The position numbers and the translations under genes are program-made. A stretch of DNA of 64,000 bases. It comes from Oceanobacillus oncorhynchi. Its GTDB lineage: Bacteria > Bacillota > Bacilli > Bacillales > Amphibacillaceae. Numbering within the stretch: the stretch's first letter is position 1; every line of letters begins with the position of its first letter. Of the stretch, positions 1-64,000 are shown one piece after another. The notes beneath the pieces were generated by a model that was given only the letters and a program-made list of their open reading frames with translations, was not told the DNA's origin and made no database searches. The stretch covers positions 4,464,001 through 4,528,000 of the forward strand of contig NZ_CDGG01000001.1 of NCBI RefSeq assembly GCF_000821065.1. Direction: 5' to 3'.

Positions 1-620
1 TATTATTTCAATTAAATATCATGGATGCATTAAAAATGGCATATTTCCCATTTATGCTGGCCTTTTTCGTACCGGACTTCTTCTCCAGCCTCGGCACCAT
101 GCTGGGTGTTGCTGGAAAAGGGAACATGCTGGACAAGAATGGAAACCTGCCGAATATTGATAAGCCTTTCTTAGTGGATGCAGGCGGTACCACCTTGGGC
201 TCCTTCTTCTCTGTCCCTGTCATGACAACCTATGTGGAATCTGCAGCTGGCGTCGAAGCAGGCGGCCGTACTGGATTAACTGCTGTTTCTACAGGAATTT
301 TATTTTTAGCAACCTTATTCGTTACGCCGATTATTATGATTATTCCTACAGAAGCAACAGCTCCAGCCTTGATTTTAGTTGGGTTAACCATGCTTTCTTC
401 TGTTAAAAACATTGATTTCACAGAAGTTACGGAATCATTGCCGGCATTTATTACCATCGTAATCACCATTTTCACTTTTAATTTCGGAAACGGAATTTCT
501 GCCGGTATTATTATGTATGTTGTTGTAAAAAGCTTGTCTGGCCGGATAAAAGAAGTTCATCCGGGACTGTTTGTTCTTGTTATCCCATTGATTATTTATT
601 TTATAACCTTAGCAGAATAA
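1..620 (+). CDS. Adenine/hypoxanthine permease, NCS2 (AzgA-like) family, C-terminal part
   Basis: Proton-coupled uptake of adenine or a related purine across the cell membrane. The reading frame is open back to the window edge, so only about the last 205 residues are seen and the true start lies outside. The visible part carries the AzgA-type signature around AYFPFMLAFFVPDFFSSLGT, the conserved stretch VDAGGTTLGSFF and then VESAAGVEAGGRTGL, followed by four or five hydrophobic membrane segments and a short polar end. The gene stops 21 bases before adenine deaminase, which fits an operon for uptake and deamination of adenine. Guanine/hypoxanthine as substrate cannot be excluded; the neighbour favours adenine. 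Confidence 0.88.
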   Translation, partial: LFQLNIMDALKMAYFPFMLAFFVPDFFSSLGTMLGVAGKGNMLDKNGNLPNIDKPFLVDAGGTTLGSFFSVPVMTTYVESAAGVEAGGRTGLTAVSTGILFLATLFVTPIIMIIPTEATAPALILVGLTMLSSVKNIDFTEVTESLPAFITIVITIFTFNFGNGISAGIIMYVVVKSLSGRIKEVHPGLFVLVIPLIIYFITLAE

Positions 621-641
621 AGCAACACAAGGAGGAAAAAA

Positions 642-2417
642 ATGATGAAATATAGTCGCAACCAAATCGTAGCTGCAGCACGCGGAGATATCAAAATGGA
701 TTTAGTTATCCGGAATGCACAGCTGGTTAACGTATTTACTGCAGAAGTATATCCTGCCGATATCGGCATAAAAGAAAATCGTTTTAGTGCAATTGCTGCG
801 TATGAAAATGGCAAACCTTCCTTTCCTATCGAGGGTGAAAAAGAAATCGATGCAAAAGGAAAATATGCCATTCCAGGATTGATTGACTGTCATGTGCATA
901 TCGAAAGCACAATGGTTACACCAGACATGTTTGCCCGCGAAGTTTTACGTCATGGCACCACAACAGCAGTTATCGACCCGCATGAAATCGGAAATGTCCT
1001 TGGAAAAGAAGGTGTGGAATACATGGCAGCCGCCAGCAGAAATCTGCCCGTACAATTCTTACTTACCATTCCTTCTTGCGTACCAGCGGTCCCAGGTGTG
1101 GAGACAGCTGGGGCAGCATTTGGTCCGGTAGATATTAATGAACTATTAGACTTGCCGGAAGCAGTCGGTGTTGCTGAAGTCATGGATTATGTCGGTGTCA
1201 TTAACCAAGATGATCGAATGGCAGGCATTGTGGAAGCTGGTCTGCAAAAAAATAAGCTGAACGAAGGCCATCTGCCAAGAGTATCAGGAAAAGATTTGCA
1301 CGCCTACCTTGCTGCTGGAGTAAATACAGATCATGAAAGCCGTAAATCAGATGAAATTATTGAGAAATTAAGGGCTGGCATGCTGATCTATATCCGGGAA
1401 TCCAGTGTCAGCCAATTTGCTGACATTGCTGCAGAAGCATGGAAGGTTCTTCCTTACGCTTCCAATATTGCCATGTGTACAGATGATGTGGAACCTAGTG
1501 ATATGCTGAAAAACGGACAAATGAGCCGGGTCGTCCGCCGCTGTATTGAAGAAGGAATTCCCGCACCATTAGCAATTCGCTATGCAAGTTTAAATGGTGC
1601 GGTCCGTTTCGGATTGAGAGATCAGGGAGCGATTGCCTCCGGCTATATCGCCAGCTTCTCCCTTGTCAACTCCCTTGATGAGATGGATATCAACGATGTA
1701 TTTGTCGAAGGAAAACAATTGGTGGAGGAGAAGCATTTAACAGAAACCCTATCCAGTGAAGTACCGCCACTAACAAAAAATACAGTTTCCATCCCTGTAT
1801 TAACAGAAGAAGATTTTCAAATTACTTCACCCGTACAGAACGGAAAAGTAAGAATCAATACGATGGAGATGCTTCCAATCGGTACTACACAGAAAAGAAC
1901 GGTGGAACTGGAAGCTGTAAATGGGGTTATTTCATCTCTCCCAGAGGATTGCCTATATGTTTCAGTAACTGGAAGACATGGGCAAGGTAGAAAACCATTT
2001 GTAGGTATATTGAAAAATGCTGGATTAAAAGAAGGAGCTTATGCTACTACGATTGCGCATGACAGCCATAACCTTGTCGTTGTTGGAAAAAATACAAAGG
2101 ATATGCTTCTAGCTGCCAAGCAATTAGAAGCTTCCGGCGGCGGACTTTGCCTTGTATCTAATCAAGAAGTCAAAGCACAAGTTAACTTGCCGATTGCCGG
2201 ATTAATGGCAGCGGAACCTGTGGAAGAGCTTGCACCAAAAATTGATTCCTTTAATCAAACAGCAGATTCCATGGGAGTAAAGGTTGGCAGACGCTCTCCT
2301 TCGATGGCATTATCTTCTTTAACCTTAACTGTCATCCCTGAAGTACGAATTACTGATTTAGGATTATTGGATGTAGCAACACAAAAGATGATTCCATTAT
2401 TTGAATCCGTAGAATAA
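642..2417 (+). CDS. ade: Adenine deaminase
   Basis: Hydrolyses adenine to hypoxanthine and ammonia in purine salvage. The 591-residue protein has the usual length of bacterial AdeC (577 in B. subtilis). The amidohydrolase metal motif HVH is at residues 84-86 (DCHVHIEST), followed by DPHEIGNV at 112-119, where a bridging acidic ligand and metal ligands of this family sit. The start follows a strong GGAGG at 631-635. It is co-directional with the adenine permease 21 bases upstream, so the two probably form one transcript. The original terminator downstream is split by an insertion sequence. Confidence 0.95.
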   Translation: MMKYSRNQIVAAARGDIKMDLVIRNAQLVNVFTAEVYPADIGIKENRFSAIAAYENGKPSFPIEGEKEIDAKGKYAIPGLIDCHVHIESTMVTPDMFAREVLRHGTTTAVIDPHEIGNVLGKEGVEYMAAASRNLPVQFLLTIPSCVPAVPGVETAGAAFGPVDINELLDLPEAVGVAEVMDYVGVINQDDRMAGIVEAGLQKNKLNEGHLPRVSGKDLHAYLAAGVNTDHESRKSDEIIEKLRAGMLIYIRESSVSQFADIAAEAWKVLPYASNIAMCTDDVEPSDMLKNGQMSRVVRRCIEEGIPAPLAIRYASLNGAVRFGLRDQGAIASGYIASFSLVNSLDEMDINDVFVEGKQLVEEKHLTETLSSEVPPLTKNTVSIPVLTEEDFQITSPVQNGKVRINTMEMLPIGTTQKRTVELEAVNGVISSLPEDCLYVSVTGRHGQGRKPFVGILKNAGLKEGAYATTIAHDSHNLVVVGKNTKDMLLAAKQLEASGGGLCLVSNQEVKAQVNLPIAGLMAAEPVEELAPKIDSFNQTADSMGVKVGRRSPSMALSSLTLTVIPEVRITDLGLLDVATQKMIPLFESVE

Positions 2418-2440
2418 CCAATAAAAAAAGCATGGTCCCA

Positions 2441-2443
2441 AGC
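2441..2443. repeat. 3-bp target duplication AGC, left copy
   Basis: AGC at 2441-2443 precedes the left end and AGC at 4124-4126 follows the right end. Three base pairs is a normal duplication length for the IS3 family. Confidence 0.7.
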
Positions 2444-2513
2444 TGATATGCTCCCTTTATAGTAGACAGAGAAATAATAAAAATTCTCTCCTACTAGGAA
2501 GGGAGTATTTTTA

Positions 2514-3206
2514 ATGTCTAAAAGAATAACCAAACATACGCTAGAAGAACGTATGGAGATTGTACAAAAGGTGACGGAAGAAAAGAAACCGATTAGTGCT
2601 ATCGCAAGAAAATATGAAATGTATGAAAATACGGTGAAAGAATGGGTTCGTAAATATAAAAGTAATGGGATAGATGGATTGAAGGAGTCAAGGAATTGGA
2701 AACAGTACCCAGAGGAATTAAAAAGACAGGCTGTAGCGTTCTATCTTGAACAAGAAAATAGCCTCAAGGTAACATGTGAACAATTTAATATTTCGTCCAC
2801 TTCCGTTTTACGTCGTTGGATAAAGCTTTATACTAGTGGTAAAGCAATAAAATCCACTAGTAAAGGAAGCGTTAAAATGAGCGAAGGACGTAAAACCACA
2901 TTCAAAGAACGGATAGAGATTGTCCAATATGCGATTGCCAATGATTCCAATTATCATCAAGCAGCGGAGAAGTATAAAGTTTCCTATCAACAGGTTTATA
3001 GCTGGGTTCGTAAATATGAGAAAGACGGAGAGCAGGCTCTTCAGGACCGCCGCGGGAAGACATTAGAAACTAAGCCAAATCTAACGGAAGAAGAAAAATT
3101 AAAGCTTCGGATTAAGGAATTAGAACACCGTAATCAATATTTGGAGGCAGAAGCTGGTCTCTTAAAAAAGTTAGAGGAAATCGAAAGGAGAGGATCGAAC
3201 GATTAA
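2514..3206 (+). CDS. IS3-family transposase OrfA (DNA-binding subunit)
   Basis: Binds the ends of the element and is the N-terminal part of the OrfAB transposase. The 230 residues contain three helix-turn-helix-like units: about 8-55 (ending WVRKYKSNGIDGL), 63-108 (ELKRQAVAFYLEQ... RRWIKLY), and 123-170 (again ending WVRKYEKDGEQAL). A leucine-rich segment near 195-225 is the usual multimerisation region. It is longer than IS150 InsJ (173 residues), consistent with an extra helix-turn-helix unit. The SD GGGAG lies about 8 bases before the ATG. Confidence 0.9.
   Translation: MSKRITKHTLEERMEIVQKVTEEKKPISAIARKYEMYENTVKEWVRKYKSNGIDGLKESRNWKQYPEELKRQAVAFYLEQENSLKVTCEQFNISSTSVLRRWIKLYTSGKAIKSTSKGSVKMSEGRKTTFKERIEIVQYAIANDSNYHQAAEKYKVSYQQVYSWVRKYEKDGEQALQDRRGKTLETKPNLTEEEKLKLRIKELEHRNQYLEAEAGLLKKLEEIERRGSND
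3164..3170 (+). promoter_or_regulatory. Programmed -1 frameshift heptamer A AAA AAG
   Basis: In the orfA frame the codons are TTA AAA AAG. Slipping back one base joins orfA to orfB. The -1 frame has a TAA at 3131-3133, so the orfB frame opens only just before this site, as in other IS3 elements. Confidence 0.85.
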
Positions 3207-4081
3207 GGAAACAAGTCCCGGCATTTGAAGCCATTCATGCCTATCATGAAGAAACAGGCACGCCGATTCAATTACTATGCGATATTTTAAAGGTGTCCCG
3301 CTCTGGATATTATAAGTGGCTGCATCACATACCAGGCGAACAAGAAGACGAAAATGCATGGCTAATCAAGAAAATCCAAATGATTTTTAAACAGTACGGA
3401 GGAATCTATGGCTATCGGCGAATCAGAATGGTGATTGATCGCAAATACGGAAAACGATATAATCTGAAGCGCATTCGTCGTTTGATGATTTTATTAGGCT
3501 TAAAATCATTTATCCGTCGTTCGAATGGATATTCTACCAAAACAAGCTACGTCAACATTGAGGAGAATATTTTGAACCGGGAATTTACGGCAGACAAGCC
3601 AAATCAGAAATGGGTAACGGATATCACACATTTAAAATACAGCTTGAGTCATAAAGCTTATTTAAGCGTCATTAAAGACCTTTATGATGGTTCGATTGTT
3701 GCCTATAAGGTTGGTTATTATAACAATAATGAGCTGGTTATGGAAACCATTAAAGCAGCACTGGAAGCAAATCCAGGTGCCACGCCTTTACTGCATAGTG
3801 ATCGGGGTTCGCAATATACATCGAGGGAATATCGTTTGGTGACAACAAAAGCCGAGATTACACGCAGCATGTCCCGTGTTGGGAAATGTATTGATAATGC
3901 GCCTGTAGAAAGCTTTTTTGGCCATTTTAAAAGTGAATCTTATGATTTAAAACGATATAAGAGCTTTGAAGAATTAGTAGAGGATATTGATCGATATATC
4001 CAATTTTATAATAAAGAACGTTACCAGGAGAAATTAAACAGCCTGACACCGTTGGAATATCGGGACCAGGCTGTTGCATAG
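3167..4081 (+). CDS. IS3-family transposase OrfB (rve/DDE catalytic part), made by frameshift fusion
   Basis: Catalytic half of the transposase. It has no good start of its own; the family resemblance begins well before the first GTG at 3293 (RKQVPAFEAIHAYHEETG... then LCDILKVSRSGYYKW), so it is expected as a fusion of about 522 residues with OrfA. Counting from the GTG at 3293, the integrase-core triad is D110 (KWVTDITHL), D170 (LHSDRGSQYTS) and E206 (PVESFFGHFK), spacing 59 and 35, normal for IS3. The C-terminus ends with the usual YNKERYQEKLNSLTPLEY. No inactivating change is seen. Confidence 0.9.
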   Translation, partial: KVRGNRKERIERLRKQVPAFEAIHAYHEETGTPIQLLCDILKVSRSGYYKWLHHIPGEQEDENAWLIKKIQMIFKQYGGIYGYRRIRMVIDRKYGKRYNLKRIRRLMILLGLKSFIRRSNGYSTKTSYVNIEENILNREFTADKPNQKWVTDITHLKYSLSHKAYLSVIKDLYDGSIVAYKVGYYNNNELVMETIKAALEANPGATPLLHSDRGSQYTSREYRLVTTKAEITRSMSRVGKCIDNAPVESFFGHFKSESYDLKRYKSFEELVEDIDRYIQFYNKERYQEKLNSLTPLEYRDQAVA

Positions 4082-4145
4082 AGTTTTTGTTTTTTTACTG
4101 TCTACTTGACGGGGCACAGTTCAAGCGGAAACCATGCTTTTTTTA

Positions 4146-4646
4146 TTATTTTGATTTTAAATGTTCCAATACCGCATCATAATCCGGATGGTCTGATACT
4201 TCTGAAACGTATTCCACATAAGTAATTTTGTTATTTTCGTCCACAACGAAAATGGAACGGGCTAATAAACGAAGCTCTTCAATAAGCACACCATACTTCT
4301 CGCCGAAATCTGCGGAGCGATGATCAGATAATGTTTCTACGTTTTCAATCCCATTTGCACCGCACCAGCGTTTTTGAGCAAATGGCAAATCCATGCTGAT
4401 TGTAAGTACCGATACATTATCCAGGCTGGCTGCTTCCTCATTAAAACGACGAGTCTGCTCGGAACATACACCAGTATCTAAAGAAGGCACAACACTGATT
4501 AGTTTCACCTTTCCTTCGTAATCAGCTAATGTTTTCTCAGATAAATCATTTGCAAGTACCGTAAAGTCAGGAGCATTGTTCCCTGCTTTTTGTTCTTCTC
4601 CTAATAATGTAACGGGTTCTTGTTTAAATGTAGTTTGTTTTGGCAT
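4146..4646 (-). CDS. tpx: Thiol peroxidase Tpx
   Basis: Thioredoxin-dependent peroxidase that reduces H2O2 and organic peroxides in the cytoplasm. The protein is 166 residues. The peroxidatic cysteine is C61 in [15 protein letters not shown] and the resolving cysteine C95 in KRWCGANG, the Tpx subclass pattern. The start is the ATG at 4646, preceded by GGGGAGGAG; the frame extends 11 codons further upstream but without a better ribosome binding site. Its stop reaches into the right arm of the terminator interrupted by the IS, so the insertion may have changed transcript ends on both sides. Confidence 0.95.
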
Positions 4647-4738
4647 GATATTTCTCCTCCCCATCTTTACTATTATCATTCAATTCCTATTATGGGGCTT
4701 GTTATACAAACTGTCCAATTATAGCTATTGTAGACAAT

Positions 4739-5254
4739 CTATATTTCAAAACGGGTAAGAATCGATTCTAATTCTCCCTTTTCCTTTTCAGGCTCCTTCT
4801 CTGAAGTTTTTACCCGTTCTTTTTCATCTTTTTTATGATGATGCTGCTCTACTTTCTTTTCGCCACTTTTTTCTTTTTTCAGCATATTTGATCGCTGCAG
4901 CAGCTCTGGCAGTAAATCAATTAATTTTTCATACAGATGTGTATGCTGATCCATATGAACCAAATCCATCTTTCCTTCTTTTAATACGAGAAAAGCAACC
5001 GGTGTAATCGATACTCCTCCCCCGCTTCCGCCGCCAAATGGAATTTCGTGCTCTTCCACATCATCTGCCTTTAATTCTGACGGCATAAATTCGCTTCCGC
5101 CCGCCGCAAAACCAAAACCAACCTTGGAAACAGGAATAATCACAGTCCCATCGGGTGCTTTTAAAGGCTCTCCTACAATTGTATTTACCTCAACCATCTT
5201 TTGTATATTTTTCATTGCGCTAGACATCAAACCTTCTATTGGATGTTCTGTCAT
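4739..5254 (-). CDS. ytfJ: Sporulation protein YtfJ
   Basis: Conserved spore-former protein of the YtfJ family; in B. subtilis it is made in the forespore and is linked to spore lipid/germination function. The 171-residue protein has the typical core (GLMSSAMKNIQKMVEVNTIVG, then GGSEF and a glycine-rich GGGSGGGVSITPVAFLVL) and a long charged C-terminal tail of Lys/Glu/His. The start at 5254 follows AAAGGAGGT. It overlaps the last four bases of the gene upstream (ATGA), so translation is probably coupled to ytfI. Confidence 0.9.
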   Translation of the reverse strand: MTEHPIEGLMSSAMKNIQKMVEVNTIVGEPLKAPDGTVIIPVSKVGFGFAAGGSEFMPSELKADDVEEHEIPFGGGSGGGVSITPVAFLVLKEGKMDLVHMDQHTHLYEKLIDLLPELLQRSNMLKKEKSGEKKVEQHHHKKDEKERVKTSEKEPEKEKGELESILTRFEI

Positions 5255-5811
5255 TTTCTTACCTCCTTTATTTTCAATACACGCATGATTCCTAGAATAG
5301 TTTTTCCTAAGCGGAAGGAAATCATACACGAAAAAGCAGTCTCAAGACGGGCACTTTGAAAATCCGGCTGAACATTAATTTGCGGTTTCCCGCAAAGCTG
5401 AAGGTGCTGTGAAAGGTAACCGACCAGCCACCCTTTTACAGCCCACATTGTCCCGCTGGTGATAGAAGTAGTAAAGGCATTCCCTGTTCCTCCTTTGGTC
5501 TGCCATTTAAATTCAAGCACCTGCAATTCCTTTAATAAAGCTTGTAATCGTATTTCTTTTAAAACATGAAGCTTTTTCTCCCGCAACAGCTTATAAAAAT
5601 GGATAAATCCTTTTTCCATCTCTGCCTGGTTTGATATACGTAAATTCTTCTGCCTGATCACACACCATTTATAAAGATAGACAGAAATCTGTGCATCACG
5701 CATTTCCGGAAATTGATATTTAATTTTAATAATCCATTTACTTTGCAGGAAAAAAGCGATGAAAAAAACTATTCCTGCGATAAGAATTAAAATAATGTAT
5801 AAACTATCCAT
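5251..5811 (-). CDS. ytfI: DUF2953 membrane-anchored protein YtfI
   Basis: The 186-residue protein starts with one hydrophobic segment (residues 2-24, ILILIAGIVFFIAFF) followed by a mostly basic soluble part. Size, membrane anchor and position directly before ytfJ match YtfI (DUF2953) of Bacillus, which is co-transcribed with ytfJ during sporulation. Biochemical function is unknown. The conserved region includes LGKTILGIMRVLKIKEVRK at the C-terminus. Confidence 0.8.
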   Translation of the reverse strand: MDSLYIILILIAGIVFFIAFFLQSKWIIKIKYQFPEMRDAQISVYLYKWCVIRQKNLRISNQAEMEKGFIHFYKLLREKKLHVLKEIRLQALLKELQVLEFKWQTKGGTGNAFTTSITSGTMWAVKGWLVGYLSQHLQLCGKPQINVQPDFQSARLETAFSCMISFRLGKTILGIMRVLKIKEVRK

Positions 5812-6082
5812 AATCAGCGCTCCTGAATGTGTATTTTCAATTGGTTCCCTTTCCTATACCATTCACTATCTGTTCATATTCTAAAGAGAAATACCAGCTA
5901 GAAAATGTTATGATAAAGATAGAAAATGCTTATTTCTAAAGGAGGATGGTGCTCTTGCACTTCCTTTTGAAATAAAAAGCAGCTCATCCGTTCCTGTCTG
6001 ACAACATGACGGCTCTATATCATGGATAGAGCAGACTGACAGAAGCGTACAGTGCCACTATATTTTGTTTGGAGGTTATTAT

Positions 6083-6880
6083 ATGCAGAATCGAAATAAC
6101 ATTTTCTTTTATTACCACCCTCGACAGGAAGGCGAAAAAACAAATCACCTGAAATCGCTGGCGGAACAAAATGGTTTGAATGTCGTGAACGAATCTAAAG
6201 ATGCGTCTATTATTGTCAGTATTGGCGGAGATGGCACCTTTTTGCAGGCAGTTCGCCGCACCGGTTTCCGCCAGGATTGCATCTATACAGGTATCGCGGA
6301 TGGGGATCAAATTGGATTATACTGTGATTTTAGTATAACCAGATTTGAAGAAATGATTGATGCGGTCACAAATAATAAAATAGAAGTCCGCCGTTTTCCA
6401 ACAATTAAAGTGAGTGTGAATGGAGAAAAAGCTTTTTATTGCTTAAATGAAGTATCTCTGCGCTCCAGTATTATTAAAACGATTGTTATCGATGTTAAAA
6501 TAGACGATGAACATTTTGAAACATTCCGGGGTGACGGCATGGTAGTATCTACTCCTACAGGTAGTACAGGCTACTCCAAATCAGCTCACGGGGCAGTTAT
6601 CGACCCGTTACTGTCAAGCTTTCAAGTTTCTGAAGTCGCCTCTTTAAATAATAATAATTATCGTACATTAGGATCCTCTTTTATATTAAATCAGAATAGA
6701 AGACTGCAGCTGGAAGTCATTCAAGACGGCAATGATTATCCAATTATCAGTCTCGATAATGAAGCATGGCCTGTACAGCGCATTCGTCATGTAGACATCG
6801 AAATGGACAACACCGTTATAAAAACCGTCAGAATGTCAAACAACACTTTCTGGAATCGTATACAACGTACTTTTTTATAA
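6083..6880 (+). CDS. nadK: NAD kinase (first of two in the window)
   Basis: Phosphorylates NAD(H) to NADP(H). The 265-residue protein has the GGDG motif at 48-51 (SIGGDGTFLQAV) with the catalytic Asp50, and the second family motif FRGDGMVVSTPTGSTGYSKS. Start ATG 6083 is set by GGAGGT at 6071-6076; an upstream in-frame extension has no ribosome binding site. It is clearly paralogous to the enzyme at 30182-30985. Two NAD kinases are normal in Bacillus (YjbN and YtdI); this copy near ytf/thiI genes is probably the YtdI type. Confidence 0.92.
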   Translation: MQNRNNIFFYYHPRQEGEKTNHLKSLAEQNGLNVVNESKDASIIVSIGGDGTFLQAVRRTGFRQDCIYTGIADGDQIGLYCDFSITRFEEMIDAVTNNKIEVRRFPTIKVSVNGEKAFYCLNEVSLRSSIIKTIVIDVKIDDEHFETFRGDGMVVSTPTGSTGYSKSAHGAVIDPLLSSFQVSEVASLNNNNYRTLGSSFILNQNRRLQLEVIQDGNDYPIISLDNEAWPVQRIRHVDIEMDNTVIKTVRMSNNTFWNRIQRTFL

Positions 6881-6929
6881 AACGTAACTTCACTCAGCTG
6901 CAGTTCCAGGGGAAATTCTCCTTAATAAA
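6876..6929. repeat. Short hairpin repeat, degenerate copy
   Basis: Resembles the family seen at 42531, 49721, 50028 and 54021 (a TTCA-TTCAGC start, a purine-rich middle, then TTCTCC-TAATAAA). Weak match, listed because position and order agree. Confidence 0.4.
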
Positions 6930-6936
6930 ATAATTC

Positions 6937-6981
6937 AAAACCTGCCGCGCACTGCACTAATAAGCTGCGGCAGGTTTTTTA
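6937..6981. terminator. Rho-independent terminator after nadK
   Basis: Inverted repeat AACCTGCCGC / GCGGCAGGTT followed by a T-run at 6975-6980. A second hairpin, GGCTGCC / GGCAGCC at 6999-7026, lies next to the end of the SASP gene on the other strand. Confidence 0.8.
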
Positions 6982-7041
6982 TCAGATCCAAATATAAAGG
7001 CTGCCCCCGCATCAGCGGAGGCAGCCAGCCAATCATGTTAT

Positions 7042-7239
7042 TTATTTAGTTCCACCAAATTGTTGCTCAGCCATTGTTACTAATCTTTTCGTAATTTCTC
7101 CACCAACAGATCCGTTAGCACGAGAAGTTGAGTCAGGACCAAGTTGAACACCAAATTCCTGAGCAATTTCGTATTTCATTTGATCAAGTGCTTGTTGCAC
7201 TCCTGGAACAACTAATTGATTTGAGTTATTGTTTGCCAT
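7042..7239 (-). CDS. Small acid-soluble spore protein, alpha/beta type
   Basis: Coats and protects DNA in the dormant spore and is an amino acid store during germination. The 65-residue protein has the conserved blocks of the family: [25 protein letters not shown] with the GPR protease site at E-IA, and later [16 protein letters not shown]. The start at 7239 follows GGAGGTG. The frame continues upstream past this point but only through AT-rich leader and repeat DNA. A sigma-G-like promoter lies upstream. Confidence 0.95.
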
Positions 7240-7262
7240 GTTGTTCACCTCCTTGGTAACTA

Positions 7263-7293
7263 TAGATTGCACCAAGCAGGGGAGAAACATGCA
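7263..7293 (-). promoter_or_regulatory. Putative sigma-G promoter of the SASP gene
   Basis: On the minus strand TGCATGT (7293-7287) and CAATCTA (7269-7263) are 17 bases apart. These resemble the forespore sigma-G -35 and -10 elements; a SASP gene is expected to be under sigma-G. Confidence 0.45.
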
Positions 7294-7431
7294 TTTGTTT
7301 TTATGGTAATTTTTTCTTGTGCATGTCCTTTTTATATTACTCAACTTTCGCACATTAAAAAGTAACTTTATCTCTATAGAAACAGGAGTTGATTGTTCCT
7401 TGGATAACTTCCTTGACAAAGAATAGAAGGT

Positions 7432-7616
7432 GAAGTGTAAAGCACCGCTGCGGAAAAACACTACGCTTTCCATGGGCTTGCGCTCAGCCTCCTCAAAAAA
7501 AGAAGTTCGCTTTTTTCTGCGGGGTCTTCCCACTGGGACTGCGATTACTCGCCCCGCAGAAGACCATTGCGCTTTCCCATAGGAGTCTCCGTGTTTTTCC
7601 TCCGCTAGTAGGATAT
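7432..7616. repeat. GC-rich modular intergenic repeat, copy 1
   Basis: More GC-rich than its surroundings and full of inverted pieces, e.g. TCTGCGGGGTCTTC at 7516-7529 against the CCCCGCAGAAGAC stretch near 7552-7564. It shares the module GGGACTGCGATTACTCGCCCC with other copies. Open frames across it are not gene-like. Together with copy 2 it fills most of the 7240-8084 gap. Confidence 0.7.
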
Positions 7617-7819
7617 TCTATACATGGAAAACACCTCACCAAATAGATGTTTAATCAGATAGAACATATTTTTCATGCTGTATGGTAAAATGTTCGACCA
7701 AGATTCCTTTCTGTACATCGAAGCTATCCTCTTTATTTCATATCCATGCTGTTATGATTGGGTTGTTCAGACGAAAGCTGCTATTTCATCCAACTCATTG
7801 AGATGTTATTTCTTTCATT

Positions 7820-8000
7820 CACTGCAGAATCCTATCAGAGCACAGGCCAACCACGCAGACTCCTAAGTGGTTTGCAGGCTAAGCCCGTGACTCCTGTCAC
7901 AACGCCTGCACTTGCACGTCCTGGGACTACGATTACTCGTCCCATCGAAAACATTTGTACGTCGGAAAGCGGAGTGGTTGGCCGGATATTTCACTAAAAT
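7820..8000. repeat. GC-rich modular intergenic repeat, copy 2 (divergent)
   Basis: Contains GGGACTACGATTACTCGTCCC near 7922-7942 and GGAAAGCGGAGTG near 7964-7976, both hallmarks of this repeat family in the window. The rest is diverged. Confidence 0.55.
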
Positions 8001-8084
8001 GCAAGCATGGTAATGGAGAACATGTTCCTCCTGGAATAGCAAGATATATTTGCTTATTCTTAGGTGCGAAAGTTGAGATATTAC

Positions 8085-9287
8085 TTAGAAAAGGTCTGTA
8101 AAATCCTCATTAAACAAGGTCTTCTCGGTTACTTTTATGGTTTCTATTCCCTCTATCGCTTCTTCAATGGACGGAGTAAAATCGTATTTCGATTCATAGA
8201 AATTCACTTTATCCCGCTTCGGCTTTGTTTTTGGAGATTTCGGCACAAAGATTGTACAGCAATCTTCATACGGTAATATCGATGTTTCATATGTGCCGAT
8301 ATCCTGCGCAATTCGAATAACCTCATCTTTATCCATCGCAATCAATGGGCGGATAATAGGGTAATTGGTCACTTCATTAATGGTGTGCATGCTGTCCATG
8401 GTTTGACTTGCCACCTGCCCAAGATTCTCTCCTGTAGTCAAGGATAAGATTCCTTCGCGCTTGCAAAGCTCCTCACTGACACGAAACATCACACGGCGCA
8501 TAATAGTCATCGCATAATCATTCGGCATCTCTCTAAAAATTTCCTGCTGTAATTTGGTAAATGGAACAATATGCACTTTGATTGATTTCCCATATGTCGT
8601 CAACTGCTTCGCTAAATCCAGCACCTTCTGCTTCGCGCGTTCACTGGTGAATGGCGGAGAATGAAAATGAATTGCTTCTAAATGTACGCCTCTTTTCATT
8701 GCTAACAATCCGGCCACCGGGCTGTCAATTCCTCCTGAAAGCAGCAGCAGCGACTTTCCTGAAGTTCCGACTGGCAATCCGCCCCGGCACTTGATGGTTC
8801 CGCTCGTAATATAGGTTGCTTCCTTACGTATCTCTACTTTAATTTCCAAATCAGGGTCATGTACATCTACGGTAATATCCTCCGTATTCGTTAATAAATG
8901 ACTGCCCAGGATATGATTCATTTCTCCCGAATGCTTTGGGAAATCTTTTTTTGTTCGGCGAACGCTCATTTTAAATGTTTTCGCATTCGGCTCCCGCTTT
9001 AATGCATAGAGAGCCGCTTCTTTTATCTCTTCCACATCGTTTTCTACACGAATTGCCAGACTTAAGCTATGAATGCCAAAAACGTTTTGTAGTTTTTCAA
9101 TGATTGGCTCCGGCGGATTGCCATTTAGCAGGACAAACATTCTCCCTTGTGTCCGCATTACTTTCACACCATCAAACTCTTTTACCTTCTGGTGTATATT
9201 ATCATGAAGCTTTAATATAAACTGCTTGGCATTTTTTCCTTTTAATGCTAACTCTCCATAACGAATTAATATATGATCATATTGCAT
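8085..9287 (-). CDS. thiI: tRNA 4-thiouridine synthase / thiamine sulfur transfer protein ThiI
   Basis: Activates U8 of tRNA with ATP for 4-thiouridine formation and takes part in thiazole sulfur transfer. The 400-residue protein has a THUMP domain in the first 165 residues (NFLD-like start, then MRTQGRMFVLL) and a PP-loop SGGIDS at 184-189. It lacks the C-terminal rhodanese domain of the E. coli protein, as in B. subtilis ThiI. It lies five bases after nifZ, the dedicated cysteine desulfurase that supplies its sulfur, so the two form an operon. Confidence 0.95.
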   Translation of the reverse strand: MQYDHILIRYGELALKGKNAKQFILKLHDNIHQKVKEFDGVKVMRTQGRMFVLLNGNPPEPIIEKLQNVFGIHSLSLAIRVENDVEEIKEAALYALKREPNAKTFKMSVRRTKKDFPKHSGEMNHILGSHLLTNTEDITVDVHDPDLEIKVEIRKEATYITSGTIKCRGGLPVGTSGKSLLLLSGGIDSPVAGLLAMKRGVHLEAIHFHSPPFTSERAKQKVLDLAKQLTTYGKSIKVHIVPFTKLQQEIFREMPNDYAMTIMRRVMFRVSEELCKREGILSLTTGENLGQVASQTMDSMHTINEVTNYPIIRPLIAMDKDEVIRIAQDIGTYETSILPYEDCCTIFVPKSPKTKPKRDKVNFYESKYDFTPSIEEAIEGIETIKVTEKTLFNEDFTDLF

Positions 9288-9292
9288 ATTAT

Positions 9293-10435
9293 CTACCTCA
9301 ATACCTCTTTAAATTGTTGAATTGCTTTTTTTAATTCCTCTACAAAAATTGCCGCTTCTGCTTCCGTATTCTCATAAGAAAAGCTTACCCGTAAGCCGGA
9401 AGAAGCAACTTCATTTGGTTTTCCGCAGGCAACGAGCACATGGCTTTCTGTTAAATCCCTGGAGGAACAAGCAGATTTTGTTGAAATATATATTTCTTTC
9501 TGGCTTAAACTGTGGATAATAACCTCCGGCTTGATTCCAGGAACGGAAAAATGAACAATATGATTCGCACCATCTTCCGGACTGTTAATTTCTACATCCT
9601 CCATCTGATGAAGTTCATTTATAAGCTTATCATGCAGCCTTTTTAAAACATTATCCTTTTGACTGCTTTCCTTTTCTTTGATTAACCGCAATGCTTTTAC
9701 AAAGGAAACAGCGCCTGCTACATTCTCTGTTCCTGAACGAATACCCGATTCTTGACTTCCGCCATGCAAAAGCGGATATAATTTCGCTGTATGATTGACA
9801 TACAGAAGTCCGGTTCCTTTTAGACCATGAATTTTATGACCGGAAAAGGTACATATATCAATGCCAGAACCCGTAAGTTTCAAAGGAACCTTCCCTAAAC
9901 CTTGTACGGCATCCACATGAAATAATACTTTCGGATATTTTTTCAAAACAGTCCCAATTTCTTCAACCGGTTGAATCGAACCAATTTCATTATTCACCTG
10001 CATCATAGTAACAAGGATGGTATCTTTTCTAATGGCTTTTTCTACATCTGCTGCAGAAACAGTTCCATTTTCTGTCACAGGTAAATAGGTAATTTCAAAG
10101 CCCAGTTTTTCCAGACTCCCGCAAGTATCATGAATCGATGGATGCTCTGCTCCAGTGGTAATAATATGTTTGCCGCGTGATTGATGCTCCAGGGCAACTC
10201 CTTTGATGGCAGTATTATTTCCTTCTGTCCCTCCAGAGGTAAAGATGATCGTTTCTCTCGGCACATCAATTAAATCCGCTGCCTGCTGTCTGGCTGCCTC
10301 CAGCAGCTTTTCAACTTGTCCCCCTAAAGGATGTATGGATGAGGGGTTGGCAAAGTAGTTAGCGGACACTTTTGTAAAACTATCTACGACTTCTGAATGC
10401 GGCTTCGTCGTCGCACTATTATCAAAATATATCAT
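9293..10435 (-). CDS. nifZ: Cysteine desulfurase (NifZ type, ThiI partner)
   Basis: PLP-dependent enzyme that moves sulfur from cysteine to its own active-site cysteine and then to ThiI. The 380-residue protein has the PLP lysine K201 in FSGHKIHGLKGTG, the cofactor contacts GGTEGNN at 68-74 and H98 in AEHPS, and the catalytic C323 in STKSACSSRD. The order nifZ-thiI, five bases apart, and ezrA upstream match B. subtilis. Iron-sulfur cluster work is less likely, since no scaffold gene is adjacent. Confidence 0.92.
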   Translation of the reverse strand: MIYFDNSATTKPHSEVVDSFTKVSANYFANPSSIHPLGGQVEKLLEAARQQAADLIDVPRETIIFTSGGTEGNNTAIKGVALEHQSRGKHIITTGAEHPSIHDTCGSLEKLGFEITYLPVTENGTVSAADVEKAIRKDTILVTMMQVNNEIGSIQPVEEIGTVLKKYPKVLFHVDAVQGLGKVPLKLTGSGIDICTFSGHKIHGLKGTGLLYVNHTAKLYPLLHGGSQESGIRSGTENVAGAVSFVKALRLIKEKESSQKDNVLKRLHDKLINELHQMEDVEINSPEDGANHIVHFSVPGIKPEVIIHSLSQKEIYISTKSACSSRDLTESHVLVACGKPNEVASSGLRVSFSYENTEAEAAIFVEELKKAIQQFKEVLR

Positions 10436-10592
10436 ATTTGCACCTTCTTACATTAAATCTTTTTGCATAAACAAAAATGTAAGGCTGACCTAAGCAATAA
10501 GTATTTCATTCTTAGCGACAGCCTTCATCTTATATTTCTTATGTTATCGTAGCGGAAAAATCTAAGGAACTTACCATTTGTTAAAAGTTATT

Positions 10593-12287
10593 TTAATTGT
10601 TTCTTTCCTCTTGATACGTTTCTATTTTCTTTAAAGCACCGGGTTCTACCTCTTCTACTGCATTGGCGGCATGCTCTAAAGAAAGCTCATATTCAAAATT
10701 ACGGAATAGCCTTTCAGCTTCCTTCAGCTTATGATCCAGCTCTGAATTTTGGCTTCTGTAGCGGTTTGCATATTGAATCACCTGCTCCGTCAAGTAAGCC
10801 TGATCCAACATCATATCCACCTGTTCATAAGCTTGATCAATCGAGCTTTTTGCTTCCGTCAATGCGTGCTGTACGCTGCTCATATCCAGAGGGTAGGTTT
10901 CTAATGCTTCCATTACTTTATTGTTTTTTTGCAATGCTGTTTCAAAACGCGTCCAAATATAACTTGGCACTCCTGGTATATTACTCTTTTTCAGCTTTCG
11001 ATTCAACTCTGCAAGCTGGCCGTGCATTTCTTCCAGCTTGTCTCTTGCTTCCAGTTCATCTTTCCGTAAATTTGCGATAGACTTTTTAAACGATTCATGT
11101 TCCTCTTCCAGCTCTTCAATCTTCTTAAAGCCTTCTTCAATTCCTTTTTTCAATTCAGAATGAGATTGTTTGTCATCATCTATACTCTGCTCTATTGTTT
11201 CTACATGATTTTTCAAAGCCTTGATCGCTTTACCCATGGTTTGGAAACGTTCCATATCATCGTCTTCTACGTGGTAAGCTTTTTGGATTTCTTCAATTTC
11301 CAGTGTTGCTGCTTCATACGTAGCACTTATTTGTTTTACTGAATCTTCATACTCCGGAGCTTTCTTCTCTATATAATTTTTAGCAATTGCTTCCCCTTCC
11401 AGCGCTTCGTACATTTCTGAAATACGGGTCTCCATTTGCTGAAGCTGCTCTTCAACTTCTGTTATATCTGCTGTTTCCAGCTGAGATTCCAGATTTCTCA
11501 ATTGTTCCTGATATGTAATAATTTCTTTTTCAAAACCTAAGTGTTTAATCCGGTATCCATTTTCCTTCATCTCTTTCATACCGGCGGAAAGATTTGTTAA
11601 TTGTGACGGCATATCCTGCTTTACTTGTTTGAGCAAATCAGGGAATAATTCTAATTTATTCTCTACCGTTTGAGTACTTTCCTTTAGCTCTTGAATGCTT
11701 TCATCTGCTTTTAAATAATCACCATCATTCACAAATTCATCGTACTGCTCCAGCATCAGTTCCAATGCATCAATTTCTTTATCAAATTCCTTTTCAGCCT
11801 TGCCATACTGGTATCTGGATTGGGAAAGCATGCTTCTTAATCCTTTGATTCTAGGCTTTAATTCCTCCGCGCTTTCACGTCCATTTGCCTCTGCACGAAG
11901 TAATTCCTCTAACTCTGCAATAATTTCTTTTATTTCTTCTTCTGTTTTCCCCAGATGACTTTCCGCCTCTTTTAAAATCTTGTTTGCTTTCGGCACAAGA
12001 AAACGGTCAGCTGCTTCCTCTGCATTCACAAGATATTTTTCTACGTCAGGCAAGGATTTTGTTACGATTTTTTCCCATTCTTCTTTCCAGGCTTCAAATT
12101 TCTCTAAGGTCTCTCCAGAAAGATTCAATGCTTTAATCTGCCCAATCTGTTTTGCTACATCTCTATCCGTGATATCTAATTTCCATTTTTCTATATGGTC
12201 CACATGATCGTAAACTCGTTTTCTTACAATTAAAGCAACGGTTAAACATACAATAATCGCTAAAATAATCCCTACTACGACAGCCAT
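10593..12287 (-). CDS. ezrA: Septation ring formation regulator EzrA
   Basis: Membrane-anchored negative regulator of FtsZ ring assembly that also helps place cell-wall synthases at the septum. The 564-residue protein has one N-terminal transmembrane segment (about residues 2-22, VVVGIILAIIVCLTVALIV) and then an almost continuous spectrin-like coiled coil, as in the family. Start ATG 12287 is chosen because it is preceded by GGGAGG and matches the N-terminus of known EzrA; the frame continues 15 codons upstream without support. Confidence 0.93.
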   Translation of the reverse strand: MAVVVGIILAIIVCLTVALIVRKRVYDHVDHIEKWKLDITDRDVAKQIGQIKALNLSGETLEKFEAWKEEWEKIVTKSLPDVEKYLVNAEEAADRFLVPKANKILKEAESHLGKTEEEIKEIIAELEELLRAEANGRESAEELKPRIKGLRSMLSQSRYQYGKAEKEFDKEIDALELMLEQYDEFVNDGDYLKADESIQELKESTQTVENKLELFPDLLKQVKQDMPSQLTNLSAGMKEMKENGYRIKHLGFEKEIITYQEQLRNLESQLETADITEVEEQLQQMETRISEMYEALEGEAIAKNYIEKKAPEYEDSVKQISATYEAATLEIEEIQKAYHVEDDDMERFQTMGKAIKALKNHVETIEQSIDDDKQSHSELKKGIEEGFKKIEELEEEHESFKKSIANLRKDELEARDKLEEMHGQLAELNRKLKKSNIPGVPSYIWTRFETALQKNNKVMEALETYPLDMSSVQHALTEAKSSIDQAYEQVDMMLDQAYLTEQVIQYANRYRSQNSELDHKLKEAERLFRNFEYELSLEHAANAVEEVEPGALKKIETYQEERNN

Positions 12288-12460
12288 ACTTTGCCTCCCA
12301 ACCAATAAACCTCTATATAAATATATCAACAATTATAAAAATCACAATAATATATCCTTTATAATATCATGTATTCCGCCCTTTTGGCTAAAGAAAATAC
12401 ATTTTTCTTATCGATTCAACAACTTTTTATTGTAATACGGAGAAAAAGACATATTTTTTA

Positions 12461-13084
12461 TTATTGAATCTCCCCTCCTATCCTCACGTCCGTATTAAAC
12501 TGTATCCATTTTTGTATACTTTTCGTATACTTTTTAACAAATTGTTCATGAGCAAATTCCCCTACAATTTGGTCCTTCCAATCTGAATGCAAAATATAAG
12601 GGGTAATCAGCATCCCCTTCAGCTGCATAAATAAATAGTGCTTCTCTTCCTGTCCGACGCTTTTACCAATTGTTTCCTGAAACAGCGCTTTTAAATAATA
12701 GTTTTCTTTCGCCAGATAGGTGACGGTCATTTCTCTGACAAACACGGAATCAAGAGATAATTCGCGCTGAATAAAACATGTTAATTGATGATGCATTTGC
12801 TTATAATGTATAATTGTAAAAATTAATTCATTTAATCGATAGATTGCAGCATCAGCTTCTGTTTTTTCCAGTGATTCTTCTATTTTTTCTAAATATGCTT
12901 CATAATAGTTTGTTACAGCATATTCTAAAAGGCCCTGCTTCCCTTTAAAATAATAGCTGATCAAGGAAACATTCACAGAGGCCCGCTCTGCAATATCGCG
13001 CACAGAAGTGCCATGGAATCCTTTTTGAAAGAATAGGGAGGAAGCAGCATCAACTACTTTTTGCTTCGTTATATTATTTTTCAT
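12461..13084 (-). CDS. refZ: TetR-family regulator RefZ (YttP)
   Basis: DNA-binding protein that in B. subtilis acts near the origin to reposition FtsZ at the onset of sporulation. The 207-residue protein has a TetR helix-turn-helix in the first 50 residues (FFQKGFHGTSVRDIAERASVNVSLISYYFKGKQGLLEY), close to RefZ in sequence, and an all-helical C-terminal part. The ATG at 13084 is preferred over a TTG nine bases upstream because GGAG directly abuts the TTG. It lies between ezrA and ytsP as in B. subtilis. Confidence 0.8.
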   Translation of the reverse strand: MKNNITKQKVVDAASSLFFQKGFHGTSVRDIAERASVNVSLISYYFKGKQGLLEYAVTNYYEAYLEKIEESLEKTEADAAIYRLNELIFTIIHYKQMHHQLTCFIQRELSLDSVFVREMTVTYLAKENYYLKALFQETIGKSVGQEEKHYLFMQLKGMLITPYILHSDWKDQIVGEFAHEQFVKKYTKSIQKWIQFNTDVRIGGEIQ

Positions 13085-13214
13085 TCTTTTCAACTCCTTA
13101 CTCTATTCATACGACAAAGAAAGGGATAAATCCTTTAATCGATTATCGACAATAAATTTCAATATGTCATTATTTGTCACGCTTTTACTATAAACTTTTA
13201 GGAGGTAATACATC

Positions 13215-13694
13215 ATGTTTCAACAACTTGATTATTCTGGAGAAAAAACAAAAGACTATGAGCTTCTTATTAAACAACTGGACGCACTATCCACAGGAGA
13301 ATCAAATCAAACCGCGCTATTAGCAAATGCTTCCTCTCTGCTCAACCAATTTTTAGATGAAGTTAACTGGGTTGGATTCTACTTAACCGAAAACGAAGAA
13401 TTAGTGCTCGGCCCCTTTCAAGGACTTCCTGCCTGCATTCGTATCCCTTTTGGAAAAGGAGTTTGCGGTACTGCGGTTTCTAAAAATAAAACACAGCGTA
13501 TAGCAGATGTCCATCAATTTCCTGGTCATATCGCCTGTGACGAAGCTTCAAAGTCCGAAATTGTTATCCCTATTTCCCGCAATAAGGAAATTATCGGTGT
13601 TTTGGATATCGACAGTCCGATTTATGACAGATTCGATGCAATCGATCAAGATAATTTAGAAAAATTTGTTGCACAGCTTGAGAAACATTTATAA
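13215..13694 (+). CDS. ytsP: Free methionine-R-sulfoxide reductase (GAF domain)
   Basis: Reduces free methionine-(R)-sulfoxide. The 159-residue protein is a single GAF domain with the three family cysteines C74 (GLPACIRIPFG), C84 (GVCGTAV) and C108 (HIACDEAS), and the conserved end VLDIDSPIYDRFD. The start follows AGGAGGT. It is divergent from refZ. The enzymatic assignment rests on the cysteine pattern and is firm for the family. Confidence 0.9.
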   Translation: MFQQLDYSGEKTKDYELLIKQLDALSTGESNQTALLANASSLLNQFLDEVNWVGFYLTENEELVLGPFQGLPACIRIPFGKGVCGTAVSKNKTQRIADVHQFPGHIACDEASKSEIVIPISRNKEIIGVLDIDSPIYDRFDAIDQDNLEKFVAQLEKHL

Positions 13695-13859
13695 ACGTCC
13701 TTTTTCACTATAAATGGTAACTGTAGATATATTCATTATAACGGATTCGAATGCATAATAAATCATTTTTGCTCTTAGAGAAAAAAATATTCTAACTTAA
13801 CATTTTGTTAATTTCACTCTAATTTAGCCTGATTTATTTAACTCTATGTTAATTTTATG

Positions 13860-13888
13860 TTGACAAGCGTATATGTAAATTATATACT
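13860..13888 (+). promoter_or_regulatory. Sigma-A promoter of rpsD
   Basis: TTGACA at 13860-13865, 17-base spacer, TATACT at 13883-13888. The transcript would begin near 13895, giving a leader of about 190 bases before rpsD. Confidence 0.85.
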
Positions 13889-13894
13889 ATAATT

Positions 13895-14080
13895 TGTGTA
13901 AAATAATAAAGTGGCCTAAGTGAGTCGACGCTTGCACTCATTTTGTTCCTTTGTAAGTTTCAGCTTATAAAGGTGTATCGTGTAACTCTCTGCTGCTGGA
14001 GCGATGGTACATGAAAACATAATGAACAACGGAACGATCACGCGCGTTTTATTTTATGCAAATAAAACATAAAGGAGGAA
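13895..14080 (+). promoter_or_regulatory. rpsD leader, probable S4-binding autoregulatory RNA
   Basis: The long leader contains several short inverted segments (GAGTCGACGCTTGCACTC near 13920-13937, AAGTTTCAGCTTATAAAG near 13953-13972) before the SD AAGGAGG. In B. subtilis rpsD has a pseudoknotted leader through which S4 represses its own translation; length and position agree. The fold is not verified. Confidence 0.6.
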
Positions 14081-14087
14081 ATGTCCT

Positions 14088-14690
14088 ATGTCACGTTATA
14101 CTGGATCAGTATGGAAGAAATCACGTCGTCTTGGCATTTCATTAACTGGAACTGGTAAGGAATTAGATAAACGCCCTTACGCTCCTGGTCAACATGGACC
14201 GAACTCACGCAGAAAACTATCTGAATACGGCTTGCAAATGCAAGAGAAGCAAAAACTACGCTTCATGTACGGATTGAACGAACGTCAATTCCGTAACCTG
14301 TTCAATAAAGCTGGTAACATGAAAGGTATCCATGGTGAAAACTTCATGATTCTTCTTGAATCTCGTCTTGATAACCTTGTTTACCGTTTAGGTCTTGCTC
14401 GCACACGTAAACAAGCTCGCCAATTGGTTAACCATGGTCACGTTACAGTAGATGGCGTTCGCGTAGATATCCCATCTTACTCTGTAAAACCAGGTCAAGC
14501 AATTGCTCTTCGTGAAAAATCTCAAAAACTAGATATCGTTACAGAAGCGATTGAAGTGAACAACTTCGTACCAGAATATACTACTTTTGATGCGGAGAAA
14601 AAAGAAGGTACGTATGCTCGTTTCCCTGAGCGTTCTGAACTTCCAGCTGAGATTAACGAACAGCTTATTGTTGAATTCTACTCTCGTTAA
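14088..14690 (+). CDS. rpsD: 30S ribosomal protein S4
   Basis: Primary 16S rRNA-binding protein of the small subunit. The 200 residues are the normal length, with the N-terminal domain from [19 protein letters not shown] and the S4 RNA-binding domain around 90-150 ([20 protein letters not shown], then [14 protein letters not shown]). It lacks the zinc-binding cysteines at the N-terminus, so it is the Cys-free form. Single gene with its own promoter, leader and terminator, as in Bacillus. Confidence 0.98.
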
Positions 14691-14716
14691 TCGGGTTGAA
14701 CTGAATTTAAATACAA

Positions 14717-14763
14717 GAAAAGCCTTGGAAATGTTGTTAAATCAATGTTTCAAGGCTTTTTTT
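14717..14763 (+). terminator. rpsD terminator
   Basis: AAGCCTTG / CAAGGCTT inverted repeat with a T-run from about 14757. Confidence 0.85.
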
Positions 14764-14971
14764 ATATACATTTTGCAATAGGTTGAAGAACTGTATTTTC
14801 GGTGGCTTTTTAGTTAGAAAAAATGCGTGAGCAGGAAGCTTAACCTTTCAATATGAGGGCTTTTTTATTTAAAAAGTCCTTATTGATTGTTTAATATATA
14901 GATAGATTGGCAATACTGGTTTTTAAACATGAGAAAGAATAATACGTTTAATAACTTGGAGGGATTTTAAA

Positions 14972-15163
14972 ATGGAAGCATTTGATATTTATACGAACGG
15001 GGCGCAACATACAGTAGTCGCTAATTCTCAAAAAGAAGCTAATGAATATTTTAAAAATATTTCCAGAAAGAAAATCATCTATTCTGAGCCTGTGGCTGGA
15101 CCAGGAATAATTAGTTGGTCAATTCGCGACACTTCAGAGTTTAATAACATGGAAAAACAGTAA
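14972..15163 (+). CDS. Small hypothetical protein, 63 residues
   Basis: I do not recognise the family. The start has a good SD (TTGGAGGG at 14957-14964) with normal spacing. The protein is soluble and polar, with a short beta-like opening (FDIYTNGAQHTVVANS) and then a helical stretch (QKEANEYFKNISRKKII); it has no cysteine and no membrane segment. It stands alone between rpsD and a repeat, with a weak hairpin after the stop (CCTCTCACG...GAAGGGC). The SD and codon use support a real gene. Confidence 0.6.
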   Translation: MEAFDIYTNGAQHTVVANSQKEANEYFKNISRKKIIYSEPVAGPGIISWSIRDTSEFNNMEKQ

Positions 15164-15310
15164 ATTTAATTGATAAGGCCTCTCACGCTCTGTGAAGGGC
15201 TATTTTTATAAAATGAAAATTATTTTATTAATCTTAAGAACCACAATCTGGTTCAGGTTAATCAGTTTGGAGTATCCATGAATGCAGTTTCGCCTGCTTT
15301 TTCGGCGGGT

Positions 15311-15518
15311 TTTAGAAAAACCAAGAACACCGCTTGGTCTTTAAATCACAGGTGTCCTCGCCGAAGCGATGTCCGGATGTCCGCTACGGGAAGTCGCTTT
15401 CCGCGGGCAACGTTCAGCCTCACGGTAAGAAAACCGCTTCCTGCTCAGGTCTACCTGTTGCTTTTTCCGTTGGAGCGGCTATATTCAGCATTTTTTATAT
15501 ACTTTCTTACTCTTTACA
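15311..15518. repeat. GC-rich modular intergenic repeat, copy 3
   Basis: Begins TTTAGAAAAACCAAGAAC and ends near the AT-rich TATACTTTCTTACTCTTTA. It is homologous to the copy at 58223-58483 at both ends (CCGCTTGGTCTTTAAA, GCTACGGGAAGTCGCTTTCC, CCGTTGGAGCGG), but shorter in the middle. Open frames over it have repeat composition and no start signals. The rest of the 15164-15703 gap has only the csbD terminator. Confidence 0.75.
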
Positions 15519-15600
15519 AAATGACCATTCAAACCTTGCTATATCAAGGCTGTTATATTCCATTCATTTCTACTCTCATTAATAGCGTGAAGCCTGTTCA

Positions 15601-15645
15601 AAAAACCCCAGATTCCTTGCTTATCAAGGTATCTGGGGTTTTTAT
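15601..15645. terminator. Bidirectional terminator near csbD
   Basis: AAACCCCAGAT / ATCTGGGGTTT with a T-run on both strands; about 60 bases beyond the csbD stop on the minus strand. Confidence 0.8.
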
Positions 15646-15703
15646 ATTTAGGCAAAAGCCGACCTAACGATTTTCAAAATGTTATTGCCGTTAAAACAGC
15701 CTT

Positions 15704-15904
15704 TTATTTTGTATCATTTTCATTCGAACTGTTCAGCTCATCTTTTATTTCGCCTTTTTTATCTTTTGCGGCGCCCTTTGCTTTATCAGCTTTTCCTTCC
15801 GCTTGCTTTTTCGGGTTATCTGTTGCTTTGCCGTACGCTTCTTTTGCTTCACCTTTTATTTTATCTCCCGCACCTTTAATTTTATCTTTAAAACCATCAC
15901 TCAT
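15704..15904 (-). CDS. CsbD-family stress protein
   Basis: The 66-residue, very hydrophilic protein is made of short Lys/Ala/Gly/Asp repeats (KDKIKGAGDKIKGEAKEAYG, then ADKAKGAAKDKKGEIKDEL), typical of the CsbD family. CsbD is induced by sigma-B in B. subtilis; its molecular role is unknown. The start follows AGGAGGT. No sigma-B promoter was securely identified upstream. Confidence 0.9.
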   Translation of the reverse strand: MSDGFKDKIKGAGDKIKGEAKEAYGKATDNPKKQAEGKADKAKGAAKDKKGEIKDELNSSNENDTK

Positions 15905-15990
15905 GTTAATATACCTCCTACGAAATCTAACAATTTATTTATATTATTTGTGTTCCACGAATAATATATTTCTAAACTAAATAATTTAAA

Positions 15991-16032
15991 AAAGGTGCTG
16001 TGCCCCAAACTTACCGGGACACAGCACCTTTG
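15991..16032. terminator. Terminator of the symporter gene
   Basis: AAAGGTGCTGTGCCC / GGGACACAGCACCTTT, with a T-run on the minus strand, just beyond the stop at 16044. Confidence 0.85.
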
Positions 16033-16043
16033 CATTTTATAAA

Positions 16044-17279
16044 TTAAGTCCTGGCGGCATCTGCTTTCTCCATCCAGTCTTTCCCTTCGATATGTCTTGC
16101 CACAACCATACTCGACACCGTATCACCAGTAGAATTCACCATTGTAGCCGGCGGGTCAACAACCACTCCGATAGCTGTGATGATTGGCAGGGCCTCAATC
16201 GGAAAGCCATACAATGTGATAATCATTAACTCCCCTGTAAAGCCGCCTCCCGGAATTCCACTCATCACGATACCAGATAATAAACAAATACCAATGGCAG
16301 TTAAAAATGTATCGATTCCAGTGAAATCCTGATTAAATACCCCAAAGATAAAGGCGATTTTTAACATAGCAGATAAACAGGAACCATCCATATGAATGGT
16401 GGCTCCAAGCGGCATAATGGTCTCACGAATATCTTTCGGAACACCAATCCGTTCTGCCGCCTGCAGGTTAACCGGGATTGTTGCAACACTGCTTCCAGTC
16501 CCCAGTGAGGTTGCAGCCGGTCCAAGTATATTTTTCCAAAAGCGGCTGACTCCTTTTTTTCCGCCAGCAAGGAAGGCATATAATGTAAAACCAATCGCAA
16601 AATACAATACAGCCACAGGGTAATAGACAATCACTGCCCTGGCATAATCACCAATCAACGCTGTACCAAATTCCCCTACTAAGGATGCAAAGTACGCGCC
16701 GAGCCCAATCGGAGCATAATACATAATGAGTTTAATTAACTTCATAAACACATCGGAAGCACTCGTTAGCAATCTTCCAAACGGTCTCCCCTTCTCTCCT
16801 GCCAATCCAGTTGCAACACCGACCAGGATGGACATCACAATAAGGGCCATCATATTATCTCTTGAAAATAAATCAACAAAATCAGGTACTGTAAATGTAT
16901 TGACTAATTGATCCCCTAAACTCTGTTCTTCTATATTTTCAGGAGTGCTTAAAGGGATATCGACACCTGAGCCCGGCTGGAATATAACAGTAGCAATAAG
17001 CATCACTACAGAAGCAATCACCCCGGTTACGACAAATACGGTAATCATCGACCCCATGATTTTCCCAAGCCGCTTCATGCTATCCATGCCGGCAATCGCT
17101 GACGAAATAGAGAAAAATACAAGCGGGATAACAATCATAAATAATAAATTAATAAATAAATCCCCAAAAGGTTTGATAACAGTTGCATCTTCTCCAAAAA
17201 TCAATCCAATTATCGCTCCAATAATAATAGAAGCTAAAAGAATAAGTGGAAATCGATAGGCTTTTAATTTTTCTAGCAT
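16044..17279 (-). CDS. Dicarboxylate/amino acid:cation symporter (DAACS family)
   Basis: Sodium- or proton-coupled uptake of glutamate, aspartate or C4-dicarboxylates. The 411-residue protein has eight hydrophobic segments and the family's two hallmarks: the serine-rich hairpin SLGTGSSVATIPVNL and the TM7 region, here ATIHMDGSCLSAMLKIAF. That second motif departs from the usual NMDGT, so substrate range may be unusual. The start ATG 17279 follows GAGAGAGGAAA; the eight residues upstream in frame are unlikely. Monocistronic, with its own terminator. The substrate cannot be told from sequence alone. Confidence 0.88.
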   Translation of the reverse strand: MLEKLKAYRFPLILLASIIIGAIIGLIFGEDATVIKPFGDLFINLLFMIVIPLVFFSISSAIAGMDSMKRLGKIMGSMITVFVVTGVIASVVMLIATVIFQPGSGVDIPLSTPENIEEQSLGDQLVNTFTVPDFVDLFSRDNMMALIVMSILVGVATGLAGEKGRPFGRLLTSASDVFMKLIKLIMYYAPIGLGAYFASLVGEFGTALIGDYARAVIVYYPVAVLYFAIGFTLYAFLAGGKKGVSRFWKNILGPAATSLGTGSSVATIPVNLQAAERIGVPKDIRETIMPLGATIHMDGSCLSAMLKIAFIFGVFNQDFTGIDTFLTAIGICLLSGIVMSGIPGGGFTGELMIITLYGFPIEALPIITAIGVVVDPPATMVNSTGDTVSSMVVARHIEGKDWMEKADAART

Positions 17280-17531
17280 TTTTATATTTCCTCTCTCTTT
17301 CAAATTAAATATAATGTAATCTATTTCATTTTACAGGAAGGAAGAATTGAAGGAAAGTTATTAAATATTCTTACGATTTTAATTTTATCTATTCCTAAGA
17401 AGTATTGTCCCTCATTTATTCCACTTTAATAGGCGGACAAAAGCATAGAGAATAGTCTATTAAAATAAAGCAGTCATCAAAAACTCATTTTTCGATGCGA
17501 TTCAATTAGAACGAAATAAATATTTATTAGC

Positions 17532-17560
17532 TTGTCTTCTGCTTCATTTGGCTGTATAAT
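17532..17560 (+). promoter_or_regulatory. Promoter of tRNA-Val
   Basis: TTGTCT at 17532-17537, 17-base spacer, TATAAT at 17555-17560, 20 bases before the tRNA. Confidence 0.8.
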
Positions 17561-17579
17561 ATAATTTGTACTTACATAC

Positions 17580-17652
17580 GATTCCGTAGCTCAGCTGGGA
17601 GAGCGCCACCTTGACAGGGTGGAAGTCGTTGGTTCGAGTCCAATCGGAATCA
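17580..17652 (+). tRNA. tRNA-Val (anticodon GAC)
   Basis: A 73-base cloverleaf: acceptor GATTCCG/CGGAATC, D-arm GCTC...GAGC, anticodon stem CCACC/GGTGG with loop TTGACAG (anticodon GAC, reads GUC), T-stem GTTGG/CCAAT with loop TTCGAGT. CCA is not encoded. A solitary tRNA gene with promoter and terminator. Confidence 0.95.
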
Positions 17653-17663
17653 TTCATTAATAA

Positions 17664-17703
17664 ATAGCGACTTCTAACCATTTAGGAGTTGCTATTTTTA
17701 TTT
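17664..17703 (+). terminator. Terminator after tRNA-Val
   Basis: TAGCGACTTCTAA / TTAGGAGTTGCTA hairpin followed by TTTTTA. Confidence 0.75.
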
Positions 17704-17736
17704 TTACTCATGCTCGTTTTCCTTTTTACATACTAT

Positions 17737-18125
17737 CTATATAAATTGAAGTAAGAAATTACACTTTATTTTTCTTATAAAAACGACGAAATAATGATTG
17801 AAAACAGTAACTAGCGACGGTTTTTGATGGGGCGAGTAATCGCAATGGTTTTCGGTGGGTCAACGACCGACACTAGGACGTCCTGTCCGTCGTGGGAAAG
17901 CGCGGAGGGAAGACCCCGCAGAAAAAAAGCGAACTTCTTTTTTTCTACCCGCGGGGCATAAGTGCGACTTTGCTTCTGTCTGCGCCTGACGGCTTGCCAA
18001 TCAGCAAGTCTTCTTTAAAGGAGATGAGCTCGGGGCCCACGGAAAGCGGAGTGTTTTTCTGGGGTTGCGATTACTCACCCCATGAAACCCGTTGTAGCGG
18101 TAGCTATTAATTTCAATTTATATAG
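17737..18125. mobile_element. MITE-like repeat, copy 1 (389 bp)
   Basis: Bounded by perfect 14-bp terminal inverted repeats CTATATAAATTGAA / TTCAATTTATATAG. It is nearly identical to 27715-28131 over most of its length and encodes nothing. The inside carries GC-rich modules shared with the other intergenic repeats (GGGTTGCGATTACTCACCCC, CCCGCGGGGC). No target duplication is obvious. Between the tRNA terminator and 18281 I see nothing else. Confidence 0.75.
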
Positions 18126-18281
18126 TTATTATTGTAGATTTTACAGGGTTATAACTCCCCCCCATCATCACTTCGTAAACCGAACCAAATACTGGCTTAT
18201 TTATCACCATTCATTCTATAATATAGTAAACAATTTATTTCCATTTTAATTTCTGAATACTTTTACTCTTTTAGTTGGCGG

Positions 18282-20018
18282 GTGGTTGATTTGCGAAAGG
18301 TGTTTTCCTATTTAAGACCTTATACATTTCCTTCAATAATTGCATTCTCATTAATGCTTATCGAGCTTACAGTAGAGCTGTTGCTTCCCCTCTTCTTGGG
18401 ACTGATGATTAATCAAGGGGTAGTAAATCAGGATATCCAAAATATTGCATTTTGGGGTTCGATTATGATTGGCCTGGCTCTTTTATCCTTTCTTGCAGGC
18501 GTTCTAAATTCTTTTCTGTCCTCTCATGTCAGCTTTTCCTATGCTTATGATTTGCGGGAGGAACTATTTTCCAAAATTCAGAGCTTCACCTATGCAAAAT
18601 TAAATAAATACCCTACATCTTCTCTGGTTACGCGGTTTACAAATGATATCCGCCAGATTCAGAATACCGTTTTCATGGTGCTTCGTATTATGGCAAAAGC
18701 ACCATTGACTGTCCTTGGCGGTGTTATCATGGCTTTTGTAGTCAATGCGCAGCTGGCATTGATTTTTTTAGTCACTGTGCCGCTTCTCATTTTATTTCTT
18801 TTATGGATATTAAAAATTTCAAGCAAATTATTTAAACAGGTACAGAGCAATGTAGACGATGTCAATCGTGTCATGCAGGAAAACCTTGCCGGTATGAGAC
18901 TCATCAAAGCCTTTACCCGCCGCAGCACAGAAGAAAACCGATTTGATGACGCCAACCGGACACTTGCTGTGACGACCCGAAAAACCTTTCGAATTGTGGA
19001 ATCATCCGGTCCCGTTTTATTGTTTGTTATGAATTTAAGTTTAATTTTTATTATCTGGTTCGGAAGCATCCAAACTGTTAACGGGCAGGCAAATATTGGT
19101 GAAGTTGTTACGATGATCAATTATGCGCTTCGTGTAGCGATGGCCATTTCTATGTTTTCTTTTATTATCATGATACTTTCCAGAACAAAGGCGTCTGCCG
19201 AGCGAATCAGCGAGGTGCTCACAGAGGAAGATGGAGAACAAGAGGAGTTAAAACAGGCGGTTTTTTCTTTGTCGAAAGGCCGCCTCGTATTTGAGAATGT
19301 CTCTTTCCGTTATCCGGACGCATTTAAGGAAACACTATCAGATATTTCATTCTCCGTAAATGCTGGTGAACGACTGGCGATTATCGGAGCAACAGGGTCC
19401 GGGAAGACTTCTTTATTCCAGTTGATACCCCGCCTTTACGAGCCTTCTAAAGGAAATATTTACGTAGATGATATACTTTTAACGGACTATTCCTTCAAGG
19501 CTTTACGGGATGGTATCGGTTACGTTCCGCAGACACCGCTTTTATTTACCGGCTCTATTTTTGATAATATCGCTTTTGGAAAAAAAGACGCAACAATGGA
19601 TGAAGTGATTCAAGCAGCGAAGGATGCACAGATCCATGATACGATTCAACAGCTGGAACATCAATATGAAACCCGAGTCGGTCAGAAAGGAGTAAATCTC
19701 TCTGGCGGACAAAAACAACGCATCTCTATTGCCCGCGCCCTTATTCGCAAGCCGGAGATGTTAATGCTCGATGACAGTACAAGTGCACTTGATTTAGCTA
19801 CTGAAGCACGTTTTCTGCAAGCGTTGAATTATTATCCGTATACAGTTCTTCTAATCACACAAAAAATAGCTACTGCTAAAACGTCCGACCGGATACTTCT
19901 GCTAGACCAAGGAAAAATTCTGGATATCGGTACGCATAATGAGCTGCTCGACCGCTCTGAATTATACCGGGCTGTCGCAGAATCACAGCAGGAAAAGGAG
20001 GTTCTCCATGCGAAATAA
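18282..20018 (+). CDS. ABC exporter half-transporter with degenerate ATPase site
   Basis: First half of a heterodimeric multidrug-type ABC exporter. The 578-residue protein has six transmembrane segments in 1-300 and an ATPase domain: Walker A GATGSGKT (369-376), signature LSGGQ (473-477), Walker B LMLDD with Asp498 where the catalytic Glu should be, and Gln527 in place of the switch His (LLITQKIA). So it carries the inactive Walker B side. The start is GTG 18282 or TTG 18291; the SD is weak (GGCGGGTGG). It overlaps the next gene by 11 bases, so equimolar synthesis is likely. Size and pairing resemble YfiB/YfiC or BmrC/BmrD. Substrate unknown. Confidence 0.9.
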   Translation: MVDLRKVFSYLRPYTFPSIIAFSLMLIELTVELLLPLFLGLMINQGVVNQDIQNIAFWGSIMIGLALLSFLAGVLNSFLSSHVSFSYAYDLREELFSKIQSFTYAKLNKYPTSSLVTRFTNDIRQIQNTVFMVLRIMAKAPLTVLGGVIMAFVVNAQLALIFLVTVPLLILFLLWILKISSKLFKQVQSNVDDVNRVMQENLAGMRLIKAFTRRSTEENRFDDANRTLAVTTRKTFRIVESSGPVLLFVMNLSLIFIIWFGSIQTVNGQANIGEVVTMINYALRVAMAISMFSFIIMILSRTKASAERISEVLTEEDGEQEELKQAVFSLSKGRLVFENVSFRYPDAFKETLSDISFSVNAGERLAIIGATGSGKTSLFQLIPRLYEPSKGNIYVDDILLTDYSFKALRDGIGYVPQTPLLFTGSIFDNIAFGKKDATMDEVIQAAKDAQIHDTIQQLEHQYETRVGQKGVNLSGGQKQRISIARALIRKPEMLMLDDSTSALDLATEARFLQALNYYPYTVLLITQKIATAKTSDRILLLDQGKILDIGTHNELLDRSELYRAVAESQQEKEVLHAK

Positions 20019-21813
20019 TTCTTTAAAAGCTGCTTTTCAATATAAACGAATTGATGTATCAACTGTGGATACAGGTGCTTCAAAAAAAGCAGAAAACATG
20101 GGAGCTGCCTTAAAACGGATCTGGAACTATTTAAAAATGGAAAAAGGGAAATTATTTCTTGTTATTTTCATGGTCGTTATCAGTTCATTATTTGCTCTAT
20201 TGGGTCCCTTTCTAGTCGGAATGTCTATTGACCATTTTATTGCAGTCGGGCAGCTAAACGGACTTGGTCTGCTGCTTTTAGGATTGGTTATCGTCTACAT
20301 GATCCATTCCTTATCGCTCTTTCTTCAAAACTATTGGATGGTAGATATTGCACAGCAAACCGTATATACGCTGAGAAAAAATTTATTTGAACAATTTCAC
20401 CGCCTCCCTATCTCCTACTTTGACCAGCGTCAGCATGGGGAGTTGATGAGCCGGCTAACCAATGATATCGATAATATCAATAACACCCTGAACCAATCAG
20501 TGATTCAAATTTTCGCCAGTGTGCTTACTTTAATCGGTACAGTCAGTATTATGCTCTATCTGAGTCCTATCCTGACAGTTGTTACGATGTCGATTATTCC
20601 AGCCATGTTTTTCGCGATGCGCTGGATTACCAGAAGAACCGGACCTCTTTATAAATTACAGCAGCGGGATTTGGGAGATGTTAATGGCTATGTAGAAGAA
20701 ATCGTTTCCGGTCAGCATGTTGTGAAGACGTATTCACAGGAGGATTATGTAAAAGACCAGTTTGAGCGAAGAAATAAATCCTTGCAGAATACTGGTTTTT
20801 GGGCTTTGACCATCTCAGGGTTCATCCCAAAAATCATGAATACCTTGAATTTTTTAAGCTTTGCGATGATCGCCTTTGTCGGCGGTGTGCTAGTTATCAC
20901 GTCAAACGGAGCACTGGTTACTGTCGGAACGATTGTTATCTTTACTGAATATGCCCGACAATTCACCAGACCTTTAAATGAATTATCAAACCAATTCAAC
21001 TTGCTGCTATCCGCTATCGCGGGTGCAGAAAGAGTATTTCAGGTAATGGATGAAACCCAAGAGGAAGTTGACGAGGACGGGGCAATAGAGCTTCCAGATA
21101 CAAAGGGACATCTTGTTTTTGGCCATGTCGGCTTCGGTTACGAATCAGCAGACATTCTAAATGATATCAGCTTGGAAGCAATGCCCGGAGAAACAATTGC
21201 ATTTGTAGGCCACACCGGCGCCGGGAAAACTACCATTATTAATCTGATTTCCCGTTTTTATAATTATGATAGCGGACAGATTACATTGGATGGTATCGAT
21301 ATTAAAAAAATAAAACGGACCAGCCTGCGAAAGCATATGGCTTTTGTTTTACAGGATACATTCTTATTTCACGGAACGATTCGGGAAAACATCCGTTACG
21401 GCAACTTAGATGCGACGGATAAAGAAGTAGAACAGGCTGCGAAGAATGCGAATGCTCATGACTTTATCATGTCTTTGCAGGATAGATACGACACCGTGTT
21501 GGATCAGGACGGAAGCGGCATTAGTCAGGGACAAAAACAGCTGTTGACCATCGCCCGCGCATTATTAGCAAATCCGAAAATTTTAATCCTTGATGAGGCG
21601 ACCAGTAATATTGACACCGTAACAGAGCTGCACATTCAAGAAGCATTAAAACGCCTGATGAAGGATTGCACAAGTTTTGTTGTCGCCCATAGACTCAATA
21701 CGATTCGGGAGGCAGATAAAATTATCATGCTGGAAGATGGAAATATCATGGAGCAGGGCAGCCACGAGGAGCTTATGAAACGGAAAGGGAAATATTATCA
21801 TCTTTATCAATAA
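20008..21813 (+). CDS. ABC exporter half-transporter with catalytic ATPase site
   Basis: Partner of the preceding gene. The 601-residue protein has a polar N-terminal extension of about 45 residues, six transmembrane segments, and an ATPase domain with Walker A GHTGAGKT (401-408), signature altered to ISQGQ (505-509), Walker B LILDE with catalytic Glu530, and switch His561 (VVAHRLNTI). With the partner's LSGGQ it forms the one competent ATP site; its own ISQGQ faces the partner's degenerate site. The start ATG 20008 follows AAAGGAGG. Likely function is export of drugs or lipids. Confidence 0.92.
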   Translation: MRNNSLKAAFQYKRIDVSTVDTGASKKAENMGAALKRIWNYLKMEKGKLFLVIFMVVISSLFALLGPFLVGMSIDHFIAVGQLNGLGLLLLGLVIVYMIHSLSLFLQNYWMVDIAQQTVYTLRKNLFEQFHRLPISYFDQRQHGELMSRLTNDIDNINNTLNQSVIQIFASVLTLIGTVSIMLYLSPILTVVTMSIIPAMFFAMRWITRRTGPLYKLQQRDLGDVNGYVEEIVSGQHVVKTYSQEDYVKDQFERRNKSLQNTGFWALTISGFIPKIMNTLNFLSFAMIAFVGGVLVITSNGALVTVGTIVIFTEYARQFTRPLNELSNQFNLLLSAIAGAERVFQVMDETQEEVDEDGAIELPDTKGHLVFGHVGFGYESADILNDISLEAMPGETIAFVGHTGAGKTTIINLISRFYNYDSGQITLDGIDIKKIKRTSLRKHMAFVLQDTFLFHGTIRENIRYGNLDATDKEVEQAAKNANAHDFIMSLQDRYDTVLDQDGSGISQGQKQLLTIARALLANPKILILDEATSNIDTVTELHIQEALKRLMKDCTSFVVAHRLNTIREADKIIMLEDGNIMEQGSHEELMKRKGKYYHLYQ

Positions 21814-21997
21814 AATGAGACTTTATTCAGCCGATTTTTGCTTTTCTTACTAAATATCAGTTGAATGAATCAGGGTGTTACACTGCGATAGAATAAGCTG
21901 CAAAAGGACGTTCAAGTGACAGCACCATTACACAATGATAAACTATTTCTATACGATAAAAACATATTATTCATTATAAAAAATGGAGGTGGGAAGC

Positions 21998-22723
21998 TTG
22001 CGCAGGAAAGGAAAAATGATTGAAAAAGAAATAAACAGCTCCTTTTTAGGAGAAACGATGACATTACAGATTTATCATCCTGAAGTCTTCTCTACAGCGT
22101 ATAAATATGAAATCTGCATCATGCAGGATGGAAAGGATTACTTTCAGATGGGACGAATCGCTACATTAAGCGACAAGCTTCATGATGAAAAAGAAATGCA
22201 TAATGTGATTTTTGTGGGAATTCATTACAAAGATAAATATGACCGCAGAGAAAAATATCACCCGTCCGGCGAGCAGAATGAAGCATACACAGATTTTCTC
22301 ATCCAGGAAGTCGTGCCATATTTAGATGAACTGATTCCGGCAAATCACCAGGAAAAATCACGTTCTATTATTGGCGATTCTCTGGCAGGAACATTGGCAT
22401 TGATGACCGCAATGAAATATCCGGACCTATTTGATAAAGCAGGAATACAGTCCCCTTACGTGGATGATAAGGTGTTAGCTCATGTGGAGCAGGCAAAGCC
22501 CCTGTCCACACTGGATATTTATCACACCATCGGTACAGAGGAAACAGAAGTAAAAATGAGCGACGGGAATACAGCTGACTTTGTAGAACCGAACCGCAAA
22601 TTAAATCAGACATTGGAAAATGCCGGAGCAGCATATACCTATCATGAATTAGAGGATGGTATCCATACATGGAAGTATTGGCAAAATGATATGCGCCGCC
22701 TGCTCACAACTTTATTTGATTAA
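21998..22723 (+). CDS. yjcH: Esterase-family alpha/beta hydrolase (YjcH-like)
   Basis: Serine hydrolase of the esterase D/Fes-like family, natural substrate unknown. About 241 residues with a nucleophile elbow GDSLAG (IIGDSLAGTLALM) and a likely catalytic His near the C-terminus (DGIHTWKYW). The TTG at 21998 is chosen because GGAGGTGG at 21985-21992 is the only strong SD and covers the ATG at 21983; an ATG at 22016 with a weaker SD is the alternative. The following two genes give the yjcH-yjcG-yjcF set of Bacillus. Confidence 0.8.
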   Translation: MRRKGKMIEKEINSSFLGETMTLQIYHPEVFSTAYKYEICIMQDGKDYFQMGRIATLSDKLHDEKEMHNVIFVGIHYKDKYDRREKYHPSGEQNEAYTDFLIQEVVPYLDELIPANHQEKSRSIIGDSLAGTLALMTAMKYPDLFDKAGIQSPYVDDKVLAHVEQAKPLSTLDIYHTIGTEETEVKMSDGNTADFVEPNRKLNQTLENAGAAYTYHELEDGIHTWKYWQNDMRRLLTTLFD

Positions 22724-22812
22724 AATTTCTATTTTCCATTTCTTTTGCTATACTTATGTAAATACAGATTATTTATAGCTGATAATAATTTATATACTAG
22801 GAGGTTGTATGA

Positions 22813-23325
22813 ATGAAATATGGAATCGCTATTTTCCCTTCAAAAAACGTACAGGATCAAGCAAATGCATTAAGAAAGCGTTACGACCCAAGGTACGCGT
22901 TAATCCCTCCGCATATTACATTAAAGTACCCGTTTGAAACAGATCCGGAGCAGATTGATGACGTGGTTCAGGAGCTCCATAAAATTGCGGGCAGCGTAGA
23001 CCCTTTTTATATTCATATCAATAAGGTAAGTACCTTTGAACCGATAACAAATACCATTTATTTAAAAGTTGAACCAATCGAACAGTTACAAACGCTCAAT
23101 GAACACCTGCAGCAAGGAATTCTTGAGAATAACCAAAAACATTCTTTTGTACCGCATATTACAATTGCCCAGGATTTGGAGCATGATGAATTCTCAGATA
23201 TTGTAGGAAGATTAAAAATGGAAGGTTTTGCAATCAAGGATTATATTGACCGATTCCAGCTGTTATACGAATTAGATAACGGTTCTTGGACGGTATATGA
23301 AACATTTTTATTAGGAAAGGAATAA
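22813..23325 (+). CDS. yjcG: 2H phosphoesterase (2'-5' RNA ligase-like) YjcG
   Basis: Putative cyclic-nucleotide or RNA-end phosphoesterase. The 170-residue protein has the two HxT motifs that define the 2H superfamily: PPHITLKYPF (about 36-45) and VPHITIAQ (about 115-122). The start is at 22813 (MKYGIAIFPSK, as in YjcG), with AGGAGG upstream. It lies six bases before the next gene. In vivo substrate unknown. Confidence 0.88.
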   Translation: MKYGIAIFPSKNVQDQANALRKRYDPRYALIPPHITLKYPFETDPEQIDDVVQELHKIAGSVDPFYIHINKVSTFEPITNTIYLKVEPIEQLQTLNEHLQQGILENNQKHSFVPHITIAQDLEHDEFSDIVGRLKMEGFAIKDYIDRFQLLYELDNGSWTVYETFLLGKE

Positions 23326-23331
23326 ACACGC

Positions 23332-23757
23332 ATGCTCGTAAAAACTGCAAGGACACCAGAAGAATTACAAGATGTGTATCACATTCGAAATGAGGTATTT
23401 GTAGATGAACAAAACGTGCCTTCTGAAGAAGAGATAGATGAATTCGATAAAACAGCAACGCATTTTATCGCCTATGATGAAGAAACTCCAGTTGCTGCCG
23501 CCCGCCTTCGATTCACGGAAGACGGTTATGGTAAATTAGAGCGCATCTGCGTGCTCAAATCACAACGCGGAAAGTCTATCGGCAAAAAAATAATGCAAAA
23601 AATGGAACAAGAAATAATACAACAGGATTTTCATAAAGCCAAATTAAACGCACAGACACATGCACAAAATTTTTACCAAAAGCTTGGCTATGAAGTGACA
23701 TCTGGAGAATTTATGGATGCAGGCATTCCTCATGTCACCATGATAAAAAAATTATAA
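23332..23757 (+). CDS. yjcF: GNAT-family N-acetyltransferase YjcF
   Basis: Acetyl-CoA-dependent acyltransferase of unknown acceptor. The 141 residues cover one GNAT domain: an N-terminal IRNEVFVDEQNVP block and the acetyl-CoA loop region LERICVLKSQRGKSIGKKIM (about 67-86). Six bases after yjcG, so in the same operon. Family clear, substrate not. Confidence 0.88.
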   Translation: MLVKTARTPEELQDVYHIRNEVFVDEQNVPSEEEIDEFDKTATHFIAYDEETPVAAARLRFTEDGYGKLERICVLKSQRGKSIGKKIMQKMEQEIIQQDFHKAKLNAQTHAQNFYQKLGYEVTSGEFMDAGIPHVTMIKKL

Positions 23758-23768
23758 AGGTATAAATA

Positions 23769-23803
23769 GAGGCTCTTATCTCTGGCAGATAAGGGTCTTT
23801 TTT
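23769..23803 (+). terminator. Terminator of the yjcH-yjcG-yjcF operon
   Basis: CTTATCT / AGATAAG hairpin followed by TCTTTTTT. Confidence 0.75.
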
Positions 23804-23815
23804 AATACATTTTTT

Positions 23816-23860
23816 CTCCTTTAATGTACACACTATAAAATACTGTGTACATTAAAGGAG
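23816..23860 (+). promoter_or_regulatory. Perfect 17-bp inverted repeat enclosing the SD of the DUF421 gene
   Basis: CTCCTTTAATGTACACA (23816-23832) and TGTGTACATTAAAGGAG (23844-23860) are exact reverse complements around an 11-base loop. The right arm contains the ribosome binding site AAGGAG of the gene starting at 23869. If transcribed whole, the SD is completely paired. It may also be a DNA operator. Details are in the findings. Confidence 0.85.
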
Positions 23861-23868
23861 CGTATAAT

Positions 23869-24582
23869 ATGTCTAGTTATATGAGTATGTTTACAGAAGT
23901 TATCTTTGGTTTTTTCGCTTTATTCTTAATCACAAAATTATTAGGGAAAACACAGATTTCACAGATTACCCCTTTTGATTTTATTTCTGCACTGCTCTTG
24001 GGAGAATTAGTCGGGAATGCTTTATTTGATCCTAATGCCGGGATACCGGAAATAGCGTTTGTCGTAGCTCTATATGCTATTCTCATGTATATTATCGAAA
24101 TCGTATCACAAAAGTATAAGCGGACCAGACATCTGCTTGAAGGAAGTCCAACCATTATAATCCATCGCGGCAAACTTGTCCGGGATATGATGAAAAAAAC
24201 CAAGCTGGATATTAATCAGCTGCAGCACCTTTTAAGAGAAAAAGATGTGTTCTCTATCAGTGAGGTAGAATTTGCGGTATTAGAAGCAAATGGAACGGTT
24301 TCTGTTCTAAAAAAAACGGATTATCAAACGCCTACACGCAAGGATCTAAAATTATCTCCCCAGGATGTTACCTTGCCTATCACGCTCATTAATGACGGGG
24401 AAATCATTCAAGATAATATGGAGGAGAAAAATCTTCCATTATCCTGGCTGGAGGAGTCTATCCATGAACAGGGGTATAAAGATGTTTCAGAAATTTTTTA
24501 TGCAGAGTATATAAAAGGGAGTCCTCTATACATTGTACCCTTTTTTAATCGTAATCATAAAAAATATACAGATTATGATTGA
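23869..24582 (+). CDS. DUF421 membrane protein (YetF/YrbG family)
   Basis: Function unknown; several Bacillus relatives are sporulation- or germination-linked. The 237 residues comprise an N-terminal membrane part with three hydrophobic segments (about 8-25, 35-55, 60-85) and the soluble YetF domain: SPTIIIHRGKLVRDMMKKTKLD, then LREKDVFSISEVEFAVLEANG with its SxLK-like strand. The start ATG 23869 is set by AAGGAG at 23855-23860, which lies inside the hairpin described above. Monocistronic. Confidence 0.9.
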   Translation: MSSYMSMFTEVIFGFFALFLITKLLGKTQISQITPFDFISALLLGELVGNALFDPNAGIPEIAFVVALYAILMYIIEIVSQKYKRTRHLLEGSPTIIIHRGKLVRDMMKKTKLDINQLQHLLREKDVFSISEVEFAVLEANGTVSVLKKTDYQTPTRKDLKLSPQDVTLPITLINDGEIIQDNMEEKNLPLSWLEESIHEQGYKDVSEIFYAEYIKGSPLYIVPFFNRNHKKYTDYD

Positions 24583-24608
24583 GGCTGATCTTCTGCTTAA
24601 TCATAAGG

Positions 24609-24642
24609 AAGCATTCCTGTTGGAAACAGGAATGCTTTTATT
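24609..24642. terminator. Terminator between DUF421 gene and the convergent small gene
   Basis: AAGCATTCCTGTT / AACAGGAATGCTT with TTTTATTA on the plus strand. Confidence 0.75.
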
Positions 24643-24889
24643 ATACATATTTATTGATATGCCTTCCTCTCCCCGTGATGAGGGAAGAATCCAGCGGCAG
24701 GTCGATTGGTTTTTGAGGTTCAGGCCGATTGCGGTAATAGCGCTCATATGTTGCGCTTAGTTCCTGATGCTTTCTATCCAATTGAACCTTAAAAGCACTT
24801 TCTACTTGGTCCGCTTTTTTCTGGGTCGGCTGTACTCTTTGATGATAATCAGCATACTGTGAAGTCTGCACCGGAAGAATATATCCCAT
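24641..24889 (-). CDS. Small conserved-looking hypothetical protein, 82 residues
   Basis: I cannot name the family. The start ATG 24889 (MGYILPVQTSQYADYHQRV) follows GGAGGTG with seven-base spacing; the in-frame GTG upstream overlaps the SD. The protein is hydrophilic, with a Tyr-rich N-terminus, a charged helical middle (KADQVESAFKVQLDRKHQEL) and an ending ITGRGRHINKYV. No cysteine, membrane segment or signal. It is convergent with the DUF421 gene and sits beside spore coat genes, so a sporulation role is possible but unproven. Confidence 0.65.
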   Translation of the reverse strand: MGYILPVQTSQYADYHQRVQPTQKKADQVESAFKVQLDRKHQELSATYERYYRNRPEPQKPIDLPLDSSLITGRGRHINKYV

Positions 24890-25041
24890 CCCCCGCACCT
24901 CCTTTGTATAGTCACCTTTATATACCCTTCCTCAAAAATTTGAAACCGTTTTTTCTATATTATATACAGTTTCTTAATTTTTGTATAGTCAGAATTTTAT
25001 TTTTATTGCAATAGCCATTCATCATAACCACACTCGCCCAC

Positions 25042-25068
25042 ACCAACACAAGGAAGACACATATCCTA
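25042..25068 (+). promoter_or_regulatory. Putative sigma-K promoter of the CotY/CotZ-type gene
   Basis: AC at 25042-25043, 16 bases, then CATATCCTA at 25060-25068, an exact fit to the mother-cell consensus AC-N16-CATANNNTA, 40 bases before the start codon. Confidence 0.65.
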
Positions 25069-25108
25069 TAAGGAAAGAAAATTCAAATTGTGAAAGGAGC
25101 AATTTCTC

Positions 25109-25579
25109 ATGGGTTGTGGAAAAAATTACGATACCGGAAGTTGTGTAGCAGATATTTTAAAAGACATTGTTGATGCTCAAAATGACATTGTAGAAAATTG
25201 CTGTGATACGAGCTGTGAACAATCAATCAACGATCTTTTATGTACAAATGAAGTAACGAATGATTTAGACACCGTACCTGTTATTCTATACTGCAAGGAT
25301 TGCAAACCTTTTAAAGGGTTTGGCACCACGAAAAACCATCACAACAAGATGAATCCTATTTTATCAAGCTTTATTTTCAGGGTGAAAAAAGTAGATAAAA
25401 ACAATTGTGCTATTCTTGAGTTATTACTCAGTGATGGAGAAAGCTGCGGTTTTGATCATATGAAGGATCCTACTGACCAAAACACCGAAGACCTGGAAGC
25501 AACAGGTATTTGTATCACAGTAGATTTAGATTGTTTCTGCCATGTTACTTGCTTACCAGCAATTAGAGCATTTCACTAA
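25109..25579 (+). CDS. Spore coat/exosporium protein, CotY/CotZ/ExsY family
   Basis: Cysteine-rich structural protein of the spore crust or exosporium. The 156 residues contain 14 cysteines, spread over the N-terminus (SCVADILKDIVDAQNDI, then NCCDTSCEQ), the middle (YCKDCKPFKGFGT) and the end (ICITVDLDCFCHVTCLPAI), the CotZ layout. Self-assembly by disulfide cross-linking is known for relatives. The sigma-K-like promoter and the adjacent CotO-type gene support expression in the mother cell. Confidence 0.9.
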   Translation: MGCGKNYDTGSCVADILKDIVDAQNDIVENCCDTSCEQSINDLLCTNEVTNDLDTVPVILYCKDCKPFKGFGTTKNHHNKMNPILSSFIFRVKKVDKNNCAILELLLSDGESCGFDHMKDPTDQNTEDLEATGICITVDLDCFCHVTCLPAIRAFH

Positions 25580-25595
25580 AATAGCAGCAAGAACC

Positions 25596-25641
25596 AAAAA
25601 GACACCATCCAGGTAATATATTCCTGGACGGTGTTTTTTAA
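25596..25641. terminator. Bidirectional terminator between the two coat genes
   Basis: AAGACACCATCCAGG / CCTGGACGGTGTTTTTT hairpin, shared by the convergent genes. Confidence 0.85.
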
Positions 25642-26084
25642 AACCCTAATAACTGAATGCTTTCAATATCCTTAATTGCAATTTCCACCCTGTTTTTTCG
25701 GTTATTTAACTGTAAAAAAACAGTATCTTTTTCTGTTTCACGAATAATGCCCCGGTATTTTTTATTAGAAGCTGTCATTATTTCACACCTTATCGACGGA
25801 GCAAATTCAGAACGATTGGTTAAATAATTAATTTTTTCCGGAATCGTCATTTCCATAAACTTTTTCTTGCTCGATTGCTGTTCTTCTGACCGGGAGCTCT
25901 CGGCTGATGGTCTTTTTTTATCTTTTGGCTGTGTTTTATTCAAAGTCGGGACTTCGTTTGAATGGAGTTTCTTCTGTCTTCTATAGTCGCCAACATAATT
26001 TTCCTGCATCGGAGCTTGAGATGCTTTCAGTTGAGGCTGGCTGATGTAAAGTAAAGGAGCTTGCGCTTTATTTTTTTCTGTCAT
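25638..26084 (-). CDS. cotO: Spore coat protein CotO-like
   Basis: Coat morphogenetic protein family; CotO helps assemble the outer coat and crust in B. subtilis. The 148-residue protein starts with the CotO-like PLLYISQPQL and MQENYVGDYR, has a disordered Lys/Ser/Glu-rich middle (about 35-75) and a conserved C-terminal part (FMEMTIPEKINYLTNRSEF... CEIMTASNKKYRGII). In B. subtilis cotO lies next to the cotVWXYZ cluster, matching the convergent CotZ-type neighbour here. Confidence 0.8.
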   Translation of the reverse strand: MTEKNKAQAPLLYISQPQLKASQAPMQENYVGDYRRQKKLHSNEVPTLNKTQPKDKKRPSAESSRSEEQQSSKKKFMEMTIPEKINYLTNRSEFAPSIRCEIMTASNKKYRGIIRETEKDTVFLQLNNRKNRVEIAIKDIESIQLLGF

Positions 26085-26117
26085 TGGTCATTACACCCCT
26101 TCTCGGCTTATCTTGTA

Positions 26118-26145
26118 TAGTGTATGAACCTAGATTTTGTTTTGT
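26118..26145 (-). promoter_or_regulatory. Putative sigma-K promoter of cotO
   Basis: On the minus strand AC (26145-26144), 17 bases, CATACACTA (26126-26118), matching AC-N16/17-CATANNNTA, 34 bases before the start codon. Confidence 0.6.
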
Positions 26146-26171
26146 GTCAAAAGCGCCATGTCTCTACATAT

Positions 26172-26211
26172 GAAAAAGGATTGCCTCTAATTTGTGAGAC
26201 AATCCTTTTTC
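26172..26211. terminator. mgtE terminator
   Basis: AAAAAGGATTG / CAATCCTTTTT hairpin just beyond the mgtE stop, with T-run in the minus direction. Confidence 0.8.
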
Positions 26212-26221
26212 AGTCATATAA

Positions 26222-27601
26222 TCAAATTAAATAACTCATAAATGCAGTGGCCATTCCAAAATAAATCAATGTAGAAATAAGGTCATTAATCGTTGTAATA
26301 AATGGTCCTGATGCTACTGCCGGGTCAATATTCAAGCGATTCATCAGCATCGGGATAAGAGCCCCTGCTAATGTTGCTACAAGAAGGGAACCCATAATAG
26401 ATAATCCTAAAAGTATGCCTAAATAAATACTTCCCTGCCATATAAAAATAATTGCTGCAAGGATTATTCCACAGAAGACCCCATTGATGAGTCCTGTTAA
26501 TGCTTCTCTGCCCAAAAGCTTCCATTTTCCAGTATTCTCAAATTCTCCTGTTGCCATTCCTCGTACGGATACAGCAAGAGCCTGTGTCCCAGAATTACCT
26601 GCTGTCCCTCCAATTAAAGGGATAAAAGCAGCTAAAATCGCTACTTGCTCCAGGGTTTCTTCAAAGCTGGCAATCAATGTAGCAGTTAACATACCTAAAA
26701 ATAACAGGATAACCAGCCAAGGAAGTCTTTTTCTTGCTGAACGAATTGCTGTATCGTCCTTAATATCCGTGTTGGACATTGCGGCTAATTTGGAGTAGTC
26801 CTCACTGGCCTCTTCTTCCATAACGTCTAAAATATCATCGACTGTGATAATACCTAGAAGATGATCTTGAAAGTCAACTACCGGAAGTGCAAGAAAATCA
26901 TAATCCCTGAACATCTGTGCAACATCTTCCTGATCCTTTGCAACGGATACAGCGACAACTTTGGTACTCATGACTTCTTTAATCAATGTATCATGGTCCG
27001 CAATAATTAAATCTCTTATTGATAAGACACCGACTAAATGTTTATCATCATCGAGAACAAACAAGTAATAAATCGTCTCAGCGTCTGGAGCTTCTTTTTT
27101 TAACTGATTCATCGTCTCCGCAACCGTTTGATTTTCAAAGAGGACGACATATTCTGTTGTCATAATACTACCAGCGGTTTTTTCTTCATAATGAAGCAGC
27201 TGTTTAATATCGTTAGCAGATTCCTTATCCATGATTGTTAAATAACTGACCACTTTTTCTTTATCCAGCTCATTCAAAATATCGACTGCATCATCGACAG
27301 GCATTTCAGCAAAAATCATCGCAGCATATCTCGGATCCATCTCCTCAAAAAACTCAACGACATCATCCAAATCAATATTGATTAATATCTCTGACATTTC
27401 TTCAGGAGATAAATACGTGTATATCTGTGACCTTCTTTCTTCATCCTGCTGCTGGAAAAATACAGCCTGATCATATGGATGGTTTTCCAGAAACTCTGTC
27501 CGAAACTCCTCCATGTTTTCCATTTCCAATGCTTCTTGAACTTTATCAATATGTTCTTGAAACTGTTCTTTATATTGAACATCATATTGATCCTTTTTCA
27601 T
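26222..27601 (-). CDS. mgtE: Magnesium transporter MgtE
   Basis: Mg2+-selective channel/transporter in the cell membrane. The 459 residues show the family order: N-terminal superhelical MgtE_N domain with repeated acidic patches (1-130, e.g. LDDVVEFFEEMDPRYAA), two CBS domains (about 135-255, TTEYVVLFENQTVAETM and STKVVAVSVAKDQEDVA) that sense Mg2+, a connecting helix and five transmembrane segments from about 285 (GGTAGNSGTQALAVSVRGMA is the conserved pore region). The start ATG 27601 follows AAGGGGG; the frame upstream of it is unsupported. Confidence 0.95.
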   Translation of the reverse strand: MKKDQYDVQYKEQFQEHIDKVQEALEMENMEEFRTEFLENHPYDQAVFFQQQDEERRSQIYTYLSPEEMSEILINIDLDDVVEFFEEMDPRYAAMIFAEMPVDDAVDILNELDKEKVVSYLTIMDKESANDIKQLLHYEEKTAGSIMTTEYVVLFENQTVAETMNQLKKEAPDAETIYYLFVLDDDKHLVGVLSIRDLIIADHDTLIKEVMSTKVVAVSVAKDQEDVAQMFRDYDFLALPVVDFQDHLLGIITVDDILDVMEEEASEDYSKLAAMSNTDIKDDTAIRSARKRLPWLVILLFLGMLTATLIASFEETLEQVAILAAFIPLIGGTAGNSGTQALAVSVRGMATGEFENTGKWKLLGREALTGLINGVFCGIILAAIIFIWQGSIYLGILLGLSIMGSLLVATLAGALIPMLMNRLNIDPAVASGPFITTINDLISTLIYFGMATAFMSYLI

Positions 27602-27714
27602 AGCAATTCCCCCTTTCTTTTCACTGATTTTCTTATTCTTACACATCCTTCCCTATTTTACAAGATGCGAAACAAATAGCAAGTCTTATAGCAGCAAACA
27701 AGAACTTTATCTCA

Positions 27715-28131
27715 CTATATAAATTGAAGTAAGAAATTACACTTTATTTTTCTTATAAAAATGACGAAATAATGATTGAAAACAGTAACTAGCGACGGTT
27801 TTTGATGGGGCGAGTAATCGCAATGGTTTTCGGTGGGGCGAGTAACCGCAGTCCCAGTCCCGGAAGAAAAACACGGAGACTCCTGGTCGGCTAAGAACGG
27901 TCACGTCCTGTGACCAACGACCGACACTAGGACGTCCTGTCCGTCGTGGGAAAGCGCGGAGGGAAGACCCCGCAGAAAAAAAGCGAACTTCTTTTTTTCT
28001 ACCCGCGGGGCAAGTCTTCTTTAAAGGAGATGAGCTCGGGGCCCACGGAAAGCGTAGTGTTTTTCTGGGGTTGCGATTACTCACCCCATGAAACCCGTTG
28101 TAGCGGTAGCTATTAATTTCAATTTATATAG
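27715..28131. mobile_element. MITE-like repeat, copy 2 (417 bp)
   Basis: Same 14-bp terminal inverted repeats and flanking segments as 17737-18125. It has an additional internal piece (about 27836-27910, with a second GGGGCGAGTAACCGCAGTCCC module) and lacks some middle bases of copy 1. Open frames in it have no start signals. Confidence 0.75.
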
Positions 28132-28533
28132 ATAATCAGCTTTTTCTTTGCTGGCTATACACTTAAAAAGGTTACGATGCTATTTATTTTCCTGAAGGCA
28201 ACTTTTTTACCCAGCACTCACTTTATATGTGTTTTTTCTTGTTGTCAAGTAAATTTCCTTCAATATATTATTTTGTGTTAGGGAAACATTAAATTTTTCC
28301 AATTTGAAGTTCACGTGTACAGGAAGATTACTATATCTATTATTTTAATTTACATGCGTGTTCAAAAAAGCACGGTAAAAAAATACGCTTCAAAAATGGA
28401 AAAAATCCAATACATAATGGACCGGTAAAAAAGATTTCATTCACCATCACATACTTCAAAGAAAATTAAGTTATACTGTAAGATGAGCCTATATTTTAAT
28501 GAAATGAACTTATATGTACAAGGAGGTTTGACG
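28132..28533. other. Intergenic stretch before prpE, no feature recognised
   Basis: About 400 AT-rich bases with no convincing gene, RNA or strong terminator. It presumably holds the prpE promoter, but no clear -35/-10 pair stands out. Confidence 0.5.
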
Positions 28534-29283
28534 ATGAAATTAGATATTATCGGCGACATACATGGATGCTTGGACGAGCTTTTAGACTTGCTGGACAAGC
28601 TGAAATATCATCAGAATAATGGCATCTATTCTCATCCTCACGGCAACAAAATCGTATTTATAGGAGACATCACAGACCGCGGACCAGATTCCATCGCTGT
28701 TATACGGCTGGTCTATCAGTTAGTTATGGAACAAAAAATAGCTTATTATGTCCCGGGAAATCATTGCAATAAATTATACCGTTTTTTTTTAGGAAACCGG
28801 GTACAGGAAAAGCATGGTTTAGAAACGACGGTTGCTGAATGGAAAAGCTTAAATGAATCTCAACAAATGGACATTCAGGAAAAGTTTATGACGCTTTATG
28901 AGAAAGCTCCTTTGTATTTACATTTTGAAGACATGAAATTAGTTGTTGCTCACGCAGGAATAAAGGAACATTTAATTGGACAGAAAGCCGGGCACACAAA
29001 ATCATTTGTCCTTTATGGAGATGTCACTGGCCAAACAGACCATCAGGGAAAACCAATCCGGCGGGACTGGGCAAAGCATTACCGGGGAGAGCCATGTATT
29101 GTTTACGGGCATACACCTGTTATAGAACCGCGTCAAATCAACCGGACAATCAATATAGATACAGGTTGTGTGTTCGGAAATAAACTGACTGCTTTTCAAT
29201 TTCCCGAGCAGACAATCATTTCCGTGCCATCCAACCAATCCTTTCAGCCTGAGCGGTTTACAGATTTCCCGGATAATCCATAG
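28534..29283 (+). CDS. prpE: Bis(5'-nucleosyl)-tetraphosphatase / metallophosphatase PrpE
   Basis: Calcineurin-like phosphatase; B. subtilis PrpE hydrolyses diadenosine tetraphosphate and affects germination. The 249 residues carry the metal motifs GDIHGC (6-11), GDITDRG (about 45-51) and GNHCNKLYRF (about 79-88), plus VVAHAGI and YGHTPV for the remaining ligands. The ATG at 28534 follows AGGAGG; the frame continues upstream without signal. It is convergent with the RluA-family gene and overlaps it by 26 bases at the 3' ends. Confidence 0.92.
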   Translation: MKLDIIGDIHGCLDELLDLLDKLKYHQNNGIYSHPHGNKIVFIGDITDRGPDSIAVIRLVYQLVMEQKIAYYVPGNHCNKLYRFFLGNRVQEKHGLETTVAEWKSLNESQQMDIQEKFMTLYEKAPLYLHFEDMKLVVAHAGIKEHLIGQKAGHTKSFVLYGDVTGQTDHQGKPIRRDWAKHYRGEPCIVYGHTPVIEPRQINRTINIDTGCVFGNKLTAFQFPEQTIISVPSNQSFQPERFTDFPDNP

Positions 29284-30181
29284 ACAAGCTTTTTTTACAT
29301 GCAGCCATATCTGAGGAAAGCATACAGTGGAATTGCATTTTCTTATGTTCAAAAGGATTCTCCCATTCAATTGCTGTACAATGCAGCGCTTGACGCTCGA
29401 GGGCATCTGTGCTTCCTCCATACAGGTCATCACCCAGAAGAGGATGCCCCAAATGGCTGAAATGAACACGAATTTGATGCGTTCTCCCTGTTTCCAATTG
29501 AATTCGCAAAAGAGAGGCTCCAGAAAGTTTGGATACAGTCTGGTAATGTGTCGTTGCTTCCTTTCCATCCTCCCAGTTCACTTCACGTTCTATAATAGAT
29601 GTTTTCTTGCGGGCGATTGGCGCATGTACCGTTCCGGCTGAAGGAGTCATTTCTCCAGTAATAATCGCTTCGTACGTACGATGGATTTGATTCTTTTTCT
29701 GCGCTTTGGATAACAGCGCATGCGCATACCGGTTTTTCGCAACTAAAACAAGACCAGACGTATCTCTGTCTAATCTTGTTACGATATGCACCGTTGCCGG
29801 ATGATCTGATGCATTATAATAGGCCTGAATCCCGTTTGCTAATGAATCACGGCGGTCATTCATTGCTGGAAGACAAGCCTGACCAGCCGGTTTATTTAAT
29901 ACTAAATGATCTTCATCCTCATAAATAATTGCCAAATTCATTTCTGTTGCTTCAATACCGCCTGACACTTCATCAGGAAAAATGACGGTTAACGTATCAT
30001 TTTTCCTGAGTGCTTCGGTTATATATCTCTTCTTTTCGTTGATTAAAAATTTTCCGCCCTCTTGTTTCATAGCAGTCAGCAGTCTTCTTGAAAAGCCCTG
30101 CTTTTTCTGTAAAAATTCCTTTATCGTCAGCTGAGCACTATCCTCCGGAATTACCCAGCTTTTTTGTATCGCTGCAGTCAC
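29258..30181 (-). CDS. yjbO: RluA-family pseudouridine synthase (YjbO)
   Basis: Converts uridine to pseudouridine in rRNA or tRNA. The 307-residue protein has an S4-like N-terminal region and the catalytic motif with its aspartate, VTRLDRDTSGLVLVAKN (about 130-146), plus the RluA blocks LLRIQLETGRTHQIRVHFSHLG and LLGDDLYGG. It starts with GTG directly after the NAD kinase stop (TAAGTG), with GAGGTGG as SD, so translation is coupled. Order sasB-nadK-yjbO is the B. subtilis yjbM-yjbN-yjbO operon. Target base not known. Confidence 0.9.
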   Translation of the reverse strand: MTAAIQKSWVIPEDSAQLTIKEFLQKKQGFSRRLLTAMKQEGGKFLINEKKRYITEALRKNDTLTVIFPDEVSGGIEATEMNLAIIYEDEDHLVLNKPAGQACLPAMNDRRDSLANGIQAYYNASDHPATVHIVTRLDRDTSGLVLVAKNRYAHALLSKAQKKNQIHRTYEAIITGEMTPSAGTVHAPIARKKTSIIEREVNWEDGKEATTHYQTVSKLSGASLLRIQLETGRTHQIRVHFSHLGHPLLGDDLYGGSTDALERQALHCTAIEWENPFEHKKMQFHCMLSSDMAACKKSLSMDYPGNL

Positions 30182-30985
30182 TTAATCCACCTCAGTAACA
30201 AAGGAATCCCGTACACGATGCCAGAAAGGAAATTGTCTAAATCGCGCAAAACGGATTTTTTCATTGGCCACACGGCATTGAATCGATTTTACTTCATGAT
30301 AATTCTTTGTGAAATGATCAATCTGAATCAAGAAGGAATTATCCACCATCGGCTTTAGAAAGCATGTATGGTGCTTCGGTAAAACTAACGGCGAGCCAAT
30401 CGTCCGAAAAACACGGTTATTAATCGATGCATTCTCCGTTATCTGAATAGCTTCCAGAGACGGGTGAATAATTGCTCCTCCAAGCGCTTTATTATATGCT
30501 GTGCTGCCGGAAGGGGTCGATATACATATCCCATCCCCGCGGAATGTCTCAAAATGCTCCCCCTTCAACTCCACATCTAAGACAACAGATGAACCATCTG
30601 CCGTTTTGATCATCGCTTCATTTAACGCAAGATGCCTGTCTTCTTTTTTCCCTAATTCGTCCCGGATGATTACTTCCATTAATGGATATTCTACCGTTTG
30701 AAATGGCGTTCTCGCAATTTCAGTCAAGAGCTTATCCACTTCCTCCTGCGTCCAATCCGTGTAAAAACCTAAATGACCGGTGTGAATCCCGATAAACGCT
30801 GTTTCTTTCAGACGGTGATTATAGCGATGAAAAGCTTCTAAAAAGGTACCGTCGCCGCCAACTGAAATAGCCAAATCAGGCTCCTCCTTGTGATATTCCA
30901 GTCCAAAAGACTCCAAATATTGCCGCATCATGTTCTTTATTTTATTTGACCGCTTGTCTCCTCTAGAAACAATTTTAAACTTCAT
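30182..30985 (-). CDS. nadK: NAD kinase (YjbN type)
   Basis: Makes NADP from NAD and ATP/polyphosphate. The 267-residue protein has [10 protein letters not shown] (about 43-52) with the catalytic Asp and [23 protein letters not shown] for substrate binding. It is the second NAD kinase in the window, paralogous to 6083-6880. It sits between the alarmone synthetase and the pseudouridine synthase, the standard Bacillus yjbN position. Confidence 0.95.
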
Positions 30986-31005
30986 TACATTTTCCCATCC
31001 TTTGC

Positions 31006-31614
31006 CTATGATTTACGATGAAAAACACGCTGAGCTTCATGGATTTCACTTCTGATTTTAGACATTTCTTCATCCAGTTTAAATGCAGCCTCGGCAGCCT
31101 TCTGCAGACGCAGTTTAACCTCTGAAGGTAAATTCCCTTCATATTTATAATTTAAAGAATGTTCATTGGTCGCCCAAAAATTCATCGCAAGTGTACGTAT
31201 TTGAACTTCAGCTATAACAATTATTCTTCCCGTCACCGTCTCCACGGGGTATTCAATAATCATATGATAAGATCTGTACCCGCTATCTTTTTTATGAAAA
31301 ACATAATCTTTTTCTTCAATAATTTGAAAATCATTGCGTTTCCTGAGCATTTCGACGATGGGATAAATATCATCAACAAATTGACAAACAACTCTTATCC
31401 CTGCGATATCCTGTAAGGTGTCTAAATTCTCAAGAGGAATTTGCCGTTCACGCGCCTTTTCGATAATACTTGGTATTGGTTTTACTCTTCCTGTGACAAA
31501 CTCAATCGGTGAATTGCTGGATTCTCTCTCATACTCAGCACGAATCCCTTTTAGCTTTACTTTTAATTCTTCCACTGCCTGTTTATATGGCGCTAACGTT
31601 TTTCCCCAGTCCAT
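31006..31614 (-). CDS. sasB: Small alarmone synthetase (RelQ/SasB, YjbM)
   Basis: Synthesises (p)ppGpp from ATP and GTP/GDP. The 202 residues consist of a synthetase domain only, without the hydrolase domain of Rel: [60 protein letters not shown] and [18 protein letters not shown] (here [16 protein letters not shown]). Close to B. subtilis YjbM throughout. First gene of the yjbM-yjbN-yjbO operon, 20 bases before nadK. Confidence 0.95.
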
Positions 31615-31879
31615 CGAACATCACCCTATATGTAAACTAATATTATTATTTTTATTTTATCACAGAGTAGCATTAGTACAAAGGAAAGAGGGACTTTTAA
31701 GGAAAACTCGGCAAACCGGGCCTTAAATAGGATGCTCTTAAACAACCTGCTGTCAGGAATCTCCACGCCAAAGTATCGGGTTTTTTCGAAAGCCATCTGC
31801 CCGCATAGTTATTTTTTGCAATGCTTCTTCATACAAGCCATAATAGAGATAATCTAATTTTAGAACTGGAGATTTATGT

Positions 31880-32449
31880 ATGAGCCAAGAAGTAGAAATT
31901 GAATTTAAAAACCTGCTGACCACACAGGAATATAATCAACTGGCAGAAGCTTTATTTTCACAGGCAGAGACAATAGAGCAGACAAATTATTACTTTGAAA
32001 CGCCCTCCTTTGATTTAAAAGGAAACCATTCTGCATTACGAATACGGAAAAAGAACGAAACATATACTTTAACATTAAAAGAACCGCATCCGGATGGATT
32101 ATTGGAGACGCATGACAAGCTGTCAGAGGAAGCATTTCTATCATGGACTTCCGGCTCGCCGACAGAAGCTCCAAATGTATTAAAACAGCTGCAGGAAATG
32201 TCTGTCGACGTGTCATCGCTGACTTATTTAGGAAAAATGACCACCTTACGAAAAGAGAGACCTTATCAGGATACACTCATTGTTTTAGATAAAAGTATGT
32301 ATTTAGATGCGGTGGACGCTGAGCTGGAATTAGAAGCAGCTTCAAGGGACCATGGAGAAAAAGTATTTAAAAGCTTACTTGGAAACTATGAAATACCTTT
32401 CCGGGAAACGCCCGCTAAAATAGCACGTTTTTTTAATCAAAAACAGTGA
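31880..32449 (+). CDS. yjbK: CYTH-domain protein YjbK
   Basis: CYTH family member, probably acting on triphosphates (inorganic triphosphatase or related). The 189 residues open with the metal-binding EIEFK (5-9) and carry the alternating charged strands LRIRKKNETYTLTLKEP and ELELEAASRDHG. In B. subtilis yjbK lies beside yjbI and spxH, as here. In vivo role is unknown. Confidence 0.9.
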   Translation: MSQEVEIEFKNLLTTQEYNQLAEALFSQAETIEQTNYYFETPSFDLKGNHSALRIRKKNETYTLTLKEPHPDGLLETHDKLSEEAFLSWTSGSPTEAPNVLKQLQEMSVDVSSLTYLGKMTTLRKERPYQDTLIVLDKSMYLDAVDAELELEAASRDHGEKVFKSLLGNYEIPFRETPAKIARFFNQKQ

Positions 32450-32592
32450 AACCCCCTGTAAAAAGCAGTTGTATTACAAATTGTTATTCTCCATTTGTAA
32501 TAACAAATAGGAGATTAGCCTTCTGTTACGGTACAGATTATTTGATGAAGTGAATCTATATTGCTACAATACTAGTACAAGGAGCAAATGAT

Positions 32593-32982
32593 ATGAAACA
32601 AAATAATATAAAAACGGTATATAGCGGAATTGGCGGTTATGAAAAGATGGAGCAGATTGTGGAAACATTCTATGGATATGTAAAAGAAAATCCTGTCTTA
32701 ATACCGCTTTTTCCGGATGATTTAACCGAAACAGCTCATAAACAGAAGTTATTTCTCACACAGTTTTTCGGCGGTCCGAGATTGTATGAAGAAGAACGCG
32801 GACATCCGATGTTAAGAAGAAGGCATCTTCCGTTTCCGATAACACCAAGTGCCCGAGATGCTTGGCTGGCCTGTATGAATCTTGCACTAGTAGAACACGA
32901 GGTAGAAGAACCTTATTATACGGAAATGATGGAACGAATGACCTTGACTGCAAATCATATGATGAATACCCCTGAATCTTAG
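32593..32982 (+). CDS. yjbI: Truncated hemoglobin (group II, YjbI)
   Basis: Small haem protein, likely for oxygen or NO/peroxide handling. The 129 residues have the trHbO pattern: FYGYVKENPVLIPLFPDD, then TQFFGGP, LRRRHLPFPITPSARDAWL with the proximal His (HLPF). In Firmicutes it is commonly next to the SpxH adaptor; the stop lies 16 bases before spxH, so they are co-transcribed. Confidence 0.92.
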   Translation: MKQNNIKTVYSGIGGYEKMEQIVETFYGYVKENPVLIPLFPDDLTETAHKQKLFLTQFFGGPRLYEEERGHPMLRRRHLPFPITPSARDAWLACMNLALVEHEVEEPYYTEMMERMTLTANHMMNTPES

Positions 32983-32997
32983 AAAGGAGCATTCAAA

Positions 32998-33861
32998 ATG
33001 AATGGAAATCAACAAGAACTGTCATCTTCTAATCAAATGGACCCTGCTTTTAACTACATGAAATATGTTCAAAAACCGATTGAAATGTATGTTTTTATTG
33101 ATCCATTATGTTCTGAATGCTGGGCATTAGAGCCTTATCTAAAAAAGTTATATGTTGAATATGGCCGTTTTTTTACGATAAAGCATGTAATCAGCGGACA
33201 GCTGACCGCATTAAATTCAAATGGTTTAAATAAAAACAAACAAACAAAACAATCCAGTTTCACTCATTTCCCAAGCAATCATAAAGAGATTGATTACCCT
33301 TGGGTTCCAGCTCTCGCAATTAAAGCAGCGGAACTGCAAGGCAAAAAGGCCTCTAAACAATTTATTCGCAAAATACAGGAGACACTGTTTTTTGATAAAC
33401 AGAATATCTGTAATGAGGATGTCTTATTAAGATGTGCCTCCGATGCAGCTTTAGATATCGAAGAATTTCAAAAGGATTTATTCTCAAATACTTCTAAGCG
33501 TGCACTGCAATGTGATTTACACCTTGCTTATGAGATGGAAGTAGATTATACACCTACCATTGTTTTATTTAACCAGGAAGTTGAAGATGAAGGTGTAAAG
33601 CTTTCTGGACTTCATCCGTATGATATTTATGAATTTGTGTTAAAAGAAATTTTACAGCGCACACCGATTCCGTCTGTAAAACCATCATTAATTGACTATC
33701 TGCAATTACAGAAAACAGTATGCACAAAGGAACTATCTGTTATTTATGACTGGTCCATTGATAAGACAGAAAAAGAGCTTAAAAAGCTGCAGTTTCAGCA
33801 AATCGTTGAGAGAGTGCCGGAAAAAAATGAATCCTGCTGGAAATACCTCGGCACGCTTTGA
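32998..33861 (+). CDS. spxH: ClpXP adaptor protein SpxH (YjbH)
   Basis: Brings the stress regulator Spx to ClpXP for degradation; a thioredoxin/DsbA-like fold. The 287 residues have an N-terminal CSECW motif (about 39-43, [14 protein letters not shown]), a CxxC, and the DsbA-like helical insert. Known YjbH proteins have an N-terminal Cys-rich region that may sense oxidation. Directly after yjbI. Its target spx is at 39113-39508, on the opposite strand. Confidence 0.9.
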
Positions 33862-33987
33862 ATCTATCATGATTAATGTCTGAGCTTCCTAGAAGTTAAG
33901 GCTTCCCGGCAGCCAAACGACCGATGCGTTAATACAAATTAGGAAATACACTTATTTTGAGCATGGTTATCAATTTATTTTATTTTG

Positions 33988-34027
33988 AACCTGATCCGAT
34001 CAAAAAAAGACCGGATCAGGTTTTTTT
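33988..34027 (+). terminator. Terminator of the yjbI-spxH operon
   Basis: AACCTGATCCG / CCGGATCAGGTT and a T-run. A second hairpin (AAAGATACACG / CGTGTATCTTT with T-run) follows at 34033-34068. Confidence 0.85.
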
Positions 34028-34241
34028 GATAATAAAAAAGATACACGGGGCAGCGTGTATCTTTTTTTCCGTCTTTGTATAATTACAAAGGGGGGATGGG
34101 AGAAAGTTTCATGATCAAACAAAAGGGGTATTTGTTTGTAATCAACTTACAATTATATTCTAGCAAGTTCCTTTTCAGTTTTCAATAATTATGTGCATCT
34201 TTTCACAAAATATTCACTTCTGTTCTTTTCCGGCAGTCATT

Positions 34242-34437
34242 GTGTCATTTTTGTTGGACTTTTTGAACTTCCTATAATAACAAATGTTTAAAAAGTCTGA
34301 TAAAAATGACCAATAAGTTCAAGGCGACGAGATTTTTCCGAACGGAGCGTATGCTTTAAAATACGTGAGTAGCGGAAAAATCTCGTCAACGCAGAAATTC
34401 GCCGTGTCATTTTTATTGGACTTTTTGAACTTCTTCT
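34242..34437. repeat. Large hairpin repeat, about 150 bp, with 30-bp direct repeat
   Basis: GACGAGATTTTTCCG (34326-34340) and CGGAAAAATCTCGTC (34373-34387) form a perfect 15-bp inner stem; outer arms AAAAGTCTGATAAAAATGAC (34291-34310) and GTGTCATTTTTATTGGAC near 34404-34421 also pair. The 30-base 3' edge (34404-34433) is repeated with one mismatch at 34242-34271. No gene. Confidence 0.75.
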
Positions 34438-34507
34438 TCTAGAAGAAATAACTCGGACATATAATGCAGTACAAACCAATTCCCCATCAAAGGAGGAGTC
34501 CAATCAT

Positions 34508-34687
34508 ATGCGGCGTAATTATTTTCCTTTCTTATTCATACTTTTAGTGATTATCGCCTTTTTCTTTAATTTATTAGGCTTTATGAACATGATACCTATG
34601 TATATAACGCTCCCCTTATTACTCGCATCCATTTATTGTATGCTGTCTTCCATTGCCTATCAGAAAACAAGAGGATACCGGCGCTGA
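34508..34687 (+). CDS. Small membrane protein, 59 residues
   Basis: Not recognised by family. ATG 34508 follows AAAGGAGGAG with good spacing. The product starts MRRNYFPFLFILLVIIAFFF, giving one membrane segment at about 7-22, and a second at about 31-48 (TLPLLLASIYCMLSSIAY), then a basic tail KTRGYRR. Positive-inside charges suit a two-pass protein with both ends in the cytoplasm. It is followed by a bidirectional terminator at 34708-34743. Good SD, length and composition support a real gene. Confidence 0.7.
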   Translation: MRRNYFPFLFILLVIIAFFFNLLGFMNMIPMYITLPLLLASIYCMLSSIAYQKTRGYRR

Positions 34688-34707
34688 AAATAGCATCTAT
34701 TATATCT

Positions 34708-34743
34708 AAAACGGTCAGGAAACCGAGCTTCCTGACCGTTTTT
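34708..34743. terminator. Bidirectional terminator, small membrane gene / pepF
   Basis: AAACGGTCAGG / CCTGACCGTTT with T-run on both sides. Confidence 0.85.
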
Positions 34744-34753
34744 ATGATTCATT

Positions 34754-36565
34754 TTATTTTTCCAGCAATGCTTCCATCTCTGTCAATTTTTCTTCAAAAA
34801 CATCCAGTGCATCTAAAATAGCTTGTTTCTGCGTCATATCCACGCCAGCTTTTTTCAATACATCAATAGGGTCCTCGCTGCTGCCGGATTGCAGGAAGCC
34901 TAAATAGCGGTCGACAGCGCCTTCTTCCCCATCTAAAATCTGCTTTGACAGCGCCGTTGCTGCAGAATAGCCTGTAGCATATTGATATACATAATAATTC
35001 ATATAAAAGTGAGGAATTCGCGCCCATTCTAAGCCAATTTTTTCATCACTTACAACGTCTTCTCCATAATACTTTTTATTTAAATCATAATACACCTCTG
35101 TCAGCTTATCAGCAGTTAACGCCTCTCCATTTTGAGCCAGCACATGAATATCATGCTCGAATTCAGCAAACATGGTTTGGCGGAATACGGTTCCGCGGAA
35201 ACCTTCTAAAAAGTGGTTTAATATATAAAGCTTTTCCTTTTCGTCATCCAGATGCTCTAATAAATAATCGTTTAATAGTGCTTCATTTGTAGTCGACGCC
35301 ACTTCTGCTACAAAGATGGAATAGTTTCCATAACGGAACGGCTGATATTTTCTCGAATAATAGCTGTGCACAGAATGTCCCAATTCATGAGCCAGCGTAA
35401 AAGTATTATTCACATCATCCTGCCAGTTCAAAAGAATATATGGATTTGTTCCATATGTCCCTGACGAGTAGGCGCCGCTTCTTTTTCCTTTATTTTCTTC
35501 TACATCGATCCAGCGCTCGCTAAAGGCTTCCTCTAGAATACCGGCGTATTCTTTCCCTAATGGCTTTAAGCCTTCCAGGACGTATTTTTTAGCTTCTTCA
35601 TACGTAACAGGCATTTTCACATCTTTTACGAGCGGTGTATATAAATCGTACATATGCAGTTCATCGACACCGAGAATTTTCTTTCTTAATTTGGCATAGC
35701 GATGCAATAAAGGTAATTTTTCATTCACTGCCTCAACTAAATTATCATATACCTCCTCAGGTATATGGTTATTATCTAGAGCAGCCTGACGTGCACTTTC
35801 ATAATTCCGGACTTTCGCATTAAAATTATGTGATTTCACCTCTCCGCTTAATGTAGAGGCAAATGTATTTTTAAATGAACCGTACGTGTCATACATCGCA
35901 TTAAAAGCTTGTTCGCGCACATTCCGGTCCGATGATTCCATAAATGTAGAGTATCTGCCGTGCGTCAGCTCAACTTCTTCCCCATCCGCATTTGTGATGG
36001 ACGGGAAGGTTAAATCGGCATTATTCAGCATACCGAATGTTTGTGAAATGGCTCCGATCGGTTCATCTGCCTCTGCAAGCAATATCTCTTCCTTCTCGCT
36101 TAATATATGCGGACGGCTGTGATTTATATCATCTAATACTTTTTTATAAACCTGAAGTTCTTTGTTCTCTTCTATAAACTGCTTGAGCTTTTCTTCCGGT
36201 ATTTCTAAAATCTCCGGTACAAGAAAGCTAAATTGGCTGGATGCAGTCGTCAGCAGATTTTCTGCCTGCGCATTTAACCCTTGGTAAAAGGAATTCGTCG
36301 TATCCTGGTCCGTGCGTAAATGACCATAAACATACAACTTACCTAGACGCTCTGACAGTTCATCCTGAACCTGTAATGCTTCTAATAACGTATCTGCGGA
36401 AGTCCCTAATTTCCCTTTATACGCTGCCAATTTTGAAATATCATTTTTTAAGCTTTGAAATTCTTCTTTCCATTGTTCATCCGTCTCAAAAATATCTTCT
36501 AAACGCCACGTAGACTCTTCTGGTATTTCATCACGCTTTGGTAATTGTTTTGCTGCTTTTGCCAT
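34754..36565 (-). CDS. pepF: Oligoendopeptidase F
   Basis: M3-family zinc peptidase cutting small peptides in the cytoplasm. 603 residues, the normal length. The zinc site HELGH lies in TLAHELGHSVHSYYS, with the third ligand Glu about 25 residues later (VAEVASTTNEALL). Start ATG 36565 is preceded by GGGAGG; 43 in-frame codons upstream are not supported and overlap the end of coiA. Order coiA-pepF on one strand follows B. subtilis (yjbF-yjbG). Confidence 0.95.
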   Translation of the reverse strand: MAKAAKQLPKRDEIPEESTWRLEDIFETDEQWKEEFQSLKNDISKLAAYKGKLGTSADTLLEALQVQDELSERLGKLYVYGHLRTDQDTTNSFYQGLNAQAENLLTTASSQFSFLVPEILEIPEEKLKQFIEENKELQVYKKVLDDINHSRPHILSEKEEILLAEADEPIGAISQTFGMLNNADLTFPSITNADGEEVELTHGRYSTFMESSDRNVREQAFNAMYDTYGSFKNTFASTLSGEVKSHNFNAKVRNYESARQAALDNNHIPEEVYDNLVEAVNEKLPLLHRYAKLRKKILGVDELHMYDLYTPLVKDVKMPVTYEEAKKYVLEGLKPLGKEYAGILEEAFSERWIDVEENKGKRSGAYSSGTYGTNPYILLNWQDDVNNTFTLAHELGHSVHSYYSRKYQPFRYGNYSIFVAEVASTTNEALLNDYLLEHLDDEKEKLYILNHFLEGFRGTVFRQTMFAEFEHDIHVLAQNGEALTADKLTEVYYDLNKKYYGEDVVSDEKIGLEWARIPHFYMNYYVYQYATGYSAATALSKQILDGEEGAVDRYLGFLQSGSSEDPIDVLKKAGVDMTQKQAILDALDVFEEKLTEMEALLEK

Positions 36566-36662
36566 ACGATTATTGCCTCCCTTTTTACAATTCAACAGTA
36601 CTTTCTGTTTCCAACAACTCTTCCGATGTAAATGTATTAAAGCCATACTGTTTTTATTCTTC

Positions 36663-37859
36663 TTATTTAGTATAACGAAATAAGGGCGAATCATGCTCGT
36701 ATTTTGCTTTTTTTTCTGTAAAAAATGGATAAAAAAAGGACTGATCTCCCTGAGCTGCCTGCTCCAGCGAAGAATAACAAATAATTTCTTTCTTAGTCCG
36801 CAGAATGGAGGAGGATTGTATGTCTATATATCCGGCACGTTGGATTAACTGAAGGTAATAACTCAATGCATTGGAAAAATCGAAGGTGCCTTTGCCGTAG
36901 AAGGAATAAAGTATTTTCTTTACCCGGCCGATATCTGTCCGCTCCCCTGCTTTTAAATCAGCTAACCAAGTGACATACAGCTCTGTTTGCCACTTATAAA
37001 ACGGAACAGGCACAGCAGCGTAATAAGGAATCGGTATAAAACAGATACTTGGAAGATGCTGAAACAGGTATCCTTTACTGTATAGCCACCTCCGCAGCTG
37101 ATAGACAGATCCATAAGCTCCCTCCACTTTTATACGGAGACGTTGTACTTCTTTTAACCAGACCTCCGGAAACTTGCCGGGATTCTTTTCTTTGTGAAAG
37201 AGATGTTTAAAATGCAGCTTATGAAGCGGGTAGATAAACTGTTTAGCAAAAAGCTTAGAGGTTTGTAGAGGATGTAAATGATGAAGAACAGCCATTTCTG
37301 ATAGAAACGGGTCGTAAAAAAACAATTGCGGATAATCCTTTTGCGGAGAAGAATGAATAAACGTATCTAAAAAATGATTTGTTTGAAAAGTGCAGGCTCC
37401 TTTCCGTTTTAAATATTTCGCTCCGAGAATCCACATGGATTCGATTCCGATTGATTTGTAGCCCTGAATCCTGCTTAAGATTTCTTTCCGCGAGATTCTT
37501 GAACATTGAAACTCAACTGCTATTTTCTTTTGGCCAATACAAATAAAAATATCAGCGCTTTGAGAAATTTCAGGAAAATATACTTCTAAATCTGCTCGCA
37601 TATTAAATCGTGTCAGCCACTGAAATAATTGCAGCTTCCCTCTTGCATGATAAGCTCCTTCTCCTCCCGAAAAAAGACATGCTGTCTGAGGTAAATGGGA
37701 AAAATGGGGCACCACCCTTTCTCCCGACCGGATAATCACTCTTTCTTCACAGACAGGACAATAAAAGATATTTTTGTTCTCTTTCCAAACAGCAATCTCT
37801 CTTTGCGAATGACGAAATAGCAGAATAGACTCTCCCGTTTTACTCATTGCTCGCTGCAA
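36663..37859 (-). CDS. coiA: Competence protein CoiA
   Basis: Competence-associated nuclease-like protein, made under ComK in B. subtilis and involved in recombination of incoming DNA. 398 residues with an N-terminal zinc-ribbon-like CPVCEERV (about 34-41), PHFSH, then HARGKLQLFQWL and the PD-(D/E)XK-like core DIFICIGQKKIAVEFQCS (about 108-125). The TTG start at 37859 is chosen because AGGAGGTGATAAAGC lies at proper distance, while the ATG four codons later is too far from it. Confidence 0.88.
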   Translation of the reverse strand: MQRAMSKTGESILLFRHSQREIAVWKENKNIFYCPVCEERVIIRSGERVVPHFSHLPQTACLFSGGEGAYHARGKLQLFQWLTRFNMRADLEVYFPEISQSADIFICIGQKKIAVEFQCSRISRKEILSRIQGYKSIGIESMWILGAKYLKRKGACTFQTNHFLDTFIHSSPQKDYPQLFFYDPFLSEMAVLHHLHPLQTSKLFAKQFIYPLHKLHFKHLFHKEKNPGKFPEVWLKEVQRLRIKVEGAYGSVYQLRRWLYSKGYLFQHLPSICFIPIPYYAAVPVPFYKWQTELYVTWLADLKAGERTDIGRVKKILYSFYGKGTFDFSNALSYYLQLIQRAGYIDIQSSSILRTKKEIICYSSLEQAAQGDQSFFYPFFTEKKAKYEHDSPLFRYTK

Positions 37860-37990
37860 GCTTTATCACCTCCTATACATATATTATTTCGACAGCGTTT
37901 CTGCTTTTCCTGCTTTTTTCTGCTGCTGCATTTTTTCAAACAAATGACTGAATTTGAACACCGCTCCATTGTAACGGCAAAAAAAACATC

Positions 37991-38037
37991 AAAAAAACCT
38001 ACAACAAATCGCAGCAAATGATTTCTTGTAGGTTTTA
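37991..38037 (-). terminator. mecA terminator
   Basis: AAACCTACAA / TTGTAGGTTT hairpin directly after the mecA stop with a T-run on the minus strand; it separates mecA from coiA. Confidence 0.8.
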
Positions 38038-38039
38038 TA

Positions 38040-38732
38040 TCAGACATCCTTTGGAAAATAGGTACGAACCTGCTCAAATGCATTGTTTTCCATCAACCTC
38101 TTACCGTATTCTTCCAAAAGATGAATAGAAAGGGATGAATCTGATGCGTATTCCAGCACTTGGCTGATGACGTCTTCCTGACGATGTTCATCTAATACAT
38201 CATAAGAAAATTCCATATATAAATAGTAGTTATCTTTATAGGAATATAACGTCTCTTCTCCAAAATCACTTACATCCTGCAGCTGGTGACTAAGCTGAAT
38301 CAGATTCTCAAACTCATCAAATTCAACAATAATCCACAAATTCTCTTCCATCAGTTCGTCATTCTTTTCATCTTCGTCTTCTTTTTTATTGTCTCCAAAC
38401 TTCTCTTCTAAAATATTGTCCAGCTGATCATCTACTGGTAAATCAATATTCCCATCCTCGGTTTCCAGCTCTAAATGTTCACCATTTTTAGAGACCTTCG
38501 CTTTCGTAACAACAATTTCAAGACCTTTTTCCATCGCTTGAACTTGTATCCAAAGCGGTCCTTCCGGATTGAAATCCTCACGATAGTTGACTTCATCCAT
38601 CATCTGCCAGAACAATTGCTCACTTCTTTCCCGATTGTACCAGATTTCTTCTTTTTCAAAACCTAATTCCTCTATATCAACATAAGAAATATAAAATTTA
38701 ATCGTATTTTCATTAATTCTTTCTATCTCCAC
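38040..38732 (-). CDS. mecA: Adaptor protein MecA
   Basis: Adaptor that delivers ComK and other substrates to ClpCP and controls competence. The 230 residues have the N-terminal substrate-binding domain (MEIERINENTIKFYISYVDI, then LFWQMMDEVNYREDF), an acidic linker (about 110-130) and the ClpC-binding C-terminal domain (WIIVEFDEFENLIQLSHQL). With spx and spxH nearby it makes a cluster of regulated-proteolysis genes. The ATG is preceded by GGGGGAG. Confidence 0.93.
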   Translation of the reverse strand: MEIERINENTIKFYISYVDIEELGFEKEEIWYNRERSEQLFWQMMDEVNYREDFNPEGPLWIQVQAMEKGLEIVVTKAKVSKNGEHLELETEDGNIDLPVDDQLDNILEEKFGDNKKEDEDEKNDELMEENLWIIVEFDEFENLIQLSHQLQDVSDFGEETLYSYKDNYYLYMEFSYDVLDEHRQEDVISQVLEYASDSSLSIHLLEEYGKRLMENNAFEQVRTYFPKDV

Positions 38733-39112
38733 AGTAAGCTCCCCCTTCTCATTAAGATAGAATCATCTCCTGCACCTTTATTCTAAACGGATACCTGAGC
38801 CGACAGCATATAATTAACGTCTCTATAATAGATGTACCCAAATCAATGTAATCCTAATCATAATCCTTATTTATCACATTGTATGCAAAAATGCAATCCA
38901 CAAGAAATGAATACGCCCAGTTCCTGTCACTTTTCTGAAAAAACAGATGAGCATCCCTATTAAATACGAATATAGCTATACATTTTATTTAGTTAGTTAT
39001 TTTAACGTATTTCACGTGTTTTGTCATTTATCAGAGCTTATTTGATTTTCACCATTTTTACCCATAAAGAAAGGCGCAGACATCATCTGCACCTTAACTG
39101 ACTTATTTATTA
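38733..39112. other. Intergenic region between spx and mecA
   Basis: 380 AT-rich bases. A weak hairpin (GCAGACATCATCTGC, about 39075-39090) after the spx stop may be its terminator. The rest presumably holds the mecA promoter. No small gene was found; B. subtilis has yjbE near here and I see none. Confidence 0.5.
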
Positions 39113-39508
39113 TTAATTAACCATTCGTTGTGCTTCACGTAATTGGAAGGTTCTAACGGTCCGCGGTAAGAAACGGCGAATCTCATCTTCGTTATAACCA
39201 ACCTGCAGTCGTTTTTCATCTAAAATTATAGGGCGACGCAATAAACCAGGATTATCCTGTATTAAATTAAATAAATCTTTCATCGGCAGCTGGTCAATAT
39301 TAACATTCAGCTTTTGAAAAACCTTCGATCTTGTAGAAATAATCTCATCTGTTCCATCCTCAGTCATACGCAATATTTCTTTAATCTCATCAAGAGATAA
39401 AGGTTCAGAAAAGATATTACGTTCTGTAAAAGGAATATTATGCTCTTCCAGCCATGCTTTTGCTTTTCTACATGAAGTACAGCTTGGTGAGGTATAAAGT
39501 GTTACCAT
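39113..39508 (-). CDS. spx: Redox-sensing transcriptional regulator Spx
   Basis: Binds the alpha subunit of RNA polymerase and switches on the disulfide-stress response. 131 residues; the redox switch CxxC is C10/C13 ([10 protein letters not shown]), Arg and Gly of the RNA polymerase contact region follow (LVIL-type [12 protein letters not shown] at the C-terminus). The family also includes ArsC-like reductases, but length and sequence are Spx. Degraded through SpxH, encoded 5 kb away. Confidence 0.96.
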
Positions 39509-39846
39509 AAAACTTCACTCCTCAATCTAATTTATATTTTCAACATCCACCTAAACTTTATTAAATAATAATAAGTATAATCTGTTCATATGTACTTATT
39601 ATACACCAAATATCTAATAAAAGGTAGGGGGTGCGATAAAATCATTTATTTAAATTCTCTTACCGCTTCTCACATAGTTTTAAGATTCCCTCATCTAATT
39701 GATAATAAACCTTTAAACCACATAAATTTTATTTACCCGATATAAAATTTATAATTCTGCCTGCACTATAAATTATTCCACTTATTATGACGGGATAAAC
39801 GTCTTTTTTCCTGAAAGCGTTTTAGTCAAAATGTTCTAAAAAAAGC
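39509..39846. other. Intergenic region upstream of spx and of the PII gene
   Basis: About 340 AT-rich bases. No gene or clear RNA. It is expected to contain spx promoters, but none is convincing by eye. Confidence 0.45.
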
Positions 39847-39875
39847 TTGCTATTTTAATAAATACATAATATGAT
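39847..39875 (+). promoter_or_regulatory. Putative sigma-A promoter of the PII-amt operon
   Basis: TTGCTA at 39847-39852, 17 bases, TATGAT at 39870-39875. The start site would be near 39882, just upstream of the GlnR/TnrA-like box. Confidence 0.5.
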
Positions 39876-39893
39876 ATTAAACATAACTTTATA

Positions 39894-39910
39894 TGTTATA
39901 TTTCCTAACA
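39894..39910 (+). promoter_or_regulatory. GlnR/TnrA-type operator
   Basis: TGTTATATTTCCTAACA is a perfect match to TGTNA-N7-TNACA, the nitrogen-control box of Bacillus. It lies 24 bases before the PII start codon. The sequence AACATAACTTT is repeated on both sides (39880 and 39907). Confidence 0.75.
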
Positions 39911-39934
39911 TAACTTTAAAAGGAGGAATCCTCA

Positions 39935-40276
39935 TTGAAAAAGGTGGAAGCAATTATACGCCCAGAGAAGTTTCAGGATTTACGAGAAAAACTGTCAGCA
40001 ATCGGTTTTGACGGCCTGACCGTGACAGAAGTAGCCGGGACCGGCAAGCAAAAAGGCAAAATTGGTGTATATCGCTCTACAGAGTTCGAAGTCACCTTAC
40101 TATCTAAGTTAAAGGTGGAATTAGTTGTTTCCGAAGAACGAGTCGATGATATAGTCGGCCATATTATCGACGCTTGTAAAACCGGACAAATTGGAGACGG
40201 GAAGATTTTCATCTCCCCAATCGAGCAGGTAATCCGCATAAGAACAGGAGAAAGCGGGACAAAAGCAATTTATTAA
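39935..40276 (+). CDS. glnK: PII nitrogen regulatory protein (GlnK/NrgB)
   Basis: Trimeric signal protein that senses 2-oxoglutarate and ATP/ADP and controls the ammonium transporter. 113 residues with a T-loop around TGKQKGKIGVYRSTEFEV (37-54, tyrosine at the usual position) and the C-terminal GDGKIFISPIEQVIRIRTGE signature (about 88-107). Starts with TTG at 39935 behind AGGAGG. Eighteen bases before the transporter gene, the standard glnK-amtB pair (order reversed from B. subtilis nrgA-nrgB). Confidence 0.95.
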   Translation: MKKVEAIIRPEKFQDLREKLSAIGFDGLTVTEVAGTGKQKGKIGVYRSTEFEVTLLSKLKVELVVSEERVDDIVGHIIDACKTGQIGDGKIFISPIEQVIRIRTGESGTKAIY

Positions 40277-40294
40277 CAGACAGGAGGAAATCAT

Positions 40295-41662
40295 ATGTTT
40301 AAGAAATCATTTACATTAGCTATCGTATTATTTTTAATAACAACACCCGCATACGCTCAAACACCGACTGTAGAATCATTAGAGCTTTCCATCAATCTTG
40401 TATGGGTGATGCTTGGCGCCTTTTTAGTTTTCTTTATGCACGCAGGGTTCGCTATGGTGGAATCCGGCTTTACCCGTTCAAAAAATACATTAAATATCTT
40501 AATGAAAAATTTTTTAACCATCTGTATTGCCGCTATTCTATTTTTCGCAGCCGGGTACGGGATTATGTTCGGTTCTTCCGCAGGAACTATTATTGGAACA
40601 AATGGTTTCTTTCTAACTGATGTGGAAGATATTGGTTTCTTCGTATTTCAGGCTATGTTTGTCGCAACATGCGCAACAATTATGTCAGGAGCAGTAGCAG
40701 AACGAATTAAATTAGGGAGCTATATCCTTATTGTTATTGCCATGACCACTTTTATTTACCCTGTAGTCGGACACTGGATCTGGCAGGGAGATGGCTGGTT
40801 AACAGCTCTTGGCTTTAGTGATTTCGCCGGATCTACAGTTGTTCACTTAACCGGAGCTTCTGGAGCACTTATGGTTATTTCCATTCTTGGTCCAAGGATC
40901 GGAAAATACAATGGCAAGAAAGTTAATGTTATCCCTGGACATAATTTACCTCTCGGAGCACTCGGCGTGTTTATCTTATGGTTAGGATGGTTTGGTTTCA
41001 ACGGCGGCAGTACACTAGCGGCTGATCCATCGCTTGTCCCCTATGTTATCGGAACAACCTTGCTATCCACCTCTGCTGCGTTAGTATCTTCCTCCTTCTA
41101 CACAAAATTACGATTTAAAAAAATGGATGCATCCTTATCCATGAATGGGGTTTTAGGCGGTTTAGTAGGTATAACTGCCGGCGCAGCAGAAATTTCCTTA
41201 GGCGGCTCTATTCTCGTCGGGCTGGTTTCCGGTATTTTACTAGTAGAAGCCATCCGCTTTATCGATACAAAACTGCGGTTAGACGACCCTGTAGGAGCAA
41301 TTGCAGTTCATGGCATCTGCGGAATTTGGGGTACATTAGCTATTGGATTCTTCTCGATTGATACCGGATTATTTTACGGAAATGGTTTCAGTCAGTTAGG
41401 AATTCAAGCAATCGGCGTTTCAGCAGTAATCATTTGGGTTTCTGCCACAATTGGAGGATTCACTTATGTATTAAATAAAATCTCACCCATTCGCGTATCT
41501 GCTGCAGAAGAAAAAGCCGGACTGGACTTCTCAGAACATGGTTCCAGCGCCTATCATTTTAAAGACAGTTATTTAGAAGGAACTTCAAGCCCGAAGGCAC
41601 CAATTGGTCTGGCAGAACGTTTAAACCAAAAAACACCTGTTGAAAACCCGACAAAATCTTAA
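40295..41662 (+). CDS. amtB: Ammonium transporter Amt
   Basis: Trimeric ammonium channel in the cell membrane. 455 residues with a typical N-terminal signal segment (LAIVLFLITTPAYA), eleven transmembrane segments, and the Amt signature region FAMVESGFTRSKN and DFAGSTVVHLTGASGAL with the first pore His (VVHLTGA), plus the second near AVHGICG. Pairs with the PII gene upstream. The C-terminal tail is soluble and may bind PII. Confidence 0.95.
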   Translation: MFKKSFTLAIVLFLITTPAYAQTPTVESLELSINLVWVMLGAFLVFFMHAGFAMVESGFTRSKNTLNILMKNFLTICIAAILFFAAGYGIMFGSSAGTIIGTNGFFLTDVEDIGFFVFQAMFVATCATIMSGAVAERIKLGSYILIVIAMTTFIYPVVGHWIWQGDGWLTALGFSDFAGSTVVHLTGASGALMVISILGPRIGKYNGKKVNVIPGHNLPLGALGVFILWLGWFGFNGGSTLAADPSLVPYVIGTTLLSTSAALVSSSFYTKLRFKKMDASLSMNGVLGGLVGITAGAAEISLGGSILVGLVSGILLVEAIRFIDTKLRLDDPVGAIAVHGICGIWGTLAIGFFSIDTGLFYGNGFSQLGIQAIGVSAVIIWVSATIGGFTYVLNKISPIRVSAAEEKAGLDFSEHGSSAYHFKDSYLEGTSSPKAPIGLAERLNQKTPVENPTKS

Positions 41663-41680
41663 TAATCCTTTTCTAAACTT

Positions 41681-41723
41681 AAAAACACTGCAGAGGAAAT
41701 ACTTCACTCCTGCAGTGTTTTTA
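41681..41723. terminator. Terminator after amtB
   Basis: AAAAACACTGCAG / CTGCAGTGTTTTT, bidirectional, shared with yjbC. Confidence 0.85.
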
Positions 41724-41745
41724 AGCTTTCATTAAAGAATCGCCT

Positions 41746-42342
41746 TTAATTCGATTCTTTCCGTTTTTGCATACCTTCTAAAAGGTTATCCGATTTTTCA
41801 TCTTCATTATAACGCAATACTTCATCTGAAGGCTGATATTTTTTTCCATAAATCTCTTTGTCCTTGTATGTATGAATATCTTCATACATTTTTTTCATCT
41901 GACTATAAATAACTTCCTCTGAATCACCCTGAGGAGACCAATATAAGATTTCCATCGGTGTTTCTTCATCCGTTGCCAGTGATTTGCGGTTATATCCAAT
42001 CGCTCTTGCATGACGAAAACCTTCACGGGAATAAAACTTTAATCTTTTTTCCGAGTCGGTATCATCATAATTAATCGGTTCTACTTCCAGAATAATCGCC
42101 TTATTTTTTTCTTTCAGCTTGTCTATCAGCTGATGACCAATCCCCTGCCCTCTAGTATTCGATGATACCCAGAGATAATCAATAAAAAGAAATGTATCGA
42201 ATTCCGCATACATCAATACATGTTTTGGACTCTCATCTTTAAAATAGACATCGCCCTTTTCCGCCAGTAAAAGCTCCATATGCTTTTTAGATTTCATCTC
42301 TTCTACCGGAAAATAATCGTTCAGCTTTTCATACCAATTCAT
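41746..42342 (-). CDS. yjbC: GNAT-family acetyltransferase YjbC
   Basis: 198 residues with an acetyl-CoA loop RGQGIGHQLI (about 64-73) and a long C-terminal extension (from about 130) containing the YjbC-like block NYDDTDSEKRLKFYSREGF upstream. In B. subtilis yjbC is directly before spx; here the PII-amt operon lies between them, a local rearrangement. Acceptor unknown. Confidence 0.85.
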   Translation of the reverse strand: MNWYEKLNDYFPVEEMKSKKHMELLLAEKGDVYFKDESPKHVLMYAEFDTFLFIDYLWVSSNTRGQGIGHQLIDKLKEKNKAIILEVEPINYDDTDSEKRLKFYSREGFRHARAIGYNRKSLATDEETPMEILYWSPQGDSEEVIYSQMKKMYEDIHTYKDKEIYGKKYQPSDEVLRYNEDEKSDNLLEGMQKRKESN

Positions 42343-42733
42343 TCAGGTTGCTCCTTTTCGATTATTATCGTTTCATTATAACCGATTTCATTTTAATTGT
42401 GAAATGATAGCAGGAATCCATAATTTCCTTTCTTAACACGACAAGGTTTTGCTGATTTTAGAAAAGCAATCAAAATAAAGCACTTCTCTGTTTATGGTTC
42501 CTTCTTTTCATACTAATTTCAGATTGCTATAAAATGAAACTTCATTCAGCGGGAGTTTTACAGGCGGTTCTCCGCGATAAAAAAAGAGCAGCCTTCAATC
42601 TTTCACAGGCCGCTGAAAAAAGCCCGGTAAAAACAAGCCGTCCAATAACTTTCTTTTGGACTGCGTGATTTTTACCTGCTTTTTTAAGTTCCCTCTTCCA
42701 GATGAAAACTGCTTCCTGATTGATTTCGATGGT
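42343..42733. other. Intergenic region upstream of yjbC, with repeat
   Basis: Holds the yjbC promoter side (42343-42480), the short hairpin repeat at 42531-42580 and the region after larE. An open frame on the minus strand (42595-42786) overlaps larE and lacks an SD. Confidence 0.5.
42531..42580. repeat. Short hairpin repeat, copy A
   Basis: AAACTTCATTCAGCGGGAG then TTTTACAGGCGGTTCTCCGC and GATAAA. GCGG-GAG pairs with CTCCGC. Other copies at 49721, 50028, 54021, and a weak one at 6876. Confidence 0.7.
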
Positions 42734-43573
42734 TTAAGCGTGCGCTGACAGTTTTGTTTCCCATTGATCCTGCTCGATAACTTCATTCATGCTTCCTGTA
42801 CGGTAGCCAAGCAAATCGACGGATACATAATCAAACCCAAAGCTGACCAGCTTATTTTGGATTTCTTCCTTTTCATCAAGTAATTCCAATATTTTGTCTC
42901 CAGCTACTTCGATACGCGCTACATTATCATGATAGCGCACACGCACCTCTTCAAAACCAAGCCCTTTTAAATACAATTCAGCTTGATCGACTTGCTGAAC
43001 GATTTGTTTGTTTAGCTTCGTACCATAAGGAAAACGAGAAGCCAGGCTGCAGGATGCCACTTTATCCCAAACAGGAAGCTTCAATTCCTTCGCAAGTGCG
43101 CGAACTTCTGTTTTATAAAAGTCTGCTTCCTGCAGCACACTGCGGATACCTTCCTCTGTTCTTGCTTTTAATCCCGGACGAAAATCCGCTTCATCATCCA
43201 TAATCATGCCATCTAAAACGTACGAATAACCCATTTCTTCAGCCAGTTTATTCAGATGTGTGTAAAGCAGTTTTTTACTGAAATACCAGCTCTCCGGATT
43301 ATTTGCTATAATATCTGGATTTTCCAGTTCTTTCATTTCTGTTTGATGCACACGGACCCCCAGATTTTCAGCTAATTGTACACTGGCTTCAAATTCAGAG
43401 TCGCGAAAAAGCTCAGAGTTTACAACCACGGCTAATACATTGTCCCCAAGCTCTTCCTGCGCCCGCTTCAATACAACTGCACTATCTACTCCGCCAGAAA
43501 AGGCAACCATTACGCGGCCCATACCCTTCAAAATATTGCCTAAGTGTTTATTTTTTTCTTGCAGATTATTCAT
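42734..43573 (-). CDS. larE: LarE, sacrificial sulfur transferase for nickel-pincer cofactor
   Basis: Adds sulfur to the pyridinium bis-carboxylate precursor of the nickel-pincer nucleotide. 279 residues; PP-loop SGGVDS at 26-31 for adenylation, and Cys175 in VASCSLASRFPYG, next to the position of the sacrificial Cys176 of L. plantarum LarE. Start ATG 43573 (GTG 43585 overlaps the SD GGGGAG). It follows the LarA homologue in the same direction. LarB and LarC, which make the precursor and insert nickel, are not in the window. Confidence 0.88.
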   Translation of the reverse strand: MNNLQEKNKHLGNILKGMGRVMVAFSGGVDSAVVLKRAQEELGDNVLAVVVNSELFRDSEFEASVQLAENLGVRVHQTEMKELENPDIIANNPESWYFSKKLLYTHLNKLAEEMGYSYVLDGMIMDDEADFRPGLKARTEEGIRSVLQEADFYKTEVRALAKELKLPVWDKVASCSLASRFPYGTKLNKQIVQQVDQAELYLKGLGFEEVRVRYHDNVARIEVAGDKILELLDEKEEIQNKLVSFGFDYVSVDLLGYRTGSMNEVIEQDQWETKLSAHA

Positions 43574-43778
43574 TTTTACATACACTCCCCAACAAGCAAT
43601 TTATTGTTACTGATTCCATCTCAGCATCTTAAACTTCTATTAAAATGTTTTAAATAAACTTCTTTTTGATTATAGGCGACAAATAATTTCTTCTTCTTTT
43701 CCACTTTCATTTTAACATAGCCAACTCGTCCATTCACAATGATTAAAATAAATGAAGTAACCTAACTTGCCTTTCTAT

Positions 43779-45029
43779 TTACATTGGAGGAAAATAGCCC
43801 TCTGCATCAAATTCCATTTGATGCAAATCCTCTAATACCTCAATGTTTTCATTCTCTTTCAATTCATTGAAAATCACTTCTGATACAAATAACTCTCCGA
43901 TATGAAGCGTGTTTGGAATCCGCACGATTCTTGCCTCTTCCGACGGGACGCCCCAATTGGCGCGGAGTGCTGCTTCTAATGCTTCCCGATCACTATCAAG
44001 GACGATTGGAATTTTAGCTCTGTCTAAAAATGTACTTGTTACAACGTTTTCATTCATGGCTTTTAAATCAATTACTTCAAATAAACGTTTTGTTGTCAAA
44101 TCCGCCAGACCAATCCCTAATGCATTCCCATGGCTGGCCTCACTTAATTTAGAAGCAATCACGTATTTGACACTAGGCTTTTCAGGTTCCTCTACTCCCA
44201 GCACCCGTATACGGCCAATAATGTTTGTATCCATGCCTGTTCCACTATGATTTTTGCCTATTTCATCAACAACTAATATATCCATCTCATCAACCGGAAG
44301 ACTAGGCATTAAAGCAAATGCACGTTTTAATAATTCTCTTTCACGTTCTTCAATTTGATTAGGATCAATCGCTTCAATAATCGCGGTTTCTTCATGCGCA
44401 TTTTCTACAATCGCTATACCAAACAGTGTATTTGAATGACTGATCGCAACCTTGCCAACCTCAGGCATCATATCACGAATTCCTCTGATGCCATGTGTAT
44501 GAAGCGCTAACGCCTGCTTATGTTTTCCCATACCAATCGATGCCATTTTCAAGATACCACTTTCAATATCCTTTTTAAAATCGGTATGCGGCTTCACACG
44601 CCCCATCACGATAATACCATCCGCTTCATATGCATGCCTATCAACATAAACAGGAATACCAGCTGATGTTTTGCCTACTTCTACAACTTCCATGGATGAA
44701 CGAATTTCGCAGCCGGTTGACACCTCTGTTACCCCAAGTCCATCAAGTACTTCGATTTGACCTTCCGCAGTAGCTCCGCCATGACTTCCCATCGCCGGGA
44801 TAATAAATGGTGTTGCACCTCTTTTTTTAATTTCATCCGCTACACCCTTGACAATAAGCGGAATATTAGCAATCCCGCGGCTTCCGACAGTAATTGCAAT
44901 TTCCATGCCGGGTTTGATTTTCTTATCCGCATTCACATGGTTGAATTGCTCTGAAACAGTTCCTGTAATATCGTCCAGACTTTCCACTTCAAATTTTTGT
45001 CTAATTTTTGCCATTTTCGGTAAAGACAT
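43779..45029 (-). CDS. LarA homologue (DUF2088), predicted nickel-pincer racemase/epimerase
   Basis: Family of lactate racemase and other 2-hydroxyacid racemases. 416 residues. Residues that correspond by motif to LarA catalytic and cofactor groups are present: H83 (AMGSHGGAT), H148 (KPHTDF), K169 (GMGK, cofactor-attaching Lys) and H177/H179 (LHTHG, Ni ligand). It is near but distinct from lactate racemase; the operon with a PdxA2-type dehydrogenase and DUF1537 kinase suggests a C2-epimerase for a four-carbon sugar acid rather than lactate. Start follows AAAGGAGC. Confidence 0.78.
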   Translation of the reverse strand: MSLPKMAKIRQKFEVESLDDITGTVSEQFNHVNADKKIKPGMEIAITVGSRGIANIPLIVKGVADEIKKRGATPFIIPAMGSHGGATAEGQIEVLDGLGVTEVSTGCEIRSSMEVVEVGKTSAGIPVYVDRHAYEADGIIVMGRVKPHTDFKKDIESGILKMASIGMGKHKQALALHTHGIRGIRDMMPEVGKVAISHSNTLFGIAIVENAHEETAIIEAIDPNQIEERERELLKRAFALMPSLPVDEMDILVVDEIGKNHSGTGMDTNIIGRIRVLGVEEPEKPSVKYVIASKLSEASHGNALGIGLADLTTKRLFEVIDLKAMNENVVTSTFLDRAKIPIVLDSDREALEAALRANWGVPSEEARIVRIPNTLHIGELFVSEVIFNELKENENIEVLEDLHQMEFDAEGYFPPM

Positions 45030-45147
45030 TGTTTACAGCTCCTTTCAAATTACGTTTATCTAAAATCGATGAAATATTCCCTGTCTTAATGAGGAATTTA
45101 TTCTTCCGTAACCCCCAGTCTCATACTTGCCAGCTTTTCATGCCAAG

Positions 45148-45183
45148 AAGCAAGAGGCTGATCACAACCTCTTGCTCAATTTT
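45148..45183. terminator. Hairpin between pdxA2 and larA homologue
   Basis: AGCAAGAGG / CCTCTTGCT followed by a T-run only on the plus strand (45178-45183). It may attenuate or process the transcript rather than stop the minus-strand operon. Confidence 0.5.
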
Positions 45184-46188
45184 TTAGGATTCATTTTCTG
45201 GAGCTAATTCAACTGCCATACGCAGCGCTTCTTTTAATGACAGCTCGTCAGCAATATTTTTGCCGGCAATATCAAATGCCGTCCCATGGTCAACACTCGT
45301 ACGGATAGTTGGAAGTCCAACTGTAATATTCACGCCAGCTTCCAGACCTAATACTTTAATCGGGCCATGTCCCTGGTCATGATACTGCGCCACAACGATA
45401 TCAAAATCACCGCGTTTCGCTCTAAAGAACAGTGTATCTGCCGGAAGCGGCCCTTGCACATTGATTCCTTCAGCCTGCGCTTTTTCAATGGCCGGAATGA
45501 TTTTTTCTTCTTCTTCCCCGTTACCGAAAAGTCCGTTTTCTCCAGCATGCGGATTGATGCCGCAAACTGCGATGCGAGGAGATTCAATGCCTGCTTTTTG
45601 TAATGTTTCATGCGCAAGCCTGATCACTGTATATTGACGCTCTGCATTATTTTTCTTAATGGCATCCATCAGTCCAACATGAGTGGTTGCGTGAATCACT
45701 CTTAAACCTGGCGCAGAGAGCATCATTGCGAAATCTTTTGTATTTGTCAGTTCTGCTAAAATTTCTGTATGACCAGGATAAACATGACCAGCTTTATGAA
45801 GTGCTTCTTTGTTTAAAGGAGCTGTACAAATTCCTTGAATTGCCCCTTCATTTGCATAGCTGATTGCCTTTTCCAAGTAGCGGAATGCAGCATTTCCCGC
45901 TTCAGGGGAAACCTGCCCCCATGGCAAATCTTCAGAAACCAAATCTAAATCAATAATATCAATTATGCCATATTCATATACTGCTTCCTCTGGTTTAGTA
46001 ATGCTGTTTACTTTAAGCTCTACATTTGTTACTTCCAGTGCCCTTTTTAATATTTTTGCATCACCAACTACAAATGGATGGCTTGTTTCATAAATATGTT
46101 TATCATTTAAAGATTTGACAATAATCTCCGGCCCCACTCCTGAAGGGTCACCCATTGTAATCGCAATCGTTGGTTGTTTCGCAGCCAT
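45184..46188 (-). CDS. pdxA2: PdxA2-type 4-phospho-D-threonate/erythronate dehydrogenase
   Basis: PdxA-family NAD-dependent oxidative decarboxylase. In the DUF1537-linked pathway it turns 4-phospho-D-threonate or 4-phospho-D-erythronate into dihydroxyacetone phosphate. 334 residues, with TMGDPSGVGPEI (11-22), HPGHTEILAEL (substrate His), GINPHAGE and YHDQGHGPIKVLGLEAGVNIT with the metal-binding Asp/His. Directly after the kinase (78 bases), which assigns it to sugar-acid catabolism rather than pyridoxine synthesis. Confidence 0.87.
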   Translation of the reverse strand: MAAKQPTIAITMGDPSGVGPEIIVKSLNDKHIYETSHPFVVGDAKILKRALEVTNVELKVNSITKPEEAVYEYGIIDIIDLDLVSEDLPWGQVSPEAGNAAFRYLEKAISYANEGAIQGICTAPLNKEALHKAGHVYPGHTEILAELTNTKDFAMMLSAPGLRVIHATTHVGLMDAIKKNNAERQYTVIRLAHETLQKAGIESPRIAVCGINPHAGENGLFGNGEEEEKIIPAIEKAQAEGINVQGPLPADTLFFRAKRGDFDIVVAQYHDQGHGPIKVLGLEAGVNITVGLPTIRTSVDHGTAFDIAGKNIADELSLKEALRMAVELAPENES

Positions 46189-46266
46189 AATAAATTCCTC
46201 CTAATTATCCTAATCTTTTTTTGCCAAGCATATTGTAATTACCAACCATACACCTGGCGTTATATG

Positions 46267-47589
46267 TTACTTTTTATTGTTCATCACAGGTCCCTGCACT
46301 TTTGTAATTGTTTCAAGGGCCTTGGATAGCGCTTGTTCCGTTCCAAATGCGCCTGCTTTGGTTACAACAGGAAGTCCATCGAATAATCCGCCGAAAAGCT
46401 GCCCATAAGGGATACCGGGCTCCACTTCTCCAATCACCCGAATTCCTTCTCCTTTTAATGCTTTACAGGTTGCACCTGAAATGTCGCCGCCGGTTAAGAC
46501 TGCACCACTAATATCATTCGCTTCAATCAACTGACAAGCAATCATTCCCATGGATTCAGCAATTGTATAACCTACATCAAAGTTTGATAAATCAAGCTCC
46601 TGCTTCAGCTGCTTTACTCGATTTCTCGCTTCTTGTCCGCGATCCGTTGTTATTACTAAATCCCCTTTTGCCAATAACGCCTGGCCAGACTGAACGATAC
46701 GATCTATTTCATACTTTCGTTTGTCGTTGTCAAAGAACGCTTCAGGAGAAATAACAATCTCTTCTACATTATTCCCTTTTTTCAAATCATGAATCTGCTG
46801 ATCGGTAATCATGTTCACACTGCCTGCTACAACCAGTACTGGCGGACGTTCATCTGATTGGTTGCTCTGCAATACCTCTTTCCGGTTACCGCCTGTACTG
46901 GAAAGATGAGAGGCTACCCCCGCCGATCCGACCCAGAGAAATTTTTCTTTCAATGCTTCGGCCGCTTCAACAATCGCCTTCAATTCTTCATCTGTTGTTG
47001 CGTCAATGACAATAATTTGAGATGAGTTTGCAGCAGTCAACTTCAACATTTTTTCCAGTATATGATCTTTTCCTTTTTGCACATCCGAAATGGAAATCAA
47101 TTGGATATCCCGTTTACTCTGTTCCTCCAATAATTCTGGAAGGTAGCTCTGCTTTACAGGACAGGAAGGATCATTGGACATTTCCGAGTCTGCTAACAGC
47201 ACCCCATTCACATAGTGTTTTCCTTCCACCGTTGTCCGTTTGCTTTTCGGAAAGGCCGGTACTACAAAAGAGGTTTTGAATTGAAAGACGTCCATTACTG
47301 CATCGATTTCCTGACCGATGTTCCCTCTCATTGTAGAATCGATTTTCTTAAAAACGTTTGTTACCCCTAATCTGTTCAATTCTGTAGATAGCTTAAAAAC
47401 AATATCATATGCTTTTTGAAAATCGAGTGCACGGCTATCTGAATTTAAAACGATGACATCTTCACTTAAATGCGATGATTGTAATTCGGTGTCTGAAAAA
47501 AGTACGGTCGTACTTAACCCTCTGTTTGCAAATTGAACACCTGTATCATTTGCACCAGTTAAGTCATCTGCAATCACTGCCAGTTCCAA
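46267..47589 (-). CDS. DUF1537 four-carbon acid sugar kinase
   Basis: Phosphorylates a four-carbon acid sugar (D-threonate or D-erythronate in studied members) at O4. The 440 residues have the N-terminal binding domain starting with IADDLTGANDTGVQFA (6-21), KKIDSTMRGNIGQEID, and the C-terminal nucleotide domain LTGGDISGATCKALKG and KAGAFGTEQAL. Translation starts with TTG 47589, behind AAGGGGG. First gene of the catabolic operon (kinase, pdxA2, larA homologue, larE). Confidence 0.88.
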   Translation of the reverse strand: MELAVIADDLTGANDTGVQFANRGLSTTVLFSDTELQSSHLSEDVIVLNSDSRALDFQKAYDIVFKLSTELNRLGVTNVFKKIDSTMRGNIGQEIDAVMDVFQFKTSFVVPAFPKSKRTTVEGKHYVNGVLLADSEMSNDPSCPVKQSYLPELLEEQSKRDIQLISISDVQKGKDHILEKMLKLTAANSSQIIVIDATTDEELKAIVEAAEALKEKFLWVGSAGVASHLSSTGGNRKEVLQSNQSDERPPVLVVAGSVNMITDQQIHDLKKGNNVEEIVISPEAFFDNDKRKYEIDRIVQSGQALLAKGDLVITTDRGQEARNRVKQLKQELDLSNFDVGYTIAESMGMIACQLIEANDISGAVLTGGDISGATCKALKGEGIRVIGEVEPGIPYGQLFGGLFDGLPVVTKAGAFGTEQALSKALETITKVQGPVMNNKK

Positions 47590-47692
47590 CTCTATTTACC
47601 CCCTTCTGAACAATCTCCGTTTTTCTTTTATTGTTTAACTTTTCTTGTATGATATTTATCTTACTTTAATTATAAGGAGGTTGCTTATACAC

Positions 47693-47706
47693 TAATAACG
47701 TTTTCA
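47693..47706 (-). promoter_or_regulatory. cre-like box upstream of the kinase operon
   Basis: On the minus strand TGAAAACGTTATTA, one mismatch from TGWAANCGNTNWCA, 104 bases before the kinase start. Candidate CcpA site. Confidence 0.5.
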
Positions 47707-47814
47707 TTCATAATGATAAACCAATCCGTTGTATTTTGCAATATATTTTATTTGTTTTATTTCCTTTTTAATAACATGTTGTATTTAGCATCATATTGTA
47801 ATTTTATTGTCAAA

Positions 47815-47845
47815 AATAAAACGCAAGCTGTTATTTCAGCTTGCG
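47815..47845 (-). terminator. Terminator containing the regulator stop codon
   Basis: CGCAAGCTG (47822-47830) and CAGCTTGCG (47837-47845) pair; the stop codon (47831-47833 on the plus strand) is in the loop. The minus transcript ends with TTTTATTTTT. Confidence 0.7.
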
Positions 47846-49600
47846 CCATAAGGTAGAACGATTGATTCCCAAGCGTTTTGCTGCTCTGGATTGATTCATT
47901 CCTTCTTCTTCAAGAACCTTTATGATGACTTGTTTCTCAATTTCTTCTAATGTACCGCTCATATCCACATACGATAACACATCATTCTGCTTTGCTTGTT
48001 GTTCTACCCGCTTAAACACAGTATCCACTTCTGTTTTCTCAATATAATAAGATTGAGATTCTAAAAACAATTGTTCAATGACATATTTTAATTGCCCAAC
48101 ATTTCCGGGCCAATCATAATCAATCAGCTGCTCCAGTGCATCGTTGCGGATTCCGACAACTTCATTGCCATATTTCGGATGCAGATCAGAAATAAACACA
48201 TGAACTAAATACTCAATATCCTCTCTGCGTTCCCGCAGCGGAGGTATATGAATATGAGATTGAGCTAACAATTGAAACAACTCGCGATGGAAGGTGCCAT
48301 TTTTAATTATTTTTTCCATATTATCCCCAGAAGAAATAAGCCATTGCGGATTCCGGTTATTTTCATTCTGAAGAAATTGCAATAACTCCTTCTGCATGTA
48401 AGGTTTCAATTTATCAATATTTTTCAAGAAGAATATACTGTTAGCATATTTTTGAAAAAAGCTTTCCTTCATCAGGTCTTTCCATTGTTCTGCAGTTATC
48501 ACATCACAGTGCAAGGTAATCAGCGGTTTATCTGCTGTTTGCCTTTTCAAATAAATAGAGTGGACAACCAGTTCTTTGCCATTTCCCTGCTCTCCCGAAA
48601 CCCAGACCGGGCCGTCAAGTTCTCCGAAATGCTCGATTTGATCCATTACATGATGAATAACATCACTTTTCCCTAAAATTGGAGTACGGGCAACAAAGGT
48701 GTGTAATTCAATAACATTGGAATCTATATGTTCACTTTTCGTAATCGTTTGGGGCGAATGTGCATTTTTAAAAAATAAGATGGTTGCGTCTTGAATCGGG
48801 CATGTCGTTATTTCCCATAATTTATTATTGATGGAAAGCGTTTTTACTTGCTTCTCATTCGCTAAGGTTGTTTCCTGTATAAGCTTCTTAACATCAGTAT
48901 TGTCTAACTTTAACCAATGAAACTCATGATAAAATTGCTCATTCCCATAAATCACTTCATTGTCCTGATTAAAAACACCGATAGCCTGCTCTTCACTGTC
49001 AAGAATGGTTTCCATAAATGCGATATTCTGTTGCAATCTTGAAAATAAGCGGTAGGATCTTCGTGTCTCTTCCAGAGCGTCTATCACTGCCTCTTTTCCC
49101 GATGTAATCAATACTCCGGTCATTCCTAATTGTTTAGCCGTCTGCACAGTGACAACGTCCCCAATTACAACCTCGTAACCATCCTTACTTAATTCCAGTA
49201 GTTTTTCTTTTACTTCGCTGTCTCTCGTAATTGTTAATGTTTTAATATCTAAATCCAGCAGTTCAGATATGGTAGCAGCACCTTGGGTAATATTTGAAAA
49301 TCCCACAATAGCAGCTTTACCGGAAAATCCTTTCACAAGTGTTAAAATTCGCAGCACATCATAGCCGGAAACTTGGATATCTATTACCGGTATCGATACG
49401 GCCTCTTGGATCATGGAAGCTGTACCCCCGCGGCTGACGATAACATGGTACCCTTCATTTTCAGCATTCTTTGCAATAGCCACACCTTCTGACAGGTTAC
49501 CTAATTCCACTTGTAATTCAATATCCTCTACTTCTTGGCTAACTTCTTTCATCATTTCAAGCAGTCCCTCATACGGGACAATTACTAATACTTTTATCAT
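47831..49600 (-). CDS. PrpR_N-PAS-AAA+-Fis regulator with degenerate sigma-54 activator core
   Basis: Transcription regulator for the acid-sugar operon. 589 residues: PrpR_N ligand domain (1-180), PAS (about 193-290), AAA+ (305-480), Fis-type HTH (551-589, SRAAKRLGINRSTLWRKL). Walker A is GEQGNGKE (336-343), but the GAFTGA loop is missing (DVITAEQWKDLMKESFF in that place), the Walker B acidic pair is KN (FFLKNIDKL), while RERREDI and WPGN stay. It therefore probably does not act with sigma-54. The gene is divergent from the GntP gene at 50553 and lies directly before the kinase operon. Confidence 0.8.
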   Translation of the reverse strand: MIKVLVIVPYEGLLEMMKEVSQEVEDIELQVELGNLSEGVAIAKNAENEGYHVIVSRGGTASMIQEAVSIPVIDIQVSGYDVLRILTLVKGFSGKAAIVGFSNITQGAATISELLDLDIKTLTITRDSEVKEKLLELSKDGYEVVIGDVVTVQTAKQLGMTGVLITSGKEAVIDALEETRRSYRLFSRLQQNIAFMETILDSEEQAIGVFNQDNEVIYGNEQFYHEFHWLKLDNTDVKKLIQETTLANEKQVKTLSINNKLWEITTCPIQDATILFFKNAHSPQTITKSEHIDSNVIELHTFVARTPILGKSDVIHHVMDQIEHFGELDGPVWVSGEQGNGKELVVHSIYLKRQTADKPLITLHCDVITAEQWKDLMKESFFQKYANSIFFLKNIDKLKPYMQKELLQFLQNENNRNPQWLISSGDNMEKIIKNGTFHRELFQLLAQSHIHIPPLRERREDIEYLVHVFISDLHPKYGNEVVGIRNDALEQLIDYDWPGNVGQLKYVIEQLFLESQSYYIEKTEVDTVFKRVEQQAKQNDVLSYVDMSGTLEEIEKQVIIKVLEEEGMNQSRAAKRLGINRSTLWRKLK

Positions 49601-49720
49601 TCAACTTCACCTTCTGTCGAAAAAATCAAGTTATCGATTTCTTTATTTTTTTAAGAAAAGAGCTTATTTTGTTCCATTGTATCAAGAAAAATTCGGGTAA
49701 GTAATCTGAATTCTTGTTCT

Positions 49721-49775
49721 CTATAAAACAAAACTTCATTCAGCGGGGGTTTTACGGGCGGTTCTCCGTGATAAA
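49721..49775. repeat. Short hairpin repeat, copy B
   Basis: AAACTTCATTCAGCGGGGG followed by TTTTACGGGCGGTTCTCCGTG and ATAAA. A diverged inverted piece of the same family lies at about 49905-49945 (ACTCCCGCTAAATG and AACGGAGA). Confidence 0.65.
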
Positions 49776-50027
49776 AATAAATGACAAGATAATTTCCTTG
49801 TTTTCATCCATTTGAATAGACGTACCTGCCCTTTCATACACATTTCTTATTTAATTTTTTATCACGCAATCGTTCCTTATGTAACCCCTTTGGTTTATTT
49901 TGCATCGAACTCCCGCTAAATGTCCAGTTAAACGGAGATTTAGCTTCTTGATTCCACTGCCAAACTATTGTTTCTGGCTACTACCAATTAAAACATATTT
50001 CAACAGTTTCATTTGCATTTTCACCGA

Positions 50028-50078
50028 AAGCACGAAATTTCATTCAGAGGAGTTTTACGAGCGATTCTCCGTGATAAA
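50028..50078. repeat. Short hairpin repeat, copy C
   Basis: AAATTTCATTCAGAGGAGTT and TTACGAGCGATTCTCCGTG, then ATAAA. With copy B it fills part of the 49601-50552 gap; the rest is AT-rich leader. Confidence 0.6.
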
Positions 50079-50148
50079 TGCCCAATCAGAAAACAAGGCA
50101 TACATATTCATGTTGAAAAAAGTAACAAAATTAATATAAAATATCTAC

Positions 50149-50177
50149 TTGACAAGTTCTGTTGAAGAATATAGAAT
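50149..50177 (+). promoter_or_regulatory. Promoter of the first GntP-family gene
   Basis: TTGACA (50149-50154), 17 bases, TAGAAT (50172-50177), giving a leader of about 370 bases. A very short frame (MHILIIFF) with a weak SD lies at 50380-50406 in the leader. Confidence 0.6.
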
Positions 50178-50522
50178 TCATTACAGCACAATGTGATGCG
50201 ATAAATAACATTTCTCATTATTTTTTAAAGATTTAATTATTTAATTAAAAAAAGTGTTGCAATTTTGGTAATTCAATATATATTAGAAATCCTGCTGTTC
50301 ACTTATATACGCGGAGAGGTGTATGAACTTTTATTTTTAAGTTTTATTTAAGCACTTACAATCGTCCGCAAAAGGGGTGATGCACATTCTAATTATATTT
50401 TTTTAAATTGAAATCGCATTCTTTTTGCATAAATAACAAATGCTGAATAAAAGTTGCTACATTCTAGAATCAAATGTGCTTTTATGAGAAATGGTATCCA
50501 TCGTTTTTATTTTTGTTTCAAA

Positions 50523-50536
50523 TGTAAACATTTACA
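50523..50536 (+). promoter_or_regulatory. cre-like palindrome before the first GntP gene
   Basis: TGTAAACATTTACA, one mismatch from the CcpA consensus TGWAANCGNTNWCA, and a fully symmetric 14-mer. It is 16 bases before the start codon. Confidence 0.55.
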
Positions 50537-50552
50537 AAGGGGGAGAAATATT

Positions 50553-51926
50553 ATGGAACCATCAGGTATCCAAATGGTTTCCGGGTTAATACTTGGGGTA
50601 ATTGTACTAATTTTATTAGTTTTAAAGACAAAGATTCACGCATTTCTAGCACTAATCATTGCTGCTTCCATCGCAGGCCTTGTTGGGGGGATGGTCCCAG
50701 GCGATGTTGCTGCTGCTATCTCAGAAGGTTTTGGCAGTACGCTTGCATCTATCGGGATTGTCATTGGCCTGGGCGTCATGATGGGACGCATCCTTGAAAT
50801 TACCGGTGCTGCTGAAACACTCGCTTATTCATTAATTAAATTTGTCGGAAAGAAAAAAGAAGAATGGGCAATGGCGATTGCAGGATATATCATTTCAATT
50901 CCAATATTTGTTGACTCTGCTTTCGTTATTTTAAATCCTTTAGTTAAAACGCTTTCTAGAAAAACAGGAAAATCTGTTATCTCCATCGGTGTTGCCTTAG
51001 CCGTTGGTCTCGTACTCACTCATACATTAGTTCCTCCTACGCCAGGACCGTTAGGAGTAGCTGGCATTTTCGGAGTAGATATCGGCATTATGATTGCATT
51101 AGGCCTTACGCTGGCGATTCCGCTTATGATTGCAGGTGTTCTTTATGCAAAATGGCTAGGAAAAAGAATTTACCAGCTGCCTGATGATTCCGAAGCAGGC
51201 TTCACTAGACCAGATCAGCATATGGGTTATCCAGAAATGGTTGAAGTCATTAACGAAAGAGCAAAGGATCTTCCATCTTTTGGACGTTCATTCTTGCCCA
51301 TTTTAATTCCTATTATTCTGATTTTCTTGAACACAACGCTGGATGCTTTAGAGCTAACAGAAGGTGTTTATGGAATTTTCATCTTCTTAGGTCAGCCGAT
51401 TATAGCCGTTGCACTAGGTCTTATCGTTGCAATCTATGCGCTGGCGGGTAACCGCGGCCGGCTAAATACATTGGAGGAAATGGAAAGAGGAATTCAGGAT
51501 GCGGGTATAATTCTGCTTGTTACCGGTGCCGGCGGTGCGCTTGGAAACGTATTACGTACAAGTGGAACAGGAGATTATATTGCACAGCAAATTGCTGAAC
51601 TGCCGCTGCCAGCTATTCTGATTCCGTTCTTCGTTTCGACAATGGTCCGTCTGGTTCAAGGAAGCGGAACAGTTGCTATGATTACAGCAGCATCCATTTC
51701 AGCACCGATTTTGGCACAGATGGATGTTAATATGGCACTAGCTGCGTCTGCTGCAGCACTCGGATCTTTAATTTTCTCTTACTTTAACGACAGTTTCTAC
51801 TGGGTTGTGAACCGTATGTTAGGAATCAAGAACGTGAAAGAACAAATCATGGTTTGGTCCGTACCAACTACAATCATGTGGTTTATAGGATTTATTTGTC
51901 TTCTGATTGCCAACATGATTCTTTAA
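50553..51926 (+). CDS. GntP-family sugar-acid permease 1
   Basis: Proton symporter family for gluconate and related sugar acids. 457 residues with 12-14 hydrophobic segments and family motifs (VGLVLTHTLVPPTPGPLGVAGIFG with the conserved PPTPGP, and QGSGTVAMITAAS). The start at 50553 follows AAAGGGGGAG. Divergent from the regulator and next to the acid-sugar operon, so it probably imports its substrate. Confidence 0.88.
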   Translation: MEPSGIQMVSGLILGVIVLILLVLKTKIHAFLALIIAASIAGLVGGMVPGDVAAAISEGFGSTLASIGIVIGLGVMMGRILEITGAAETLAYSLIKFVGKKKEEWAMAIAGYIISIPIFVDSAFVILNPLVKTLSRKTGKSVISIGVALAVGLVLTHTLVPPTPGPLGVAGIFGVDIGIMIALGLTLAIPLMIAGVLYAKWLGKRIYQLPDDSEAGFTRPDQHMGYPEMVEVINERAKDLPSFGRSFLPILIPIILIFLNTTLDALELTEGVYGIFIFLGQPIIAVALGLIVAIYALAGNRGRLNTLEEMERGIQDAGIILLVTGAGGALGNVLRTSGTGDYIAQQIAELPLPAILIPFFVSTMVRLVQGSGTVAMITAASISAPILAQMDVNMALAASAAALGSLIFSYFNDSFYWVVNRMLGIKNVKEQIMVWSVPTTIMWFIGFICLLIANMIL

Positions 51927-52021
51927 CTATAACAAAATGAAGGGAAGGAGAAGTGATTTTTTCCCTCCCCCTTCAACAAACTTATCCCGATTTTTTTCTG
52001 CCTGCTGGCATCGTAAAGTGC

Positions 52022-52065
52022 AAAAAACCAACCATTTATAGAATCAATAAATGGTTGGTTTTTTG
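52022..52065. terminator. Terminator between the two GntP-family genes
   Basis: AAAAACCAACCATTTAT / ATAAATGGTTGGTTTTT, strong, bidirectional. Confidence 0.9.
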
Positions 52066-52180
52066 TGTTAAATTTAAATAGAAGAATGTAAGAACCAAAT
52101 TCAGCTGCATACGTCGCCTGCACCTTTCACAGTACTGCCACACTTCTCCGCATCACTTTTATCGGACTAGTTCTGCCTCT

Positions 52181-53527
52181 TTAAATGATGATATCCAATA
52201 ATAAAGTACATACTAGACCAGATACAGCTACAATGGTTGAAAGTACCGTATATGTTCCAAATGCTTCTTTTAAGGACATCCCCAGAGATTCTTTAACCAT
52301 CCAGAAGCCAGCATCGTTTACATGAGAGGCAATGGCACTGCCTGCACCGGTTGCAAGTGTAACGAGTTCCAAGTTAACGTCCGGGATTCCGGCAAGTGAT
52401 GGAATAACTAACCCTGCAGTAGTTAATGTTGCAACTGTCCCGGAACCTAAACAAATACGTAAAATCGCTGCAATCATCCACGCAAAAAAGACGGGAGACA
52501 TCATGGAACCTGCAAAGATATCAGCAACGTAATCTCCGACACCTCCATCAATAAGCACCTGCTTTAACGCTCCGCCGCCACCGATGATCAGCAGCAGCAT
52601 TCCTAATGCGTTAATCGCTGAAGAGCAGGAATCCATTAATTTTTTAACAGGAATATTTCTTCTTATTCCCATCGTATAAATTGCCAGTAATAAAGAAAGT
52701 GTCATAGCTGTTGAAGAATTACCAATGAAACGAATCACATTCATAAATAAATTATCAGAAATGCCCAAAGCTGGCTGAATCATATCAACAATCGCACCTA
52801 AAGCCATTAATATTACAGGAAACAATGCTGTAAATAAGCTAATTCCAAAACCAGGCGTTTCCTCTAATTTGAACGTTTTCTGGACACCAAACGATTCGCT
52901 GCCTTCTCTGGTAAATGCAGTAGGCACAATTTTTTGCGCAAGCTTTGGATATAAAATTCCTGCAATAATTACGGTCGGAATAGCAACAATAATTCCATAA
53001 ATTAAAACCAACCCAATATTTGCGCCATATTCTGAAGCTACCGCTGTCGGACCAGGATGCGGAGGCAAGAAAGCATGTGTTGCCAGCGCAGCTGTAACCA
53101 TCGGCAATCCTAATTTCACGATAGAAATTTTTAACTCTTTTGCTATCGAGAATATAATTGGAACAAGTAATACGATGGCTACTTCCAGGAATAAGGCGAT
53201 TCCAACGATAAATGAAGCAAATAGAACTGCCCATTGAATTCTTTTCTCACCAAATTTGTCAATCAACGTTATCGCAATTCGATTAGCCCCGCCGGAATCA
53301 GCAATAAGTCTTCCAAGCATAGCGCCCATCCCAAAGATTAACCCGATGTGGCCAAGCGTTCCTCCTAATCCGTTCTCAATCGATTCAACAACTTCTCCCA
53401 TAGGCATTCCAAGTGCTAAAGCTACTATAAATGAAACAATAACCAATGAAACAAATGTATTTAATTTAAATTTCATAATAAAAATAAGTAATAAAAGTAC
53501 CCCTAGTGCAACAATTAATAATGGCAT
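52181..53527 (-). CDS. GntP-family sugar-acid permease 2
   Basis: 448 residues, about 12 hydrophobic segments and GntP motifs (AALATHAFLPPHPGPTAVASEYGA, then GSGTVATLTTAG and DAGFWMVKESLG). The sequence is distant from permease 1, so it may take a different substrate or isomer (for example the C2 epimer handled by the LarA homologue). The start follows CAGGGGGAC. Convergent with permease 1. Confidence 0.88.
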   Translation of the reverse strand: MPLLIVALGVLLLLIFIMKFKLNTFVSLVIVSFIVALALGMPMGEVVESIENGLGGTLGHIGLIFGMGAMLGRLIADSGGANRIAITLIDKFGEKRIQWAVLFASFIVGIALFLEVAIVLLVPIIFSIAKELKISIVKLGLPMVTAALATHAFLPPHPGPTAVASEYGANIGLVLIYGIIVAIPTVIIAGILYPKLAQKIVPTAFTREGSESFGVQKTFKLEETPGFGISLFTALFPVILMALGAIVDMIQPALGISDNLFMNVIRFIGNSSTAMTLSLLLAIYTMGIRRNIPVKKLMDSCSSAINALGMLLLIIGGGGALKQVLIDGGVGDYVADIFAGSMMSPVFFAWMIAAILRICLGSGTVATLTTAGLVIPSLAGIPDVNLELVTLATGAGSAIASHVNDAGFWMVKESLGMSLKEAFGTYTVLSTIVAVSGLVCTLLLDIII

Positions 53528-53674
53528 CTGTCTGTCCCCCTGATGTAAGTTTTAGCAGTTCTATTTGTTTATGATAAAGATGTTGTAATTTTTAATTCTC
53601 TATAAATGACATCATGATAAGCTTCTGCGGTATACGCTTTCAACAAAAATACAAATTTGTTTTTTCTCCTTGAA

Positions 53675-53688
53675 TGAGAGTGCTTACA
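53675..53688. promoter_or_regulatory. cre-like box in the leader of permease 2
   Basis: TGAGAGTGCTTACA, two mismatches from the CcpA consensus. About 148 bases before the start. Confidence 0.35.
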
Positions 53689-53694
53689 AACGAA

Positions 53695-53735
53695 ATAGAT
53701 TAAAATGGAAAGTCCATTTATTTTAATCTATGTTC
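53695..53735. repeat. Imperfect inverted repeat in the leader of permease 2
   Basis: ATAGATTAAAATGGA and TCCATTTATTTTAATCTAT pair with a 4-base bulge. Candidate RNA hairpin or operator. Confidence 0.55.
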
Positions 53736-53886
53736 CTCATTTGAAAATCACATACCGCCGGAATATAGAATGAATCAGAAACCTTCCCCTTCTGATGTCA
53801 AAGATATAAATTCACAACACTTTTCTTTTTCACTGCCTGAAATAGTTTAGATATTACTTTAATTGTTGTTTTTGGCAACAAAAAAC

Positions 53887-53915
53887 ATTCTATACTTTGT
53901 GTATATTATTGTCAA
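53887..53915 (-). promoter_or_regulatory. Promoter of permease 2
   Basis: Minus strand TTGACA (53915-53910), 17 bases, TAGAAT (53892-53887). Same hexamers and spacing as the permease 1 promoter; again a leader of about 350 bases. The remaining 53528-54264 gap holds a hairpin repeat and a terminator. Confidence 0.6.
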
Positions 53916-54020
53916 GAGAACAAACACTATTATTATGTTGGTTTTTGCGACAGTTTCTATTTTTTGTTAGATTAAGTTTCAAGTTTCGTGTGTAAGAAAA
54001 TAAGCAGGTGTGGCGGATAC

Positions 54021-54074
54021 ATAAAACGAATTTCACTCATTAGGAGTTTTACGGACGGTTCTCCGTGATTAAAG
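54021..54074. repeat. Short hairpin repeat, copy D
   Basis: AATTTCACTCATTAGGAGTT and TTACGGACGGTTCTCCGTG, then ATTAAA. Confidence 0.6.
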
Positions 54075-54147
54075 TGTGATGAGATCGAAGCAGTGCACAG
54101 ATTTAGATAAAAGAATGGAGTCAGCAAGAATATTCATCGAAGAAATA

Positions 54148-54191
54148 AAAACAGCCCGACACTGTTCAAAATTCCGGTGTCAGGCTGTTCC
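54148..54191 (-). terminator. Terminator of the DUF4015 gene
   Basis: AACAGCC-GACAC / GTGTC-GGCTGTT, T-run on the minus strand. Confidence 0.75.
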
Positions 54192-54264
54192 AATATCATT
54201 TGATTTTTGATTTTTTTCTTATTTACTCGGTCGAGCAGTTTTCATTCATCCTGGAGCTTTTCCA

Positions 54265-55491
54265 TCAGTCTTCTTTTCCAATTAAATAATCTACATTTTC
54301 CGTATAGGTATTACCTGCATTCCACAACAGGAATTCATTAATATCATTTTCATATAATGCTTGTATTTGTGCTTCTACTTCTTCTTTGCCATATTCAAAT
54401 GTCGGTCCGCTGTATAACCATGGCGCACTAAAATCCTGCAACCATGGACGAGATACAGGCGGTTCATCCAAAGCACCCAAAACTTCATTTTCTACTTGGG
54501 AATATTCATCGACAAGAGCATATGGTTCTTCATCTGGATTAGAAAGTCCAAAATAAGAACCCCAATGGCTTGGATAAATCATAGATGAAATAATATCTAC
54601 ATTCTCAGAGATTTTTGAGAAGTTTTGGCCAATTCCCGGTGTTTCCTCTATCGTTGCTGCATACCCGAAAATATCTACGGATACATCAACATCATAATCG
54701 CTTAGTTCTTCACGGGCATAAGCAACAAAATCAGTCACTGCTTCGACACGCTTTTGAACATTATCCATATCTAAATCTGCATAATCCCCCATGGAATATT
54801 CTAAATCCTCATCTCTATTTTCAAAGCCCTCCGGATATCGAACATAGTCAAATTGTATTTCTTTAAAGCCCATTTCTGCGGCCATTTTAGCTATTTCTAC
54901 ATTGTATTCCCATACTTCTTTTTCAAAAGGATTCACAAATGCATGACCGCTGCCGTTTGTCCAAACTTCTCCATTTTCTTTAAAAGATAGATCAGGACGG
55001 GCTTCAGCTAAAATATTATCTTTAAAAACAACAATACGCGCAATTGGATAAATTTCTTCTTGCTCTAATCGTTCCATCATTGCATCGGGGTCAGAAATAA
55101 ATGTTGTGCCTATTTCTTCATACACTGATCCTTCCTCAGGGGCAAATGTGATATGTCCGTAATCCTCTTTCACATCGATTACCATTGAATTTAAATCTGT
55201 GGAAGATACTAAATCTATTAAACTTTCCATTTTTTCTCCGCCGGCTGAATTACCAGTAACATAGATTCCCCGTACTGCATCCGGATATGTAAAATTATAA
55301 TCAGACGTAATAACAAAGCGGCTAAACCGTTGGGAAGTATCTATTTCTTCTAAGCTCGTAGACCGCTCTTTATGCGATTTTGCTACTACATCCGCGCCAT
55401 CCTCTGCATGAACTTCATTTGCTTGCCCCAGACCGACCAATGCTGCACCAGCAACAACAAAAGCCGTTACCAGATTCCTCCATTTTTTCAT
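54265..55491 (-). CDS. Secreted putative glycoside hydrolase (DUF4015)
   Basis: 408 residues with a signal peptide (MKKWRNLVTAFVVAGAALVGL... cleaved near AHA-like VHAED) and a TIM-barrel-type DUF4015 domain: AVRGIYVTGNSAGG, SMVIDVKEDYGHI, FKEIQFDYVRYP, VSVDIFGYAA and SSMIYPSHW. Possible catalytic acids lie in FDYVRYP and VDIFGY. In the database this family is called a putative glycosyl hydrolase; substrate unknown, probably cell-wall or exopolysaccharide. Monocistronic. Confidence 0.85.
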   Translation of the reverse strand: MKKWRNLVTAFVVAGAALVGLGQANEVHAEDGADVVAKSHKERSTSLEEIDTSQRFSRFVITSDYNFTYPDAVRGIYVTGNSAGGEKMESLIDLVSSTDLNSMVIDVKEDYGHITFAPEEGSVYEEIGTTFISDPDAMMERLEQEEIYPIARIVVFKDNILAEARPDLSFKENGEVWTNGSGHAFVNPFEKEVWEYNVEIAKMAAEMGFKEIQFDYVRYPEGFENRDEDLEYSMGDYADLDMDNVQKRVEAVTDFVAYAREELSDYDVDVSVDIFGYAATIEETPGIGQNFSKISENVDIISSMIYPSHWGSYFGLSNPDEEPYALVDEYSQVENEVLGALDEPPVSRPWLQDFSAPWLYSGPTFEYGKEEVEAQIQALYENDINEFLLWNAGNTYTENVDYLIGKED

Positions 55492-55689
55492 CCAATCAAT
55501 CTCCCATTTGAATATATTTTATTACTAGTATAAATGAAGGAAGGAAGTTTTTAAAAGGAAAACTCGTAAAAAGTGGAAAAAAGTTTTATTTTGTAGGTAA
55601 ATATACATCCAAAAAAATATCGCTGGCTATTTTGTCGATTTTCTTATGTATAGGTTACTTGCAATTTGTTAAAAATAAACTTATAATAA

Positions 55690-55901
55690 ACTTAATTTAA
55701 TAGCAAAAGCATTGAAGAAGATATAGTACATCTTTCCCGCTGATTTAAGAGAGCTTGTGGTGCTGAAAACAAGTATCATGGGAAGGTGGAATTGGGCTTT
55801 GGAGCTTTATTTTACTAATGAAGTGATTCTATTTATAGAATAATCAGGGTGGCAACGCGGTTCATTCGTCCCTATTTTGGGAATGAGTGGGCTTTTTTTA
55901 T
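55690..55901 (+). promoter_or_regulatory. T-box riboswitch (tryptophan) of trpS
   Basis: Leader with AG-bulge/GGTG elements (AGAGAGCTTGTGGTG near 55749), specifier TGG at 55793-55795 (in GAATTGGGCTTTGGAG), T-box AGGGTGGCAACGCGG at 55846-55860 and a terminator near 55862-55900 ending in a T-run. Uncharged tRNA-Trp would favour readthrough into trpS. Confidence 0.93.
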
Positions 55902-55977
55902 TGCCTGGGAAATAATTCAACATTTAATCCTGATTCCTCAAGCTCACACAGCGGATATCTTTTCTGCTTGGAAATAA

Positions 55978-56985
<1,008 letters not shown>

Positions 56986-56987
56986 TG

Positions 56988-57034
56988 CTAAAAAAACAAG
57001 GAAACGATTTTTTACCGTTTCCTTGTTTTTTTAA
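56988..57034. terminator. Terminator between trpS and yjbA
   Basis: AAAAAAACAAGGAAACG / CGTTTCCTTGTTTTTTT, bidirectional. Confidence 0.9.
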
Positions 57035-57792
57035 TTTTGTTTCGATGTATTTTCTTCGGGCTCCATTTCAGCTTCCCACATTCGTTCCAGGAAAGCCTGC
57101 CCACGTATCAGTTTCCTGCAAAGTTCTTCATGCGCTCGACTCCAGCCGTCTTTTAAGCCGTTATAAAGCGCCTCCCAAACCTCCTCTTCATTCATATATT
57201 TAATAGAAGGATATTTTTTAGGATTCCATTCTGTAAGCCAATACCTTAATTCTTGTTTATTATTTGTTGTTTTTAACTGATCTAATCCAATCATTAACAG
57301 CTGTTTAAGCTGACGTTCTTTCCTTGTCAGTCCATGAATAAAAGATGGCGGCATAGATAGCATATGGTATTCCTTTTGATAGCTTTCCTTTTTAAAGCCG
57401 TAGTTTTTTTGTTCTGCTTTTTCAATCATGCTGTACACTAATTGTTCCTGTCTGGGTATCAGCCTGCTTTTTCTAACTGGAATATAATACCCCGCTGTAT
57501 CAAAAGCAAGTATTTCCATGCCATCTGTGACTACAGCTGCATATTCCAATACCGTTCTTTTTTGTCCTTTTCGTATCGTTGCTCTTTTATAGATACTATC
57601 GAGTAAATCTTTTGGAAGCTCACGAATATCATTTTCAATGTATTCGAATAGTTCGCTCGATATGTACAGCAGCGGTACTTGATCTAATAATTCAACAGAA
57701 TCAGATTTTCGCCATTCGTGGAAGGGGCATACATTATATCCGTTCTCTTCCCCTTCAAACCAATTTACCCAAGCGTCATGTAAATATAACAT
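57031..57792 (-). CDS. yjbA: UPF0736 (DUF3603) protein YjbA
   Basis: 253 residues of unknown function. The sequence matches the family in length and key blocks: [36 protein letters not shown], then [15 protein letters not shown] and [14 protein letters not shown]. In B. subtilis yjbA is next to trpS, as here. No membrane segment or signal peptide. Convergent with trpS. Confidence 0.85.
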
Positions 57793-57938
57793 TTCCTAAC
57801 CCCACCTTATCTGCCATTTATTATCTTTTAGTTCAAAAGAAAAATTTGATGCGTTATATTCTTGTTACGTTCTATATCTTTTGAACTTGAAGGTTAAAAT
57901 ACATTATGACCATCTCTCATATTTTTATGCGAAATCAC

Positions 57939-58145
57939 TTATTTTTCTACACTAAAATGACGGAGGGAAATAAGGATCAGCAATAAACCTAAAGGAAGAA
58001 AATAACATTCTAACCGCCCTGCTATAAATGTAAAATAGTCAGCCCAGCTTAACCCGGCGGGGAGAAAATTGAAATATGCTATGATAGTAACACTTCCTGT
58101 AACTGTCATTCCAAATCCGACTAGAAATATAAAGAAAGAGCCCAT
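57939..58145 (-). CDS. Small membrane protein, 68 residues
   Basis: Two hydrophobic segments (about 3-24 and 43-60) with a short polar end HFSVEK. SD AGGTGAGGCG lies before the ATG. I do not recognise the family with certainty; in B. subtilis a small membrane protein also occurs in this neighbourhood. It lies about 150 bases upstream of yjbA in the same direction. Confidence 0.65.
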   Translation of the reverse strand: MGSFFIFLVGFGMTVTGSVTIIAYFNFLPAGLSWADYFTFIAGRLECYFLPLGLLLILISLRHFSVEK

Positions 58146-58222
58146 TGTATCGCCTCACCTGCTTGTCCGTTTATATTATTCTATGTGCTTGTCCCACGGA
58201 AAATACAAGGTTTTTACAGGAT

Positions 58223-58483
58223 GTTAGAAAAACCAAGAATACCGCTTGGTCTTTAAAACATCGGTGTTCTTGCCGAAGAGATGTCCGCTACGGGAAGTCG
58301 CTTTCCGCGGGCAACGGCTTAGCCTCCTTTAAAGAAGACTTGCTGATTGGCAAGTTTTCTTTAAAGGAGGCTGAGCTCAAGCCCACGGAAAGCGGAGTGT
58401 ATTTCTGGGGTTGCGATTACTCACCCCATGAAACCCGTTGGAGCGGATATATTCAGTATTTTTTTATACTTTCTTATTCTTTA
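58223..58483. repeat. GC-rich modular intergenic repeat, copy with long inner hairpin
   Basis: Homologous to 15311-15518 at both ends. The middle contains an about 20-bp inverted repeat (CCTCCTTTAAAGAA...GACTTGC and GCAAGT...TTCTTTAAAGGAGG at 58323-58370). It shares GGGGTTGCGATTACTCACCCC with the MITE-like copies. The open frame over it is not a gene. Confidence 0.75.
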
Positions 58484-58523
58484 AGAAAAAAGCCTATCCC
58501 TAAAAAAGGGATAAGCTTTTTTT
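58484..58523 (-). terminator. fabF terminator
   Basis: AAAAGC-TATCCC / GGGATAAGCTTTTTTT hairpin at the fabF stop. Confidence 0.8.
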
Positions 58524-58525
58524 AA

Positions 58526-59764
58526 CTATGCTTCATATTTTTTAAACACTAGCGCTACATTATGTCCGCCAAAACCTAATGAATTACTTACTACTGCATT
58601 CACTTCCTGCTTTCTGGCTTCATTTGGCACATAATCTAAATCACATTCCGGATCCGGATGTTCATAATTAATAGTTGGAGGGACAATTCCATCAATGATT
58701 GCTTTAATGGAAATAATTGCTTCAATCGCCCCTGCAGCTCCTAATAAGTGACCAGTCATTGATTTCGTTGAGGAAATAGCTAAACTGGACGCTTTTTCAC
58801 CAAAGACCGTTTTAATCGCCTCTGTCTCATACTTATCATTCAAGTCTGTACTTGTCCCGTGCGCATTCACATAATCAATATCATTGGAATCCAGCTTTGC
58901 GTCAGCAATTGCATGCTGCATCGCCCGGGCAGCGCCCTCCCCATTATCAGCAGGCGCTGTAATGTGGTATGCATCGCCTGTTGCTCCATAACCGACAATT
59001 TCTGCATAAATTTGTGCGCCGCGTTCTTTTGCGGATTCCAGTGATTCTAAAATCAGGATACCCGAACCTTCACCCATAACAAAACCATTTCTTTCTTTAT
59101 CAAATGGGCGGCTTGCTTTCTTCGGATCATCGGTTGTACTTAATGCTTTTGCTGACGTAAATCCAGCAAATGCCATATTGCTGATTGGCGCTTCTGTACC
59201 GCCGGTAATCATTGCATCTGCATCACCGCGTTGGATTGCTTTGAATGCATCTCCAATAGAGTTTGCACCAGAAGAGCAGGCTGTTACTGTACAAGCATTA
59301 ATACCTTTGGCTCCTAATTGAATAGACACTTGTCCTGCAGCCATATCCGGAATCATCATTGGCACAAAAAACGGGCTGACACGTTTCGCACCTTTCTCTA
59401 AAAACTTTGAATGCTGGTCCTCCCATGTTTTCATTCCCCCGATTCCAGAACCAATCCAGACACCGACACGGTCAGCATTCTCATCTGTAATTTCTAATTT
59501 TGCATCCTCTACAGCCATTTTTGCAGCTGCCACAGCATATTGTGTAAAAGGATCCATTTTGCGGGCATCCTTTTTCTCCATATAAGCAGCCGGATCAAAA
59601 TCTTTTATCTCGGCAGCTACTTTCGCTGTGAATTGTTCTTTATCTACTTTCGTAACAAAATCAACACCTGATTTCCCATTAATAATGCTTTCCCACATCG
59701 TAGAAACATCATTACCAACGGGAGTTACAGCTCCTAGTCCTGTTATTACAACTCTTTTTTCCAC
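58526..59764 (-). CDS. fabF: 3-oxoacyl-ACP synthase II
   Basis: Elongating condensing enzyme of fatty acid synthesis. 412 residues. Catalytic Cys163 ([11 protein letters not shown]), and the two His in [11 protein letters not shown] and [11 protein letters not shown] complete the triad. It follows fabH by 30 bases, forming the fabHA-fabF operon, preceded by a FapR-like operator. Confidence 0.97.
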
Positions 59765-59794
59765 GATAGTAATCCTCCTTTAATTAGATAAAGC

Positions 59795-60733
59795 TTACCT
59801 GCCCCAGCGCATTGCAACCGCTCCCCAGGTTAAACCTCCTCCGAATCCTACTAATACGATTAAATCATTATCTTTTATTTTACCTTCTTTTACTGCTTCA
59901 GACAAAGCCATAGGAATCGAAGCAGAAGAATTATTTCCAAAACGCTCAATCGATTTCGCCATTTTATCCTCGGAAATACCTAATCGCTCTCTTGCCGCTT
60001 CCATAATCCGGATATTTGCCTGATGCGGAACAAGATAGTCCACATCTTCACGAGATAATCCAATTTTTTCAACAACATGGATGGTAGACTCCGGCATTTG
60101 CCTCACAGCAAATTTAAAAACCTCTCTACCGTTCATGATGATATGATCTTCTTTATTTAAATAGAGTTCCTTCCCTCCAGCGCCATTTGCACCGAGTTCA
60201 AAGGACAGGATACCTTTCCCTTCAGATACTTCACCAATGACCGCTGCTCCAGCACCGTCGCCAAATAAAACACAGGTCGAACGGTCGGTCCAGTCTGTAA
60301 TTTTAGACAGTTTTTCACTCCCGACAACGAGTACATTTTTATACGTACCTGCTGCAATGAATTGATTTGCTGTAATCACACCATACATAAATCCGGCACA
60401 GGCTGCTCCAACATCCATTGCTGCGGCATTTACAGCACCTAATCTATCCTGGATCAGGCAGGCAATGGATGGAAAAGCTGTATCCGGTGTTACTGTCGCT
60501 ACCAGAATTAAATCAATATCTTCCGCTTTCACATTTGCATCTTTCAGCGCTTCTATGGATGCATGATATGCCATATCTGAAGTATCAATATCGTCTGTAG
60601 CCAGCCTTCTTTCATGAATTCCGGTCCTGGTTCGAATCCATTCATCGTTTGTATCAACGATTTTCTCCAAATCATGGTTGGTAACTACATTTGTAGGCAA
60701 ATAATGGCCGGTCCCTAAAATACCGATACTCAT
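59795..60733 (-). CDS. fabH: 3-oxoacyl-ACP synthase III
   Basis: Starts fatty acid synthesis from acetyl- or branched acyl-CoA and malonyl-ACP; sets the branched-chain content in Bacillus. 312 residues with catalytic Cys112 ([12 protein letters not shown]), the His in [10 protein letters not shown] and Asn in [10 protein letters not shown]. First gene of the fabH-fabF operon, with promoter and FapR-like operator upstream. Confidence 0.97.
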
Positions 60734-60773
60734 TTAACCGCGCTCCCCTTCTATAATAACATTAATATCAAAC

Positions 60774-60792
60774 ATTATGACTTGGTACTAAT
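60774..60792 (-). promoter_or_regulatory. FapR-like operator of fabH-fabF
   Basis: On the minus strand ATTAGTACCAAGTCATAAT, 14 of 19 positions like the FapR consensus ATTAGTACCTGATACTAAT, with the left half perfect. It overlaps the end of the -10 element. Confidence 0.6.
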
Positions 60793-60819
60793 TTTAAGAT
60801 AAAATGAATTGGATAGCAA
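60791..60819 (-). promoter_or_regulatory. Promoter of fabH-fabF
   Basis: Minus strand TTGCTA (60819-60814), 17 bases, TAAAAT (60796-60791). Confidence 0.6.
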
Positions 60820-60863
60820 GTTACAATTTTACCCCTTCTTCATAACCAGGCTATCCAATTTCT
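60808..60863. repeat. Inverted repeat between med and fabH
   Basis: AATTGGATAGC / GCTATCCAATT, 11-bp perfect arms with a 32-base loop. It overlaps the fabH -35 region and lies about 40 bases after the med stop, so it could end med transcripts or affect fabH. Confidence 0.6.
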
Positions 60864-60902
60864 TTTTTGATTTATTATATTTTTTGATTACTGCTTCGCC
60901 GC

Positions 60903-61859
60903 TCAATATTCATTTGGCAATAAACCTGTTTCAATGTACGCTTCGATGTCTTCCTCTACTTGAAGTCTTACCTCATCGGGGACAGCGGATTGAAATTCAC
61001 CAAGTGATATAAAACCATCTTTAAAATCATAGGTATAAATTTTTCCTTCCAGCTCCTGCTGGTTAAATTCGTCTGCTGCTGCTTGATATAACTCTCCAAC
61101 ATGTTGAATCGTGCTTGTTAATACGGCATCCGGCGCAACTTCCATTTGATCCATCATATATCCGATTCCATAAAGATTATCCTCTTCTGCCTCTTTCAAG
61201 ACAGCTTCACTGAAAGCATCTCCAATCGGATACACAACATCTGCACCTTCTTGCTGCATGGCATTATAATTTTTCAACGCCAGTTCCACGTTATTCCAAT
61301 CATTTGTATAATTGAATTTTATCTCTGCCTCATTGTTTACATAATTGACCCCTTCAAAGAATCCTTCAATTTCCGGCTGCCAAGCATTTGCCGCAATAAT
61401 CCCTATCTGCTGGCTTTCTGTCATATTTCCAGCAACCATACCAGCAAAAAATCCCATGGCATGCCCATTAAAATTAAGAGAGGTTACATTTTCTTCGGAC
61501 TCTCCTCCATTCACGTAAACAAAATGAACATCTGGATAACTTTCTGCCAATGACATAAAATATTCTCCATAAATATTACTGTGCCCGTAAATCAAATTCA
61601 CACCATCTTGAACAAATTGGTCAACAGCTTCCTGCATATCATGCATCGTTTGTATATTTTCTTTATAATAAACATCTACATCATATTTTTCACCAATCTC
61701 CTCCATGGCCTGATATCCTTGCTCTGTCCAAGGGTTATTATCTATTTCTGAATCCGTTATAAACCCGACATTTTGTATTTGACCCGTCTCAAAATAAGAG
61801 CAAGCAGACAATGTACAAATCAAAAACAGAAGGATTGTTGGATAGTAGATATATTTCAA
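60903..61859 (-). CDS. med: Med, BMP-family lipoprotein and competence regulator
   Basis: Basic membrane protein (BMP) family lipoprotein. In B. subtilis Med raises comK expression. 318 residues with a lipobox (LLFLICTLSACS, modified Cys at about 20) and the BMP substrate-binding fold (VGFITDSEIDNNPWTEQGYQ, YGHSNIYGEYF, AMGFFAGMVAGNM). TTG start at 61859. It lies before fabH in the order med-(comZ)-fabHA-fabF of B. subtilis; no comZ could be found here. Confidence 0.85.
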   Translation of the reverse strand: MKYIYYPTILLFLICTLSACSYFETGQIQNVGFITDSEIDNNPWTEQGYQAMEEIGEKYDVDVYYKENIQTMHDMQEAVDQFVQDGVNLIYGHSNIYGEYFMSLAESYPDVHFVYVNGGESEENVTSLNFNGHAMGFFAGMVAGNMTESQQIGIIAANAWQPEIEGFFEGVNYVNNEAEIKFNYTNDWNNVELALKNYNAMQQEGADVVYPIGDAFSEAVLKEAEEDNLYGIGYMMDQMEVAPDAVLTSTIQHVGELYQAAADEFNQQELEGKIYTYDFKDGFISLGEFQSAVPDEVRLQVEEDIEAYIETGLLPNEY

Positions 61860-61877
61860 CTTAGCACACCCATTTCA

Positions 61878-62483
61878 TTACCGAAGTCGCTTATTAAATG
61901 TTTGTATTGTTTTTATTACTTCATCTATATCTCTATTTTCCAGCAGAACCTGCTTTTTTTCAACTTTTGTGTTTGTTAAGTTATCGTTAACAGAGATAAT
62001 CTCTATTAATTTTGGCAAATGGGTCATTTTTATCCATTGCATCAATACATTTAAAAAATCTTTGATATAAATCGCTTTGTTTTGCCATTCTTTATCTGCA
62101 AAAGAAAGCAGTCTGCCGTCTGCAATCAATCCATTTTCGTTCATTTCCATTCCTTCCCCAATAAGATAGGGAGCGGAAATCACTGTTGTGTCTGCATAAT
62201 TTGATATCTTATGTCCGTTTGCATCGGTATATATATGCAATATCTTTTTAGTATACTGCGGCAAATCCGTTATATCGGAATGATGATTAATGACAATTGC
62301 CAAATCATATGGACTTATCACTTGACCCGTTTCTTGAAAATGACTGTTCCTTCCAAAAAAATCTTCCAGTCCAGAATCGATTTGATTATCCCGCTTTCCA
62401 TCGACTTGGCAGCCCGCATCTAATAACTCTGTTACTATATGGTAGCCAATCCAATGATTGTGGGGAGTAACGAATACTCGCAA
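61878..62483 (-). CDS. yjaV: YjaV-like protein (NAD-binding epimerase-like)
   Basis: Immediate upstream partner of med in Bacillus; role unknown. About 201 residues from the TTG at 62483, which has AAAGGAG at correct spacing; an ATG 17 codons upstream in the same frame has no SD. The N-terminus RVFVTPHNHWIGYHIVTELLDAG resembles a Rossmann-type opening. Eighteen bases before med, so co-transcribed. Confidence 0.7.
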   Translation of the reverse strand: MRVFVTPHNHWIGYHIVTELLDAGCQVDGKRDNQIDSGLEDFFGRNSHFQETGQVISPYDLAIVINHHSDITDLPQYTKKILHIYTDANGHKISNYADTTVISAPYLIGEGMEMNENGLIADGRLLSFADKEWQNKAIYIKDFLNVLMQWIKMTHLPKLIEIISVNDNLTNTKVEKKQVLLENRDIDEVIKTIQTFNKRLR

Positions 62484-62628
62484 GGAAAACACTCCTTTAT
62501 AGTCATATTCAGGTAAAGAACCACTAATTTTCATGATTTTTTTAAATTCTTTACAGCAACAAAAAGCTTTTCATGTTAAAATAGTATTTATGATATGCTT
62601 AGATAAGGTAGTAAAGTGAGGTGGACTT

Positions 62629-62805
62629 ATGCGTTTTATAGCAACTATTTTTTGGGCTGTAGCTATTTCTTTAGCAGTCTCTTATGTATTGACAAGCATG
62701 GGCGCAGCACCATTTATTGTTCGTGATGCACTGATTGTAGCGGGTATTTTTTCTATATTCGTTTTTGCTTTAGCTGGTCTGGTTTTGAAAGAAGACACTA
62801 AGTAG
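62629..62805 (+). CDS. yjzD: YjzD-like small membrane protein (DUF2929)
   Basis: 58 residues with two membrane segments (about 4-22 and 32-52), starting MRFIATIFWAVAISLAVSYV and matching the DUF2929 pattern. SD GTGAGGTGG before the ATG at 62629. Divergent from yjaV, like yjzD in B. subtilis. Function unknown. Confidence 0.8.
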   Translation: MRFIATIFWAVAISLAVSYVLTSMGAAPFIVRDALIVAGIFSIFVFALAGLVLKEDTK

Positions 62806-62807
62806 GT

Positions 62808-62846
62808 AAAACCCCTTGTCTTATTCTATGCGGCAAGGGGTTTCTA
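62808..62846 (+). terminator. Terminator after yjzD
   Basis: AAACCCCTTG / CAAGGGGTTT. Confidence 0.75.
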
Positions 62847-63023
62847 TATTTCTAAAATGCCTTTTATTAAAGAAAACGTTCTATGCTTATCATTTTTAGC
62901 ATATTTACATATAAGGACAGGCTAATAAATTGGAATGGACAAAATTGATTGTAGTTCTGCTTTGTTCATTTTAAGAAATAACTGTACAATCAGAGAAGAA
63001 AAAATAAAGGAAGGTATAAAAAC

Positions 63024-63845
63024 ATGGACGCTTTAAGTAATTTATGGACACTGATCCAGTATTTTGTTCTTGGTATCGTACAAGGAGTTACCGAACCAAT
63101 ACCGGTATCCTCCAGCGGACACTTAATCATTGTCAGAGAGCTGTTTAATATTGAAGCAAGAGGGCTTTCTTTTGAAATCTTTGTTAACTTCGCTTCTCTA
63201 CTGGCTGTAATGCTGATTTACCGCAAAGATATTATACGTTTAATCGTCAGTACATGGAAGTTCTTATTCAAAGGAGATAAAACGGTCAAAAGTGACTTTA
63301 TGTTTGTTGTTTATCTCGTCATCGCAACCATTCCTGTCGGGATTATCGGCGTGTTATTCGGAGATGCACTTGGCGAAACGTTGAGCGGAACGAATGTAGT
63401 CGGGATAACTTTATTAATCACCGCTCTTGCTCTTTGGATTATCCGTAATCTCAGAGGACGCAAACAGGATGGAGATTTATCAACAAAAGATGCTATCATT
63501 GTCGGCCTGGTTCAATCGATTGCTGTCACGCCGGGAATCAGCAGATCCGGTGCAACTATCGTTGCTTCGATGCTTGTCGGCATGAAGAAGGAAACAGCTT
63601 TACGATTTTCTTTCCTGCTCTATATTCCGGTAAGTCTTGGTACAGGTATTCTTGAAATACCTGAAATCGCCAGTGACCCGGCAATGAGTTATCTATGGGC
63701 ACCTTATCTGGTAGCATTCATTACGTCCTTCATTGCCAGCTATTTTGCACTTAAATGGTTTATGAACGTGATGCGGCACGGAAAACTGGAGTATTTCGCA
63801 TACTACTGTGTCATCGTCGGTATTCTTGTATTGATTTTCTTATAA
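63024..63845 (+). CDS. uppP: Undecaprenyl-diphosphatase UppP (BacA)
   Basis: Recycles undecaprenyl pyrophosphate for cell-wall synthesis and gives bacitracin resistance. 273 residues, many membrane segments, and the family motifs [14 protein letters not shown] (about 24-37, with the essential Glu and SSSGH) and GISRSGATI (about 171-179). The ATG is preceded by AAGGAAGG. Monocistronic. Confidence 0.95.
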
Positions 63846-63857
63846 TAATCTCCAAAT

Positions 63858-63905
63858 ATAAACAAAGGCATCCATTCTTTTTAGACGGATGCCTTTGTTT
63901 ATATT
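63858..63905. terminator. Bidirectional terminator uppP / DUF59 gene
   Basis: TATAAACAAAGGCATCC / GGATGCCTTTGTTTATA, perfect 17-bp arms. Confidence 0.9.
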
Positions 63906-63918
63906 CTGCTCTCTTTTA

Positions 63919-64000
63919 TCAATCTGGAATACCTAAGGCAATTTTCGCATAGCGGGACATCTTATCTTTACCCCAAGGCGGATCCCAAACAATATTTGTT
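63919..64000 (-). CDS. DUF59/MIP18-family protein (YitW/SufT type), C-terminal end
   Basis: Only the last 27 codons are in the window; the end VWDPPWGKDKMSRYAKIALGI matches the conserved C-terminus of the YitW/SufT-like family of iron-sulfur cluster assembly factors. The start lies beyond the edge. Confidence 0.8.
   Translation of the reverse strand, partial: TNIVWDPPWGKDKMSRYAKIALGIPD

Follow-up and report, generated by a model that had tools for sequence, protein, structure and literature searches.

The catabolism of D-threonate and D-erythronate is carried out by a kinase, DtnK or DenK, together with PdxA2 (Zhang et al. 2016, as cited in PMC10971088). KEGG assigns these kinase and dehydrogenase families to both acids, so that an epimerase is not strictly needed in order to use either of them. 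The closest described 2-epimerase is the D-gluconate 2-epimerase GntE (LarAH19/20), a member of the nickel-pincer family of LarA; PMC7583248 equates GntE2 of T. maritima with structure 4NAR and also warns that gene context is not always helpful for assigning LarA substrates. According to PMC11770544, LarA enzymes are able to epimerize 4-deoxy-threonate/erythronate in vitro. Our literature searches found no report of a D-erythronate/D-threonate 2-epimerase function, with Table S1 of PMC7583248, which gives the contexts per LarA group, lying outside their reach; within this scope they agree with the original prediction that no pathway with the gene set described here has been reported.

The window, a stretch of 64,000 nucleotides from Oceanobacillus oncorhynchi, contains an island which resembles the DtnK/DenK–PdxA2 system, as a DUF1537 kinase and a PdxA-family dehydrogenase are encoded side by side, but which adds a LarA-family epimerase candidate and a sulfur transferase of NPN cofactor synthesis. 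In contrast to the GntE system, the partner kinase is of the DUF1537 type, the substrate would be a four-carbon acid, and the LarA protein belongs to a different group (group 22). We suggest that this protein is a nickel-pincer C2-epimerase converting D-erythronate to D-threonate, which the predicted kinase and dehydrogenase would then convert to dihydroxyacetone phosphate (DHAP) and CO2, a reading to which we give a probability of roughly 0.55.

On the minus strand the island comprises larE (42734–43585), coding for the ATP-dependent sacrificial sulfur transferase of NPN cofactor synthesis (TIGR00268, 353.6 bits, cut-off 150), the larA homologue (43779–45029), the gene of the PdxA-family dehydrogenase (45184–46188), which is a predicted 4-phospho-D-threonate (erythronate) 3-dehydrogenase (PF04166, 376.5 bits, cut-off 27), the gene of the DUF1537 four-carbon acid sugar kinase (46267–47589), a predicted D-threonate (or D-erythronate) 4-kinase, the gene of a regulator with a PrpR_N sensor, an AAA domain and a Fis-type helix–turn–helix, HTH_8 (47831–49600; PF06506, 190.5 bits), and the gene of GntP-family permease 2 (52181–53527; PF02447, 555.4 bits; TIGR00791, 595.3 bits, cut-off 292.75). 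GntP-family permease 1 (50553–51926; PF02447, 424 bits) is encoded on the plus strand; its reading frame is open from 50454, and the ribosome-binding site points to the ATG at 50553 as the probable start. Every gene named in the original prediction is present, with the corrections that the first permease is encoded on the plus strand and that the label PdxA2-type is not backed by the equivalog models.

The LarA homologue belongs to the LarA superfamily, as both the Lar_N domain (PF09861, 40.2 bits, cut-off 23.3) and the curated subfamily model NF052515 for NPN isomerases of group 22 (549.1 bits, cut-off 400) score above cut-off. We take the NCBIfam group numbers to follow those of PMC7583248. 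Pfam additionally reports DUF362 barely above its cut-off (25.3 against 24) and has no match in the C-terminal half of the protein. The structure model (pLDDT 94.8) has the two-domain LarA fold, and the 12 best solved matches of a fold search with this model are all LarA-family proteins, with the sequence identity to the LarA proteins of L. plantarum and I. pallida being 12 to 18%. A profile search against solved structures, run with A2, was set aside, since its top hits were chance matches and a LarA-like entry appeared only at E 0.75.

In a profile alignment to LarA1 residues R51, H83, H148, K161, and H177 pair with R75, H108, H174, K184, and H200 of L. plantarum LarA. As this alignment is weak (probability 6.3, E 0.0058), we relied for the pairing on the fold and on the spacing, which is the same between K161 and H177 as between K184 and H200. 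Each of the two catalytic histidines (H83 and H148) and of the three NPN-binding residues (R51, K161, and H177; roles of the Arg, Lys, and His as given in PMC7583248) is conserved in 148 of 148 aligned relatives. The island protein thereby differs from the single-histidine enzymes LarA_Sp and LarA_Bw, in which Asn replaces the second histidine (PMC12611868). It also differs from the LarA proteins of L. plantarum and I. pallida, as the Phe–Phe loop and a counterpart of Asp72 are missing; the position of the latter pairs with Ser50, which is invariant in the 148 aligned relatives. For this reason we classify the protein only as working like the LarA/Mar2/GntE2 catalytic type. K298 of LarA pairs with R275 at the end of the weak alignment, in a column with 47 R, 12 K, and 48 P among 148 rows. 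Behind the second histidine the loop of the island protein has T149–D150, where groups 18–20 (GntE) have E–V or E–S. The residue comparison with the sister clade included 47 rows picked by locus number, 45 of which belong to that clade, L128 and L131 lying outside it.

The original prediction had named the absence of larB and larC from the genome as evidence against it. In fact, LarB (305.9 bits, cut-off 175) and both parts of LarC (225.1 bits, cut-off 90, and 150 bits, cut-off 50) are encoded, and LarE is encoded twice. The larE of the island is the second copy and is 76% identical (blastp) to the larE at G000:C1:2450507. LarC is present in all six linked family genomes, and a hand count over 159 genomes gave 47 with both LarA22 and LarC, 7 with LarA22 only, 3 with LarC only, and 102 with neither, uncorrected for kinship. 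In seven family genomes group-22 genes occur although LarB and LarC as well as a LarE above cut-off are all missing, which makes the use of NPN uncertain for group 22 as a whole. The order of larE directly behind larA occurs in none of the five linked family loci and is thus absent from the nearest relatives. In six loci of Burkholderiales/Betaproteobacteria (L037–L039, L042, L043, and L061) larC, larE, and larB follow larA22. The genome also has a separate LarA1, which fits the lactate racemase model NF033504 (556.6 bits, cut-off 460) and is encoded in a glycerate kinase operon. A role of the island LarA as lactate or glycerate racemase is therefore less likely. Likewise, the genome carries PdxS and lacks PdxJ, which makes a role of the island PdxA in vitamin B6 synthesis unlikely.

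Both domains of the DUF1537 kinase score above cut-off (PF07005, 238.8 bits, cut-off 25; PF17042, 133.2 bits, cut-off 28.3). Its best NCBIfam model is the D-threonate kinase NF047819 with 348.9 bits, below the equivalog cut-off of 450, and its best PDB match is 4xfm. The dehydrogenase reaches 357.9 bits with the equivalog model of D-threonate 4-phosphate dehydrogenase (cut-off 583), contains the motifs GHTE, NPHAG, and YHDQGH, and has as solved relatives 4jqp (442.7 bits) and the D-threonate 4-phosphate dehydrogenase 6e85 (311.5 bits). Because both proteins stay below the equivalog cut-offs, the designation PdxA2-type relies on the gene context and the closest solved structures, and we describe the pair as working like the DtnK/DenK–PdxA2 pathway. 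We scanned 8 of the 26 linked kinases and 3 of the 26 linked PdxA proteins against NCBIfam; for all eight kinases D-threonate kinase was the best-scoring model, though below its cut-off, and the 3-oxo-tetronate kinase model scored lower or was unlisted. An L-threonate route as main reading was rejected, as Pfam and NCBIfam found no LtnD/OtnI/OtnC-type protein among the seven island proteins and as the second DUF1537 protein of the genome, of the OiaK/OtnK kind, lies in a separate locus (L226) with reductase/dehydrogenase-like and decarboxylase-like genes, all below cut-offs.

D-threonate and D-erythronate differ at C2 only, and PdxA acts on substrates with the D configuration at C3. In the mechanism that we propose the GntP permeases would import the acids, and LarE together with LarB and LarC encoded elsewhere in the genome would make the NPN cofactor. 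H83 and H148 would take and give the proton of the C2 hydroxyl group and the NPN would take and return the C2 hydride, so that C2 is inverted and C3 left unchanged. The kinase would then phosphorylate O4 of one epimer, and the dehydrogenase would oxidize C3 to a 3-oxo acid, which loses CO2 to yield DHAP. The epimerase would matter if either of these two enzymes favors one of the C2 epimers. The original prediction allowed the LarA homologue to interconvert D-threonate and D-erythronate or an L-isomer; fold, residues, cofactor genes, linkage, and the best fit of the kinase speak for the former, and the L-isomer is an unlikely partner because of the C3 configuration to which PdxA is tied.

The linkage of the three genes is retained in relatives, the lack of which had been put forward as a reason to abandon the prediction. 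Among the best 80 of 589 loci outside the family set DUF1537 and PdxA genes stand beside larA22 in 20, reaching Rubrobacter and Bacteroidota, and in the family set they do so in 5 of 70 group-22 loci, all in the clade of the window. As it recurs in this way, the association of kinase, PdxA, and LarA is not due to chance. The counts are not independent, given the shared ancestry of the rows and L010 being the same locus as L125. The family set holds 70 of the 71 places above cut-off (the window is the 71st), with the G154 stretch spanning both its pieces; three weaker places, G113 and the second pieces of G029 and G154, were left uncounted. The linkage follows sequence identity: it is found in 16 of 19 loci at ≥52% (L010–L028) versus 4 of 61 below this value among the best 80 of 589, and in 5 of 5 family loci at ≥88% versus 0 of 65 at ≤60%. 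With the window counted, the three genes are co-directional in 25 of 26 linked rows. A tree was calculated from 148 of 151 rows, leaving out L027, L186, and L189 with split or cut larA22 genes. All 26 linked rows fall into one 43-row branch (SH-aLRT 88, weak), 21 of them into a 26-row clade (SH-aLRT 99) which includes the window, and none is among the other 105 rows. In five rows of the 26-row clade (L018, L020, L172, L178, and L182) kinase and PdxA were not found by profile; tblastn detected pdxA-like pieces, uncounted by the profile run, in L018 and L027.

These five rows, and the neighboring larE that the nearest relatives lack at this place, would fit a larA22 gene that merely adjoins a complete D-threonate pathway and takes no part in it. 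However, the linked loci span Bacillota, Rubrobacter, and Prolixibacteraceae with differing gene orders and transporters, which is hard to reconcile with drift, and we regard this explanation as very improbable. The linkage would equally fit an enzyme acting on the phosphorylated acid, interconverting 4-phospho-D-erythronate and 4-phospho-D-threonate, in which case a kinase of broad specificity could feed a strict dehydrogenase. In line with this, larA is closer to pdxA than to the kinase gene in 20 of the 26 linked rows, and the invariant K146 and K259 together with the frequent R273 (132 of 148) could meet a phosphate group. On the contrary, the partner genes of the sister clade (L134, see below) suit free aldonates, and the accessible literature passages gave no LarA enzyme assayed on a phosphorylated substrate; this reaction appears unlikely to us.

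To the same degree we doubt that the LarA homologue racemizes or epimerizes some other 2-hydroxy acid entering through these permeases, such as tartrate, glycerate, or an acid with a longer or branched chain, with a substrate of kinase and PdxA other than D-threonate. The scores of both proteins below the curated cut-offs would allow this, as would an aldehyde dehydrogenase and an iron alcohol dehydrogenase in the linked loci L017, L021, and L023 and the unlinked L172, and a 2-hydroxyacid dehydrogenase in L021 and L023. However, glycerate and lactate are already served by the LarA1 in the glycerate kinase operon, the OiaK/OtnK-kind kinase of L226 with its own partner genes indicates that the kinase types are kept apart, and the scanned linked kinases uniformly fit D-threonate kinase best.

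If the LarA homologue is a C2-epimerase of D-erythronate and D-threonate, a single kinase and a single dehydrogenase could suffice for the use of both acids. Group 22 belongs to the uncharacterized LarA groups, and a search with the LarA homologue gave at least 7998 related protein clusters with E values of 1e-10 or lower, some of them perhaps outside group 22. In the sister clade of 45 rows, scanned in L134 and read by eye in L120 and L130, a D-mannonate-oxidoreductase-like SDR and an FGGY gluconokinase-like kinase are encoded beside larA22 in L134. The partner kinase thus changes with the clade, being FGGY in L134 of the sister clade and DUF1537 in the clade of the window, and this offers a concrete substrate guess for group 22. 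Tentatively, and with slightly less than even odds, group 22 might be a large family of aldonate 2-epimerases whose substrate shifts with the kinase by clade, six-carbon with the FGGY gluconokinase-like kinase and four-carbon with DUF1537 and PdxA2; the clade of the window would then hold the first nickel enzyme pooling D-erythronate and D-threonate and draining them to DHAP, across Bacillaceae, Rubrobacter, and Prolixibacteraceae. Such a four-carbon branch would extend the small set of nickel-pincer enzymes by a further reaction.

Relatives with the same core carry either GntP permease or instead a TRAP transporter. The original prediction assigned the two permeases to different isomers, which the loci of these relatives neither support nor contradict. 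Relatives of GntP permease 1 are found in L014 (85%) and in L024 (61%), there directly behind larA. GntP permease 2 is kept upstream of the regulator gene in 13 mapped Bacillaceae-type loci (L010–L013, L015, L018, L022, L026, L125, L135, L151, L152, and L154). Some clusters of neighboring genes (c13 and c14) are without a family match. The PrpR_N regulator occupies the same place in the loci of relatives, and a motif scan found that it lacks the GAFTGA loop. A scan for sigma-54 promoters between 40000 and 58000 gave nine sites, all inside genes, which agrees with the missing loop; judged from its sequence, the protein is likely a pathway regulator independent of sigma-54. Since scans for promoters and terminators stayed at chance level (39 versus 35.1 and 8 versus 8.1), we do not claim transcription units. 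A conserved 26-base motif of the island was considered as an operator and rejected, as its 47 copies in the genome identify it as a dispersed repeat.

The island lies in a single-contig genome of 4.6 Mb, of which the window covers bases 4,464,001 to 4,528,000, and the gene list of the original prediction is correct, all genes being present. On the minus strand are LarE (42734–43585), the LarA homologue larA22 (43779–45029), a PdxA-family dehydrogenase (45184–46188), a DUF1537 kinase (46267–47589), a PrpR_N/AAA/HTH_8 regulator (47831–49600) and, rightmost of the minus-strand island genes, a GntP permease (52181–53527). A second GntP permease (50553–51926, plus strand) runs in the opposite direction to the other island genes. 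Among the best 80 of 589 genome loci, Oceanobacillus caeni has the closest named group-22 relative (locus L010, 93% identity).

By comparing kinase and PdxA profiles with all frames of these best 80 of 589 loci, of 70 family loci and of the window, we could show that the proposed linkage of the LarA homologue to DUF1537 and PdxA recurs in other genomes: both partners were found in 20 of the 80 and in 5 of the 70 loci, and one further locus has PdxA without the kinase. Within the best 80, both partners occur in 16 of the 19 loci with at least 52% identity (L010–L028) and in 4 of the other 61; for the family loci the figures are 5 of 5 at at least 88% identity and 0 of 65 among the rest. Linkage p-values serve as description only, because the rows share ancestry and one locus appears twice, as L010 and L125. 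In a tree of 148 rows all 26 linked rows, window counted, fall within one branch of 43 rows (SH-aLRT 88); a clade of 26 rows (SH-aLRT 99) takes in 21 of them together with five unlinked rows. The three genes are co-directional in 25 of the 26. Gene order and transport genes differ among the linked loci: GntP permeases are upstream in most of the Bacillaceae loci, GntP is directly 3′ of larA in one Rubrobacter (L024), and TRAP-type genes (a cluster of which the one member scanned is DctM) are found in Alkalihalobacillus, Brevibacillus and a Bacillota MAG. In four loci of the window's clade, L017 (9258–11961), L021, L023 and L172, genes for an iron alcohol dehydrogenase and an aldehyde dehydrogenase (the L017 one resembling lactaldehyde dehydrogenase) lie downstream of larA22, an arrangement that would fit an alcohol or aldehyde as a further source of the acid.

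The D-threonate kinase model is the best NCBIfam fit for the window kinase and seven kinases of linked loci (8 of 26 rows), its cut-off being reached by none of the eight linked kinases scanned; the 3-oxo-tetronate kinase model scored lower for these or was absent at the thresholds used. Among solved structures, the PdxA protein is closest to 4jqp (annotated as 4-hydroxythreonine-4-phosphate dehydrogenase) and to 6e85 (annotated as D-threonate 4-phosphate dehydrogenase). In the own genome PdxS is present and PdxJ was not found. The second DUF1537 gene of the genome is nearest to OiaK/OtnK and has partners of its own. A second PdxA gene (L193 4061–10001, that is G000:C1:1574060–1580000) lies beside DhaK-like (378.5 bits, cut-off 406) and DhaL (189.8 bits, cut-off 138) genes and transporter genes which by eye are of the tripartite-tricarboxylate type; this locus is probably another acid-sugar route. 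From the kinase fit, the solved relatives, PdxS without PdxJ and the separate second DUF1537 and PdxA loci, the island pair therefore looks like the DtnK/DenK–PdxA2 pair, which according to passages of PMC13185595 and PMC10971088 is assigned by KEGG to D-threonate and D-erythronate.

We suggest that the LarA homologue would epimerise C2 of the free acid. D-erythronate and D-threonate differ at C2 only, and C3 oxidation by PdxA2 requires the D configuration at C3; therefore a C2-epimerase would join exactly these two acids to one kinase–dehydrogenase pair. Epimerisation before phosphorylation seems more likely than after it, because sugar-acid kinases partner larA22 both here and in the sister clade, and the useful direction would be from D-erythronate to D-threonate, because the island kinase is D-threonate-like. 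The 4-deoxy counterparts of both acids are epimerised by LarA enzymes, as stated in passages of PMC11770544.

The large sister clade within group 22, from the same taxonomic family as the window, comprises 45 rows, whose neighbours were read at L134, L130 and L120 and profile-scanned at L134 only. An SDR gene comes after larA22 at all three loci, and an FGGY-like kinase gene further along; nearby genes for synthesis of the nickel-pincer cofactor (NPN) are, in L134, larB and larC, and, in L130, larB with a larE. In L134 the SDR fits best to D-mannonate oxidoreductase (271.1 bits, cut-off 281) and the kinase to FGGY gluconokinase (489.3 bits, cut-off 648.55), both below cut-off, which is the setting expected for a gluconate/mannonate 2-epimerase. 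This change of the partner kinase with the clade, scanned on the sister side at L134 alone, provides a contrast for the predicted C4 substrate. Positions cleanly distinct between the two row groups (47 rows on the sister side, including L128 and L131 from outside the clade) include 150 (D versus A), 300, 326, 359 and 360. Position 150 sits in the loop after the second histidine, a loop named for specificity in passages of PMC7583248.

The original prediction also depended on larB and larC being present in the genome, and both were found at 2.45 Mb, in another lar locus (L009 5406–13822, G000:C1:2445405–2453821), which encodes a CdaR-type regulator, glycerate kinase, a KdgT-like permease, LarA1, LarE1, LarC part 1, LarB (305.9 bits, cut-off 175) and LarC part 2 (LarC parts 225.1 and 150 bits, cut-offs 90 and 50). 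LarA1 is a predicted glycerate racemase, because in a by-eye alignment its W357-Q358 faces Q359 of the glycerate-preferring LarAH43 (passages of PMC11770544). By hand count, group 22 and LarC co-occur in 47 of 159 family genomes, group 22 being alone in 7 and LarC alone in 3; LarC is present in all six genomes with the DUF1537-linked type, own genome included. The seven genomes with group 22 alone (G003 = L141, G094 = L185, G096 = L184, G098 = L187, G102 = L179, G103 = L188 and G147 = L176) also have no LarB or over-cut-off LarE. Their group-22 LarA keeps all five cofactor and catalytic residues and in six of them belongs to a 14-row clade distant from that of the window; NPN is in these genomes either imported, made by other means or unused.

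Group 22 of the LarA superfamily is named and uncharacterised. If the NCBIfam numbering follows PMC7583248, none of the 13 assayed proteins in Table 1 of that paper belongs to it, and the searched passages of PMC11770544 do not mention it. In the literature searched on LarA and lactate racemase, nickel-pincer group 22, threonate/erythronate epimerases, four-carbon acid sugars and PdxA, no report of such an enzyme was found. The linkage of larA22 itself may already have been tabulated in 2020, because the per-group gene contexts of PMC7583248 form a supplement outside this search.

Seven loci of Clostridia-type or Bacillota origin (L028, L031, L044, L046, L051, L062 and L063, for example L063 6518–7967) have a module of two genes, encoding about 130 and 340 residues, next to group-22 larA; none of the five members scanned gave an over-cut-off Pfam match, and NCBIfam gave no match for the one large member scanned. 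The AAA domain of the PrpR_N regulator retains its Walker A motif, and a motif scan found no GAFTGA loop in this protein or in 13 relatives from linked loci; judged from sequence, the label "sigma-54-dependent" is likely wrong for it. Identical promoter-like hexamers (TTGACA-17-TAGAAT) lie upstream of both GntP genes (50149–50177, plus strand; 53915–53887, minus strand), and promoter-like counts across the island region are overall at chance level. A dispersed repeat with the core TTTTACGGRCGGTTCTCCGTGATAAA is present in the window at 42556–42581, 49750–49775, 50053–50078 and 54047–54072 (plus strand). With up to 2 mismatches the genome holds 47 copies of it (reversed control 0), four of which are intergenic and lie within or at the edges of the 11.5 kb island.
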